64,000 nt of DNA from Nematopogon swammerdamellus (taxonomy: Eukaryota > Arthropoda > Insecta > Lepidoptera > Adelidae). A model generated the notes under the pieces. The model saw only the letters and a program-made list of their open reading frames with translations, was not told the DNA's origin and searched no databases. The stretch lies in the NCBI GenBank assembly GCA_946902875.1, contig OX336343.1:22677596-22741595 (forward strand), read 5' to 3'. Positions 1 to 64,000 of this stretch are shown here, piece after piece. Position numbers and translations under genes: made by a program. The first letter of the stretch is position 1. Each line of letters opens with the position of its first letter.

Positions 1-3000
1 GTACGAATCGACGTCGGCAGAACGCAGAGTTCAACATTTCGTGTTGAAGTGTGACGTAGGTCTGCCGGAATCGACTCTATAACTGAAGCATTATTTGATG
101 CCCAGTCCCTCATCACAAAGCCAGCCTGCCGATGAACTGTGATAATATCTGAGGCGAGTTGAGCAGCCTGCTCAACGTGATCTACACTACCAATGTAATC
201 GTCCATGTAATGGTCGCGTAGAATAGCTTTCGTCGCATCTGGGTATGTATGTTCGAACTCTATAGCATTTTTATTTCGAATGTAGTGAGCAGTGCACGGG
301 CTCGACGTCGCTCCAAAGATCATTGAGCTCATTCTATACTCTTTCACCTTACCTTGAGTATTTCCTTGTCTCCACAGATATCTCTGAGCGTCCCTATCTT
401 CCGCTCTTATTTTTATTTGCGGGAACATCTCCTGAATGTCCGCGGTCATGGCAATACTTCTCTCCCGGAAACGAAATAGAATGCCTAGCAACAACTGCAG
501 CATATCCGGTCCCGGTAAAAGTGAGGAATTTAAACTGACGCCATGTGACTTGGAAGCAGCGTCATGAACGATTCGCAGTTTACCTGGTTTGTTTGGATTC
601 ACAACACCAAAGTGTGGTAAATACCAGAGCGGATTCGTCGATACTTCACCGGTACATTCTTCCGCATAACCCTTGTCAATCATACTTTGCATATTTTTAT
701 TATACAAATCCATAAGTTGTGGAGATTTGATAAGCTTCTTCTCGAGCATCTCTAACCTGCGCCGTGCCTGCGAATAACTTTCTGGCAGTCGAGGGTTGTC
801 TGAGCGCCATAGAAGTCCCACCTCGAAACGTCCACCTGGCAGCCGCCGCGATGTGGTATCGAGGAGCTGTAAAGCACGATTATTTTCTACACCGACACTG
901 TTATATTTTGTAATACCTATGCAGTCCAATTTGTATTGCTCTTTGATAATCGAATCAACGTCTTCAGATTCTGTTTCTACGAGAAAATGAACTTTTTCTG
1001 CAGTCGTGTTTAAAAATTGTACAGGCTTCGACCAACTGTTGTGTACACCGTGCAGAACCCAACCTAGGGAAGTAAGACAGGCAACTGGTTCATTTTTCGT
1101 AGCACTCCTCGTCTCTTTCGAGAGTGTAAGCAGACTATCCGGACTACCTATCAGAACAGTCGGAACGGCGTCCTCGTAAGACAGCTCATTAACGAGATCC
1201 CAGAGATGCACGTAATGTGAGAGATCTAGAGATTTTACCGACTGTCGAGTCAACCCGAGAGAAGGCGTAGATTTAGCATTTTCCACTAAATATAATTCGT
1301 TACATTTTGGACCCCTTATGTGGAAGCTTACCTGTTCAGCTTTCGTTTTCATCGCCATGCCTTTAATTGCACCTATCGTCAAATCCGTTTCGGGGCCAGT
1401 CGCTCCGATACGTCTCGCTACGTCCGAATCGATAAGTGAGACAGTTGCGCCCTCGTCTAAAAAGGCGTAAGTCTCCACCTCCCCGGTTGGCCCACTCACT
1501 ACTACCGGAAGTACTTTAAGCAGCACCTGTCTTGATGACTTTTGCTTAGAAAAGGGTTCAACGAACGTATTCGACACAACGGCCTTATTGCTTTCATCAT
1601 GCTGATCATAGTCAGTTGAACGATTTTCACCAGTACTAGATAAAGTGGAGGTGCCAATTTGAGATGGCTTACAAATGAAACACGCTCTTTCAATCGTAGA
1701 TGACTCCTGCTCAGACTTTGGTTTAGCGACGGGAAAGGTACCTCCGTGCAGTAATCTATTGTGACGCAATCTGCAGCCATTGATACCGCACGGCTTTACT
1801 TTGCAGCTTTTCCACTGATGGGCAGTATCCTTCAAGCACCTGTAACATACTTTAGATTTACGCAGCCAGGCCCACCTGTCATCGACAGCGAGCGATTTAA
1901 ACTTTTCGCAGAAATGAGTGACATGTGATTCTTTACAATATGAGCATTCCGTTGGCTGGGTGAGATTATCTCTAAAGGCCGCACACACTTGGGTGGATTC
2001 TGACGCAACATAATCTTCTTGATCGGAATCTGTTGATATACAATGAACCTGTCCTTTCGCACCACGCTGCTCTCGTTTTGTACCATGATCGAGTTGCGGC
2101 GGGATATGCGGCAGTGTGAGCGGACCGAATTTCATTTGACTTTCAGCCTCGCGAAGTAAAAATTCAGAAAATAAAATCAACTTTACCTGATTAGGTTTTT
2201 CAAATGCATAATCTCTCCACCTCGCTTGCATCCAAGGCGAAAGTTTGTTTATCATTGCATCGAACAATTCCGGCGAGTGAAGATATTCGTGCTTGTCCAG
2301 CAAACGAATCGTTTCTACACAGTTACGAATCCTGCAAGCAAATGTATTTATATCTTTATTTTCATTAAGTTTAGGTAAAGCGCGCATCGTGGCAAGCTCT
2401 TGCATGACCATATGTTCCGGTCTTGCGAAACGTTGCTCCAGCGCGTGTAGAACTTCGTCAGATTCACGTGCGGACACGAGAAGGGACGCGACCGCATCAT
2501 GTGCCTCCCCGCGTACCGCATGTCGGAGGCGCGCGAGGTTTTCCGTCGCTGAATACGAGTCTTTAGTGTCATCGAAAGATCTCTTGAATGCCAACCACTG
2601 AGTGGGATGACCGTAGTAAGGAGGCAACTCTACGTACCACGGCTTTTTAACTCGACTTTTTGACCTAGAGTTCGATGCCAAAGCGGCTATAGCCGAGGCA
2701 AGTTGAGAAATTTCAGACGACTTCTCGTTAGTGATTGCTGACGTATTAATTTGTGTTATCTTACCGATGTCATCAACTTGACCACTCTCATACCGCCGTG
2801 GCGGACTGACCGTAGCCCCACTCCGCCCTAGCGGCGGCCGTGCAGGGATGCTCTGTGCGTGTGCGTTGAGCGAAGAAGGCTCTCGCTCTACACTTGTAGC
2901 CCGCCGCGGTATCACCGTCTGTGGTGTAGATTTGTTGTTGGAATAATATGTATAATTTTCCGAATTGATGACATGATCGGTAACCTGTAATGAGTCCGAG

Positions 3001-3254
3001 TTGTTGACCCAGTCTATTGTGCGGGATGTGTGCACGCTTCCAGTGCGCGTGCTCCCGGCGTCAGTTGAGGCGTCGATAGCAGCCAGCTCCGCACGCAACT
3101 CCAGCTCCGCTAGTTGGCGCTCACGCTCCGCAGCTAGGCGCTCACGCTCCGCAGCTAGGCGCTCACGCTCGGACTCACGCTCGGACTCACGCTTCGCAGC
3201 TAGGCGCTCGCGCTCGGCCTTACGCTCTGCTGCTAGGTGCTCACGCTCCGCAGC
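1..3254 (-). CDS. Bel/Pao retrotransposon Gag-Pol, main frame (partial at the left edge)
   Basis: Read on the minus strand, this frame stays open for more than 1,080 codons from about 3254 to base 1 and leaves the window. In order it shows an E/R-rich helix (about 3100-3250); a Gag-like domain with PYYGHPTQW near 2600-2630, as in DUF1759 proteins; cysteine/histidine knuckles near 1745-1960 (C-x2-C-x3-H-x4-C, then C-x2-C-x5-H-x4-C); an aspartic protease motif FLDEGATVSLID near 1435-1475; and the reverse transcriptase, with TADIQEMF near 425-450 and the catalytic YMDDYI at 192-209. RNase H and integrase would lie left of base 1. The order matches Bel/Pao elements, where this polyprotein makes capsid, protease and reverse transcriptase for copying through RNA. 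Many visible minus-strand short ORFs here are other-frame shadows. The long open frame suggests a young insertion. Confidence 0.93.
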
Positions 3255-3640
3255 AGGCGCTCACGCTCGGCCTCACGCTCGGCGACCTTACGCTCGAGCT
3301 CTATAAGCCGACGCGCGTGGAGTACCTCCGCCGACAACTTACGCGCGACGAGCGAGGATGTCGAGCGCGAGGAGCGCGTGGGACCGGTGCTGCCGTGCTG
3401 CTGCTCACCTACAACACGATCAGAGACAGAATTGGGATCCACGCCTCCTTCGCCCCCACCTCGGGGCGCGTGTGCGACCGGCGCGTGAGGAGCACGGTGC
3501 ACGACCGAGTCCGATATAGAGGACCGACTCATGTGAGGTCGTGCACGCTCCGCACCGGGCGCTGCTCCCGAGACGGACGAAGGGCGATCGTGTGGACCCT
3601 TTGACTCTCGGTCTCGCTTCGTAGAAGCTCTGGTTTTCAT
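3233..3640 (-). CDS. Bel/Pao Gag N-terminus, cut off by a frameshift
   Basis: The ATG at 3640 is the first one after an in-frame TAG on the minus strand, so it is the likely Gag-Pol start. The 135 residues are low complexity (S/R/P/H-rich), then a charged helix of repeated E-R-E and A-E-R units. The frame ends at 3233 with LLRSVST. Just before the end, one copy of the tandem coding repeat reads ccgcagcaggcgc where its neighbours read ccgcagctaggcgc. Loss of that single base near 3255 moves the frame, and the second frame carries the rest of Gag-Pol. A mutation in a repeat tract is simpler than programmed frameshifting, because the site lies far upstream of the Gag/protease border. A sequencing or assembly error is also possible. 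Confidence 0.85.
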   Translation of the reverse strand: MKTRASTKRDRESKGPHDRPSSVSGAAPGAERARPHMSRSSISDSVVHRAPHAPVAHAPRGGGEGGVDPNSVSDRVVGEQQHGSTGPTRSSRSTSSLVARKLSAEVLHARRLIELERKVAEREAERERLLRSVST

Positions 3641-3937
3641 TCTCGCTGTGCTGGACTATACATCCGCTCGAAGTAACCAAAATGATAGCGAGAAATCAAA
3701 ACAGAACTTCCATTGCGAGATTTTTTATTAGAATAATTTTCTTTTTTGACAACTAAAATATTTCAATTTTAATTTGACATTAATATTTTTTTTCTTCGTG
3801 TGAAAGTTGATTTTTGCATATTGGTCGTCAACACAAACATTGGACAGTACGACGTCCCTACCTGTTCTAAGTTTCTTGGCATAAGCATTGCGGCGGAACG
3901 CTGCGTCTGTCATGGGAACCATGCCGGTGATCCCCAC
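3641..3937 (-). other. Probable Bel/Pao leader or LTR remnant, boundary not resolved
   Basis: This AT-rich stretch lies directly upstream (minus strand) of the Gag start, where the leader, primer-binding site and 5' LTR should be. I found no clear TG...CA LTR pair or convincing primer-binding site; the partner LTR would be outside the window. A 69-residue minus-strand ORF (3728-3937) has no recognisable domain and is probably chance. Confidence 0.35.
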
Positions 3938-4134
3938 GATGGATGGATGAATATTTTTGTTTATAGTTATACGTAATTATTTTGACTTATATGTAAGGTT
4001 TTTATTTTTGCTTATGTTTGTACATATATTTTATATTTTAGTCATACATAACATAATATTGCGATTGCGACACTGGAGTGGGAACAACCTAATAATGAGG
4101 AACATCTATCTATAGCGATCGGCGACAACGTGCA

Positions 4135-4215
4135 GAACAGGCTTCTATGCGGCCATCCTTCGTCCAGTGCAGTGGTATCAACCCGGTCGGCTACAATTGG
4201 AGCCTACCACCTAAG
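4135..4215 (-). repeat. SINE family B, fragment
   Basis: It matches the middle of the longer family B copies (the part around the ggcggccat, gtatcaaccc and ggctacaatt blocks) in reverse orientation. The tRNA-like head and the 3' end are missing. The 3938-4134 and 4216-4504 flanks are AT-rich and show no feature I can name. Confidence 0.7.
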
Positions 4216-4504
4216 TAAGGGATGTGTGTCTATGCCTGTAAATTGTGCACTCGTCTACATTTGTTCTTATTATTTCCCGGAAATGTTGTAGGGGAACGTT
4301 ACTAAGTATTAATTAGCTCATAAAATGAACGGAACATGACGTGATTAGACCACCGCGATAAAAAAAGGCAAAATGCCAGGAACTTTCGTCCGCCATGTCG
4401 ACCGCGTCCACCACAATCCCTTTATCAAATAGCACAGTCCCGTTGTTACAAGGAATTGCTACAGCCCGCCAAGTGTGTCATTGTCTAGATAAAGTTGAAA
4501 CTAT

Positions 4505-4785
4505 TATTAAAAAAAAAACATTGAAAAAAACACGTTTCTTGTATGGGAACCCCCCTTAGTTTTTAACTTTTTAAATTTTTTATTATTTGTTATTATATCC
4601 GCCATAATAACACATATTCTGTGAAAATTTCAACGGCCTACCTATTACGGTTCAAGAGATACAGCCCTCGGACAGACAGGCGGACGGACGGACCGGAGGG
4701 ACAGACGGACGGACGGACAGACAAACAGACTGACGGCGTAGGCTTAGTAATAGGCTTCCGTACGGGATACGGAAACCTATATAAT
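4505..4785 (+). repeat. Family A repeat, 5'-truncated copy
   Basis: Family A runs from a GTGCGAGTCGAACTCGCGC block, through CATATTCTGTGAAAATTTC and CAAGAGATACAGCCCTCGG, to a (GACA/GACG)n run and a TACGGAACCCT end. This copy has the second half, with an expanded GGACGGACGGAC block and a degraded end (gatacggaaaccta). I know this end sequence as very widespread in Lepidoptera; its class is uncertain. Confidence 0.85.
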
Positions 4786-4812
4786 CTGTGGAATTATGAT
4801 TAAAAAGTTATG

Positions 4813-4889
4813 GACCTAACCATAGCCGACTATCATTGGTCTTCCTCTGTAGAGGGAGACAATGATAGTCGGCTCGGCTATGACCTAAC
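4813..4889. mobile_element. 61-bp palindromic foldback element with an 8-bp target duplication
   Basis: The element (4821-4881) starts CATAGCCGACTATCATTG and ends with its near-complement. It is flanked on both sides by GACCTAAC (4813-4820 and 4882-4889). It shares its ends with the larger foldback at 5219-5524. An 8-bp duplication fits the hAT or P superfamilies. It sits in a CCTAA-like tract. Confidence 0.8.
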
Positions 4890-4957
4890 CCTATACCTAA
4901 CCTAACCTATCCTTACCTAACCTAACCTTACCAAACCTAACCTATGTTAGGTTGACT
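4882..4957. repeat. Degenerate (CCTAA)n tract, insect-telomere-like
   Basis: The run is made of CCTAAC, CCTTAC and CCAAAC pentamer/hexamer variants. Most insects have TTAGG telomeres, so this looks like an internal telomere-like block. It is too diverged and short to be a chromosome end. The target site of the 61-bp foldback was part of it. Confidence 0.6.
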
Positions 4958-4989
4958 AAAAAGTTGTTGCCCGGGCATTTACCTACAAT

Positions 4990-5747
4990 ATTAATTTTTT
5001 AGGAAGCGCATCATGTGGCGCCTAGCCATCCATAAGGTGTCTAACGACGCCCATGGACTTTCGACGTGGAAACCCGTAACCCAACCGATTCAATTCGAAC
5101 TGCACCTCGCTCACTCACGAAGCCACTCGATCGCCTTATTTCTCCTCAGGGCAGATATTGCATCCCTATACACTGGACTGCACTGGGCTTACCGCGAATG
5201 CGTACCAATCGGTTCTGCCATAGCCGAATATCATTGTCTCCCTCTACGGAGACCAAGCCATGCTGCATCGTCATAGCCCCACTGCGACGTTGCTATCGCT
5301 TACTCGCTCACGCTTGCCTACCGATCACAGGAGCGAGAGAGAAAACGAAGATTTCGTCGGTCGCCCGATGAAGGGTGAGCGATTTCATTTTTCTCTCTCG
5401 CTCCTGTCATCGGTAGGCAAGCGAGAGCGAGTAAGCGATAGCAACGTCGCAGTGGGGCTATGACGATGCAGCATGGCTTGTCTCCGTGACAGTCCAATGA
5501 CAGTGTCCAATGACAGTCGGCTCTGGTTCTGCAGATGTTTCCTCTACAGAACTGGTAAACTCTGGAACGCTCTGCCTGCTCACATATTTTCCCCCAAGTA
5601 CAGTCTCGGGTCCTTCAAGAGATGCGTGAATAGGCACCTGTCAGACCGGGGCATGACATTCGCAACACCCGCCGCGTACGGACCTAATGTCCATGGGCGT
5701 CGTAGTAGACACCTTATTGGTGGTTGGGCTCCACATAAAGCTCTAAA
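4990..5747 (+). pseudogene. LINE 3'-terminal coding fragment, split by a foldback insertion
   Basis: After the insertion (5533 on) the + strand encodes CFLYRTGKLWNALPAHIFSP and then a SFKRCVNRHL block. This is the classical C-terminal tail of a non-LTR reverse transcriptase. Before it (about 5160-5210) lies the matching upstream part. Related tails lie at 29490-29680, 47700-48200 and 48290-48405. The copy has no upstream reverse transcriptase and is dead. SINE B follows directly at 5748. Confidence 0.75.
5211..5532. mobile_element. 306-bp foldback (hAT/P-like) element with an 8-bp duplication
   Basis: The element is 5219-5524, flanked by GGTTCTGC at 5211-5218 and 5525-5532. Its ends are CATAGCCGAATATCATTG and the related complement of GACAGTCGGCTCT. 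Inside are two arms of about 95 bp (about 5248-5342 and 5391-5487) that are almost perfect inverted copies, with a short loop. No coding capacity. The paralogous LINE tail at 29540 has the uninterrupted site, so the insertion boundaries are well supported. Confidence 0.88.
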
Positions 5748-6158
5748 GCGGCGGGTGGCCGAGTGGTTTGGGCATCGGCTTCTCAATCGGGAGGTCCGAG
5801 GTTCGAATCCGGTCGGCGTGTACCAATGAGTTTTTTCTGACGAAAAAATTTACGTGCATACCTACACCCGCTGCTTCACCGTTCGGAACCGGTGTAAAAC
5901 TGTAGGTCCCTTCCCTTGCCCCTTACTAGGTGGTAGGCTCAAATTGTAGCCGACTGGGTTGATACCACCGTACTGGATGTAAGATGGCCGCAAGCAACCT
6001 CGGTTGTGTTCTCCTCTAGTCCAGTATAGCCAGCAATCCAGGGAAGTCTCCGGTATGGCACCTACCTTCTCGGAGGTGATATTGGCTGGTTAGAGCATGT
6101 GCTTTGGCCCCTCCGACTCAGCCACCCATACCGGATTACATAAACAAAAAAAAACATG
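5748..6158 (+). repeat. SINE family B, full length
   Basis: This is a tRNA-derived SINE. The head has a pol III A box tggccgagtgg (5756-5766) and a B box ggttcgaatcc (5800-5810). The body has a CACCGTTCGGAACCGGTG hairpin-like block and a tail ending GGATTACATAA plus an A-run. It is the reference copy for the other B copies. The tRNA-like head does not fold as a complete tRNA gene, so this is not called as one. Confidence 0.88.
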
Positions 6159-6171
6159 GCGCGCTTTCTAA

Positions 6172-6588
6172 AAAAAACCGGTCAAGTGCGAGTCGAACTC
6201 GCGCACCGAGGGTTCCGTATCGCCATGTCATGTTCAGCGCCACTCACGCCATCTATGGCGTGTTTATAAAATGCTTCATATTAGTTAAAATTCATGATTA
6301 GTTTAAAATGCTTCATACTCTTTTCGGCAAATGGCGCGCGTACACTTTTTAGTTTCTTTTTAGGGAAACCCCGTGATGTTTTTTTACTTTTTCTTATTTT
6401 TATTATTTTTTGTTATATCGGCCATAATAAATAACGTCGTCCATAATAAATAAAGTAATATGTATTCTGTGAAAATTTCAACGGGCTACCTATTACGGTT
6501 CAAGAGATACATACAGCCCTCGGACAGACAGACAGACGGCGCAAGCTTAGTAATAGGGTCCCGTACCGGATACGGAACCCTAAAAATA
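6172..6588 (+). repeat. Family A repeat, near full length
   Basis: It runs from accggtcaagtgcgagtc through gggttccgtatcgcc, atctatggcgtg and attctgtgaaaatttc to gatacggaaccctaaaaa. Both ends carry GGGTTCCGTA in opposite orientation, so the body is bounded by short inverted repeats. Confidence 0.87.
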
Positions 6589-6654
6589 CAGTTACTTCGG
6601 TGGAGATCCGTTGTCTCACAAGCGTGAGCCGTGCGTGACATTCATGCAATGTAA

Positions 6655-6906
6655 TTAATACAAAGTCAGTCAACGTGTAAGCGTCCACTGCTGGACATGC
6701 GCCTCTCTAATATCTCCAGTCCTCACGGCCTTCAGTGGTACGGAACCACTGCTTTCCGGCGACGTACTTGATGTTGTCGTCCCACCTGTCGGGTGGTCTT
6801 CTCACACTCCGTTTTCCTGTCCATGACCGCCAGGGTAGGACACGGTTACTCCAACGGTCGTCGTCTCTCCGGCTAACGTGCCCAGCCCACTGCCACCAGA
6901 AGCTTA
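6655..6906 (-). pseudogene. LINE C-terminal fragment (family F)
   Basis: The minus strand encodes a degenerate tail with GKQWFRTTEGREDW followed by a QQWTLTR-like end, after a DNA block gggtggctaagcttctgg. The same tail appears at 12634-12722, 14690-14968, 32786-32928 and 57733-57800. It looks like the end of a non-LTR retrotransposon ORF2. Stops and frameshifts are present. Confidence 0.7.
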
Positions 6907-7387
6907 GCCACCCGGTGTAAAATACAGACTACTTTGGTGCGTCGGCGGATTGCCTCGTTAAGCACCATATGACGTAGCGATATTTCCAGCATGGAGAGAA
7001 TTAAATTCAGATGCCCAAACAAACGAACACGTTCCAAGGACACTTTCATTTTATATAAAACCCACTGTAATTATACAGTAAACATAGATTTATTAATAGA
7101 AGTTGTAAATTATATTATGAAATTTTCCATAGTGTAGACATATTTAACACAAAATTAGGTAGTTTTAAGAAACAGTGTTTAACTTTGTGCACAGAAATTA
7201 ATTTGCTCTAGGTTCTTAAAATTTAATTACTATTGTTATTATATATATTTTTTTTTTGCATATATTTTACTTCTTTTTTTTTATGATAAACTAGTGTTGA
7301 AAACATGTTTATATAGTTTTTCCTAATTGTGGAAACTTTACTGGTTTATGTTATTACTTTATGTTTATTTAATTTAAGATATTTATA
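6907..7387. other. AT-rich stretch, nothing recognised
   Basis: Long T and TA runs, no repeat family shared with the rest of the window and no ORF of note. Confidence 0.6.
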
Positions 7388-7555
7388 ATGGAGGCGAGAG
7401 TGGATGGATACTGGGCCACTATAAGGAAGAGAGTGGCCAGTTTCGCAGACTGTGTTTTAAAAACGGATAATTGTACTGTTGAATCAGCGGTGAGGGGTGG
7501 ATGTGGGAGAATGTTTCAATACTGGTCCCACATACACTCCTCGCCTTGTCTGTAA
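7388..7555 (+). CDS. Short ORF (55 aa) before a poly(A) signal, possible LINE or exon end
   Basis: ATG at 7388 to TAA at 7553-7555; the product starts MEARVDGYWATIRKRV and ends FQYWSHIHSSPCL. About 100 bp downstream, AATAAA (near 7652) is followed by a (TTATTA)n run, like the 3' end of a retroposon. No domain is recognised. It could be the last coding piece of a LINE, a terminal exon, or chance. Confidence 0.35.
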   Translation: MEARVDGYWATIRKRVASFADCVLKTDNCTVESAVRGGCGRMFQYWSHIHSSPCL

Positions 7556-7789
7556 TGTTGTCTTTTTCTTGTGTATTTTTAGTTAGTTGTTTTGTATCTA
7601 TTTTTGTGTTGTCATCTTATGTTGTGTTTTTGTATGGGCAGAATTGTCTGAAATAAAGAAGTTATTATATTATTATATTATTATTATTATATTATAACTG
7701 TGTGTTTCTCTAAAATAAATAAATAAATAAATCAATGTTTCGCTCTATGTATATTGCTCGCTGGGCAACTATCAACCTTTGGACAAGAG

Positions 7790-8104
7790 ATTTCAATTAA
7801 TAGAAAACATAGCTATAAAAGCTATGCAACAGAACCGGCTAATGGATTCCCCGGAGAGACCGCCCAATCTGTCGCACGCGTGAGACGTTATAAACTTTGA
7901 TGACGTACTCTATAAATTAGCGAGAAAGTGGTACCGCGAGCCAACGCATGCCGCGACCCAAAACTCGCTTCCTAGAATAATGTCGAAAATAACTGGGCCG
8001 ACCGCATTTAGGTCAGTTAAATCAACGGCCGTTATGTTACATCGAGACTCGAGTGCTTTTAGAGATAATTTCGCTGGCAAACATACACCTGCTGCATCAC
8101 AGTT
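7790..8104 (+). pseudogene. Degenerate LINE reverse transcriptase tail
   Basis: In one frame with one in-frame stop the + strand reads QLIENIAIKAMQQNRLMDSP, then a DVLYKLARKWYREPTHAATQ block and NSLPRIM. This pattern (query-line FQLIENIAIKA then an N-terminal-to-end tail) resembles the C-terminus of jockey-type ORF2. Family A directly follows. Confidence 0.55.
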
Positions 8105-8106
8105 CG

Positions 8107-8545
8107 ACGGTTTTTTAGGGTTCCGTATCCGGTACGGGACCCTATTACTAAGCCCACGCCGTCTGTCTGTCTGTCTGTCCGTCCGTTCGTCCGTCCGTCC
8201 GTCCGTCCGAGGGCTGTATCTCTTGAACCGTAATAGGTACCCCGTTGAAATTTTCACAGAATATGTGTTATTATTATGGCCGAAATAACAAGAAATAATA
8301 AAAAGTAAAAAATTCATGGGGGTCCCCAATAGTCCCCATAGAAGAAAAGAAACCAAAAAGTGTATGCGCCATGTAATGTAATGTATGCCATCTACCGAAT
8401 AGAGTATGAAGCATTTTAACTAATCATGAATTTGAACTAATATGAAGCATTTCATAACACGCAATAGATGGCGTGAGTGAGTGACGCTAACCATGACATG
8501 GCGATACGGAACCCTCGGTGCGCGAGTTCGAATCCCACTTGTTTG
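8107..8545 (-). repeat. Family A repeat, near full length
   Basis: Reverse copy: agggttccgtatccgg, then (CTGT/CCGT)n, ttttcacagaatatgtg, catctattgcgtg-type block and tcggtgcgcgagttcgaa. It ends against a SINE B copy. Confidence 0.87.
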
Positions 8546-8832
8546 TTTTATGTGATCCGGTATGGGTTGCTGAGTCGGAGGGGCCAAACCACATGCTCTG
8601 ATCTGACCAGTCAATATCACCTCCGAGAACGTAGATGACATACCGGAGACTTCCCAGGGATTGCTGGCTATGCTGGACTAGAGGAGAACACAACCGAGGC
8701 TGCTATGGATGGGACCATCCTACATCCAGTTTGTGCTACAATTTGTGCCTACCACCTAGTAAGGGGCAAGGGAAGGGACCTATAGTTATACACCGTTCCG
8801 AACGGTGATGCGGCAGGTGTAGGTGTAAGACC
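8546..8832 (-). repeat. SINE family B, lacking the tRNA-like head
   Basis: It begins with atgtgatccggtatggg (the 3' end of B in reverse) and runs through cctccgagaacgtag and ctaccacctagtaagg to the gttccgaacggtg block. It stops before the A and B boxes. Confidence 0.83.
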
Positions 8833-9268
8833 GCAGGTTTAATACCTCGGATGTGAATTTACGCGAGTACCCAGAAAGTAGTGCCTTCGCGTGCTTCTGT
8901 CCGGACAGTTGGATGGAACCAGGTGCTGCTTGCTTTGGTTGTGTGCCCAGGAGAGTATTTTTTGCCGGTATGTGCTTTTTGTTATTCCAAGTATACGGAA
9001 TCCTAACAAGGGAAGCTACGTTCAGCGCATCACGTAAGTATGTTTACGAATCTTTTACGAACGGATGGAAACAAATTAGCGGACACCGAATGACAAAGTG
9101 TGACAACTGGTGGTTTCAACATAATCTACCAACAACATAATATGGATTTAATGACCCTCTGCAATTTGTTTTCTGGCAGGCCACATGACATCATTCGGTG
9201 TGTGCATGCTATGGATGGACGAAGCATCGGTGATTGTGTTGGATAGAATATTAGTGGTGTTAGAGATG
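8833..9268. other. Unassigned stretch with a 95-codon ORF
   Basis: A + ORF (8853-9140) is open for 95 codons but has no recognised domain and no relative in the window. I see no repeat match. It may be a fragment of an unknown element or unique DNA. Confidence 0.4.
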
Positions 9269-9664
9269 TTTTTTATTTTTTATTTTTTTATGGAAACTGA
9301 CACGGTTGGCTACATCACCTACAACGTCCGTGATGTCAGCCCATAACACCGGGTGAACTAGGTCCATGTCAGTGCTTCCCCCTTTGATCGTGCCGGCTAC
9401 ACTGAACTGGTCGGAAAACACAAACTATTTACATAGCCGTTTTGACCGAAGTTTCATTCAGTGCGGTGGTACCAATCCGGGCGGGTTAAACCCTACCACC
9501 AAGTAAGATTAGGAGGGAAGGGACCTACAGTTTTACGAGGAATCCGAACCTCGGTCAGGCTCCAACGGTCAGCGGTCACCCATCCAAGTACTGACCGCAC
9601 CCAGCGTTGCTTAACATTCAATAGCGACAGTTGACTGTCTGCACCACTGAGCTATCGAGGCTGA
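9269..9664 (-). repeat. SINE family C, full length
   Basis: A second tRNA-derived SINE. In sense orientation it has a head cagcctcggtagctcagtgg (A box), a B box gtggttcggattcc, a body block taggtggtagggtttaac, and a 3' end gtgatgtagccaaccgtg plus an A-run. This copy is reversed: the T-run is at the left and the head at 9645-9664. Confidence 0.88.
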
Positions 9665-9960
9665 CGACTATTGTTTTGAAGATACCTACCTACCTATCCA
9701 CCGAGAGCAACATTAATGAAGTTAGGAAGCATTAGGAGTTCTGAAACCTTTTTAGGGAAAATGAAAAGTCTGCTGCAGTTCAATGCAAGATTGAATTAAA
9801 AAACCAAAACAGAAAGAAGATTCGGAAGCCATCTTCGCCAACATCACTGAATAATGATGCAATCGGATGACGAATGCATGAAGAGCATTCGCCAGTGGCA
9901 CAACCACAGTAGAGTCTGTGTGGAAGGAGAACCGTCATAGGATAGGATTTGAGGGCGCAC
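9665..9960. other. No feature seen
   Basis: Unique-looking sequence without a long ORF or a repeat match. Confidence 0.6.
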
Positions 9961-10140
9961 GTCAGCCTCGGTAGATTAGTGGTGCGATCAGTTGAATGTC
10001 GGTCGCATCATAAGCACACCTGGGCGCGGTCAGTGGATGGATGGGTGACGGCTTGACCGTTGAAGGCTGATCGTGGTTCGAATTCCACGTAAAACTGTGA
10101 AAGGTCGGTTGAAACGGCTATGAAAATTGTTTGTGTTCGT
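9961..10140 (+). repeat. SINE family C, internally deleted
   Basis: The head (gtcagcctcggtaga...) and B-box region are present, then the sequence jumps from aaactgtgaa to aggtcggttgaaacggc, losing the middle. It stops before the 3' end, against a jockey-like LINE fragment. Confidence 0.8.
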
Positions 10141-10149
10141 ATGCCATCA

Positions 10150-10500
10150 GATGTCTCGCTAGTGGATTTGAATGTATAAGCAGGCGTAATGAGTATTTTT
10201 TTCAGGATTTTCTCAGTTTCTTCCTTAATTTTTGGGACGTTTAGGTCCTTCTGCAGGGAGTCATTGGTGACGTAGTGACGTATCATGGGGCAATTTTGAC
10301 TGGAACTTCTGCATGATATCTGTATATATAATATGTCCTAGCAGCGGTTGCCCACAGTTGACTTTCATGTGTCCACACTGGTTTTATGATAGCTTTATAT
10401 AGTAGCAGCTTTGATTCCAGGGTCAATTCGGACTTGCGGTTTAGCATCCAGTACATCTTGCGTAGTTGCAAGCTCAGTTGTTTACGTTTCGTGAAGATGT
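10150..10500 (-). pseudogene. Jockey-type LINE reverse transcriptase C-terminal fragment
   Basis: The minus strand encodes QLRKMYWMLNRKSELTLESK, then LLLYKAIIKPVWTHESQLWA, followed in another frame by VTNDSLQKDLNVPKIKEE. These are the thumb and tail of a jockey-clade reverse transcriptase. A stretch between the two blocks is lost and the frame changes near 10285, so the piece is dead. Confidence 0.85.
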
Positions 10501-10831
10501 GCCTTTGCGGAGATGAGCTCGGAGAAATAAAATTAATTTAGTATCCGGAAAATTTAGTCAGTAACGCCTCTCGTAAATCTACTTTAACTTAATGTGCTGC
10601 GCTGTGCAGGCTTCCCGTAAGTATGTCCGATCTGTCTTCTTCGTCAACGCTTCCGAGACATTTGAAGAGTTAAGTCGTTAGGACGCGACATGCTAATGGT
10701 ATTAAACAAATCCATTCACTATATCTTTATCCTAACGACACGACGACCGCAATTCTATAACAATTAACTGCTATCGTTGTTGCATCCTGGCTCAAAAACC
10801 CGGCCCAGATTGATCTTTGCATCCGGTTATC

Positions 10832-11271
10832 TTAGGCCCACTTACACCAAATTTGCATTTAAATAGTTAAACGCGCATTTAGTTTTGTACTAACTTAGCT
10901 AAACTCGGGTTTATTTGTTCGAGAAATCCATCTGTTCATAACATCAATTTTCTCTATCACGCGTATAAGAAGGAGATAGCAATATAGCAACTTGCGCAGT
11001 CAATCCTCCCGTAATACTTTGAAACAAACTACAGCGCATGGAATAGCGCGCCCCTTCTGATAAAATCCAATAGAATTGAAGGTAATGTATTAATAATATC
11101 GTCTTGTGTGTGACAGCTGTTGTCGAGTGTAAAGTTTCTTAAATCCAATTTAGCTGGTGTCAACAAGCGTCACAGACCTTATACGTTGGTGCAAGGTACT
11201 TATTTTCTTAAGTGTAGATTAGCGAGAACTTATTTCAATTGCAAAATTCGTGTTGGTGCAAGTGGGCCTTA
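10832..11271. mobile_element. PIF/Harbinger-like MITE, 434 bp, TTA target duplication
   Basis: The element (10835-11268) starts GGCCCACTTACACCAA and ends TTGGTGCAAGTGGGCC (15 of 16 complementary). It is flanked by TTA on both sides (10832-10834, 11269-11271). A TTA duplication with GG-ended TIRs is the PIF/Harbinger signature. It is non-coding, so it would need a transposase from elsewhere. Confidence 0.8.
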
Positions 11272-11591
11272 CTTATGTAGGTCGTAATTAAAGTGCCATC
11301 AATATTGAGTTATATATATTACTGCGATCAAGCAATATACCAAGTTGGGAAATTAGTTGGGGAAGCACTGTAATCATACTTATCTTGAGCCGCTTGTCAT
11401 TCATTAAGATAGTAGGTACTTAAAAGTCCTACGCCGAAAACCTGCGTTTCTGTGGAAATAATGACGTCATTATTTTAGTCTTCGACCACATTACCATAGA
11501 CCATAAACATCTATTTAATAAAAATATTAACACTTACTGACTGAGTGACTGACTGACAGGCAACGCACGTCTAGAACAACGTAGGTGAGCA

Positions 11592-11891
11592 CCACAGAGC
11601 ATCAAATACCTACCGCGCGCGCCCCCTACTAGAGACGCCCTAAGCGATAATATTTGAAACCCAAAAACTACACGCAGTGCTGCTAGCGCTTCGTATGTGT
11701 GTGTGTGCTAGTATCGACACTACACACAAAGAGGAGCAAGTTAGGCACACGCACAAAACAAATGCACACGCACAACACACATATGTAAGTCATAGGCCAC
11801 GTCCACAGGCTTCAACGGCGTTGTAGAGAAATCGCGCTCAGGGCGCCTTTAGGAGGGGCGCCGGCGGCGGTCGGTATTTGATGCTCTGTGG
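11592..11891. mobile_element. 300-bp MITE with long imperfect TIRs
   Basis: Left end CCACAGAGCATCAAATACC; right end is its perfect complement (19 bp), and similarity continues about 50 bp inward through GC-rich blocks. The centre has a (GT)n/(CA)n run. I could not define a target duplication, so the superfamily is open. Confidence 0.7.
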
Positions 11892-12317
11892 CACTAAGGA
11901 TTATTGAAAATAAGGGGGTAAAATAAGGGACGAAAGTTTGTATGGGAAATGCGGAAGTTACTCGGGAAGTTATAAAGTTTATAAATAAAAGTCAGTTATA
12001 TCAGCGTTTCTGGAAATTCATCCCCTAAGTAGGAGGAAGGGAGGGAGCGACGAGGATGGGTTCTCTTAGGAAGAGAGAATATATTGCGTCGACAAATTAG
12101 GCATAACCTACAATCCCGCGAGCAGAGCCGCGGGCAAGACTGAGTGATAGCATTGGTGATTGAGGCAACTTGACGAGCATTCGGCCTGTTTGTACCATAA
12201 TCGTAGGCTGCTCGTTCGCAAACGAACAGCCACCGAACATCTTGTATCGTCCTGCAGAGGTTTGTAATGGATATATCACACGGTGCACGGAAACAGTGGT
12301 TCACGGGTACGATGACG
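11892..12317. other. No gene seen; one small palindrome
   Basis: Contains an inverted repeat, GGCTGCTCGTTCG facing AACGAACAGCC, near 12207-12233. Its 102-codon minus ORF (11996-12304) has no recognised domain. Confidence 0.45.
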
Positions 12318-12630
12318 GATGCGCACTTGGATGGGTGACCGCTCGACCGTTGGAGGCTGACCGTGGTTCGGGTTTCACGTAAAACTGTAATTCCGTTCCC
12401 TTCTCACCTTGCTAGGTGTTAGGGTTTAACCCGCCCGGATTGGTACCACCGCACTGAATGAAAGTTACTTTGAAACGACTTTGTAAATAGTTCGTGTTTT
12501 CAGTCCAGTTCTATCTATAGCCGGCACGACCGAAGGAAAGCACTGACAGACATGGCACCTAGTTCACTAAGGTGCTATTGGCTGACATCGCGGATGTTGT
12601 AGGTGATGTAGCCAACCGTGTTCCCCCGTA
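12318..12630 (+). repeat. SINE family C, head degraded
   Basis: Starts near the ggatgggtgaccgctcgacc block, keeps the B box and the gtgatgtagccaaccgtg 3' end, but has lost the A-box region. Confidence 0.8.
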
Positions 12631-12633
12631 GAG

Positions 12634-12722
12634 CCGTCCACTGATGGACTTACCTACGTCTCTCCAATTTTGTTCCGTTCCGGGCTTCAGCGGTACGGAC
12701 GGAACCACTGATTGCAGCCTGC
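12634..12722 (-). pseudogene. LINE C-terminal fragment (family F)
   Basis: Reverse copy of the tail block (ctctccaatttt, gcttcagcggtacgg, ggaaccactg) seen at 14690-14968. Confidence 0.65.
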
Positions 12723-12734
12723 GGCGGGTGTTAG

Positions 12735-12836
12735 GCACGCTCTTGGCGTCGAACTCTTGCTCTCAAGGAACGAGGTTCGAATCCGGTCTATATGCACCAA
12801 TGAGTTTCGTACGGTGTGAGGCCTGTACGTAAAATG
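12735..12836 (+). repeat. SINE B-like head, variant subfamily
   Basis: Contains gcgtcgaactcttgctctcaa, B box gaggttcgaatccggtc and caccaatgagttt. This is the tRNA-like part of a B-related SINE, cut short by family D. Confidence 0.6.
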
Positions 12837-13143
12837 AATAGCCCCACTGCGTCTCTCCTCGTGCATGTCGTAAAAGGCGACTAAGGGATAGGGATGAGAT
12901 GCCGTGCTAAAGGGCGACAGGCCAGCCGCCTCTCACCTTCCCGCGGTCCTTCCACCGGGTCGTGCAGCAGGTGGGTCTTTGTGCCTTACTTGCTGTCTGA
13001 TAGTTATCTTGTCCGAATACTTTGCTAAGCGTGGTGGTCGATGTTGTGCTGTTGCAATTTTTGAGAGTTCTTGCAGCACAACACCGATTACTTAACTTAC
13101 CCTGATTGTCGGGATACAGCGTGTGTGGTATGTAAGTATGTAT
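12837..13143 (+). repeat. Family D retroposon
   Basis: Begins tagccccactgcgtctctcc, continues cgtaaaaggcgactaaggg, gggcgacaggcc, and ends caccgattac...gggatacagcgtgtg with (GTAT) repeats. The copy at 26233-26564 has a 17-bp target duplication, so the family moves by reverse transcription. Confidence 0.8.
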
Positions 13144-13440
13144 AAGTTTTTTCCTGACTGAAAAAAATTACATGAATATGTACACCCGCTGCTTCACCGT
13201 TCGAAACCGGTGTAAAACCGTAGGTTCTTGGGATAGGCGATGGAGATACAATGCGGACCAGATCGCTGCCTCCGCGCCGGTCTCATTCAGTCTGTCCGAC
13301 TGATGGACTCTTGCTCTCAAGGAGCGAGGTTCGAATCCGGCCGACATGCACCAATGAGTTTTTTTCCTGAAAAATTAACATGAATACCTACACCTGCTGC
13401 TTCACCGTTCGGAACCATTGTAAAACCGTAGGTTCTTGGC
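13144..13440 (+). repeat. Two partial SINE B-like copies
   Basis: 13144-13236 is the body block (tacacccgctgcttcaccg). 13305-13440 is a second, longer copy with a B box gaggttcgaatccggcc. Between them lies a gaccagatcgctgcc repeat that recurs at 13490. Confidence 0.65.
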
Positions 13441-13536
13441 GAGGTTCTAGGTGATGGAGATGCGAATGCGGAGATGCGGATGAGAATGCAGACCAGATCG
13501 CCGCCGCCGCCCGGACTGATTCCGTCAGTCCGGGGA

Positions 13537-13637
13537 CATCCTCAGGACACGCGGTACTGCGACCGACCTGGAGGACAACCGACTCGTCGTCCAGTCAGAT
13601 GTCAGATGTCGTCGCAGTACCGCGTGTCCTGAGGATG
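13537..13637. repeat. Perfect 27-bp inverted repeat with a 47-nt loop
   Basis: Arms at 13537-13563 and 13611-13637; the left arm starts CATCCTCAGGACACGCGG. A smaller palindrome CCGGACTGA/TCAGTCCGG lies just left (13511-13533). Confidence 0.85.
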
Positions 13638-13640
13638 GGA

Positions 13641-13953
13641 TGAAACGGAGAGTGTGGGATGAAACCCGCATAACCGAAAAAACATTCTATAATGTGTAAC
13701 AGCGGTAAAAGCCTAAACGAACATAAACTACAATATGAGTCTACCACCAAGGTGGCCAGGGACGTTACGGGGGTGTACTGGAGCGGCGGAGGCAGCGGAT
13801 AGCCCCTTATATTTCTGTCCGCACTTCAGCCAATTACATCAGCAAAAAGAAAGAATTTTTGAATGAATCCATTAATTATCTACCAAAAACTCTCAAACAA
13901 TCACGAGCGCGCAATTCGAAATTCGAAATTCCTCAAATATTTGTCGAGCTCGT
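13641..13953. other. No feature seen
   Basis: Low-information DNA between the hairpin and the micro-element. Confidence 0.5.
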
Positions 13954-14006
13954 GGTCGAACCCAAAGAGTTTGTGCTCGACGTAATACAAACTCTTTGGT
14001 CGAACC
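13954..14006. mobile_element. 35-bp palindromic micro-transposon, copy 1
   Basis: The insert 13963-13997 has ends CAAAGAGTTTGT and ACAAACTCTTT around a tcgacgtaat centre. It is flanked by perfect 9-bp repeats GGTCGAACC (13954-13962, 13998-14006). Copy 3 at 45318 has the same sequence in the other orientation, less two central bases. Confidence 0.8.
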
Positions 14007-14689
14007 CCCTATACTTTTGTGTAGTTTAGTGACCCATCGCAGGATTGTATTGTAAAGTGGAGTGAGTCACTCCTTCTGTACCTAGTAACAGGTCGAGTAA
14101 AATGATTTTCCATTGAGTAAGGCCGGTAGCGTTCTAAGCATTTTCGATTTGTAAGCCTCGCACGTGCGTGCTATCTTGCATTTTTGATAGGATATCTGAA
14201 ATCTGTTGCCCGCGTCTTATACGAGGAAGTGAATCATTTGCAGTTGATTGGTGATTTCATACTTTTTGCGAATCGTCACAGTTCAGGCAGAACCATTACG
14301 TGCGTCGTTTGTGTGCAAGAACGTTAGAAGAGGTTGGACGCCGGACTGTCCAATGCTTATATGAGAACCAGCGTCGCCGAGCTCCGTGGGTAGCGGAGCA
14401 AACGGCGCGCGCTCTGATTGGGTGGTAACTGGTAACGAATGATATTGGTACGTTTTTACAAATATCGTGTTACGCTGGCGCGGGGAAGGTCCGAGTTCCC
14501 TACCTCTAACGTTCTTGTTTGTGTGTCGGTTTGTCGCAGCGACAGAACAACGATCGGACCCGACCACACCGCCCGCGCCCGCACTGCCCGGGCAAGAGCA
14601 AGACTGGTGCGGTATTGCCTCGGATCGTGGTGGAAGACGCAGTATGGCTAATAAGGAGTTTATGATTTCTTCTTAGTAGTCGATATTGC
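14007..14689. other. Mostly unassigned; a possible LINE tail near 14540-14680
   Basis: One + frame reads QDWCGIASDRGGRRSMANKE, reminiscent of a LINE C-terminus. A related DNA block (cagaacaacgatcg...) recurs at 26125, so it is repetitive. The rest shows no match. Confidence 0.4.
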
Positions 14690-14968
14690 ACACCGGGTGG
14701 CTAAGCTCAAGTGTCAGTGGGCTAGGAACGTTAGCCGAAGAGACGACTACCGTTAGAGTAACCGTGTCCTACACTGGCGGCCGTGAACTGGAAAACGGAG
14801 TGTGGGAAGGAAGACCACCCGCCAGGTGGGATCATCAAGTACGTCGTACGTAGTACGTCGGCGGAAAGCAGTGGTTCCGTACCGCTGAAGGCCGGGAGGA
14901 CTGGAGGAAAATTGGAGAGGCGTATGTCCAGCAGTGGACGCTTACATGCTGAATGACTAACTGACATA
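14690..14968 (+). pseudogene. LINE C-terminal fragment (family F), longest copy
   Basis: Runs from caccgggtggctaagctc to tggacgcttacatgctg. Encodes GKQWFRTAEGREDW-type residues (here in broken frames, with a duplicated gtacgtc stretch). The other family F pieces match parts of it. Confidence 0.72.
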
Positions 14969-15336
14969 GATTTGTAAGTATTATCGGAAACGCCTGAATA
15001 CCGACTTAGAACATTATTTACGTAAATAACTTATTATAGTGGCCTTGCTGTGAATTCTTGGAAATCTAATACCTATATACCTACCTAACTCCTATCTTGT
15101 TTTCGTAAGAAATAGATAATTTATAATATTCAAACAAAGTTCATCAATTGTATTTTCCGTTTATTATATTGACCTATGTACAGGCATGTATTATTAATAT
15201 TTTTCATTGTAAAAAAACCGACTGCGTAACAAACTTAATTAAAAAGAAGAAAAACAAGCTAGCAAAAAATATTTTATGAAAACACCTCCACTGTTAGCCG
15301 AAACAACGCATTAGGGAAAACTTTGAATGCCTCACA
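14969..15336. other. AT-rich, no feature seen
   Basis: No ORF or shared repeat that I can support. Confidence 0.6.
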
Positions 15337-15675
15337 TTTTTTAGGGTTCCTTATCGGTCGTACGGGACCCTATTACTAAGCCTACGCCGTCTGTCTGTCC
15401 GTCTGTCCGAGGGCTGTATCTCTGGAACCGTAATAGGTAGCCTGTTGAAATTTTCACAGAATATGTGTTATTTTGTATTATGGCCGATATAACAACAAAT
15501 AATCAAAATAAGAAAAAGTAAAAAATTTACGGGGGTCCCCAATCCCCATACAAGAAACTAAAAAGTGTATGCGCGACGTCTAGGTACTGAAAACAATATG
15601 AAGCAGCGCTGACCATGACATGGCGATACGGAACCCTCGATGCACGAGATCGACTCGCAATTGGCCGGTTTTATT
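15337..15675 (-). repeat. Family A repeat
   Basis: Reverse copy from ttagggttccttatcgg to actcgcaattggccggtt; shorter in the middle than the 6172 copy. Confidence 0.85.
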
Positions 15676-16535
15676 TTTCCCATACGGGCCCATGCCTATT
15701 TTCTATTCCCGTTCTGCCCCATCAATGAGTTGATTTGGGTATTACCTAGATTTGGGCATTCGTTCAGTTGTTCGCTCTGCATCACAGACTACAAATATGT
15801 AGGTAGGTTACCTACTTACATTATTGCTCTGCATCAGTGTTGCCAACTTAGTGCTAGCGCCACTAGATCTGGTGGTTTGGAATCCCGTCTGGTGGCCAAA
15901 TTTACGATCTAGGGTCTAGTGCTGAGTATGGTGGTTTGACCAGATTTGTTTAGTGGTTATGCAAAAAATTTAGTGTTTAAATCGATGAAGTGTTGCAACA
16001 CGTACCTACACTTTCCCCAAGGATCTGTTAAACAAAATTGGAACCAAATGTGTTTATGCTGCACCCATTCCATGCGAAGAAGCTGAGACGCTTTCTTCTT
16101 CAGAAGAAGACTAATCTCAATTGTTATTTTAGTAATATTATTTATAATTATATTATTTATAATTATATATTTTAGTAATATTATTGGTATGCAACCATCT
16201 GTCCTGTGATTGCAGTGATAATAATTATTATGTAACTAAATCGATATTTTTGGAAATGATCATACCTACTCTTTTATTTGAAGATCCTGAAAAGGACGTT
16301 TGTCTGGTTTTTCATTATTCTGAAGACCAGACACAGCCTCAAATTCCGCCGAGTACATTAATACCAATAAAATACTAAAAAAAACTGTGAAATAAAAAAC
16401 GATTTCAAAAAATATAAAAACCGCCATAAAAAATGTATGAAATAAAAAAAAATCGAACCCTAGAGTTGAAGGCGGTGCTGAAGCAAGCAAAAATAACCGA
16501 CCGCCTTCAACCGCCGACCGTGTGGGGTCGGTACT

Positions 16536-16600
16536 TAAAAAGAATAGCCCCACTGCATCTCTCCCCGTCGCATGTCGTAAAAGTCGACTAAGGGATAAGA
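16536..16600 (+). repeat. Family D, 5' fragment
   Basis: Matches the tagccccactgcatctctcc start of D, nested in the hAT-like element and directly followed by SINE C. Confidence 0.7.
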
Positions 16601-16606
16601 AAATTC

Positions 16607-16992
16607 GTCAGCCTCGGTAGCTCAGTGGCGCGGTTGGTTAGTCAACTGTTATTAAGCCACGCTGAGCGCGGTCAGTGATTGGATGGGTGACCGCTCGACC
16701 GTTGGAGGCTGACCGTGGTTCGGATTCCACGTTAAACTGTAGGTCCCTTCCCTTCTTACCTTACTAGGTGGTAGGGTTTATCCCGGCCGGGTTGGTACCA
16801 CCGCACTGAACGAAACGTCGGTCGAAACGGCTATGTAAATAGTTCGTGTTTTCCGTCCAGTTTAGTGTAGCCGACATGAAATGAAGGGAAGCACTGACAT
16901 GGCACCTAGTTCACCCCGTGTTATGGGCTGACATCACGGATGTTGTAGGTGATGTAGCCAACCGTGTCAGGTTCCATAAAAAAAAAAAAAAA
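16607..16992 (+). repeat. SINE family C, full length
   Basis: Head gtcagcctcggtagctcag, B box gtggttcggattcc, 3' end gtagccaaccgtgtcagg then an A-run. Nested in the hAT-like element. Confidence 0.88.
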
Positions 16993-17335
16993 ACTAGGGT
17001 TCGATGTTTAATATAATTTTGTATTTTTGAGTATTTCTGAAAATCTGGGGAAATTCTGGTGGTTTCGACTGGCGCATCTGGTGGGCGAGCTAGAAAAGTG
17101 TTGGCAACACTGCTCTGCATAGTGCAGCTTATTATGGCTTGGCCGATTAATTTGGCCGCTGCTGTAGGCGTTCTAGGTACAACTCTAAAAAGTTGTACAA
17201 CAACGCCGACTTACCTACCGAGTCGGTTCCATCCAAGTAAACAGTGGATTTGGCCAAAGAGGAATTCTCTTTGAATTTGGCGTCGTGTAGTCAATTTTGC
17301 ATTTATTTTGGAAGTTTTTGATTACGACTCTGACT

Positions 17336-17831
17336 TCTGCAAAAATGTTGGGCTGCACCTCCGCGCCTCCGCGCCGCCCCGCCTCCGCCGCACCGGGTGC
17401 AAACGGCGGCATATGACATACAAACATACTGATTGACAGTGACAAGACAACGAAGTCCACTATTCACCATTTGTACCGAATAAAGCACAAGGTGATAAAA
17501 TCGCGCGGCGCGGTCGTCCTCAGTCAGAACTCAGAACCCTCAGTAGGAGGGAGCACCACCACGCCGCGCCGGTTTCTTATAAAATATCACACCAAAATCA
17601 AAAACGATTTTCGATTGAATTCTTGGAACTTCCAAGACGGATGACTACGGAGAAGTTTTCGTTTTGTTTTGTCGCAGGCGAGCGAGCGAGCGAGGCGAGG
17701 AGTCGTCGTCGTCGCGAGGACATGCACGCACGCACGCACGCGACGCGCGCCAGCGCCCGGCCCGCCCGATCGTAGTTGTCGGGGCGAGGGGCGGGACGGG
17801 GCGCGCGCGCGCGAGCGAGTAGCGAGCGACG
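17336..17831. promoter_or_regulatory. CpG-rich block, possible promoter region (left half)
   Basis: Strongly GC-rich compared with its surroundings, with CGCG, GCGAGCGAGCGAG and GCACGCACGCACG runs. GC-rich DNA resumes at 18926 after an AT-rich interval. This suggests one promoter/5' UTR region split by an insertion. Position and composition are seen; the role is inferred. Confidence 0.35.
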
Positions 17832-18922
17832 GTGTTGCCAACCTTTGAGGAGACGAATTTTGTAATTCTTCTATCGAAATCCGTATAAAATCCGTATGTT
17901 ATATTTTATAGGCAGAGGATGTTGGCACGGCGAATAGGGTTAGTATAGGTACTACGTAAAAAATGAAACTACCTGTTCCACGAGCACAATTCAGATGTAT
18001 AATAATTATCAATCTGTCGTATAATCGATCGTCTGTACTGTAGACACTTATAAAATAAAGGTTCATAATATAAAATACATATAATGAAACCAACATGATT
18101 AAACAATTTGAATGAATTAACATTATTTATACCTAAGTTAATGTAACAAACAATACTATACATTTAAGTGTGTTACAAATGAAATGAAATGAAATGTAAA
18201 ATAATATATTATATGAAATGTAATGTGTGACATGTTTGAGCGGCAGTTTTGTCCAAAGATGAAATAAATGAACTATGAACTATACCATACTATGTAAGTC
18301 CGAATTTTTCCTATACTTAACTATGACTATGTTTTATTTTATTTTACATATTTTTCGTCATTTCACTGAGTAACGTGTCGTCCACTTCAAGGTTGTAGCA
18401 TTCTTTCGTGTAGAGCACGCTCCCAACAAATTTCTTGTGTTAGTTTTCATCAAGTTTATGGATGAAAAGATTCGCTCTACACAAGCACCGTGCCATGATT
18501 ATTTTCTCCCGCCCGACCCGTCCACCTATTTGAAGACAAAAACGATCGATCGATTCGATCTTTCTCTGAGTTATACCTACGTCCTACTCTAAATATGCAC
18601 GGGGGAATGAGAGCATCGAAGTCAATCGAAATTAAATCAAATGACAGCAAAATGATATTATATGTGTTCTAAAATATACCTAACCTAATTTAGTATTTAA
18701 TTCAAAGCTTTTCTCACAGAGGATATTCCCTTTATGATAAAGGATATTCCTGAGTAAGAATTTCAATGTTGTCAGTGCTGTAACTAGTTACAAAAGTACT
18801 AATCTGATTTTGTTTTACGGAGGGCTACGAATAATTCCGTATAAACCCAGACCCAATTCCGTATTTTCGTATTGAGCCGAAAAATTCGTACAAATACGGA
18901 CAAATCCGTACATATGGCAACG
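17832..18922. mobile_element. AT-rich insertion with TGTTGCCA/TGGCAACG ends (uncertain)
   Basis: The left end reads GGTGTTGCCAACC and the right end ATGGCAACGCTG, with atccgtata-type blocks near both ends. Composition changes sharply at both borders. I could not find a clean target duplication. hAT-like ends resembling those at 15835-17112 suggest a diverged element. Its short ORFs have no recognised domain. Confidence 0.4.
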
Positions 18923-18925
18923 CTG

Positions 18926-19500
18926 AAGACGCCGCGACCGAACAAACGAGTCGGCGCGGCGGGGGACCGGAGGCGCGGCGACGAAGCGTGGAGCGAGTCT
19001 GTCTGTCTGCCTGTCTGTCCGTCCGTTCGTTCTCTCCTGTGTTGGGTTGGTTTGGTTCGGTCGGTTCAGTCAGTCAGTAGTCAGTCAGTCAGTCGCTACT
19101 TCAACGTGGGGGGATTATGTCGCTCGCTTCTCCAGCATCATAGCATCTCCAAGCTGCGGTCAACTTTCACCTGCTGTGAGCTTCTGTGAACCTCCCATGC
19201 GACGCTCGCCGTTGTGAAGCGGCGCCTCTGGCCCTGTATTAATTCGGTCGAGCCAGCGAGGACGGATTCCGCAAACTAATTTCTCCGCAGCAATAGAGTT
19301 CCGCGAAGTCGCGTAAAGAGTTCTTACCGAGAAGCGAAAAGGCAATAAAGTGGATTTGAAAAATCGGATAAGTAAAGAGAAGTTTAGTGTGTGGTCGGAG
19401 TGCGCGTGGCCGGAACGTGATTCGAGATCGTTGGATGACTTCGCCCTTACATTGGATCCTACCGGCTCCGCAACACCCCCGATGGTGGTCCGATTACCAG
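18926..19500 (+). other. Possible host 5' UTR and first exon ending in a splice donor
   Basis: GC-rich DNA is followed by a stretch without repeats that ends ATTACCAG at 19500 with gtgaga next, a good donor. Two ATGs fit: 19482 (context ccccgATGG; six codons and one base to the donor) and 19435 (22 codons, phase 0, beginning MTSPLHWILP). Composition and the donor are what I see; transcription, the start codon and the product are inference. No family can be recognised from so few residues, and no acceptor or second exon is identified in the window. Confidence 0.35.
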
Positions 19501-19680
19501 GTGAGATTTTAGGTTACTTTTTAGCAGCTTTGCGAAATACAACCAAACTTATACAGGTACTTACCTATAACATACTATGAAGCGCAACTGTATCATATCC
19601 ATCTAACATTTAATACAATTGGTACCTATAACATTACATTATTTATGCAGCCGTTTAGCTAGCTAGGAGCTAGCTAGCAG
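19501..19680. other. Putative intron start; small GCTAGC palindromes
   Basis: Near 19657-19680 there is a run of AGCTAGC units right against the TIR element. Confidence 0.4.
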
Positions 19681-20009
19681 CTAAAGTCGTATTTTTAATC
19701 AGACGAAGTAAACTGACGTTTGCTGGGATGCCAGGTTTTGAGAAAAAATAAATAGTGTTGTGACACAAACTATCGATAATAATCACTCACTCAATAATTA
19801 ATATAAAATAGCTATAAAATATAAAATAAATCATAAAAAAGCGATAGGGGTTTTCAGGATCTAATAGATGTGTAATCCAAACATATAAAATAGAAATTAA
19901 AGTCATGCTAAGGATTTAGAAAAGCATTTTATTAACAGAAAAATGTTACACCCTAAGAATGTTGAATTAAACTGCTAAATCGGAACTTGAACTCACGACA
20001 ATTAGAAAC

Positions 20010-20460
20010 AACAAAATTTTTACCAGAATCACTGTTTTTCTAGTATAATTTTTGGAAAATTATTTTATCAACCTGGGGAAATTTTAAAAATAGCATCTGG
20101 CAACTCTTCTCAATGACAGATAAGTTGTTTATATAATATTTATGAGTAGATAACTATTAATTGTGTTATTTTTTTTTATCAGAAACACTGTTTTTCTACT
20201 ATAATTTTGGGGAAATTATTTGTTAACCTGTGGAAATTTGAAAAAATCGCATCTGGCAACTCTCGCCAATGACAGATAAGTCGTTTATATAATATTTATG
20301 AATAGATAACTATTAATTGTGTTATATTTTTTTATCAGAAACACTGTTTTTCTAGTATAATTTTGGGGAAATAATTTTTCAACCTGGGGAAATTGGAAAA
20401 ATAGCATCTGGCAACTCCTGTCAATGACAGGAGCAACATTATTTTGCAACATTATTTTGC
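20010..20460. repeat. Tandem array, 3 x 156 bp
   Basis: The landmark cactgtttttct starts at 20030, 20186 and 20342, an exact 156-bp spacing. Each unit contains gcatctggcaactc and atgacagata/ggag. Confidence 0.88.
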
Positions 20461-20780
20461 AAAGTGACATTTTGAATTGATTTTGAAAGCAATCGGTCCA
20501 GTAACTATAAAGTTCAAAAAGGCGGCCACATTTTTTAATTTTGACAACAGATTCGTATTCAGGGCCCACACATACACCCATATATCGATTTTGAAAGTAA
20601 TCTGTCAAGTAACTAAAAAGTTCAAAATGGCGGCCACTTGTTTTAAATTTTGACTACAGATTCGTATTCAGAGCCCACACAGACACCCAGATATCGATTT
20701 TGAAAGCAATCGGTCCAGTAACTAAAAAGTTCAAAATGTCGGCCACTTTTTTTAAATGTTCACTACAGATTCGTATTTGG
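20461..20780. repeat. Tandem array, 3 x about 108 bp
   Basis: ttttgaaag starts at 20481, 20589 and 20698. Each unit carries aaagttcaaaa, ggccac and acagattcgtatt. Confidence 0.88.
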
Positions 20781-21100
20781 TCTAGAAATAAGATTCAGGC
20801 GAAAAAACGTCAACATTCGAGAAAATATGAAAAAATAGGTTGTTTTTTTTTCCGGAAATATCGACTTAAGTGAAAAACGTGTAAGAATAAAAGCGTCTTA
20901 TATTTTGTTTAGAAATAAGAATCCGCCAAAAAACATAACCAATCGAGAACATTTTGGAAAAAAAAAATTTTGATTTTTTTTTCTCCCGAAATATCGATTT
21001 TATTGAAAAACGTGTAAGAATAAAAGTGTCTTATATTTCCTCTAGAAATAAGATTCAGGCGAAAAAATATCAACATTGGAGAAATTAAATCAGGAAAGGG
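20780..21100. repeat. Tandem array, about 2.4 x 130 bp
   Basis: Units start tctagaaataaga or tttagaaataaga near 20780, 20907 and 21041, and share gtgtaagaataaaag. Confidence 0.85.
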
Positions 21101-21520
21101 GGCGGAGCCTTCCATACAAATGCCGTCCTGCATAATTGAGAATCGCGGCGAGGTATAAATCGGGAACCAATGATGGTACGACAACAAATTAGGTCTTGTT
21201 TTTCAAGCAGTTCGATACACTCTTAGATTATTTTATCACATCTTCCCCGGTTTTCCTGTAAATTGAGTAGAAATAAAAATTTCTGAAAAAAATTATATCT
21301 CCATAACCGGCCACTCTAGAGAAAATCACATAAGAACAAAAGAAGCTTGTATTAAGTCAATAAATACGATCCCGAAGAAAAATCAAGTCCCTGAAATTTC
21401 CCAGGAAATGTTCAGAATTCCCAAACAAAGTGGTGGTTTTAACAACTCCATATTATATCCTCTCGCGAACTTTACCTACTTTGGTACCAAATCACACTAC
21501 CTAATTCCGATCCCTGAATC

Positions 21521-21716
21521 TGATGTCAGCCCATAACACCGGGTGAACTAGGTGCCATGTCAGTGCTTTTCCTCATTTCATGTCGGCTACACTGAACTGG
21601 ACGGGAAACACGAGCTATTTACATAGCCGTTTCGACCAACGTATCATTCAGTGCGGTGGTAGAAATCCGGCCGGGAAAAACCCTACCACCTAGTAAGGTA
21701 AGAATGGAATGAGGCG
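21521..21716 (-). repeat. SINE family C, 3' half
   Basis: Reverse copy starting tgatgtcagcccataacacc and ending at the taccacctagtaagg block. Nested in the 2.29-kb TIR element. Confidence 0.83.
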
Positions 21717-21971
21717 CAACCTCTCGAAATGAACAGTCCAATGCATTAAAATGTAGAACCGGACTCACTGGACTTCAGCCTCTTAATGCCAAACCCAGAA
21801 AACAAAAAAATATACTAAAAGTATTGTTTATGATCGCAGATGGCCAAACCATAAAACAAGTTTAGATTTTATCGTAGCACATCACTATTACATTATATAA
21901 GGCAACATTATTTTGCAAAGTGACATTAGCTACTGTCAGTTTACTTCGTCTGATTAAAAATACGACTTTAG

Positions 21972-22854
21972 GTACCTAGTCCCATTAGCATAGCCTACAC
22001 TATAGGTACCTACTACACCAGTAAACGTAGCCACATGTTCTATCGATTGCCCTTGTTTAAATACATTATGCACTAGCGTCGTCGATCGTCGAAGTGTTGT
22101 CACTGAGTATAATAAACATTTAAGATTGGCTCCAAAGGACATGGCATCCAGAGCCGTAAAGTTAAAAAAAAAACGCTCATGCTTCTTGCAAGAATCAAGA
22201 TAATGTTGTCACTCAAACCACAGAATGCTTAAACTATGACTGCTGTGATAGCAGCTCTCGATTGCCGTGAACGGTTATATTCTCTTTGCCGTGACCTTTA
22301 GTTGTGCCCGCTTCTCCGCCTTCAGCTGATTCGAGAGATTACGCGCGCGTGCCATCTGGGAGTCAAAGGGTCTGTCGGTCGTGTCCTCATGTTCCTGGAA
22401 TTTTCTATCACTGAAAGATAACACTGTATTCAAATAAAGAATTTGTAGTTCGGTGATCTGTCAAATGGCCAATTGCGTTAATAAATTTCGCAAGATTTGT
22501 CTCACTCTTGCACGCGGGTTAGGTCAGCGAGCGAGCGAGACAGCCGAACGGCCCTGCGCAAGTGGAACGCATATCGCTGCGGTACGTTTGAACTGAGTGC
22601 TGCCAACAGCTAACCAAACAGGACCAAAGCGGTGGTGACGCTACAATTTTAAACCTGTGAGATCACCGGTGGTCACGCTCCGATAAACTCAATAAATTAT
22701 TATTTACTTACATCTAATAATTCAGTTTTAGAGATATCATAAATAGATGGCGTCAAATTTATGGAGATCTGCATCTATCTTTGTGCTTATTTTAAGACCA
22801 TTAGCCGAAGTTTCTAACCCAGCCAGACGTAGGTAGGTTTTTATGTATGTATGT
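21972..22854. other. No gene seen
   Basis: Includes a GC-rich piece (22500-22560) with GCGAGCGAGCGAG. I find no repeat family or ORF I can support. Confidence 0.5.
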
Positions 22855-23256
22855 AATCCGGTATGGGTGGCTGAGTCGGAGGGGCCAAGGCACATGCTCT
22901 AACCAGCCAATATCACCTCCGAGAAGGTAGGTGCCATACCGGAGACTTCCCTGGATTGCTGGCTATACTGGACTAGAGGAGAACACAACCGAGGTTGCTT
23001 GCGGCCATCTTACATTCAGTACGGTGGTACCAACCCAGTCGGCTACAATTAGAGCCTACCACCTAGTAAGGGGCAAGGGAAGGGACCTACAGTTTTACAC
23101 CGGTTCCGAACGGTGAAGCAGCGGGTGTAGGTACAAGGTTGTATGCACGTAAATTTTTTCGTCAGAAAAAACTCATTGGTACACGCCGACCGGATTCGAA
23201 CCTCGCACCTCCCGCATGAGAAGCCGATGCCCAAACCACTCGGCCACCCGCCGCTT
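22855..23256 (-). repeat. SINE family B, full length
   Basis: Reverse copy from gtaatccggtatgggtgg to the head, with B box complement ggattcgaacc near 23190 and A box complement ccactcggcca near 23236. The (GTAT)n run at its left is its tail side. Confidence 0.88.
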
Positions 23257-24057
23257 AAGGTAGGTAGCTACCTAGTCGATTAAAATGACGCCAAATGAAT
23301 GTGGAGCATAGTGGTTACGTCAAACCTACAAAACATTCATTATTATAGTTGATCTACGTCAGCCACGAGACGTCAGCCCATGAATAATGCAAACAGCAAA
23401 TATCGTAACAATTTTGTCTTCGACACCTCCGTCTGATTTCATTCGCACGTATTACTTGTCTATTGCTGGTTTGCCGCTACCTCAGCCCGCGCTTCCGCAC
23501 ATCGCGCCTCACGCCACACCCGCTGACGCCTAGCTCAGTAGCGTTAGTATCGCTGTCGCGTAGCCAAAGAATATAATACCGCGTAGCCACGCCCGTATTA
23601 TATCTGTAATTGAGCTACCTACCCCTCGCGCGTGTACGAATTTTGTTTTTTTTTTGCGTTATTTGTTTTATTACTAACATTTGTTGTGTTCAAATGCCAA
23701 TACGAGTAAAAAAAGGAATAGTAATATGACTATGACGTGTGCGTTAGCTTCACTAGTCATGTCACTTAATTACGTAGAATTATTATTACATGATAGTACA
23801 TATTAATTCTATGCCTGAAATACGAAGTAACGACAGTTCAGTTTAACACCTGGTGGCGGGAGCATTCGTCTATCCGACTTTTTTGTCGACGGTACCGATA
23901 GCTGTTACGTCATACATATTACATAACCGTCAGCGGTGGCATACTGGAACCAGACGACTAATAGGTAGGTACCTAGGTACCTCATACTCGAGTGAATGGC
24001 ATGCAAGTCTCCCCATAATTATTTATTACAAATTAATTGTTTAGGTATTATGTTTTT
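23257..24057. other. No gene seen
   Basis: Mixed composition with a T-run at 23645. No family or domain recognised. Confidence 0.5.
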
Positions 24058-24447
24058 TAAGAAAACTGACACGGTTGGCTAGAATGGCTGCTACATCATC
24101 ATCAATCAACCTACAACATCCGTGATGTCAGCCCATAACAACTTGGTGAACTAGGTGCCATGTCAGTGCTTCCCTTAGGTCGTGCCGGCTACACTAAAAC
24201 TGGATGGAAAACACGAAATTTTCGACCGACCTTTGATTCGGTGCGGTGGTACCAACCCGGGCGGGTTAAACCCCACAACATAGGTTGCAAGGTAAGAAGG
24301 GAAGAAGGGACCTACAGTTTTACGTGGAATCTGAACCGCTGTCAGCCCCCAACGGTCGAACGTTCACCCATCCAAGTTGTGACCTCGCCCATGTGCGCTT
24401 ATGATCACGATCGACAGTCGACCGATCGCACCACTGAACGCTGGCGA
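24058..24447 (-). repeat. SINE family C, full length
   Basis: Reverse copy from actgacacggttggc to ccactgaacgctgg, with a ctacatcatcatcaatc insertion in the 3' end. Confidence 0.87.
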
Positions 24448-24475
24448 TAAATTGTTTATTACAAGTAGATAATGT

Positions 24476-24826
24476 AGTTTTTAGGGTTCCGTATCCGGTA
24501 CGGGACCCTCTACGCCGTATGTCTGTCTGTCTGTCCGAGGGCTGTATCTCTTGAACCGTAATGGGTAGCCCGTTGAAATTTTCACAGAATATGTGTTATT
24601 TATTATGGCCGATATTAACAACAAATAATAAAAATAAGAAAAAAAGTAAAAAATTTACGGGGGTTCCCATAGAAGAAACTAAAGAGTATTTCATTTTAAC
24701 TAATCATGAATTTTAACTAATATGAAGCATTTCATAAACGCGCCATAGATGGCGTGAGTGGCGCTGAACATGGCGATACGGAACCCTCGGTGCGCGATTT
24801 CGACTCGCACTTGGTTGGTTTTATTT
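24476..24826 (-). repeat. Family A repeat
   Basis: Reverse copy, agggttccgtatccggtac to actcgcacttggttgg. Confidence 0.87.
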
Positions 24827-24968
24827 TTGTATTCATTCATACTAAAGTCACCTTGCCACATTAGCCTTTACAAATCGTATGCTTCCGACATACAGACCTA
24901 CCAATTACCAATGATACGTCATTGCCAATTACGTGTTTATTCATAATTTCCATTGTGAAACCAACTAA

Positions 24969-25200
24969 TGATATACATACATACATACATACATACATAC
25001 ATACATACATAGCGTCACGCCTGTTTTCCGGTGGGGTAGGCAGAGACAACGGATCTCCACGTGCCACGACACTGACACACTTCTGCCGCCTCTTCCACTC
25101 TCATACATAATGTTCTTCATGCATACTCGTCGGTTACGGGTATGCGAGTATGTGCTCAAAACTTGAAACTTTTTGAGCACATGCCCGATCGACCCCTGTA
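24969..25200 (-). pseudogene. LINE 3' end with (GTAT)n tail, fragment
   Basis: Reverse copy of the last part of the ORF at 29836-30462 (cgtcacgcctgtttt, ccacgtgccacgac, cgcctcttccactctcat). An (ACAT)n run at 24969-25012 is its tail. The minus frame shows GHVLKK and TRNRRVCMKN in different frames, with a small insertion near 25135-25175 that repeats tatgcgagta. Confidence 0.78.
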
Positions 25201-25486
25201 CCGGCGTAACAAACTCGCCGATGCATTGCGCCGATGTGAGTGAGAAAAAGATCTCACTCAACCGATCAGAAGGCTTTCGGTGAGGCATCCGACCCGGCTA
25301 TTGGTTGAAATATGCGAGTATTCGTGTGAGCTAGCGAGTGAGTTTACGCCGGTAGACCCCCTGGTCTAGGTACTAATGATGTTTCACATAAAAATAATAC
25401 TGTGTTACGTACTCGTATGTTAAAATCGATACTCCATACCATTCTTGTTTCTCCATACTGGCACAAAAGACAGATTATATCCTTAC

Positions 25487-25706
25487 CTATAATAAAATCC
25501 AACGTCTGCTTTCTGTCTGAGTGTCTGTCTGTCCGCTTATAACTCGAGAACCACTGAACCGATTTTATTAAAACAAAATTCTACGGATAGCTTGATTCTT
25601 CCCATCAACTATAGGCTACTTACTATCACGCTAAATAGCTTATGAGGTTAGCAGTGAAGTGAAATATGAGAGCGGGCGGAGCCGCGGGCACAGCTTGTTA
25701 TAATAT
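25487..25706 (+). repeat. Repeat ending in gccgcgggcacagctt (family I)
   Basis: Starts cctataataaaatccaacg, has tataactcgagaaccactg and ends gcggagccgcgggcacagc. Related ends occur at 34922, 39395, 53358 and 55757 (gcgggcaaaagctagt). A CTAGT end is compatible with non-autonomous Helitrons, but I did not find a proven hairpin. Confidence 0.6.
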
Positions 25707-25934
25707 GATTTACTGCAGTCGAAGTATAGGTACTAAAACCATTGAGATATTGAGGTCATGACATGACTGTGTCAAATTATTGTAAGACGGAATGATGATG
25801 ATGACTTGACATTTAAATAGCTTATGCAAGTAGGTTACATATTTCTGCTTGAGTCTTCACTTTGTTATATTCTCAATTTCGGTTTCAACGTGCGAATGTA
25901 AAAGTGAAAAAAAAAGACAATTTAGTATTTACTA

Positions 25935-26095
25935 CATACATACATACATAGCGTCACGCCTGTTTCGCAGTGGGGTAGGCAGATACAACGTATCTCCACT
26001 TGCCACGATCCTGACACACCTCTGCCGCCTCTTCCACTCTCATAATGTTCTTCATCAATGCACGTCGGTTACGGGTACTACGCACTGGATCTTTT
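25935..26095 (-). pseudogene. LINE 3' end with tail, fragment
   Basis: Second reverse copy of the 29836-30462 LINE tail, with a short (ACAT)n tail at the left. Confidence 0.75.
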
Positions 26096-26215
26096 TAAAA
26101 GACAATTTACTGTTCTTAAAAGTCACAGAACAACGATCGAGCCACACCGCCCGCGACGGCGGCGGGCAAAACTGGTCTGGTTCAAAGCGCCTTGGTAAAA
26201 GTACATTCGAATCTT

Positions 26216-26581
26216 ACTCTTGGCGTAAATTACATACATACACACATACATATCACACACGCTGAATCCCGAAAATCGGGGTAAGCAGAGTAATCGGTGT
26301 TGTGCGGCTCTGGTAAATTACAGCACAACACCGACCACCACGTTTCGCAAAGTATTCGAACAAGATTCAATCGATCAAGCAGCAAGTAAGGCACGAAGAC
26401 CCACCTGCTGCATGACTCGGTGGAAGAACCGTGCCAAGGTGAGAGGTGGCGATCCTGTAGCCCTTTAGCACGGCTTCTCGTCCTTATCCCTCAGTCGCCT
26501 TTTACGACATGCATGGGGAGAGATGCAGTGGGGATATTCTTTTTAAGTACCGGCCCCACACGGTACTCTTGGCGTAAATTA
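26216..26581 (-). mobile_element. Family D retroposon with a perfect 17-bp target duplication
   Basis: The element (26233-26564) is flanked by ACTCTTGGCGTAAATTA at 26216-26232 and 26565-26581. It lies in reverse: its (GTAT)n-like tail is at the left and the tagccccactg-like start (atatccccactg) at the right. A long duplication and a simple-repeat tail show insertion by target-primed reverse transcription. No ORF, so it depends on a LINE. Confidence 0.88.
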
Positions 26582-26636
26582 TGAACAATGTTGTAAATAT
26601 AAAACATTACTTATACATACGACTCTAAAACATCCA

Positions 26637-26747
26637 AAGGTTGACTGGGAGAAATTCCTGTAAGGGATAAGTCCGCCTTTGCCCCTCATGTAAATTACTT
26701 ATCGTTTGTTACTGTAAAATGTTTTGGAGCAATAAAGAATAGAATAG
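26637..26747 (+). repeat. LINE 3' end (AAGTCCGCCTTTG type)
   Basis: Contains ggttgactgggagaaattcc, aagtccgcctttgcc and ends caataaagaatagaatag. It is a 3' UTR end seen commonly in moth non-LTR elements. Confidence 0.65.
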
Positions 26748-26749
26748 AA

Positions 26750-26868
26750 TAGAAACTCTTTATTGCACACAATGGAAAGAAGAACAGTACACGAGTAGAA
26801 CAAACCAATAAGTGCGCAAAGGCGGACTTATCACTGCAAGTGATTTCTTCCAGTCAACCTCTATAAAG
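26750..26868 (-). repeat. LINE 3' end, inverted partner
   Basis: Starts aactctttattgcacac and continues gcgcaaaggcggacttatc and ttccagtcaacc: the same family in reverse, tail to tail with the copy at 26637-26747. Confidence 0.65.
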
Positions 26869-27935
26869 TATTTCTATATATCTATCTATCTATGTACTTA
26901 TAAAAAGAAAATAAATTTGACGAGAGCACCTAATATTTGAAATGTTGCCAAAGTTTACCAAAGCGCGAATACTAAGAACGAAAGAAATGCGCTTTCAAAA
27001 CACAAGAGCACCCGCCCGGTGCGGCGGAGACGCAGCAGTTTCCACGAAACTAACAGCGTGGAGAGAAATCTTAGAATGTTCTTCGCAGTGAAATTCCTCG
27101 AAGACTGTATCGAGTCTGGTTGGAGAGCAAGGAACTTGGAAGCTTGTGGTATCTCTGTATCCATTAACTGTATACACCTATGTACTGGCCTGGCCTACCT
27201 CCGACACTTCATACTCGTAGCTCCAGCTGAACAACCTAAGATAACAGTTTGAATTATTTTAAATGTTAAATTATATTTATTTATTTATTTGTAAAATAAA
27301 TCAACAGCAATATATCAAATTGAAAAAATATTAAAACCGACTTCAAAAATGTATGAAACAAAAAAAAATCCAACCCTAGAGTTGAGGCTGACGTAATCAA
27401 TTTCAAAACGGATATATCTAACGCGTTAATTGCATATTCTCGCGCAATGTGTCGAGATCTATCACATAAAGTATTTATTTATGGCATTATCCGCGTCCAT
27501 GCCATTTTCGCTTTTACCACATCCCAATGGGAATAGTTTGTAAAGAATTCGTCACCGCAACCTTTTGTATCCAATGCATTTAATGATGTGTAATAAATAA
27601 ATAAAGGATCGGAATAGGTAGAGTATAAATACCTAATGTTGGGAAGAAGACACTCTCGGGAATTTTAAAAAATTCCCGAGAGTTTCAGAATTTAAAAAAA
27701 TATTTCCTGGTAGGTATTAATTAACCTAGTCAGTAACTTTTAAGTTTTGACACTTGTAACATGCTGGTAATCAAATGTAACCTATAATAAATAATATTTA
27801 CATTCTTTCAATTTTTTTTTATGTAATCCGGTATGGGTAGCTGCACCGCAAGTAATTAATTTAATTTCATTTATTTCATTTCATCTATTCATTACCGTCT
27901 TATGTACCATCGGTACACTTACTGTAATATATATA
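26869..27935. other. No gene supported
   Basis: Has a 77-codon + ORF (27019-27252) without a domain, and 27310-27390 shares aatcgaaccctagagttga-like sequence with the hAT-like element at 16440. Near 27650 a small inverted repeat ctctcgggaattttaaaaa/aattcccgagag is seen. Confidence 0.45.
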
Positions 27936-28321
27936 TTTTTTTTTTATGGAAACTGACACGGTTGGCTACATCACCTACAACGTCCGTGATGTCAGCCCAT
28001 AACACCGGGTGAACTAGGTGCCATGTTAGTGCTTCCCCCTTTGATCGTGCCGGCTACGCTCAACTGGTCGGAAAACACAAACTATTTACATAGCCGTTTT
28101 GACCGACGTTTCATTCAGTGCGGTTGCACCAATCCGGGCGGGTTAAACCTTACCACCAAGTAAGATTAGGAGGGAAGGGACCTACAGTTTTACGAGGAAT
28201 CCGAACCTCGGTCAGCCTCCAACGGTCAGCGGTCACCCATCCAAGTACTGACCGCACCCAGCGTTGCTTAACATTCAATAGCGACAGTTGACTGTCTGCA
28301 CCACTGAGCTATCGAGGCTGA
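27936..28321 (-). repeat. SINE family C, full length
   Basis: Reverse copy, T-run and actgacacggttggctac to gctatcgaggctga. Very similar to the 9269 copy, including ttgatcgtgccggctac. Confidence 0.88.
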
Positions 28322-28635
28322 ATTTCGAATAACACATCAGCTTTGTAAAATAGAATTATCTCACAAACAGTGTCAATCATTTAGAGGTAGTAAAATTTAT
28401 GTTTCAAACGGAAGTAACATATTAATTAGGTATTTTGCATTGACTTGTATTTTGCCTGCTCATTTAATTGATCATATCCGAAACGGTTTTCATTGAAATT
28501 TTCTGACTTCAGTCATGCATGAATGACCTGTTATTTATTACCCTACAATTTAATTGGTGCATCCTGCCTGCCTGAACGACAATATACCTACCTATCAGTT
28601 AGATTTAAATCATTCAACATCGGAAGTACACTTGC
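28322..28635. other. No feature seen
   Basis: AT-rich, no ORF of interest. Confidence 0.5.
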
Positions 28636-28735
28636 CGGCACGTAACTTGGCCTCTGTGCGAGCGGGACAGCGTTATACCAACGATCGCATGCGTATAACG
28701 CCGTCCCTCTCGCACAGAGGCCAAGTTACGTGCCG
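28636..28735. repeat. 100-bp pre-miRNA-like hairpin
   Basis: Left arm 28636-28678 starts CGGCACGTAACTTGGCC; the right arm (28693-28735) is its complement with two mismatches in 43. The loop is 14 nt. It could be a small foldback MITE, a hairpin small-RNA source or both. No target duplication was clear. Confidence 0.8.
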
Positions 28736-28802
28736 TCTACTCTACCTATACGCTTTTGAAAATATCCGGTAGGTACTGCCGTGACGAGCATAGCAATAAT
28801 AT

Positions 28803-29075
28803 TACATACATACATTCATACTGGAATATATTATACAAAGTAATCGGTGATGTGCTGCAACAACACTAACCACCACGTTTAGGAAATATTCGGACAAGAT
28901 ATCTATCAAGCAGCATGTAAGGCACGAAGACTCACCCGCTGCATGACTCGGTGTAAGAACCATGCCAAAGTGAGAGGTGGTTTCCTGTCGCCCTTTAGTA
29001 TGGCATCTGATCATTATCCCGGGGAGAGATGCAGTGGGGATATTCTTTTTAAATACCGGTCCCACACGTTACATA
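28803..29075 (-). repeat. Family D retroposon
   Basis: Reverse copy with tail (acatacatacattc) at left and accggtcccacacg at right; internal deletions. Confidence 0.78.
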
Positions 29076-29423
29076 GCAATGATCTTTTATTAATTATTTG
29101 TGGTCATCATTAGGATTGAATTAAAACGAACTAGTTTAATTATTTCGTAAATATTCACTTGTACACACAAAGAATTTTGAATCAGCTAGATACCTACTCT
29201 CCCTCTTCGCTCTCCTATTATAGATTTACATAGTTTTATTTACCGTTCTTTGTAAATACATATACTTATCTGTGGGAATTGTAAATTTAAGTATCTGTGG
29301 GAAATTAGATATCGGAATCATTAACAATATGTTTATTGTATTTATCAAAGGCAAATGGTACACAAATATAAACAAGAATAATGAATGAAGAAAGAGTTAA
29401 TTTCCACCTCCGCACCACGCGCA
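29076..29423. other. AT-rich, no feature seen
   Basis: No repeat match or ORF. Confidence 0.55.
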
Positions 29424-29458
29424 CTGGGCAAGGATTGCATGATGCAATCCTTGCCCAG
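29424..29458. repeat. Perfect palindrome, 17-bp arms and a 1-nt centre
   Basis: CTGGGCAAGGATTGCAT, a single g, then its exact complement. Confidence 0.9.
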
Positions 29459-29489
29459 CAATTTGCATCCCTACCTACACGAAGTAACT

Positions 29490-29680
29490 ATTAAGTAATC
29501 TGTGCCTACACGCTGGATTTACCGCAAATGTGTACAAATCGATTCTGCAGATCTTTCCTCTACAGAACCGGAACTCTGCAGGCCGGCATGGCATTCGCAA
29601 CACCCGCGTACGACCGAATGTCCAGGGGCGTCGTTAGACACCTTATGGGCGGCTCGGCGTCATATGTCACGCCATCAATA
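29490..29680 (+). pseudogene. LINE 3'-terminal fragment with the uninterrupted site of the 5219 insertion
   Basis: Reads cgattctgcagatctttcc where the 5-kb copy is split by the foldback. Continues with gcaggccggcatggcattcg, also seen at 48325. Too degraded to encode the tail. Confidence 0.65.
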
Positions 29681-29835
29681 AAAAAAAATAAAAAAAAACA
29701 TGACAGTTTGCTATCATGTACTTACCTACTGAAATCATCCCTGTTTTGCTTGGAGCGTTTTTCCAAAATAACAGGGTCGCTCATCCGGTAGTTCAGACTG
29801 TTTTACTATAAGTATCACGGATATATCTGGGGAAT

Positions 29836-30462
29836 ATGTTCACGCGTGATGGAAAATGTGAAGGAGATGTAGAAAAGAGAGTGAAAGCCGGCAACCAAGT
29901 GAATGGGGCGTTGCACGCTATTATGAGCAGCCAAAGCATGTCAACTAGGGCACGTTTGGCTGTCCATGGTGGAGTGCTGGCCCCTACACTTATGTACGGG
30001 AGTGAAAGTTTGGCATGGCAAACGAAGCATGAAAGCAGGATTAATGCTGTGGAAATGCGCGCGTTGAGGAGTATGCGAGGGAGTATGTGCGGAGTTACAA
30101 TGAAAGATAGATTGAGAAATAGTGTAGTGCGAGAGCGCTGTGGGTTGAAAGAAGATATAGTGACAAGGATTGAGAAACGGATGCTTCGGTGGTTCGGTCA
30201 TGTTGGAAGAATGGATGATAGGAGACTAACGAAAGAAATTTATGAAGCAAATGTGAGTGGAAGAGTCGGGAAGGGTCGCCCTAGACGCACGTACCTGGAC
30301 CAGATCGGGCATGTGCTCAAAAAGGGGCAAGTGCTTAGTACCCGTAACCGACGAGCATGCATGAAGAACATTATGGGAGTGGAAGAGGCGGCAGAGGTGT
30401 GTCAGGATCGTGGCACGTGGAGATCCGTTGTCTCTGCCTACCCCACCGGGAAACAGGGGTGA
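29836..30462 (+). CDS. LINE reverse transcriptase C-terminal fragment (208 codons)
   Basis: An uninterrupted frame with LAPTLMYGSESLAW, ALRSMRG, RMLRWFGHVGRMDD and GKGRPRRTYLDQI, ending VVSAYPTGKQG and TGA. These are the thumb/C-terminal signatures of a non-LTR reverse transcriptase (LLYGSE-type, then the RWFGHV and GRPRR blocks). The catalytic domain is absent, so this is a 5'-truncated copy, as target-primed reverse transcription produces. The listed start is an arbitrary in-frame start. A (GTAT)n tail follows at 30465-30478. Copies of its end lie at 24969 and 25935. The clade (RTE-like or other) is not certain. Confidence 0.85.
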   Translation: MFTRDGKCEGDVEKRVKAGNQVNGALHAIMSSQSMSTRARLAVHGGVLAPTLMYGSESLAWQTKHESRINAVEMRALRSMRGSMCGVTMKDRLRNSVVRERCGLKEDIVTRIEKRMLRWFGHVGRMDDRRLTKEIYEANVSGRVGKGRPRRTYLDQIGHVLKKGQVLSTRNRRACMKNIMGVEEAAEVCQDRGTWRSVVSAYPTGKQG

Positions 30463-30508
30463 CGTATGTATGTATGTATCACGGATATCACAAAACAACA
30501 AATACAAG

Positions 30509-31008
30509 AAGCGGCGTGTGGCCGAGTGGGTTGGGCATCGGCTTCTCATGCGAGAGGTCCGAAGTTAGAATCCTTTTTTTTTTTTTTTTTTTTTTATGGA
30601 ACCTGACACGGTTGGCTACATCACCTACAACATCCGTGATGTCAGCCCATAACACAGGGTGAACTAGGTTAGAACTAATCCTGTCGGCGTGTACCAATAG
30701 TTTTTTCTACGAAACAATTTACTTGCATATCTACACCTGATGCTTCACCGTTCGGAACCGGTGTAAAACTGTAGATCTAACTAGGTGGTAGGCTCGAATT
30801 GTAGTCGACTGGGTTGGTACCACCGTACTGAATGTAAGATGGCCGCATAGCAGCCTCGGTTGTGTTCTCCTCTAGTCCATTATGGCCAGCAATCCATGGA
30901 AGTCTCCGGTATGGCACCTACCTTCTCGGAGGTGATATTGGCTGGTCGGAGCATGTGCTTTTGCCCCTCCAACGCAGGCGCCCCTACTGGATTACATAAA
31001 AAAAAGCA
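30509..31008 (+). repeat. SINE family B, full length, split by SINE C
   Basis: Head gcgtgtggccgagtggg at the left, body from cctgtcggcgtgtacc to ggattacataaaaaaa at the right. The piece at 30571-30668 interrupts the B box region. ttagaa(..)tcc-type sequence on both sides may be a degenerate target duplication. Confidence 0.87.
30571..30668 (-). repeat. SINE family C 3' end, nested in SINE B
   Basis: A T-run, then acctgacacggttggc to aacacagggtgaactagg. Only about 95 bp of the 3' end, as expected of a 5'-truncated retroposition. Confidence 0.87.
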
Positions 31009-31015
31009 TTAGGTG

Positions 31016-31454
31016 GTACGCGGAATGCTGCGAGGTGGTACGCGAAAAAATTAAACATTATGCTCTACAAAATTTTATAAGCGGCAATAAAATTGCCTTA
31101 ATCCTAATTTAGAAAGTTTTGTTGATGAACATAAATATAATTTGAATTCTGATGTTCTTAGCGATATAAAAACTGACTGTCAAATGCTCATAGTGAGTTC
31201 CGAGGAATATTTTAAACAATACTTCTCAGAAGATCATTCGATAAGAAATAAATTTTTACATTCGTTCCTGAGATCACTTACATTCGAGGAAATAAATTCA
31301 TTAATTGAACTTTGGTGTGATGTTAACCTCCTAGATAAGAATGTAGATATAGAAGATAAATATTATTATTAGCTTCTTATAGGTATATAGGTGGTACGCC
31401 CGGCAAACATATTGGTTTTAGTGGTACGTGAAAAAAAAAGTTTGAGAACCCCTG
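31016..31454 (+). mobile_element. hAT transposon remnant with a transposase-like ORF
   Basis: The right end is GTTTGAGAACCCCTG (complement CAGGGGTTCTCAAAC), a common hAT terminus, and ggtggtacgc blocks lie near both sides. A 76-codon ORF (31142-31372) reads SSEEYFKQYFSED, then IRNKFLHSFLRSL and LTFEEINSLIEL, resembling the C-terminal region of hAT-derived ZBED/SCAND3-like proteins. The left terminus is missing, cut at the SINE B. Catalytic residues are not in this piece. Confidence 0.68.
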
Positions 31455-31867
31455 GTTTAGTGTATAATACAGTTCTGTAATCGGAGCAAGGTGGAGTGGA
31501 GTGTGTAAGTAAACAACTCTTGTGTTGTGTATAGATAACAAAAAAAATATTACCTGATGTATTTATCAGCACATTTTGTCCAGTCATCGTATTGATAGAA
31601 AAACAGGTTAGGACAAGCTACTATATAAAAATGGGTTTTTGATGACGTATTTTAAAAATATATTGTGCAAGACCGTTGCAACATTATAATGAAGAAAAAA
31701 TCCTTCCCACCACGGGCGTGCGTGCCCAGGATTTCTGTTCGTTTGGGGTTGGTTCAGATTTGATTAAAGGAAATTCCTATAATGGTACGAAAAAAATTCA
31801 AGGTGGTCGAATCTTTAATCCCTAGTTGATTGGCAAAAAAACCAATTGTTCCGGGGGGGTGGGGGAG
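31455..31867. other. No feature seen
   Basis: No ORF or family match. Confidence 0.5.
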
Positions 31868-32226
31868 GTGCCTCGATACCTCAGTGGTGCAGACCGTCGA
31901 CTGTCGCTATTGATTGTTAAGCAACGCTGGGCCGGCCAGTACTTGGATGGGTGACCGTTCGACCGTTGGAGGCTGACCGTGGTTCGGAATCTACGTAAAA
32001 CTGTAGGTCCCTTCCCTTCTTTCCTTACTAGGTGGTAGGGTTCAGCCCACCCGGGTTGGTGCCACCGCACTGAACGAAACGTCGGTCGAAACGGCTATGT
32101 AAATAAAGCCGGCGCGACTGCAGGGAAGCACTGACATGACACCTAGTTCACCCGGTGTTATCGGCTGACATCACGGATGTTGTAGGTGATGTAGCCAACA
32201 ACCGTGTCAGTTTCCATAAAAAAAAA
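31868..32226 (+). repeat. SINE family C, full length
   Basis: Head tgcctcgatacctcagtgg to gccaacaaccgtgtcag and an A-run, with a short deletion near aaataaagccgg. Confidence 0.86.
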
Positions 32227-32522
32227 TATGCAAGAATATGCTTCCCCAAGACGAGATTTACCCCTTAAAACTCCAAGATTAACGGTTATTTTTATCTGGA
32301 AATACCTCCCATCTTACGGTTCCTCACATCTAGATTTTCTTCACGTAATTAATGCCCTAGGTTAAACGCAACATGCACGCACGCAAGGCTTAATTAGCAT
32401 GCATTTGCTAATGCGTGCGTATACGCATGCAGTTCTTGGAGAAAACCATCCGCAACATTTCGTGGTCTGCCATTCGAAATCCATTACCGATTTACAAGAA
32501 TCGAGCCAATTACAAGAGACAG
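32227..32522. other. No feature seen
   Basis: Contains ATGCACGCACGC and ATGCGTGCGTATACGCATGC runs only. Confidence 0.5.
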
Positions 32523-32785
32523 AAAAAACCGGCCAAGTGCGAGTCGAACTCGCGCACCGAGGGTTCCGTATCGCCATGTCATGGTCAGCGCCACTCACGC
32601 CATCTATGGCGTGTTTTATGAAATGCTTCATATGAGTGACAATTCATGATTAGTTAAAAAAATGCTTCATACTCTTTTCGGTAGATGGCGCGCATACACT
32701 TTTTAGTTTCTTATATGGGGAGTGGGGACCCGCGTGAATTTTTAATTTTTTCTATTTTTATTGTTTTTTGTTATATCGGCCGTCG

Positions 32786-32928
32786 ATATGGGACGACGAC
32801 ATCAAGACCAAGTACGTCGGCGGAAAGCAGTGGTTCCGTACCGCTGAAGGCCGGGAGGACTGGAAGAAAATTGGAGAGGTGTATGCCCAGCAGTGGACGC
32901 TTACACGCTGACTGACTGAGTGACATAT
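32786..32928 (+). pseudogene. LINE tail (family F) nested in family A
   Basis: Encodes GGKQWFRTAEGREDWKKIGE-type residues and ends acgctgactgactgagtgac. Confidence 0.75.
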
Positions 32929-32946
32929 CCGCCGTAATAAATAAAT

Positions 32947-33645
32947 ACATCGGAATCCGCGGGGCACGAATGATTCAAGGTTGTTTAGTGATGGGACAAT
33001 GTATCCACAAATATCGAAAATCGATCGTTATTTTAGAATAATATGAAATAATGTCGATTATTAAAACTAAGAGTATTTCTATAGAAAATAAGATATAATA
33101 AACAAATGTTGTATTTACTTTGTAGGTACAATACAAATCTGTTCAAACCACAATATTAGTTTTATTAGTATGGAATAGAAAGAATTTAATTTTTTTTACC
33201 AACTTACACGTGTTACATCATAATGGTCATGAAGACTTTTTTGTTACTGTTATGAAACTGAATCGATTAGGTTATAAAAATCAACCACCTATTTTTTTAT
33301 TTAAATACCTACATAAAAAAATTTTTACTTAAAAAAAGCCCAAGGTCCAAAAGTTTTTATATAGGTTTTACTCCCTATATGATACAGAACCCCCCCTTAG
33401 CGTACTATGAACTAATTTTGAAAGACCTTATATAAATATGTATTATATTTACTTAATCGTTAACATAAAGTATACATGTTTATATAAGTACTGTAGGTAT
33501 ATAAGTATTCAGGTCTGAAATATGACATGAATAAAATACAATAAACAAATAAATATGAGTATCGATAACAGTGTCGATTGTTTTTTATTGATCGCCGTAG
33601 TCAATCCCTAACAAGGTCGTATTCGTGCCCCGCGGATTCCGATGT
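32947..33645. mobile_element. 699-bp MITE with perfect 25-bp TIRs
   Basis: Ends ACATCGGAATCCGCGGGG and complement, identical for 25 bp (32947-32971, 33621-33645). The inside is AT-rich and non-coding, with TATCGATA-like motifs near both ends. The flanks share aataaataa, which may be the target, but the duplication is not clean. Confidence 0.82.
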
Positions 33646-33736
33646 CTTCCGATGTGTTATTTAATAAATAACACATATTCTGTGACAACGGGCTACCTAT
33701 TATACAGCCCTCGGACAGACTGAACTACCGATCGGC

Positions 33737-33990
33737 ATACCTACACTGTAGGTCCCTTCCCTTGCCCCTTACTAGGTGATAAATTGTAACCGACTGGGTT
33801 GATACCACCGTGCTGGATTTAAGATGGCCGCATGGCAGCCTCGGTTGTGTTCTCTAGTCCAGTCCAGTATAGCCAGCAATCCAGGGAAGTCTCCGGTATG
33901 GCACCTACCTTCTCGGAGGTGATATTGGCTGGATAGAGCATGCGCTTTGGCCTCTCTTGACTCAGCCACCCATATCGGATTACATAAAAA
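33737..33990 (+). repeat. SINE family B, 3' part, nested in family A
   Basis: Starts with the cactgtaggtcccttccc block and ends gattacataaaaaaa; the tRNA-like head is absent. Confidence 0.83.
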
Positions 33991-34064
33991 AAAGACAGAC
34001 AAACAGACAGACAGACGGCGCAGGCTTAGTAATAGGGTGCCCGTACGACGGATACGGAACCCTA

Positions 34065-34141
34065 AAAAAACGTTTTCACGTCCGTGTTCGTCTCGGTCGC
34101 GGGTGAGCGCGGCGCATTCTTGAAACCCGACAAGTGTACCG
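34065..34141 (+). other. Weak candidate exon ending in a splice donor
   Basis: A short GC-rich piece ends gtgtaccg with gtaagtatg at 34142, close to the donor consensus. There is no ATG. It could be a 5' UTR exon or chance. Confidence 0.2.
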
Positions 34142-34502
34142 GTAAGTATGTGAAATTGTCACAATACGGGTACATTGTTCCAACCGGTTCCAACATTTTT
34201 TTTTCGTGGAATACGGTTTTTATCTATGGTAACTAGTGTTTAGCTACCTGGAAGTGTCGATACGTTTTACATTTAACGAGGGCCCTCGGTAGTAACAATC
34301 GCTACCTACTTCCGCTTACATTGTAATTATTTATTCATTTGTGGGTGTGGGGGGGACATTTCTGAGAACCAATGTAAATAAAATATGCCTTTCATTTCCG
34401 TAAAGCGAACTTTCTGATTATCATTTCAAAATTTAACTTCCAATAATGTATTAACAGTTCTTCGTAGGCGTTTCACAATCATCAATACTAACAATAAATC
34501 AG
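34142..34502. other. No feature seen
   Basis: Unique-looking AT-rich sequence. Confidence 0.5.
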
Positions 34503-34922
34503 TAAGGGATGGTCTGGTCATTTGAGTAGGTAAGTTACTTTGTTTTATCTGATACTGCGTTTGTAGACTCTATGTATGATACTAAAATTAAATGGTCTAT
34601 TTTTTTAGAAATATTTTCTGTATTTTTCTGAATTCGATGAAAGTTAGTAGAAGGACATTTAACTACACGTGACACAGGATAGGTTAATTAAAATTCAGTT
34701 CCGGTTACGCTAAGATGTGGCTCTCATACAAACTGATTTGTTCCGCGCGCCGAAATAAAGGTACGGTAGCGGGCATCGCCTTTATATAAATAGTTGATTA
34801 CTTTCATGGAGAAGTTTTATTCTCGGTTTTATTGCTTACTTGATCGTAGCTCGGCCTTCTTTCTTGCTTTATTCTTTTTAAATACGAATTTCACGCGAGC
34901 GAAGCCGCTGGCAAAAGCTGGA
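34503..34922 (+). repeat. Repeat family J, forward copy
   Basis: Starts agtaagggatggtctgg, includes gcgtttgtagactctatg and gtgacacaggataggtt, and ends tcacgcgagcgaagccg. The reverse copy is at 39380-39747. The last 35 bp are shared with family I. Confidence 0.72.
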
Positions 34923-35052
34923 AAAGTAATAAAGTTGCCATCAAGTTTAAAATATATGAATGGGTAATTTTTAATTTTTTATCTACAGGTTTACTACAGA
35001 ACTACCTATCTTATAGAAGAATTCAAAATAATCACGAACATACGTGCATTTG

Positions 35053-35455
35053 TCAGCCTCGGTAGCTCAGTGGTGCGGTCGGTCGGATCATAAGCGTACC
35101 TGGGCGCGGTCAGTGGATGGATGGGTGACCGCTCGATAGTTGGAGGCTGACTTTGGTTCGGATTCCACGTAAACCTGTAGGTCCCTCCCTTCCCTTATTT
35201 CTTACCTTACTAGGTGGTAGGGTTTAATCCGCCCGGGTTGGTTGGTACCACTGCACTGAATGAAAGGTCGGTGAAAACGGCTATTTAAATGGGTTCGTGT
35301 TTCCGTCCAGTCAGTGTAGCCGGCACGACCGAAAGGAAGCACTGACATGGCACCTAGTTCACCAAGGTGTTATGGGCTGACATCACGGATGTTGTCGGTG
35401 ATGTAGCCAACCGTGTCAGTTTCCAAAAAAAAATAAAAAATAAAATAAAAAAGTT
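35053..35455 (+). repeat. SINE family C, full length
   Basis: Head tcagcctcggtagctcag, B-box region tttggttcggattcc, 3' end gatgtagccaaccgtg and an A-rich tail. Confidence 0.87.
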
Positions 35456-35539
35456 TTCCATACCATCTGAGCCTAACTTTTGAGGAAAAGAGAACTTTAA
35501 TATTGTCAAAGAACCCAATTACTTCCTCTCGTATGTGCA

Positions 35540-35725
35540 ACAAAAATTCGTTTTTATTATTATACCCTGCCCCAAGGATTCGAGTAAGCAGAAATACTCG
35601 CCCTTTCTACCGCAAAACAAAGTAAAAATCGATTATCTCGGCTCTCGTCCTCGCTCGGCCTTACCGAGAATTAATTTATTTGAAGCGGGTCCCGCCTTGC
35701 TCCCCGACAATGGCGGATGAGGCAG
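35540..35725 (+). other. Candidate host first coding exon (ATG plus splice donor)
   Basis: A repeat-free stretch leads to cgacaATGGCGGATGAGGCAG (ATG at 35710) with gtaagg at 35726. The coding part would be MADEA plus one base, phase 1. The start context (acaATGG) and donor are both good and lie 16 bp apart, as in many first exons. A 61-codon ORF overlaps in another frame and is not favoured. No second exon is found downstream within the window, so this is inference. Confidence 0.35.
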
Positions 35726-36370
35726 GTAAGGTAAGAGTGCGCTTACACGCGGCCGGTTACATCACGATTCCCATCACGATTCCTCCGTCCTTGTTCGGTT
35801 CACATCGAACCGGTGCGTGGAGCAGCATTGAGTAGTATTTTTTTAAATGGAACAAAATGGCTAAACGGATGAAGAAATTATTCGAGAGTGCACAAAATTC
35901 AGAACAAACTTACGAGTTGGTCTTAAATAAATTTCCTTGACGAGTAACTAGAAAAATAAAGGTACAACATACTTATGTATGTGAGCAGACGTAAACATAA
36001 AGGCGTGGGCAGAAAGTACAAAAACCGCATCTCTGCAGGGAAACCTCCTAAAAAGATGTGCCTAACGCTCGATAATTTTGTTATTGATAACTTGTTGATT
36101 CGCCTAATGTTAAAAGTTTGATGATTACATTGTCGTATTTTTTTAATTACATTATCTTTACTATGCAATTCAAATTATTTTTATTTCCTAATAAGTAGCA
36201 TGATATTCATCCTTTCTTTAATCTTCGCTCGTTTACATAGAAGTCCTTGCCGAGCGTATTCTGTTAAACCTAAAAGCCAAATTTAAGTCTGAGTAGCGCT
36301 AGGAAGGAATTCATATGCATAACCACTGAATTTAGAACTCAAGCCTAGTTCTCAATTCAGTGTGCATAAC
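35726..36370. other. No feature seen
   Basis: AT-rich; the minus ORF 35923-36168 has no domain. Confidence 0.45.
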
Positions 36371-36535
36371 GCTAGTATTGCGTTTGTAATGCCTCCCGCA
36401 TTACAGAACTAAAACAGGGTAGGCTAATCTGAGTAGCGGAGCGGTGGGAATTTATATCCATTACTCTAGCTAGTATTGCGTTTGTAAGTAAAACCTCCCG
36501 CATTACAGAACTAAAAGTAGGGTAGCATTTAATCC
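36371..36535. repeat. Short tandem duplication, about 98-bp spacing
   Basis: gctagtattgcgtttgtaa plus cctcccgcattacagaac occurs at 36371 and 36469. A third, weaker cctcccgcagttcagaa is at 36563. tctgagtagcg also occurs twice (36291, 36428). Confidence 0.75.
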
Positions 36536-37312
36536 ATCAAACTGCGCGCTCAATCGCTTAAACCCTCCCGCAGTTCAGAAGTACTGAGGTTCTGGATACT
36601 GGAAGGTTTCCATAATCGCGGCGGCCACGGCCTCGCGGCCCAAGGGGCCTCGCGCCTCGAAAGTTCATGCAGCGGAAATCCATTTCGACAGTGAAAATCG
36701 ATAAAATCCATCCTCTAGCTAGACTCTAGTGCCCCCAGAGAGGGCCTCGCAAAATGCATCTTGCCCACATCAAATTTAGGTCTTGGCCCGCCACTACCTC
36801 TCTGTGATGGAACTGTGATGGAAGCAGCCGCATGTAGTCCCAGCCTTAAGGCTGTGCGGCCGAGAGGCGGGCATGAGGTGAATTCGTGGAAGCACGTTGT
36901 CATGGAACGCGTCAAGTCTTGAGACTTTTTTTTCTCATTCTGTCATGGTAGTACAGTCGAGTTGCAGGACCCCGAGGGAACATCTTTAATTCTTTGAATT
37001 TATAGACAGCTGCGAAATGACAATTTATTTTACAATAAAGCTTGCTCTAGGAAGAGGACTCAATTCAAACATTTAAAAACACAATCATAAGCTGATAATA
37101 TATAACCATTTCCTCGCGATGTCTTTTTGCATTTTTACTGTAATGTAAACCACTTTTTTGCGGTGCAAAATGTGGGGCTTGGTCGAATGAAATTTCTTCC
37201 GGTCAATCTTGTGGACAACCTCCCGTTAGCATTGCTAGCTTATGCATTTCCTCTGCGTTTTCCTTCACCGTAATGAGGGCATCGTTGCCTCATACATAAT
37301 TTATTATTATGC
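36536..37312. other. No gene supported; probable unclassified repeat at 36600-36910
   Basis: The minus strand of 36715-36850 reads GGPRPKFDVGKMHFARPSLG, which I associate with repetitive moth DNA, but I cannot name the element. Confidence 0.35.
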
Positions 37313-37690
37313 TTTTTTTTATGGAAACTGACACGGTTGGCTACATCACCTACAACATCCGTGATGTCAGCCCATAACACCGGGTGACCTACGTGCCATG
37401 CCAGTGCTTCCCTTCGGCCGTGCCGGCTACACTGAACTGGACGGAAAACACGAAATATTTACATAGTCGTTTTGACCGACGTTTCACTCACTGCGGTGGT
37501 ACTAACCCGGGATGGATAGAACCTACCACCTAGTAAGGTAAGAAGGAAAGGGACCTACAGTTTTACGTGGAATCCGAACGACGGTCAGCCTTCAACGGTC
37601 GAGCTGGCGGTCACCCATGAAAGCTGACCGCAGGTGTGCTTAACAACATTACAGTCGACCGACCGCACCACTGGGCTACCGAGGCTGACA
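37313..37690 (-). repeat. SINE family C, full length
   Basis: Reverse copy from ttatggaaactgacacgg to gctaccgaggctgaca. Confidence 0.87.
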
Positions 37691-37914
37691 CAATATGTTC
37701 TAAATAATTTCCGTCGCACAAAGACTGCCGGACGGAACCCTTGTCGTAAATTCTGTTCTGCGGAGCAAAATTCAGAGAATCCGCCTCACAATTTTCTCCT
37801 TTGTGATTCAATTCGTACCTACATGCAATAACCGTGCCAGAGACCAAGTCAACTAAATTATAACTTGTATAGTTTCACCTATAATTTTATTTCCGGACTA
37901 AATTAATGTTATTA

Positions 37915-38075
37915 CATCAGAGCGGCAGTTGGCGCATGGGTCTGGGCGTCGACTTCTATTGCGCGAAGTCCGAGGTTCAGATCCGGTCGGCGTGCACCGA
38001 TGAGTTTTTTTCCTGATTTGAAATTGGTCCATACGCATATTTCCAAAGTCCGCTGCGGTAGTGACGCGAAAGCCT
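37915..38075 (+). repeat. SINE B-like copy, variant and 3'-truncated
   Basis: A box-like tggcgcatgggtctggg and B box gaggttcagatccggtc, then gatgagtttttttcctga. Body ends after about 150 bp. Confidence 0.65.
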
Positions 38076-38380
38076 TTTTAACCGACTTAAAAAAAAGGAG
38101 GTTATCAATTCGACGCGTATGTATGTAATATTATTGGAACTGCAATATCACATATGATAATATATTAGGGCTTCTAAACAAATATACAAAATTGTATAGG
38201 TGTATGTACGATTACCACGCATTTCTCAGAAACTATTAATCGGATATTGAGACCATTCTTATTGGCTTACATTTACTTCAACGAGCAGCAGCGCTCTGCA
38301 CTCACGCACACATATAGCCGAGCGCGCACACACGCGCATTCATTCAACAGTGACGCTTCTGGTTACGTTGGTAATATAAA

Positions 38381-39021
38381 GGATGTTCGGCACATCGACC
38401 GAAAAAATTTTTTTGTAGGTAAGTGGGGTCATTTGCAACGTTTTCACCCATGATACCTTTTGTCAGATGTCACGTGGTATCGAGATACGATTTTTCTTTC
38501 TTTATTTTTGAAAATTACCAAAATCCCAAAACCCTTGTAACAATTTTTTTTATGTTTGATCAGCACGGTGTGAATTTATTTGTATGACATGTGGTATACC
38601 GTTGGAAAGGGCGTAAACTACTACTAACTAACTACTTTTTAAAAGAAAATGAAGCTATCAAATGGCTGTTACTTTTTTTTTAAATGAATTAAGATATTAA
38701 GATTCCGTCATATTTTTACTCGTTCTCGGGACTTTGGGAGGTCATAAGACCTTTTCATGGTATTAACTTCATAAAATAATATTTTTTTCTAGAACAAGGA
38801 TACATCGTGAAATTCAATAAATTTTATTTAGTGCTGATACAATTATAAACAAAAAAGTTACAAGGGTTTAAAGCTGGGATTTTGGTAATTTTCAAAAATA
38901 AAGGAAAAAAAATCGTATCTCGATACCACGTGGCATCTGACAAAAGGTATCATGGGTGAAAACGTCGCAAATGACCCCACTTACCTACAAAACAAATTTT
39001 TCGGTCGATGTGCCGAACATC
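38381..39021. mobile_element. 640-bp MITE with TIRs of about 190 bp
   Basis: Both ends read GGATGTTCGGCACATCGACC inward, and similarity continues for about 190 bp (38381-38570 and 38832-39021) with few mismatches. atata[a/c]a precedes the end on both sides. No ORF. The high arm identity suggests recent activity or gene conversion. Confidence 0.85.
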
Positions 39022-39379
39022 CTGTATATTCGGTGCCTCTCTGGTCCCCGAGCACAGTCACCCCATACATGAAGCGTTAACTCGAAATCCTGACCTCCAG
39101 TACCTACGCGATGACTTGTCTCAGCGGGTGCATTACGAATAAAATTTATCAGTAAAGACATGAGATCATCGAAAAATGACTTAAGTATACAGACGCTCCA
39201 AGAACTGACGATCCCGAGCTGTCTGCTAAACTGAGATAAAATAACAAGCCTCAAGAGCATTTGCAAATATATTATATAGTTACGTCACCTGACATATGAT
39301 ACGATAACAGTGTAGCCAAAGCGGAAATAACACTGCCAACGCGCAGTCGATAGCATAGTAGGAGCATAGTTTGTTTTTG

Positions 39380-39747
39380 TACACTGGCTTTTGTCCGTGG
39401 CTTCGATCGCGTGAAATTCGTATTTAGAAAGAAGAAAGTAAGTAAGCCCGCTACCATACATTTATTCTACATCTTAGCGTAATCGGATAGGAACTGAATT
39501 TTATTTAGCCTATCCTGTGTCACGTTTAGTTAAATATGCTTGTACCTACTAAGTTTCATCGAATTCGGATGATCGGTTTAAGAGTTAAGGAGGAACATAC
39601 ATACGTACATACATACATACATAGAGAAAAGATTAAAAAAAAAATCAATTTAGTTTTAAGTAGTATCATACTCTTACATAGAGTCTACAAACGCAATATC
39701 TCATAAAACAAAATAACTTACTCCATGACCATCCCTTACAGGTTTAT
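39380..39747 (-). repeat. Repeat family J, reverse copy
   Basis: Complement of the 34503 copy: gcttttgtccgtggcttc at the left, then taaactaaacgtgac-type blocks, and gaccatcccttac at the right. A (ACAT)n run lies inside (39597-39622). Confidence 0.72.
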
Positions 39748-39769
39748 TATTACTTTTTATTACAAACAT

Positions 39770-39905
39770 AGCTAAGAACCATCCCGATTAAACCAGCTTT
39801 CTAGTAAAAAAAAAACCGCATCCAAATCGGTCCATCCGTTTGGGAGCTTCGATGCCACAGACAGACACACCGATCCACCGTATTGGACGTACTTAAAGAC
39901 GACTT
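39770..39905 (-). repeat. Repeat family H, reverse copy
   Basis: agctaagaaccatcccg, aaccgcatccaaatcgg, ccgtttgggagcttcgatg, cacagacagacacacc. The forward copy is at 46517-46680. Confidence 0.72.
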
Positions 39906-40292
39906 AACGTGACCTAAGTAAGGTTTTAGAAAACAATTAAATTCGTTCTGTTAATAAGTTGAAGTAAACGTAAGCCAATAAAAAAAGAATGGTCAGAATT
40001 CGATTAATAGTGAAATGCGTGGACTAACATACATAGATACACACATACATACATACATACACTTATGAAATTTGGCACACCTGTTTAGAATCCCACATAG
40101 ACTAACATATACGAATATTGTGCAGTACAATATTAGGTACATACATACGTGTCGAATTGATAACCTCCTTTTTTTGAAGAAGTCGATCAAACAATTATAC
40201 AACATTACAATACAATACAATTAAAAACGGAATTTTTTGCTTTCGCTGAAAATTCATCCTACCTACTCCAAATTTCAACCCGAAGCAGTACC

Positions 40293-42650
40293 TTGTTTGG
40301 ACCCACAGAACACACCGAAGTAATCTTGTATGTAATGGGAAGGAAACCGGTACACCGCACCATCGCAGTGTCCGCACGTGTCACTGCAATCAGTGATCAC
40401 GACGGCCAGCTCGCCTGTCTCAGGGAGAGCTCTCTGCAGGCCGGTCGCGAACCTCCTGCCTCTGTACAGCGGAGGCTTCGTACACCCGGCAGAGTGAGCC
40501 AGTATTGCGAAGCGATCGAATTATATGACCGGAGTAAAATAGTATGTAACAGTAATTATTCAATTGAAGTTAAGTTTGAAAAGTTTATAAATGTATTAAC
40601 CTATTATATAAATATGTATTTTCCCATGAAAATGTCAAAAAGTAGAAATAAGAAAAACGAATACTGGATGAATGACGACATATTATCACTAAAGACAAAA
40701 CTCTGTCACACATTTGAAATGAAAAAACAATTCCCTGATAGAGACGTTTTAAAAAAATGTATTGAGAAGTACAAGACAGCTATAGATATAATGTCTTGGC
40801 AAAGTCGTAGAGATTGCATCGAGTCAAGGATTATGAATAGTAATAATCCTAAAAAAGAGATATGGCGAGTGATTAAAGATGAAACCAACAGAGGGCAGTG
40901 CAGGGAAGATGGTATTCACAAGCTTATAACCTCAGACGGAGATGATGTTCCTATTGAAAACATTCCTGAATGTATGAACATGCACTTCCTGAATATCGGA
41001 AGTAAGCTAACAGCCCTGAATCCAGCTTCTCCAAGCAAAGCATTGTCCCTAATGGTAGACATTCCCAGTCTTGATGCCGACCAAACCTTTTGCCTACCCT
41101 ATGTCATACCTGAAAAAATTTCAAAATTAATACGTGACAAATTATCTAAAAAAAGCAGTCTTGATATTTTTGAGTTGTCGGGAGAGTTGATTGCCAAATG
41201 TTCAAATAGTTTGTCGCCATACATATCAGTATTGGTTAACCAAATGTTTGAAGAGGGTACCTATCCTAATGTACTAAAACAGACCCGTGTATGTCCCATT
41301 TATAAAGGAGCCGGCGAAAGAGCTGACCCAAATAACTATAGGCCTATAAGTTTAGTGCCAGCACTATCTAAAATCATAGAATCTGTTATATCTGACTCTG
41401 TAATTAAGCATCTTGAGGATAATAAACTTCTTTCTCCCAACCAATACGCATACCGTAAAGATCACTCCACAAAATCAGCTGGCATGAAGCTAGTAGGAGA
41501 GATAATAAAAGATATAGACAAGAGGAACAAGGTTGCAGGTATATTCTGCGACTTGTCGAAAGCATTCGATGTCGTAGACCACAACCTCCTCTTGCACAAA
41601 TTGGAAAAATATGGAGTAAGTGATAAACCACATGAATTGCTAAAGTCATTTTTAACAGATCGAAGACAGGTCACTGAGGTCACTTTAAAAGGAAACAAAA
41701 AAAGTTCCGAGCCAGGTAAAATTAAAATGGGTATTCCACAGGGTTCTGCATTAGGTAATACATTATTTTTAGTATTTATTAATGACTTAGCCTTGATTAA
41801 AATAGATGGTGTTTTAATACTTTTTGCCGATGACACTAGTATAATAGTCTTTGCTGAATCCATGCATGAACTGGAAATAAAATTAAATATGGTAGTAGGA
41901 AAAATATCGGAATGGTTTGCTGTGAACGGACTGATACTAAATACATCGAAGACCAACTATATGGTATTTTCCGGACGAAACTGTGGTCCCCGTGAGCTCT
42001 CTATTTCGAATTCATCCGGCTCTATTGGCTCCCAGTCATGTATACGATTTTTAGGGTTCTATATTGACCCAACTCTAAGTTGGAAAAGTCACATAGACAA
42101 ACTATGTGACAGGATGGCTAGAGGTATTTACGCACTAAGAGAGTTACGCCGCTTGATCAGTCCGGAGGCTTTGAGACAGTCCTACTATGCGTACGTACAC
42201 TCATTACTGTCGTATGGTGTAATCCTGTGGGGTAACTCAACCGATGCTGAAAGAGTGCTAATACTGCAAAAACGAGCGATAAGGGTATTAGCCAGTGTAC
42301 CGCGAACAACATCTTGTAGAGACTTTTTCAAATCCTTTGGTATATTAACTGTGTACTCTCTATATATATATGAAGTAGTGGTATATGTACGCAAAAACAT
42401 GAATTCTTTTGAGTCAAATGGCGCAAGCCATAATTATAACACACGTAACTCAGAGCGTTTAAAATCTGTTGCGCATAAATCGGCGATGGCTGAAAAAGAC
42501 CCTGACGTGATTGGACCCAAATTGTACGAAAATGTTCCTGATACAATAAAATCAATAAATAGTGACAATGTGTTCCAGAGTCAACTGAAAATATTTCTCT
42601 TAGACAATCCATTTTATAAGTTAAGTGAATTTTTTTCATACTGTAAATAA
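40293..42650 (+). CDS. Non-LTR retrotransposon ORF2, reverse transcriptase intact, 5'-truncated
   Basis: 785 codons without a stop. The N-terminus keeps the end of an endonuclease-type domain (AISDHDGQL near 40400); the rest of the endonuclease is missing and the first codon used is TTG, so the original start lies upstream and is lost. The reverse transcriptase shows NNYRPISLVP, CDLSKAFDVVDH (motif A), KMGIPQGSALG (motif B) and LFADDTS (motif C, about 41822-41840), then a thumb region and a YNTRN block near the C-terminus, ending LSEFFSYCK. The pattern fits jockey/CR1-group LINEs. It would copy its RNA by target-primed reverse transcription, but the lost endonuclease makes this copy non-autonomous. 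The open frame indicates a recent insertion. Confidence 0.93.
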   Translation: MFGPTEHTEVILYVMGRKPVHRTIAVSARVTAISDHDGQLACLRESSLQAGREPPASVQRRLRTPGRVSQYCEAIELYDRSKIVCNSNYSIEVKFEKFINVLTYYINMYFPMKMSKSRNKKNEYWMNDDILSLKTKLCHTFEMKKQFPDRDVLKKCIEKYKTAIDIMSWQSRRDCIESRIMNSNNPKKEIWRVIKDETNRGQCREDGIHKLITSDGDDVPIENIPECMNMHFLNIGSKLTALNPASPSKALSLMVDIPSLDADQTFCLPYVIPEKISKLIRDKLSKKSSLDIFELSGELIAKCSNSLSPYISVLVNQMFEEGTYPNVLKQTRVCPIYKGAGERADPNNYRPISLVPALSKIIESVISDSVIKHLEDNKLLSPNQYAYRKDHSTKSAGMKLVGEIIKDIDKRNKVAGIFCDLSKAFDVVDHNLLLHKLEKYGVSDKPHELLKSFLTDRRQVTEVTLKGNKKSSEPGKIKMGIPQGSALGNTLFLVFINDLALIKIDGVLILFADDTSIIVFAESMHELEIKLNMVVGKISEWFAVNGLILNTSKTNYMVFSGRNCGPRELSISNSSGSIGSQSCIRFLGFYIDPTLSWKSHIDKLCDRMARGIYALRELRRLISPEALRQSYYAYVHSLLSYGVILWGNSTDAERVLILQKRAIRVLASVPRTTSCRDFFKSFGILTVYSLYIYEVVVYVRKNMNSFESNGASHNYNTRNSERLKSVAHKSAMAEKDPDVIGPKLYENVPDTIKSINSDNVFQSQLKIFLLDNPFYKLSEFFSYCK

Positions 42651-43030
42651 AAATTCTGCTGATTTTGATAATTCAAATTGTTTATATGCATAAACACAAA
42701 TTTTATTAATAACTTGACTGAACCCTATGTTCTTTGTTTTGTATTTTATTGTCTTTTTTAATGGGTATATTTTTGACTTAGTATTTTAAATTTTTTGCTT
42801 AGATATAGTATGTTATATTTAACATAATGAAAACTTAGTATGTAAGTTATATTTAAAAAAAGCTCTGTAAGGTTTCTTACCCGATTCTTCCTTATAGATT
42901 GCACTACTGAACGGGACATCATAAAAAATGATGACGAACCATACTGAATATGCATATGTCTCAATGTAATATTGTTATTGTTGTGTGTTCTTTATGGCGA
43001 AATAAATATCTGAATCTGAATCTGAATCAT
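42651..43030 (+). other. 3' UTR of the LINE, with a (TGAATC)n tail
   Basis: Ends aataaatatctgaatctg with further ctgaat units to 43028. This combined AATAAA-like signal and hexamer repeat is typical for LINE 3' ends in this group and marks the 3' insertion boundary. Confidence 0.82.
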
Positions 43031-43982
43031 CACGGAAAATCGTATCGAATTTGTGTATTACCAGAACACAAAATGTCGTATTATATTTTCACTCACATCG
43101 ATCAATTCCTATTCAGTAGTTGGCCTCACACGCGATGCCTGCGGTACGGAAAATGCGAGATTCAATAATCATCTTGAGTTCTCACATCACAAGTCACAAC
43201 TGTTGACGTAATTCTTCCTCGTAGATGTTTTCCGCTTTCGTGGCGAGATTTGTAAACAACGGGAAGGAAATGTACATACAAATCTTTAGGATTAATTCAA
43301 TGGATTCCTTCCTCTCCGGTGTAGGCAATATCTGACGCAGGTAGACCTGACTCAAGGTCTATTCGGACTTATACCTAAATAAGGAAGGAAAAATCTGTCG
43401 TTAATCCGAGAGGTTACCGTGACGCTCTTAAGCCCTAATACGTAATAGGTGGCTATTAGTATTTAAATGTCCTGTGCGATTGTAATCCGTTTTGACATTG
43501 AAAATGTCTACGTTCGTTCCAGTATAGGCCCCGATTTCACGAAAAAGTGCCTTATATCTCGGAGATTTGTGAAGATATGATATTCAAAAAGGGCTCAAAA
43601 GACGCGTATTCATGGGCGCTGTAAGATACAAAAAGAATTATTCGAGAAAGTAAAAAACTAAAAAAGTTACGGTAGAAATAGTGAAAAAAAAAAATTTTTT
43701 TTCCCAATTTTTTATTTTGTCGCTCGATATTTTGGAAACGAAGAATGATATCTAAAATTTGAGAAAACTCCTCTGGACAATTTAGTCAGCTACAATTTGA
43801 GCCCAAAACAAAGACGATCGGGTTAAGGGTTTGCCCTGTAGCTCAACCTTTTTGAAAAAATAAATTCACAGATTTCGTGCCTCACACGACTATCGAGCAC
43901 ATTGGAAATGAATCTACGGAATTCGAAAAATATTGTCGCTGAGCGACACGAGAAAGTCGGGATAAGGAAAAGGTTAGTTGAG
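43031..43982. other. No gene supported
   Basis: Low-information DNA, with A/T-runs at 43680-43730. I do not recognise a family. Confidence 0.5.
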
Positions 43983-44175
43983 GTCTGATGATGGAGCCGG
44001 AAGGAAGCCAAGGAACTACTAAACTACACAATGATAAGCCCATCGTGTTTGGGCTCGTTGGATTTGTCTTCGCAAGTACTCTTGTCATATATGATGTCCA
44101 GGGTCCTGATGATGGAGCTGGAATGAAGCCATAGGAACTCCTAAACCACACATGATAAATCGACCGTGTTTGGGT
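43983..44175. repeat. Imperfect tandem duplication, 121-bp period
   Basis: ctgatgatggagc(c/t)gga starts at 43985 and 44106; both copies continue with gccaaggaactactaaac or gccataggaactcctaaac and ..atgataa. Confidence 0.78.
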
Positions 44176-44859
44176 TCGGCCACCCGTCGCAATTATTCAA
44201 GAATTGAACTTATACTTACCTTACATAGTTCAAGCGCGACTCATATCGATCACCCACCCCACCACCACGATGTATTGGATACAACCCCCCGTCCACCCAC
44301 AGAAATCATACGTTTCAACGAATCGTCCCAATGACACTGATATTTTCGTTGGTTCGCGCTCGTATTCCGAGAATTCATCATAAAACCTCCCCTACTAAAA
44401 TTATAGTCGCTATACATACGAATCGCCGAAAACGTCCAGGCGCTCACCCCCTCGTCTTTCTGAGGAGCGAGGTTCGTGCTCGCTGACTATAAATAGACCT
44501 AACTATTAGGAGACGGTATTCATGGGCAGAGCACGGGGCGCGAGGTCGTCTATAGGAGCCATTTCGTAAATGGTAAAATCGACCAAAAGGTGTAAGGGTT
44601 GAGTGCTGAATTTAACTTTGTTGCCTGGTGACTGGTGTCGCTAGGCCGCACGGGCGTCTGAGTCAGTTTACTACAAATTTCAGGTGTATCTAATACGCGA
44701 AAGTGTGTGACATCATTATTATAGTATGCTGAGTTGGTAGGTGGTTGGATTTGATTCGGTGAATCGGAGTTCATTGACGTCATAGTGTGGGTAGCTGGTC
44801 GTTAGGCCAAGAAGGCGCGCCGTCGTCATCCCAAGCCGGTTTGGCCAGTAGAAAGCCCA
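44176..44859. other. No gene supported
   Basis: Low-repeat DNA; 44220-44300 is C-rich. ORFs are short and without domains. Confidence 0.45.
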
Positions 44860-44932
44860 ACCTATACCAAAGAGGTATTATGTACTTAGCGTACATAATA
44901 CGCTAGAACATAATAACTCTTTGACCTATACT
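44860..44932. mobile_element. 55-bp palindromic micro-transposon, copy 2
   Basis: The insert 44869-44923 starts AAAGAGGTATTATGT and ends ACATAATAACTCTTTG. The flanks are ACCTATACC (44860-44868) and ACCTATACT (44924-44932), an 8 of 9 match. Same termini as copies 1 and 3, with a longer centre (TAGCGTACATAATACGCTA) that is itself palindromic. Confidence 0.75.
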
Positions 44933-45308
44933 AAAAACAATCGCACTCGGAAGTCGTCGACGGGTATTATGACCACAAAAAAAAAACATATTTATAAAAC
45001 CCGACTACGAAACGAAGGAAATAACAAGGAAAGTTGATCGAAAATGTTGTATGTAATGCGGGCTGCCTGTCTATTGGAATACTTTTACTCCTATGCGCCC
45101 TTAGTTTTTCGTAGTCTAGTTTTATAACATTTTTATTTTATTTTTATTTCATTGATCTTAGTTCTAATCTAAACCATTGTATAACCAACGAATTAAATTA
45201 TCGGGAAGTGGCATACAACACACCGAATTGAGGCGCGCTATTGCTGAGCATTCAGCACCCTCTCCAATCGTTGTCTCTCCTTTATACGTATCAAATTGCC
45301 ATTTAACC

Positions 45309-45359
45309 GTCTTACTCAAAGAGTTTGTATTACGTCGCACAAACTCTTTGGTCTTACTC
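45309..45359. mobile_element. 33-bp palindromic micro-transposon, copy 3
   Basis: The insert 45318-45350 starts AAAGAGTTTGTATTACG and ends CACAAACTCTTTG. It is flanked by perfect 9-bp repeats GTCTTACTC (45309-45317 and 45351-45359). Confidence 0.82.
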
Positions 45360-45651
45360 TATCGACGTTCACAGAGCGGAAACGTAACGTGATGTATGAG
45401 GCGCTCGCGCACTTACGCTGTTTTAAATATTGGCAATATATAGACGAACTCCAATCGCACGTTTCTACCGGTAAAATGTATGACGAGGGCCCGTCCAGAA
45501 AGTAACATTCTACTTTGTGTATAACCATATTATCTACGTTTCAAGTTCTCGACAATGATAAGGTGCCACTCGATGAGTTAAAAAAAAACCACTTAGAATT
45601 TTCTCAAAAATTTGTAGGTAGGTACCCAGTGTTATCCGCGCGATTGAGTAA
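45360..45651. other. No feature seen
   Basis: No family match or supported ORF. Confidence 0.5.
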
Positions 45652-45923
45652 ACAACCGGCCAAGTGCGAGTCGGACTCGCGCACCGAGGTTTTCGCACCA
45701 CAAAAAAACTTTGAAAAAAAAACACGTTTCTTGTATGGGAACCCCCTTAATTTTTTACTTTTTCTATTTTTTATTATCCGCCATAATAACACATATTCTG
45801 TGAAAATTTCAACGGGCTACCTATTACGGTTCAGCCAGCTAGATACAGCCCTCGGACGGACAGACAGACAGACGGCGTAGGTTTAGTAATAAATAGGCTT
45901 CCGTACGGGCGGAAACCTAAAAA
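45652..45923 (+). repeat. Family A repeat, internally deleted
   Basis: Starts acaaccggccaagtgcgag, skips the middle, resumes at acacgtttcttgtatggg (as the 4505 copy) and ends gggcggaaacctaaaaa. Confidence 0.85.
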
Positions 45924-46299
45924 TTACTCAAGAATTATGTCAAAATAGCACTCGAAATAGGACGAGTCGTTTAGGCGCTAGAGTGGCCCTCACACAATAA
46001 TACATACATAAAAACATTTAGGCGAAACACGTAACGCTCTTTTTGGCTTCTAGTCGGGTAAATAGAGACGGGCGCGGAGTTCCCATTGATGCTCACAGAG
46101 CCCCACAGCCACAGCGTTTGAGGTCGGAGACACGACAGATAACCGGAGGTCGCATCGCATCACCGCCTGACGTCAGGGACCATGTTTTTTTAGTGCAATA
46201 GCCAAGTAAAACGCGTGGTATCGGCGGTACGTAAGTGCGTACCTACTACGTAGACATAAACATCGACATCTCCCGCGCGTTCTGGCGCCAGTTTTATCA

Positions 46300-46335
46300 G
46301 CTAAATATATACAACTATTCCGGGCAACCGTTCAC
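46300..46335 (+). promoter_or_regulatory. Possible TATA-type core promoter
   Basis: AAATATATAC at about 46303-46312 lies about 120 bp upstream of a candidate start codon, in DNA that has a higher GC content than its surroundings. A start site some 25-35 bp downstream would be near 46335-46345. AT-rich genomes have many chance TATA matches, so the support comes only from the arrangement. Confidence 0.25.
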
Positions 46336-46470
46336 ATTCCGTTGAGAAAATATCTCCGCGGCCAATCTCGCTGTCAATCCCAGTTACAGTCTGTGATGTG
46401 GATGCTTCAGTGAGAAAGAAGGAAGATGCAAACAGTTTTGTTCGGGAAAATGGTGACCCGTCATACGGAG
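46336..46470 (+). other. Candidate host first exon (ATG plus splice donor)
   Basis: ATG at 46426 opens 15 codons, MQTVLFGKMVTRHTE, ending at GAG with gttagtatg at 46471, a reasonable donor (phase 0). A second in-frame ATG is at 46450. A 5-codon upstream ORF (MWMLQ, ends 46413) precedes it. The interval 46030-46470 is free of the repeats that fill both sides. I do not recognise the product and see no next exon; this could also be chance. Confidence 0.35.
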
Positions 46471-46516
46471 GTTAGTATGATATAAATAGTATAACGTTCT
46501 TGGCGCGTACATGCAA

Positions 46517-46680
46517 CCTTTTTAACCCCCGACGCAAAAAAGAGGGGTGTATGGGTGTGTCTGTCTGTGGCATCGTAGCTCCCAAACGGATGGACCGATT
46601 TGGATGCGGTTTTTTTTATTATAAAGCTGGTTTAATCGGGATGGTTCTTAGCTATGTTTTTAATCAAGTAATCGAGTAAT
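46517..46680 (+). repeat. Repeat family H, forward copy
   Basis: tttttaacccccgacgc, gtgtgtctgtctgtggc, atcgtagctcccaaacgg, accgatttggatgcgg. Common 'acccccgacgcaaaaa' repeat in moth genomes, class unknown. Confidence 0.75.
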
Positions 46681-46774
46681 TAAAGTAATCAAAACTTTTA
46701 TTATCTTAAAAAGTGGACCGATATGCATGCGCTTTAAAAAAAAAGCTTGAAATAAACGTTAAATTATTTTAATG

Positions 46775-47083
46775 CAGCTCAACATCGACAACCACGTTTA
46801 GCAAATTATTCGGACAAGATAACTACATCAAGCAGCATGCTGCTTGATGTAGTCTTACTACTTGCATGCCTTACATGCCTTACTTGCAAGTAAGGCATGA
46901 ATACCCACCCGCTGCATGACTCGGTGGAAGGACCGTGACAAGGTGACTGGTGGGTGGCTATCCAGTCGCCCTTTAGCACGGCATCGTGTCCTTATCCCTT
47001 AGTCGACTTTTACGAAATGCACGGGGAGAGATGCAGTGGGGCTATTCTTATTAAGTACCGGGTCCACACGGTATCTGCCATCT
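46775..47083 (-). repeat. Family D retroposon, with a local inverted duplication
   Basis: Reverse copy ending accgggtccacacgg. Around 46828-46885 the tcaagcagcatg segment is followed by its complement (catgctgcttga) and repeated cttacatgcc units, an unusual local rearrangement. Confidence 0.78.
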
Positions 47084-47399
47084 TTATGGTTGTAAAATGA
47101 TTCTATGAACTTCTCTTAGATATCGGGCACAATTCCTAAAACACTCACGCAAGTCAATTTGCGCAAATGTAATGCCCTCGTGCCCATCGCCCTTGAGTTT
47201 CGCATTTGAAGTAATGTCTGCAGCAAATAAGCTGGCCATTACGTGAGCGCATATAAAGAGATTCCTGGAATTCTCGAGTCGTTTTAGAGTGGCGGTTGTA
47301 CGTACACAATATTATCGTGTCTAGTTTCTCGGAACTCGCGTAGAGTGCGAAATATAAATATTATATAGCATATCTATACATACGTACGTACATAATTAT
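47084..47399. other. No feature seen
   Basis: No family or ORF supported. Confidence 0.5.
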
Positions 47400-47560
47400 T
47401 ATAACCCTCGCAAATTGCTAATGCGCTGGAACCTTGTCACAGTGTGAAGTTTTTTTTGTATGTCATGTGCTTTTAATAGGTCTACGTGTGCGTAACTGTC
47501 CGTAATAAATGGCATTAGTATGACAAGGTTCCAGCGTATTAGCAATTTGCGGCGGTTATA
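47400..47560. mobile_element. 161-bp MITE with TIRs of about 40 bp
   Basis: TATAACC..CGCAAATTGCTAAT at the left and its complement at the right, continuing through cgctggaaccttgtca (one or two mismatches per side). No certain target duplication; TA-type is possible. Confidence 0.78.
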
Positions 47561-48205
47561 CATACACGGCGTCATCGCGCCGAGATTGGAGTCAACGTCG
47601 TCGCACTGATCTGATCAGACAAAGAGGCAACAGACCTTGAAGCGCCAGAAAGAAGGGCGCGCGTTGCGTGCTCACTGTATCGATAACATCTGTTGTGAAT
47701 TGGTTCATCTTGAGTGAAAATGTGGAACGCACTCCCCCGCCCATCGAATTCCTCCCAAGTACAGCGTGGGTTTTTTCAACTTCAAAAACCCCAGGCTGTG
47801 CCGTGGTGGGGCTCTGTGAGGATCAATGGGAACGCCCGTCTCTTTTATACACGGCGTCATCGCGCCGAGATTGGAGTCAACGTCGCACTGATCAGACAAA
47901 GAAGCATCAGACCTTGAAGCGCTAGAAAGAAGGGCGCGCTGTATCGATAACATCCATGGTGAGAAATTGGTTCATCTTGAGTGGAAATGTTGAACGCACG
48001 CCCCGTCCATCTAATTCCTCCCAAGTACAGCGTGGGGTTTTTTTTTTTTTTTTATGGAAACTGACACGGTTGGCTACATCACCTACAACGTCCGTGATGT
48101 CAGCCCATAACACCGGGTGAACTAGGTGCCATGTCAGTGCTTCAAAAATCCCAGGCTGTGCTGTGGGGCTTTGTGAGGATCAATGGGAATGCCCGTCTCT
48201 GTTTA
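47561..48205 (+). pseudogene. LINE C-terminal fragment, tandemly duplicated
   Basis: acacggcgtcatcgcgccg starts both units (about 47567 and 47849; period about 282 bp). Each contains a tail like MWNALPRPSNSSQVQRG (unit 1, 47714 on) and ends gtgaggatcaatgggaa. Unit 2 also holds a SINE C. Frameshifts and stops are present in both. Confidence 0.72.
48037..48142 (-). repeat. SINE family C 3' end, in unit 2 of the LINE-tail duplication
   Basis: A T-run and atggaaactgacacggttgg to gccatgtcagtgcttc. Unit 1 has no insert at the matching place, so it entered after the duplication. Confidence 0.87.
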
Positions 48206-48289
48206 CCCGACTATGGCGAGGCCAAAAGGAGGGTCACGTGTTTAATCTGAATGTTTATATGTATGTATATATGTATGTATGCCAGCCTG

Positions 48290-48405
48290 GGGTTTTTCAA
48301 AATGGGCGTGAAAAGGTTCCTGTCAGGCCGGCATGGCATTCGCAGTCCCCGTGCATAACAGAATGTCCATTGCGCATCGTTAGACACCTTCTTGTAGTGT
48401 ACAAC
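48290..48405 (+). pseudogene. LINE tail fragment
   Basis: gtttttcaaaatgggcgtg, ttcctgtcaggccggcatgg, gaatgtccattgcgcatcg: the end of the 4990/29490 type LINE. Confidence 0.6.
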
Positions 48406-48409
48406 TTCT

Positions 48410-48738
48410 CCGTATCGCCATGTCATGGTCAGCGCCACTCACGTCACACCTTCTATGGATAAGTTAAATGCTTCATACTCTTTCGGTAGATAGCGCGCAT
48501 ACACTTTTTAGTTCCTTGTATGGGGAGCCCCGCGAATTTTTTTACTTTTTCTTATTTTTATTATTTATTGTAATAAATAACACATTCTGTGAAAATTTCT
48601 ACAGGCCTATTACGGTTCAAGAGGTACATACAGCCCTCGGACAGACAGACGGACAGACAGACATACAGACAGACAGACAGACAGACGGCGTAGGCTTAGT
48701 AATAGGGTCCCGTATGACGGATACAGAACCCTAAAAAC
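48410..48738 (+). repeat. Family A repeat, 5'-truncated
   Basis: ccgtatcgccatgtcatgg to ggatacagaaccctaaaa, with a long (GACA)n block. Confidence 0.85.
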
Positions 48739-51371
48739 ATTCTTATTGATCGAATGATGTGAGAGCTGGTGACACGAGATTTATCTTTCTTAGCGTTTGG
48801 AGCCGAAAAATGACGAAACATTGACAAATCGTTTGCAAGTTGTATGAAAAAGTATTGCACAAGTGAACGTACTGTCGGCGCATTGTGGAAGGTCAGTTTC
48901 GTAGTATCCGCGGCCAGCGAGCGAACACGAAACCGCCAATGTGGAATCGTGTGTGAACTGTGAATGCAGCAAACTAAGCCAGCCCGACCATATACATAGA
49001 TAATCAGCTGTTCTTACGACAAATTATAATATGCTTCGAGCAGGTATTATCAATCAGTATCACAAAGAAGTAATTTTTCTTTACTTTTGGCTGATGAAGA
49101 GTAAACAAAGTGTAGTATTCAGCGAAATTTCTTGCCAGTTCTTCTTCGCTGTGATAGATAATCGAACTGGCAAAATGCTAAATGTTAAATGTTAAAATAT
49201 GACGAATCCGAGTGCAGCGTACGGTCTATGGATGATGGATGAATAAAGAATAAAGAGTGTATAGGCACACGAAAATCTGATGGCAGAATGAGGAAATGAA
49301 ATTTCTAGAGTAAGCAACACTCCGAGCAAACTTCTTGATACTTTTTTTAATCCATAAATATCAGTCAGTCATACTTACCAGTTGGTTGACCTGAGATGAT
49401 AGTTAAATATTACCATATGAAGATCACAATCTCTTTTTTTTGTGCCATGAGATTCTCTTATGCCTATAGTGCCAAAATGGAGAGCAGCCACAAATGACGT
49501 AAATATAGAAATAGTGCGGAACGACCAGATTAATATAGTAGTAGACAATAGAGATACATCTACTAGGTAGAACAAGCCAGGCGAGGAATTCCAAGGTTAT
49601 GATGACACTTTATAAGCCATCCAGAGAGACGATATTGTGGAGGATCGGTCTAGGACTATTCCGCACCGCCGATACGTCGCCAGACAAGCCGCCTTCGGCG
49701 AGTCACCGCGAAGCCAGTTCCCCGCCTTGACGATTCACTTCGAACATATTCGACCCCGGGTACTATTTGTCGCAGGGTCCAAGCCGCCACCGCCGACCCG
49801 AAGCGAGCCAACTCGACGCGAAAAGTTCATAAATCAAACAATTGTGTAAATTGTTGGTTATTTCTCGGAGAGGGGCCGAAGTAGGTACCTGGATTGTGTG
49901 TGAGGGTTTTAGAAAAAAATTCGGATGTACCCTATTATGTGGTGTACACATTTAGATAACGTTTTCTGTTGATATTCGTCTTACGAGTTACTTGAGGATG
50001 CGAGGGAGGATGCAATGTTCACCGCGCAGTTTTGTGTTAGAACATTATAATATTATACCTGTAAATATATATTTATGGTCTAAGTACGCGTCATTTGTTG
50101 TCATTGTAGATTCTAGTAGGTAGGTATGATATGGTTATTAACAATATGGTTCTTCTTCGGGAGATAATAATATGATCGCAGGGATTGACTACATTTCCAA
50201 GTACTTAGTACTTAGATAGGTACTAAACTATTTATTTGGTATGGGTTTTAAGTATATTCTCGCGAGAAAGGACCATCCGTTTGGCCTGAAACATCGAGCC
50301 ACATAGGAAAAATACCGTGAATAAAGTGGTAGAATTTTGAACCAAATTTATTTAATATTATTAGTATTAAGTAACTGGTGAAGTTTTTACGAGTATTCGA
50401 TTATTGTATTATTTTATTGGTATTAACGACACGACGACTTATTGTAGTCCTACACCCGCGGCGCGCTTAGGCTTTTGTATCTTTAGTATTTTTAGTATCT
50501 ATTAGCAGTATCGAGAGCTTTGGTTTAATACTTAGATATTTATAGTCAACATATTTTTTTTAGTTAGCACATCCAACATTTTGTGTATGTACTATTCAAA
50601 GAATTATTTTAAAGAGTTGACCGCTCTTAAAATGTGGTAGCAAAGTCGTGTGTCCTGTCAACTTCTCCGTTCAAACCAACATCGTAAGTCACAATGTTTT
50701 ATTAGTACCTTATATAAGTGTTATTATTTATTGTTTATTTATCATCTCTTGATAGTACCCTGCGCTCAGATTTGTCATACATAATGTACACTGTAACATT
50801 CCGCCAATTTGATTATCACAGCGAAGAAGAACTGACAAGAAACTTCACTGGAATTTTTTTTCACTGGAAATTATAGTAACTTACAAATAAAATTACCCAT
50901 AGGTACTACCGCTCACAAGAGAATCATTATTAACAGCATAAACATGAATACTTACCGATCTGCCTATTTAAATTATCTGCATCTGGTTTAATAGTGAAAT
51001 CGTTAATTTTGATAAGATATCAGTTCAATAACAATTTATTTTCTCTAAATTGTTGTTAAACATTTCGCATCGCAAAAAAGTAATTCGCTACGACGGCGGC
51101 GCGGCGGCGCGGCGGAGCGGCGGCGCCGACGACGACGACGTCGACTTCAACATTCGTAGTAGGCTAACGGAGGAAGTTAGTAGAGAGAAGTTGCAGCATC
51201 CCATCTAATTTCTAGTAAAACAGTCAGTGCGGGGAGTAGCGGGAGGCACAACTTTTCTCCACTAATCACACCAAAACTATCTGGTTCTCTAGAGAGCACG
51301 TTTAGTGTGATGCTATAAAAATATATGGTCTTTTGTAAGATCTACTGCGTCCAATGTAAACTTTAAAACGT
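48739..51371. other. 2.6 kb with no repeat family recognised; possible unique or regulatory DNA
   Basis: The longest repeat-poor stretch of the window. It holds a CpG-rich piece (51085-51140; GGCGGCGCGG and GACGACGACG runs) followed by a TCAGT initiator-like motif at 51224. A 70-codon + ORF (49637-49849) is proline/arginine-rich without a domain. A host promoter or 5' UTR is possible but not shown. Confidence 0.35.
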
Positions 51372-51706
51372 ACATACATACATATCACACACGTTGAATC
51401 CCGACAATCGGGGTAAGCAGAGTAATCGGTGTTGTGCTGCAAGAACTCAGGTTAATTACAGCACAACACCGACCACCACGTTTCGCAAAATATTCGAACA
51501 AGATTCAATCGATCAAGCAGCAAGTAAGGCACGAAGAACCCTTACCTGCTGCATGACTCGGTGGAAGTATCGTGCCAAGGTGAGAGGTGGCAAGCCTGTC
51601 GCCCTTTAGCACGGCATCTTGTCCTTATCCCTTAGTCGCCTTTTACGACATGCACGGGGAGATATGCAGTTGGGCTATTCTTTTAAAGTACCGGCCCCAC
51701 ACGGTA
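51372..51706 (-). repeat. Family D retroposon, full length
   Basis: Reverse copy: acatacatacatatcacac tail at left, gtaccggccccacacgg at right. Very similar to 26233-26564. Confidence 0.85.
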
Positions 51707-51955
51707 CGATGGTGAAACCACCCAGTTGGTGAAAAACACGTACCCTGTCTACTTAGACTAACTCCTCTACTATTTTTTTCCGTGGTATAGTCGAAGAGCA
51801 CTGCCACACATGTTAAGGCCGGGTCCAGATGGGCCGGTATTGTTTTTAGAACGTACAATGCAACCATTGCTCAAAAGTGTCAACCCCTAGCCCCTATCCA
51901 AAAATACTGTTTTTACTCGTTATTTCTTTATTTCAAAAACTTCATTCTAACAATT

Positions 51956-52060
51956 CGGTCCGATTTACGTATGGTGAAGCAGCAGGTGTAGGTTAGGTAA
52001 AGTTTTCATTAAAAACTCATTTATGCACGTCGGCCGTATTGGAACTTGCGAAACCGCGCC
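51956..52060 (-). repeat. SINE B-like fragment
   Basis: ggtgaagcagcaggtgtagg, attaaaaactcattta, gcacgtcggccgtattgg: the body/B-box end of B in reverse. Confidence 0.6.
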
Positions 52061-52419
52061 GACCAGCTACCGCTATATAAATAGTTTAGGAGTCAATTTA
52101 TAGCAAAACAATTAAGCTAACATCACAGACCAGCGATCGGCGACCGTCATCCCTCAGCCGGTAGCCCGCGTCACCCCTAGACCGGGTGAAACGGTTTCTT
52201 GCTATGTGGCTAAAATGTGCCCCCTGAATATTTTTTATATAATGTGAAAGAGAGCTCTCATGTAAATATGCATATTTTCTTTAAAAAAAATTATTATATG
52301 ATAAGTCTAAATTAGTAAATCGTGGTCGTTTCTGAAATATTTTTGAAGCAATATGGTATTTCTATGGTGCATTTTCATAGTGATTGGAAGTAGTAGATAT
52401 AAATTTTTTTTTAGTTGGA
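52061..52419. other. No feature seen
   Basis: No family or ORF supported. Confidence 0.5.
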
Positions 52420-52780
52420 CCATAATACTTCTGACCTGTGGCTATACTCAATAATTGGTGGTGCTACGGATAGACGTCCGGTCGGAAAGTGAAGCACACC
52501 CGGGCGCGGTTGTAACTTAGACGGTTTATTTTATTAGGTGGAGTGGAAAACTTTCGCTTACCTTATCTTAGTAGGTGGTAGGGTTGGTAATTGGTAGCAC
52601 CGCTACGTCGATTGCGAAGCGGCTATGAAAATACTTCTTATTTTTATATATTTTATTAAATATTTCATAAGCAAAGGGAAGCACTGACATGACACCTAGT
52701 TCACTAAGGTACTATGGGCTACTACATCAAGAGTGTAGTAGGTGATGTAATGTAGCCAACCTTGTCAGATTCCATAAAAA
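52420..52780 (+). repeat. SINE family C, old and diverged copy
   Basis: Recognisable by gaagcacacccgggcgcgg, ttagtaggtggtagggtt and gatgtaatgtagccaacc; many changes elsewhere. Confidence 0.75.
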
Positions 52781-53129
52781 CATTTTAATTTGTTCTGTTC
52801 TGTTTTGTTCTGTATACATATGTAGGTTATGTATACGTATGTAATCATTTATGTGCTGGCACTTTATGCCGGGTGGATTGAACCGGTTCAGGCAGATCAC
52901 GGCAGACTTTTGGGAAACTTTTCTTACATACATATTGTGAAATTCATTTAGCACTATAAGAAATAACCTTTATCAGTTAGGAATTACCAAGTTGAATGTA
53001 CATATAAAATAACCAATCTAAATCCGTTCAGTTGTTCTCGAGTTAGATAGTTAGAAATACTCTATTGCTCCAAAAAACATTTTACAGAAACAAACAAGCA
53101 CCATACTCGTATTGTATAATTTATATGAG

Positions 53130-53282
53130 GCGTAAATATAGTTTGTGTTTTCCGTCCAGTTCAGTGTAGCCGTCACGACCGAAGGGAAGCACTGACGTGG
53201 CACAAAGTTCACCCGGTGTTATGGGCTGACATCACGGATGTTGTAGGTGATGTAGCCAACCGTGTCAGTATGCATAAAAAAA
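53130..53282 (+). repeat. SINE family C, 3' part
   Basis: gtttgtgttttccgtccag to gatgtagccaaccgtg and a short A-run. Confidence 0.85.
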
Positions 53283-53355
53283 TGTGGACTTATCCCTTAC
53301 GGATATTTCTTCCAGTCAACATACACACAGACGACACGTAGCGTTTTATTTTATT

Positions 53356-53560
53356 ACTAGCTGTGCACGCGGCTCCGCTCGCGTGAAATTGGTTTAATAG
53401 TAAATCTGATTGAAGCACAAATATGTAGTCATGAAGAGCAAGGTGGAAGGCCGAGCTGAGTTCACGTAAATGAAATATGTATACCTACTCTCTCAAAGAA
53501 AGTAACCCCGATCACATCATATAGGTATCATTATTGGCTGAAACATGGACGAACGGACGG
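53356..53560 (-). repeat. Family I repeat, reverse
   Basis: actagctgtgcacgcggc and tccgctcgcgtgaaattgg mark the end; it continues to caaagaaagtaaccccg. Confidence 0.55.
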
Positions 53561-53589
53561 ACAGACAGATACCTGACCGATTTTCTAAT

Positions 53590-53760
53590 TTTTAGGGTTC
53601 CGTACCTCAAACGAGGAAAAAAACGGAACCCTTATAGGATCACTTTGCTGTCCGTCTGTCTGTCTGTCTGTCAAGACCTTTTTTCTCAGAACGGGTAGAG
53701 AGGTATCAAGGTGAAATTAACATCAAATACTAAGGTCTACGTTTACTCGGAGGTGTAAAA
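53590..53760 (-). repeat. Family A-related repeat, different subfamily
   Basis: ttagggttccgtacctcaa, then cggaacccttataggatc, (CTGT)n and ctcagaacgggtagagag. Same end motif as A, other body. Confidence 0.65.
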
Positions 53761-54072
53761 AATTTAAGCTAGTTTAGTCAACGTAATCACATATTTCACA
53801 TAAAGTCACATATTTTGCTACTGGCAAATCAAATCAAAACATATAGAGTACTTCCCGTTGACTAAGCTAGCATAATGAAATTTGGCAAAAAGCAAGTTCT
53901 CACAGCACAAGTAAAGGATAAATCCTAAAATAGTAAATTAGGAGTTATGTCATATAAAAACATTTTTTTTTTTATATTTCAACTACAAGAGTGCCTAACA
54001 GTCAAACCATTACCATGTAGTTTTTATTTAGAAAGGCGTTTCGTGATTTTCCAAAACACAATATTTTTTGTC

Positions 54073-54138
54073 GAACCTCGAACCTCGGACCTCTCGCATG
54101 AGAATCCGATGCCCAAACCACTCGGCCACCCGCCGCTT
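54073..54138 (-). repeat. SINE family B head only
   Basis: Reverse tRNA-like part: cggacctctcgcatgag to accactcggccacccgcc. The body is missing. Confidence 0.78.
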
Positions 54139-54145
54139 AGTCCTT

Positions 54146-54215
54146 GTAGCACAACACCGATTACTCTGCTTACCCTGATTTTCGGGATACAGCGTGTGTT
54201 ATGTATGTATGTATG
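54146..54215 (+). repeat. Family D 3' end
   Basis: tagcacaacaccgattactc to gggatacagcgtgtgtt and (GTAT)n. Confidence 0.8.
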
Positions 54216-54370
54216 TAATAATTTTTGTATCTCATCTCACTATATAATATCATAAATGTGAAAGTATGTTTGTTTGTTTGTTTGTTTGTTTGTTTGTTTG
54301 TTTGTTTGTTCCTCTTTCACGCCTGAACGGCTGGACGGATTTGGACGAAACTTCGTATATGGGTAGTGTA

Positions 54371-54790
54371 TATCCCGGAGTAACATAATTTTTTAAAAAA
54401 GTGGTCAAGTTCGAGCCGAGCTCGCGTACAGAGGGTTCCGTACCATCGCGTTTTCTGTGAGAACTAGAAGGATTGGGATTTTCGTTTACGTTTTCCTGTA
54501 AATTAAGTGAATATCCCATGGTAACAATATTTTTTTAAAAGAGGTCAAGTTCGAGTCGAACTCGCGTAAAGAGGGTTCCGTACCATCGCGTTTTCTGTGA
54601 GAACTAGAAGGATTGGGATTTTCGTTTACGTTTTCCTGTAAATTAAGTGTATATCCCATGGTAACAATTTTTTTTTAAAAGAGGTCAAGTTCGAGTCGAA
54701 CTCGCGTAAAGAGGGTTCCGTACCATCGCGTTTTCTGTGAGAACTAGAAGGATTGGGATTTTCGTTTACGTTTTCCTGTAAATTAAGTGT
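54371..54790. repeat. Tandem array, 3 x 140 bp
   Basis: gagggttccgtaccatcg recurs at 54431, 54571 and 54711, exactly 140 bp apart. Units 2 and 3 are nearly identical; unit 1 differs slightly (gccgagctcgcgtac). Each unit contains an end of family A (tcgagtcgaactcgcg), so a family A fragment was the seed. Confidence 0.93.
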
Positions 54791-54798
54791 ATATTACA

Positions 54799-55181
54799 GT
54801 AAAGGGGGCGGGGGAGGAGAGGGGGAGGGGGGAAGGGGGAGGGGAGGGGGGAGGGGGAGGGGGAGGGGAAGGGAGAGGGAGAGGGAGAGGGAGAGGGAGA
54901 GAGAGATGGAGATGGAGAGGGAGAGGGAGAGGGAGAGGAAGAGGGAGAGGGAGAGGGAGAAGGAGAGGGAGAGGGAGAGGGAGAGGGAGAGGGAGAGGGA
55001 GGGGGAGGGGGAGAGGAAGGGGGAGGGGGAGGGGGAGGGGGAGAGGGAGAGGGAGAGGGAGGGGAGGGGGAGAGGGAGAGGGAGAGGGAGGGGGGGGGAG
55101 AGGGAGGGGGAGGGGTAGGGGGAGGGGGAGAAGGAGAGGGAGAGGGAGAGGGAGAGGGAGAGGGAGAGGGAGAGGGAGAAC
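54799..55181. repeat. 380-bp purine tract, (GGGAGA)n-like
   Basis: Almost all G and A, with about four pyrimidines in 380 bases. All six-frame ORFs over it (up to 140 codons, GRGRGR or LPLPLP) are products of the repeat, not genes. Such tracts can form triplex DNA. Confidence 0.95.
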
Positions 55182-55225
55182 AAATTCGTATTTCAAAAGA
55201 AGAAAGTGACTCCCTGCTTATATAA

Positions 55226-55419
55226 CTAGGTGGTAGGGTTTAACCCGCCCGGGTTGGTACCACCGCACTGAATGAAAGGTCGGTCGAAACGGCTATGTAA
55301 ATAGTTTGTGTTTTCCGTCCAGTTCAGTGTACCAAGTTCACCCGGTGGTATGGGCTTACATCACGGATGTTGTAGGTGATGTAGCCAACCGTGTCAGTAT
55401 TCTTAAAAAAAAAAAGAAA
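55226..55419 (+). repeat. SINE family C, 3' half
   Basis: taggtggtagggtttaacc to gatgtagccaaccgtg and an A-run; lies directly after the purine tract. Confidence 0.86.
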
Positions 55420-55478
55420 AAAAGTAAGTAACTGAGGCGAGGCCGAAGGTCGAGCTGCGTTCAGTAAGTCCTTCTCGA

Positions 55479-55655
55479 AGAAAGTAAGTAACTAAGGGCG
55501 TGGCCGAAGGCCGAGCTGTATCCAGGAAGACGCTAAACCTTCTCGATGACAGTAGGTAACTATGGGCGATAGTTACTTACTTTCTTCAAGACGGTTTATA
55601 GTCTTCCTGAACGCAGCTCGGCCTTCGGACTCGCCCTTAGTTACTTACTTTAGTT
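55479..55655. repeat. Long imperfect hairpin, arms of about 88 bp
   Basis: aaagtaagtaactaagggcg at the left faces cgcccttagttacttacttt at the right; the arms meet near 55568 with almost no loop. A third, direct copy of the arm precedes it (55419-55478). Confidence 0.83.
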
Positions 55656-55782
55656 GAGAAGGTTTATCGTTTTCCTTAACGCAGATCGGCCTTAGTTACT
55701 TACTTTCTTCCTTTGAAATACGAATTTCACGCGAGCGAAGCCGCGGGCAAAAGCTAGTACATACATAATACAAATATATTGT

Positions 55783-55836
55783 GTGATGGTACGGAACCCT
55801 CGGTGCTCGAGTCCAACTCGCACTTGGCGGCTTTTT
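55783..55836 (-). repeat. Family A terminal fragment
   Basis: atggtacggaaccctcgg, then gctcgagtccaactcgcac and ttggcggctttttt. Confidence 0.8.
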
Positions 55837-55839
55837 TAT

Positions 55840-56272
55840 TAACTGGCACACTTTTTCATTTACGAAAATTTCACGGCACACCAAATTTATATTCATATAG
55901 AAAGCATATAAAATTTAGAAACTAAAGACGAAGAAATTGGCGACTTCGTACTTACGTAATGTAGCGTACTTACTTACGTATTAAAAGTATTTATCAGTGA
56001 AAACTCTCATTTTAACTGAGGATGTCAAAATGCCCTTCTAACTCCCTACCCTGCGAACTCTCATTTAATTTCTTGATGTGTTCAAACAAATGAGTCAGAA
56101 AATGTCATTGTGGATAATCTATCTATGTATATAGATAGACGAAAAATTATGCTTGCTCTTTTCTTCCGCGGTTTTCAAACACAGTTTGAATGAGTTACTT
56201 AGAATTCGCGGCACACCTGGATGCCACTCGCGGCACACCAGTATGCCGCGGCACACCGGTTGAAACCCCCTG
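55840..56272. mobile_element. hAT-like remnant, one terminus visible
   Basis: The right end GGTTGAAACCCCCTG (complement CAGGGGGTTTCAACC) is of hAT type. Subterminal cggcacacc repeats occur near both the right end and 55874. The left terminus is missing where family A begins. Confidence 0.55.
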
Positions 56273-56574
56273 CTTTAGGTATCGAACTAAATTCAGTGAT
56301 AAGTGCATTATGCAACGAAATATCGTTACATTGTTGAAAAAAAATTATATAGATTATACAGCTTAGTTACATATTGATACAAGTATTTTAGTGACTACAA
56401 AGACTTATACTTATTATATACGAGTAAGTATGTGTAAAGAGCCTTTTTCAAACTTTAATACCTACGTAATTTGTATCAACTTAATATGTTCGTACATTAA
56501 ACATTACAATGTACTTGTAGTATAATTTTCAAAAAATAAGAAAAAAATATATAAAATATTAAGATACCTACTAT
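56273..56574. other. AT-rich, no feature seen
   Basis: No family or ORF supported. Confidence 0.5.
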
Positions 56575-56740
56575 AATTTTACATGGAATGCGAACCATGG
56601 CATGGAGCAACTCATATTCAAGAAATTCACTTATCAAACTCGGAAAGAAAAATAAAGTGGTTAACGCCAATGGGCACTGAACGCGCGACCTTCCGGTTAA
56701 TAAGCAAGGCCGTTACCACTTATCCACGAGCTACTCATAA
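56575..56740 (-). repeat. Possible tRNA-derived SINE head of another family
   Basis: On the minus strand, agctcgtggataagtgg (A-box-like) is followed by gaaggtcgcgcgttcagtg (B-box-like). Arrangement fits a SINE head; there is no second copy in the window. Confidence 0.35.
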
Positions 56741-57732
56741 TAACATTGCAACCCGAACCTCATAAATTAAACTTGGGCTCATGCAAAAAATAAAGCCCCT
56801 ATTGTGCGTGCGACTCGCTGCATACAGCTCGCACCCCAGGGGGTGTCGCGCTCAGTAGTACTGGGGTCCAGTTGACTTGCTTTAAGATGTCCTCGCGTCG
56901 AGTTGTACTTCGCGGTGAAGAGTCCCCAAAGTAAATTGGGCCAAATTTGAAAGGACCGCATGGCGACTCGGCGGGAGTCAGTCGGCGGGGTCGAGACGGC
57001 CGCGGGGAAAGGGCCCATTCCGTGTGGAGGATATATATGACCTTCTATTACTCAACAAACAAATTGGTGCTAACGGCAGCAGTTGTTTTAGATCTTAAAG
57101 TGGTATATTGGAGTGCGCTATTGTAAAGTCACTAAAGAACCTGAACCTGTATAAGAATGTGTCTCTTTTAAACAGCTCTTATAATAACGCCTGTCTTAAC
57201 ACTATAATGTTAATTGGGTATGTTCTGAGATAGAGCATCAATTGCTGCAATTGACATGGGAACGACCAACGACGATGGCTTCCAGTTCGTTCACAAGTTC
57301 CTCGCGTACACCGATGCTTGCGTTGGTTGTATTCTTTGTATTGGAACTTGTAACTTGTATTACAGTCCCGAGCTTGGAGTCAAAAGGTCGAGTCTCCATC
57401 TTAGTTGAAAGTTTGTACAAAAATAAGAATGGTACAATCGAAGCGCGGTTTCTCTTGATCGTACGATGACCTAAACACATAAATTGTGCCGGAGAATAAT
57501 GTCTAGAAATTAAACCAAAGAGAAAGTATAAAAATATAATATTACACTACTGTTAAGGATACGTTAGCTGATTATTTCTAAGAATTTTGACAATTTAATA
57601 CATTTTATGTCATACATTTTCACTAATTTGTTGTATATACACCAGATGTACGGTACGAATAGGTAATGTTATAGGCAGAGTAGTGGTCAGATTCTTAAGT
57701 ATTAATTTTGTAAATAATAATGTTCTTGTAGC
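56741..57732. other. No gene supported
   Basis: 56790-57020 is GC-rich and unlike its surroundings, perhaps an unclassified element. Overlapping 75- to 80-codon ORFs at 57240-57480 on both strands have no recognised domain. Confidence 0.4.
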
Positions 57733-57800
57733 GGGAGGACTGGAGGAAAATTGGAGAGGCGTATGTCCAGCAGTGGACGCTTACACGCTGACTGACTGAG
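57733..57800 (+). pseudogene. LINE tail (family F), last 70 bp
   Basis: gggaggactggaggaaaatt, gcgtatgtccagcagtgg and acgctgactgactgagtg. Confidence 0.72.
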
Positions 57801-58699
57801 TGTTTATGGGTTAGTTATTTTAAGTAACTATAATACTTATATATAAGGTACTAATAAAACATTGTGACTTGCGAAGTTTGTTTGTTAGTTCTTCTTCACA
57901 TTGAATGTAGAACTGACGGAGTTTTGGACGTATCCAAGAGTAGATCACCTACCTGTGGATGAAATTATACAATAAACAATATATAATTTTACAACACATT
58001 ACTTACTACGTACCCACATTTAGATGCATCAGCGTAGTAGGCAGCCTACGCTACGTCTTAAAATAAAAACTGGCCAACCAAAAATAAAATCTATTAAAAA
58101 GAACGGTCGGAGAACCAAATTCTTGGAGTGGTCACAGACATGATTGAGAAGATGTGAGATTTTATGAAACCCTGTATACTCTTGGAAAAATGCAGACGCA
58201 ACTTACGGACATCAATCATCATTATCTGCAGTAATAATTTTATTCCACTTGGCGTTCTTTCGTTTTTGGAACGCTCTCGACAATGTGGGCGAGTGTCACC
58301 CACCGCTCACCAGTCGACATTGTGGATTTATGTTTCTACTGCTATGTAGGTAGACAGTTTTATTATTTATGATGCATCTAATAATATGAAATTGCTTATT
58401 TTATGCGCCAGCCAGCGTGAAGTCAGCTGCCTGCATTCGTCATTCGCCTAGGGGCGGAAGTTGTATCCGTAATTACATCATGCAACCGATCAAGGTAACT
58501 GTTATGCCATCTGCCGATGATGGAGACAACGTTGATGGCTTCTGCTTCTGCTACTTGCGGTTTCTCAATTTTTGTACCTTCTTTGTTGATAAATTGTTTG
58601 TTTGAGTGATACTTCTCGCGCGCGAGCACACCATGATATTCGTCTATCCCTCGCTCTTCTACGTCTTATGACAGTTAATACGTTTAATACGCACCTTTT
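57801..58699. other. No gene supported
   Basis: Overlapping short ORFs, no domain. A mariner 3' end may lie near 58660-58720, but I could not find its inverted repeat. Confidence 0.4.
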
Positions 58700-59547
58700 T
58701 TTAGCGGTAAGATGAATAAATACGACATCTCCATTATACATTTTCCATATAGCATCTATACAAAGTTTCATGCGAGCTTTCGAAACAGTTTTTGCAGTCC
58801 GCGCCTCAGACACCTCTTCTGCCGCCTTCTCGAACGCTGTTAGCGCATCTTCCGACGATGAAAACTGTATCCCCGTTGAGTTGATTTTTTTTTTATTTTA
58901 GGGTATAATAATTCACAGGGTGCTAAATCTGTAAGGAGGGTGACCCAAAAGTTTAACCGCTGTTCTATCCAGGAAGTCCCTCGTTTTGAGCCATCTGTGC
59001 TCTCTGTTTTGAGCGCTGAGTGCGCGGGCGCGTTGTCATGGTGAAGCAGTAGTCCGCGGAACCCCGTGTTCGGTCGCTTGTTGCTCACAGCAGTGTGAAC
59101 ACTTCTGGCTCTGGCAAGCAACTGGTAGTATACCATTCGGCATTGATGCTACTTTGATTTCGTTATGGAATTGACGCCAGATAACAAAACATAACGATAA
59201 AAATCTTCCCTGCGCTTGTCGATCGCTTCACTTTTGTAGGCGTTGTTGTGGAACATCCAAACAGTCGACTGGCGCTTCGTTCTGCAACGCACTGATAAAT
59301 CCAACCTGTAATAATGTTCTAAACACGCCGAAACGAGCCTGCTTCAAATAGCAATCATGTCACGGCACTATTCCACGCGGGCCTGCTTCTGAGCATGAGT
59401 GAGGTTGTGGTGATCCAGGGCGAAACTATCCTCCTCACACGAAGGTGCTCGTGTAGAATCTCGTGAAAGTTTCCCGATCCAATCTGCAATATGTAATGAA
59501 TCTCTTCATGCGTAATTCGCCTATTCTCTTGAATAAAAAAATTCACT

Positions 59548-59866
59548 GCTAGCACCAATGATATTTTAGGAAAGATAGGTTATCTATATGACTGCTCATG
59601 CTCACACATGGCACGTCCTTGAAAAGTTGAGAGGAAGAACTATAAAATGATGCGCCGACTCGAATAGTCTTATTCCAGTTATTAGAATTAGTGCAGAATC
59701 TAGAACACACGACGGCATTTTCGATGTGTTAGCGGTCCGACCGCGTGCGTAGTTGGTGGGCGAATAACTTCAGACAGGACCATGGTATTGTATTTAATGT
59801 GCCGCTTGGGAGCTCAGATAACCTATCTTAGATCTCCTTTTAACTTATAATATCATTGGCTAGCAC
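59548..59866. mobile_element. 303-bp TIR element in mariner, 8-bp target duplication
   Basis: The element (59556-59858) has CAATGATATT termini and a further shared AAGATAGGTTATCT inside each end. It is flanked by GCTAGCAC at 59548-59555 and 59859-59866. It cuts the mariner between the TAVTEGNVLA and FIQENRRITH parts. Non-coding; hAT or P-type by duplication length. Confidence 0.85.
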
Positions 59867-60300
59867 GTTTCCTTCCGTAACAGCCGTCAAAGAGCGATCA
59901 CTTCTTTCTTCATCCCTCAAACAAAGGTAGTCGCCCGTGTTTAAATTCGTTATACCAACGGTACACGGTTGCCATAGAAAGTCCTTTATCCACAAATTCA
60001 ATTTGAAGTCTATCAAACGATCCCGGTTTTAGGCGCCATGAAATTTGAATTCGTAAAAAATCATCGCGCGAAAATGTTCGCGATGGCACAGCATATATAT
60101 GGCTAAAGCAGTATGGAAACTACGTACAAAACGATCGAAACGACGCACTCACACACACGCACGCCTCAACAAGGCCCCGAAGCGAATGTCGCAAACAATC
60201 AGTCGCGGGTGCCGCGTCCGAGTGGTCGTGTTTGTTTTTGTTGCATGCGCCACGGACAGTCCGCGATCTTTTAGAATGCAAAAAAATGTTTACAAACGTT

Positions 60301-62265
60301 TTTCGACTGTTGTCACTTTATATTAACTTTTAACAAATGTTGACAACTTTTGTCAACTTTTCTAATCTTTTGCCAACTTCTGTCACATTTTGTCAACTTT
60401 TATCGACTGTTGTCAACTCTTGTCAACTTTTCTTATCTTTTGCCAACTTCTGTCACCTTTTGTCAACTTTTATCGACTGTTGTCAACTCTTGTCAAGTTT
60501 TATAAACTTTTGAGAACTTTTGTCAACTCTCGGTAACTTATGTCAACTCTTGTCAACTTTTCTAATCTTTTGCCAACTTCTGTCACCTTTTGTCAACTTT
60601 TATCGACTGTTGTCAACTCTTTTCAAGATTTGTAAACTTTTGAGAACTTTTGTCAACTCTCGGTAACTTATGTCAACTCTTGTCAACTTTTCTTATCTTT
60701 TGTCAACTTTTATCGACTGTTGTCAACTCTTGTCAAGTTTTATAAACTTTTGAGAACTTTTGTCAACTCTCGGTAACTTATGTCAACTCTTGTCAACTTT
60801 TGTCAACTTTTCTAATCTTTTGCCAACTTCTGTCACCTTTTGTCAACTTTTATCGACTGTTGTCAACTCTTTTCAAGTTTTGTAAACTTTTGAGAACTTT
60901 TGTCAACTCTCGGTAACTTATGTCAACTCTTGTCAACTTTTCTTATCTTTTGCCAACTTCTGTCACCTTTTGTCAACTTTTATCGACTGTTGTCAACTAT
61001 TGTCAAGTTTGTAAACTTTTGAGAACTTTTGTCAACTGTCGGTAACTTATGTCAACTCTTGTGAACTTTTGTCAACTTTTCTTATCTTTTGCCAGTTTCT
61101 GTCACCTTTTGTCAACTTTTATCGACTGTTGTCAACTCTTGTCAATGTTTGTCAACCTTGGTCAACTTTTGTCAACTTTCGTCAATATTTGTCAACTTTT
61201 GTCATCTTTTGTCAACTTTTATGGACTGTTGTCAACTATTGTCAATGTTATCAACCTTGGTCAACTTTTGTCAACTTTCGTCAACATTTGTCAACTTTTG
61301 TCATCTTTTGTCAACTTTTATCGACTGTTGTCAACTCTTGTCAATGTTTGTTAACCTTTGTCGGCTTTTGTCTACTTTTGTCATCTTTTGTCAACTTTTA
61401 TCGACCTGTGTCAACTTTTATCGACTGTTGTCAACTATTGTCAATGTTTATCAACCTTGGTCAACTTTTGTCAACATTTGTCAACTTTTGTTATCTTTTG
61501 TCAACTATTATCGACTGTTGTCAACTGTTGTCAATGTTTGTCAACTTTTGTCAACTTTCGTCAATATTTGTCAACTTTCGTCATCTTTTGTCAACTTTTA
61601 TCGACTGTTGTCAACTCTTGTCAATTTTTGTCAACCTTATATAAATATATAATAATATAAATATAATAAATAATAACCGTTTATTGGATGAAATCATTAC
61701 TTATGCTATGTTGGTACATTTTTTCAAATTAATTTACATAATTTAATTTCATCCAATAGGAGGACATTTTACCTTAAGGTAATCTCCTCCTGTCCCCCTA
61801 TTGGTGTTACATCAAAAGAATATGTCACAGAACAAAACCTTGGTCAACTTTTGTCAACTTTCGTCAACATTTGTCAACTTTTGTCATCTTTTGCCAACTT
61901 TTATCGACTGTTGTCAACTCTTGTCAATGTTTGTTAACCTTGTCGGCTTTTGTCTACTTTTGTCATCTTTTGTCAACTTTTATCGACCTGTGTCAACTTT
62001 TATCGACCTGTGTCAACTTTTATCGACTGTTGTCAACTCTTGTGGTTGTTTGTCAACCTTAGTCAACTTTCGTCAACATTTTTTCATCTTTTGTCAACGT
62101 TTGTCAACTTTTGTATACTTTTCTCGACTTTTGTGAACTTATAGCCACTTTCGTCATCTTTTGTCAACTTTTGCCAACTTCTCTCAGCTTTTGTCAGCTT
62201 TTATCATATTTTAACCACTGTTGTCAACTTTTGTCACTTTTATGAACTTTTGTCAGCTTTCGTTA
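60301..62265. repeat. Minisatellite arm 1, (TTTTGTCAACTTTTG)-type 15-mers
   Basis: Units such as ttttgtcaacttttg, tcgactgttgtcaac, ttttgtcatc. Two higher-order patterns are seen: one marked by ctcggtaactta (60531, 60661, 60771, 60911, 61040; 110-140 bp apart) and one by tcaatgtttgtcaacctt (61140-62060). Because 15 is a multiple of 3, the array is open in three + frames for up to 191 codons; these are not genes. Confidence 0.95.
61635..61845. repeat. Non-repeat interruption in arm 1
   Basis: About 210 bp of AT-rich DNA, with acctt at both edges and an internal inverted pair attggatgaaat/atttcatccaat, suggesting a small insertion in the array. Confidence 0.6.
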
Positions 62266-63495
62266 ACAAGGAGTTGACAAAAGTTGACACGAGTTTACAT
62301 AAGTTGACTAAAGCTGACAAGAGTTAACGAAAGTTGACAAACTAGACAAAAGATGGGAAAAGTTGACGAAAGTTGACAAACAGCTGACATAAGTTGACAA
62401 ACGTTGACAAAATATGAAAAAAGTTGACTTGACTTAGTTGACATTAATTAACAATAGTTGACGAAAGTTGACAAACGTTTACAAGAGTTGACAAAAGTTC
62501 ACGAAAGCTGACAAAAGTTCATAAAAGTGACAGAACTTGGCAAAAGTTGACAATAGTGGTTAAAAGTTGACAATAGTGGTTAAAAGTTGACAGAAGTTAG
62601 TAAAAGTTGACAAAAGATGATGAAAGTTGACAACAGTTGACGGAAGCTGGCCTAAGTTCATAAAAGTGACAGAAGTTGGCAAAAGTTGACAAAAATTTCC
62701 GAAAGTTGACAACAGTCATTAAAATTTTACAAAAGCTGATAGAAGTTGGCAAAAATTGACAAAAGATGACGAAAGTGGCTATAAGTTAACAAAAGTCGAC
62801 AAAAGCCATAAAAGTAGACAAACGTTGACGAAAGTTGACAAAAGTTGACAAAAGTTTACTAAAGTTGACAAATGTTGACAAAAGTTGACAAGAGTTGACA
62901 TAAGTTACCGAGAGTTGATAAAAGTTCTCAAAAGTTTACAAAACTTGACAAGAGTTGACAACAGTCGATAAAAGTTGACAAAAGGTGACAGAAGTTGGCA
63001 AAAGATGAAAAAAGTTGATAAAAGATGACGAAAGTGGCTATAATTTCACAAAAATCGAGAAAAATAGACAAAAGTTGACAAACGTTGACAAAAGATGATA
63101 AAAGTCGACAAATGTTGACAAAAGTTGACAAAGATTGACAAGAGTTGACAACAGTCGATAAAAGTTGACAAAATATGACAAAAGATGACAAATGTTGACG
63201 AAAGTTGACAAAAGTTGACCAAGGTTGACAAACATTGACAAGAGTTCACAACAGTCCATGAAAGTTGACAAAAGATGACAAAAGTTGACAAATGTTGACG
63301 AAAGCTGACAAAAGTTTACCAAGGTTGACATACATTGACAAGACTTGACAACAGTCGATAAAAGTTGACAAAAGATGACTGAAATTGGCAAAAGATGAGA
63401 AAAGTTGACAAACATTTACAATGGTTGACAAAAGCTGACAAAAGCTATAAACAATTTACAAAAGTTAATAAAAGTTGACAAAAGTCGAGAAAAGT
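62266..63495. repeat. Minisatellite arm 2, inverted orientation
   Basis: Same units on the other strand (aaagttgacaaaag). Both higher-order patterns recur (taccgagagttgataaaag at 62905; aaggttgacaaacattgac at 63220), so arm 2 is a rearranged inverted relative of arm 1. Confidence 0.95.
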
Positions 63496-63867
63496 TATAT
63501 CAATTCATATTTATAGCAACCACGTTTTGAAATTATTATTGATGATTGATTATATTGATTATTTGATCATTACATTAAAGAACCTAAATAAATGTTTTAA
63601 TAAATAATTATTTTACAATTTTACAAAAAAATTTGATTGACATCCCTAACGCTCCAATGGAGCGTAGGTACTTATTTTAACAAATAGGCCTAGTTTCCAT
63701 ACTGCTTTAGCCATATATATGCTGTGGCGATGGCGTTCCATTTTTGAATGAGACAAGATAGTTGAATTTCGCTGTTAAAAAAATGTGGAGGGAAATTTTA
63801 AATTGGAACGTTCGCATTTTTACTTGTAAATAATTGTCTTAAATATTAATAAAACTTTCTGAGTGCC

Positions 63868-64000
63868 CTGGTATATGCCCCTAATCGTCTTCTGGCCCAG
63901 TAACTTTTAATCGGTCTTCTTAGAGCTGCGGGTGGCTGCGGTCTCGTTTTATTCTAAAGTGCTTGTTTCACTGCAAATCATGAAGGCGTTACTTGCAGCC
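63868..64000. other. No feature seen
   Basis: Sequence beyond the probable mariner end; too short to judge. Confidence 0.5.

Follow-up and report, generated by a model that had tools for sequence, protein, structure and literature searches.

The 64,000-nucleotide stretch of DNA analyzed here (hereafter, the window), which lies at positions 22,677,596 to 22,741,595 of contig OX336343.1 of the moth Nematopogon swammerdamellus, harbors at positions 60087-63726 a 3,640-bp element that is almost certainly a foldback transposon, with long inverted arms made of a 10-bp satellite. The family to which this element belongs is a young, high-copy and non-autonomous group of cut-and-paste elements of foldback shape, moved with a probability of about 0.7 by a P-superfamily transposase. 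A preliminary description, made from the letters of the window alone, had considered the element to be foldback-like and mobile, and this view was borne out by its relatives in the same genome, with terminal inverted repeats (TIRs) and target-site duplications in all 40 copies checked.

Foldback elements are best known from Drosophila. There, Galileo has produced natural chromosomal inversions, as stated in the accessible portion of the literature on this element. A young moth family with hundreds of TIR copies and inverted arms of approximately 0.5-2 kb would likewise be a ready source of rearrangements and of hairpin RNA. In addition, because copies with near-identical ends differ mainly by steps of 10 bp, the family offers a natural series for measuring the growth and shrinkage of an inverted satellite. 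In the literature searched, whose coverage of subscription journals was limited, no listed title or abstract opening mentioned a foldback element in Lepidoptera.

Architecture of the element

From one end to the other, the element consists of a 36-bp TIR, a left unique block, a forward array of 10-bp units, a single strand switch, an inverted array, a right unique block and a second 36-bp TIR (Table 1). The inverted TIRs recognized in the preliminary description are indeed present at both ends, but they are 36 bp in length rather than 35 bp, and they are perfect. The flanking duplication is likewise real, although it measures exactly 7 bp (GCGATGG) and not the 8 bp initially proposed: the eighth shared base is the opening C of the left TIR, which on the right is matched by a flanking C by coincidence.

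Table 1. Features of the foldback element, given as positions within the window
Feature	Positions	Strand	Remarks
Left target-site duplication, GCGATGG, 7 bp	60080..60086	no strand	Exactly 7 bp in 40/40 copies checked
Left TIR, 36 bp, starting CACAGCAT	60087..60122	+	100% match to right TIR
Left unique block, 172 bp, 51.7% GC, 20 CpG	60123..60294	no strand	No match to right unique block
Left arm, outer part, forward 10-bp units GTCAACTTTT	60295..61637	+	TRF, shift identity
203-bp insertion in left arm, not part of the array	61638..61840	no strand	Absent from 19/19 other complete copies
Left arm, inner part, 10-bp unit GTCAACTTTT	61843..62260	+	Repeat finding
Strand-switch junction CGTTAACAAGGAGTTGACA	62261..62279	no strand	By eye; common to 17/20 copies, with point variants
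Right arm, 10-bp unit GTCAACTTTT and some variant units of the left arm, reversed	62272..63496	-	
Right unique block, 194 bp, 23.7% GC, AATAAA signals	63497..63690	no strand	
Right TIR, 36 bp	63691..63726	-	Identical to left TIR
Right target-site duplication, GCGATGG, 7 bp	63727..63733	no strand	

A change of strand had been placed near position 62270, and the distribution of two hexamers in 100-base bins from 60201 to 63600 agrees with it: GTCAAC is confined to the bins up to that holding the switch, and GTTGAC is encountered from the switch bin onward, save for one occurrence at the outer edge near 60301. The repeat unit, in contrast, had been given as 15 bp and turned out to be 10 bp. The period returned by TRF for the arms is 10, and the identity of the sequence with itself after a shift of 10 bases reaches 0.71 and 0.68 in the outer and inner parts of the left arm, respectively, and 0.67 in the right arm, as against 0.21-0.22 after a shift of 15. 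Open reading frames run through the arrays, the longest reaching 191 amino acids, because the 10-bp unit contains no stop on one strand.

The 203-bp insertion has AACCTT on either side and, by eye, is AT-tailed and SINE-like on the minus strand. When the flanks of the element are joined, the minus strand of the insertion site reads MERHREHFRAMIFYEFK, with LKPGSFDRLQIEFVDKGLSMATVYRWYNEF in another frame; we take this site to resemble a decayed mariner transposase, and a search of Pfam with its 59-amino-acid piece returned no match. Elsewhere in the window, an open frame of 785 amino acids at positions 40293-42650 encodes a reverse transcriptase domain (PF00078, E-value 2.1e-28), of non-LTR type by eye.

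Genome-wide distribution and conservation of the plan

The genome searched comprises 699 Mb distributed over 39 contigs. The left-end query led to 699 first-look candidates, 40 of which were scored, all being 99-100% identical. The exact 36-bp TIR was found 574 times genome-wide (285 forward and 289 reverse), and the reversed TIR pattern, used as a control, did not occur once in the 699 Mb; chance is therefore excluded. Among the first 100 of these 574 places, 88 make up 44 pairs, each with a plus-strand followed by a minus-strand TIR, with a median length of 2,861 bp and 42 of the 44 shorter than 4 kb. The 12 other places in this hundred are single ends, three of which (C3:4891216, C4:6830652 and C4:14834032) are faced by a variant TIR, on the expected side and 3.0-3.4 kb away. 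With every exact TIR paired at the median length, the family would account for roughly 0.8 Mb of the genome.

Copies were examined in two sets. Set 1 contains the window copy and the 20 best-scoring of the 39 other scored left ends (L009-L028), while set 2 contains 20 TIR pairs taken in list order from contigs C1 and C2, two already-read pairs being skipped and both TIRs being exact by construction. Both TIRs were present in 20 of the 21 members of set 1, with the right one perfect in 17 of these 20 and with element lengths ranging from 2,098 to 3,657 bp. A duplication of exactly 7 bp flanks every one of these 20 copies, L028 with its shortened right TIR being left out of the count, and the same is true of all 20 copies of set 2, including L047, whose orientation was not set by the script and which was counted as listed. 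The preliminary description had proposed to look in the same genome for copies with 8-bp duplications; copies with duplications were found, at 7 bp in the 40/40 checked. In L028, the right TIR stops 18-19 bp short of its tip and TCATTGG is still visible at both junctions (by eye, in this single case); P elements are excised with a 17-nt staggered cut, and the loss is close to that length.

All 21 copies that were read through display the same succession of left block, forward array, one switch, reverse array and right block, although in most of them the outermost bin of the left array scores as mixed or as reverse. In the 20 complete copies, a set drawn from the left ends with the highest scores, the left TIR and its adjacent block match at 100% along 207-208 of the 208 bp. 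Four of the 20 have an incomplete right block: L012, L020 and L027 lack its inner 88 bp, and in L013 it is interrupted. AATAAA is found within the right 230 bp of all 20 copies. In L026, the right end and its flank (CGCGTAGTCCCTCCG) are present twice, 2.7 kb apart (about 2600-5310), as a local tandem duplication involving the element. Beyond this genome, exact searches with pieces of the TIR found nothing among viral contigs (25 bases) or prokaryotic contigs (21 bases), a result that is uninformative on other moths.

Origin and evolution of the inverted arms

By eye, the junction at the strand switch is common to 17 of 20 copies. The remaining three (L009, L014 and L018) deviate in a manner that deletions across the center would explain. 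The preliminary description had named an assembly artifact at the switch as an outcome that would overturn its proposal; since the same junction recurs in 17 of 20 insertions, the switch is not such an artifact and, being shared, the inverted array must be older than the spread of the family.

In all 20 copies, the left arm aligns with its own inverted right arm better than do all 40 unit shuffles, by a margin that is somewhat generous since shuffling also breaks the seams between units. Variant units such as ATCGACTGTT and GTCAACTCTT, counted in two copies, are common to both arms. The shared order of the units and the shared variants indicate that the two arms derive from one array by inverted duplication. 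We then compared arms using a similarity score divided by the length of the shorter arm, a normalization that favors the short right arm of L009. The values were 0.72 between left arms and 0.76 between right arms, as opposed to 0.42 for the left and right arm of a single copy and 0.41 for arms taken from different copies, and the own right arm was the best partner of the left arm in only one of 20 copies. Based on these figures, the inverted duplication is old relative to the spread of the family and the arms have not been homogenized within a copy, so that homogenization, which we had considered as a candidate process, was rejected.

The arms measured are about 0.5-2 kb long. In the 25 closest pairs of left arms, which are not independent of one another, 89 of the 119 gaps of at least 5 bp have a length that is an exact multiple of 10; another 49 gaps fall below 5 bp, and substitutions represent 1.9% of the aligned columns. 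Between L010 and L023, the length of the left arm differs by a single 10-bp unit. The arms may change in length while DNA is replicated or gaps are repaired, via slippage or via unequal exchange.

Target-site preference

The flank of the window copy was part of the query, which biases the last bases of the left duplications in set 1; the target motif was therefore derived from set 2. In this set, position 2 of the duplication is C or T in 19 of 20 copies and position 6 is G or A in all 20, while G at position 1 and C at position 7 are each found in 10 of 20. The resulting motif, about GYANTRC, denotes a palindromic preference. In Galileo, the available part of the report describes 7-bp duplications (8-bp in three copies) with the consensus GTATTAC within a palindrome (PMC4168063); the set 2 motif is a partial match to GTATTAC, which has a palindromic GT..AC core.

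Candidate transposases

The preliminary description had left the choice between a P-type, a hAT-type or a new element open, and the 7-bp duplication together with the target motif favors P-type over hAT. Elements of the P superfamily generate duplications of 7 or 8 bp, as does the present family at exactly 7 bp, and other members of this superfamily have TIRs of 30-50 bp according to the accessible text of PMC3688188. We therefore consider it probable that a P-superfamily transposase moves the foldback family. No transposase with these ends was found in the stretches read, so the grounds for assigning the family to P are the lengths of its duplication and TIR together with its target motif. 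The ends would be the remains of a P-superfamily element whose gene has been lost, and the copies would be mobilized in trans by a transposase of this superfamily. By analogy with the ends of Galileo, where the THAP domain binds sites within the tandem repeats in one subfamily (PMC3688188, as far as available), the arm repeats may add transposase-binding sites.

P-type genes are abundant in this genome, with at least 85 matches to the P-type RNase H domain above the cut-off from 100 candidates scored, many of them in long open frames that have the same length at several places. Contig C23 holds 20 of these at least 85 matches, many short or broken, a pattern that might be expected of a W chromosome or another degenerate region. 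Eight representative genes, each read with 6 kb, all encode P-type domains, and six of them were also read in a second copy. L034-L039 represent three P-type families, each multi-copy and each encoding a THAP domain, with open frames of 913-1034 codons; in two of them a CATAGCC-type end is visible by eye. When the first 16 bases of the TIR were compared with the 6 kb around the eight genes, the closest match had four mismatches, most element ends lying outside these stretches or being undefined; in at least three families (L030, L033 and L036), homology between copies extends to one or both limits of the stretch. Ends could be defined for two of the P-type elements, one having CACAGACAACAT and TATGAAGG and the other CAAAGAGTTTGT and GGTATTGC, and in each case the duplication is of 8 bp and not 7 bp. 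One of the eight has CACAG- ends.

A longer, autonomous copy with a transposase had also been proposed as a target for searching. None was found between matching TIRs in the two long pairs looked into (6.8 kb on C1 and 5.7 kb on C26, of which 1.6 kb was read in two pieces). Contig C3 has a further long pair, of 4.1 kb, and C14 has two variant ends that lie on the same strand. The C1 pair was rejected as an autonomous partner, being a foldback copy with a nested Transib, and in the C26 pair, likewise a foldback copy, other DNA interrupts the right TIR. TIRs followed by A or T amounted to 10 point variants, all with A.

The nested Transib-like element lies in the left block of the C1 foldback copy, from position 715 of L043 to about 1805 of L044 (G000:C1, about 17733514-17738205), and presents a 751-codon open frame and CACAGTGGGGCGATACCG ends. 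The first 542 residues of this frame match 6pqn, a DNA transposase that we take to be the Transib of Helicoverpa zea, with an E-value of 1.4e-119, and Pfam gave no significant match for the protein. Taking the ends as symmetric, its duplication appears by eye to be of 5 bp (CGTCG); also by eye, the pieces of the left block around it overlap by 8, three being the TIR's own CAC. Its tip, CACAGTG, is identical in sequence to the V(D)J signal heptamer.

Predicted folding and possible hairpin RNA

Folding was computed for four copies treated as RNA, without a shuffled control. The window copy reached -1519.7 kcal/mol; to the left of its switch lie 2,159 bases, and 1,059 of these pair with bases on the other side. 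The corresponding numbers were 1,036 of 2,196 in L010, 691 of 1,127 in L024 and 481 of 1,485 in L017. Given this predicted pairing across the switch and the AATAAA in the right end, a hairpin transcript may be possible.

A more far-reaching proposal, which we judge doubtful, is that a P-type lineage of moths has turned into a self-amplifying inverted satellite, with stacked transposase sites and with hairpin RNA entering the siRNA pathway. The 10-bp unit, close to one turn of DNA and with a phased T-tract, would then provide the transposase with scores of binding sites in a stack, and a transcript starting in the CpG-rich left block and ending at the AATAAA of the right block would form a kilobase hairpin RNA. 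If true, one structure would tie the element and its silencing by the host together.

Alternative explanations

Taken alone, the arms look like an inverted satellite array, and they could be attributed to an ordinary satellite with a chance inversion or to an assembly artifact at the switch. The recurrence of the same plan at other sites, complete with TIRs and duplications, and the junction found in 17 of 20 copies refute this explanation, to which we grant a negligible probability. A non-autonomous hAT-type element was conceivable in view of the eight bases common to the two flanks of the window copy and of the target sites of hAT elements, which usually duplicate 8 bp and favor a T in the second position and an A in the last but one, similar to the Y and R of set 2. 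However, the eighth base is coincidental at the window site and the duplication is of exactly 7 bp in 40/40 copies; assignment to hAT with an 8-bp duplication was hence rejected, a hAT origin being very improbable.

Most described foldbacks seem to belong to the Mutator superfamily, and an element of FB, Phantom or Rehavkus type has to be weighed accordingly. Repeat-filled inverted arms are known there from Tm1, among others, Tetris having been assigned there too (PMC3169594, PMC4079207), and Rehavkus bears a minisatellite before its 3' TIR (PMC6446971), as far as the accessible parts of these articles tell. Nevertheless, the available text of PMC6446971 gives duplications of 8-11 bp for Mutator elements, with 9 bp for Rehavkus, and the constant 7 bp of our copies makes membership among Mutator/MULE elements unlikely. 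We give still less credit to a new cut-and-paste superfamily with 7-bp duplications. It would agree with the failure to find a partner transposase and with ends that match none of the P-type stretches read, but the absence of the partner is weakly tested, and a 7-bp duplication and a similar target motif are already combined in Galileo, according to the part of its description at hand.

Comparison with known foldback elements

Long repetitive inverted arms within a mobile unit flanked by duplications, which characterize the foldback class, were found throughout the family (plan in 21/21 copies, duplications in 40/40). The FB element of Drosophila, of Mutator type, similarly has kilobase inverted arms of short tandem repeats that differ in length between copies, but it duplicates 9 bp of its target instead of 7 bp. 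From what is accessible of their descriptions, Tetris of Drosophila virilis is a foldback with tandem repeats in its arms and is apparently non-autonomous (PMC4079207), and Tm1 of root-knot nematodes is a foldback whose arms contain a variable number of 13-15 bp units (PMC3169594). According to the same sources, both differ from the window family by their duplications, of 8-10 bp and 9 bp, respectively. Tm1 furthermore has 7-bp non-inverted motifs at its tips, and some of its members encode a putative transposase, whereas the moth family has inverted tips with long unrelated blocks inside them. Rehavkus shares with it the status of a DNA transposon with a minisatellite near one end, but the available text describes an element that carries a transposase, has a 9-bp duplication and places its minisatellite ahead of the 3' TIR (PMC6446971).

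The comparison with Galileo, likewise limited to the accessible parts of the articles, reveals both differences and likenesses. Galileo has inverted ends of 0.5-1.2 kb that extend to the tip, repeats of about 140 and 210 bp and many copies with transposase segments. In the window family, by contrast, only the 36 bp and the satellite arms are inverted, with unrelated, non-matching unique blocks between them, the unit is of 10 bp, and there is neither a middle domain nor a linked transposase. The two nonetheless have in common the 7-bp duplications, a palindromic GTATTAC-like target, the foldback shape and, in some subfamilies of Galileo, tandem repeats in the ends (PMC4168063, PMC3573991, PMC3688188).
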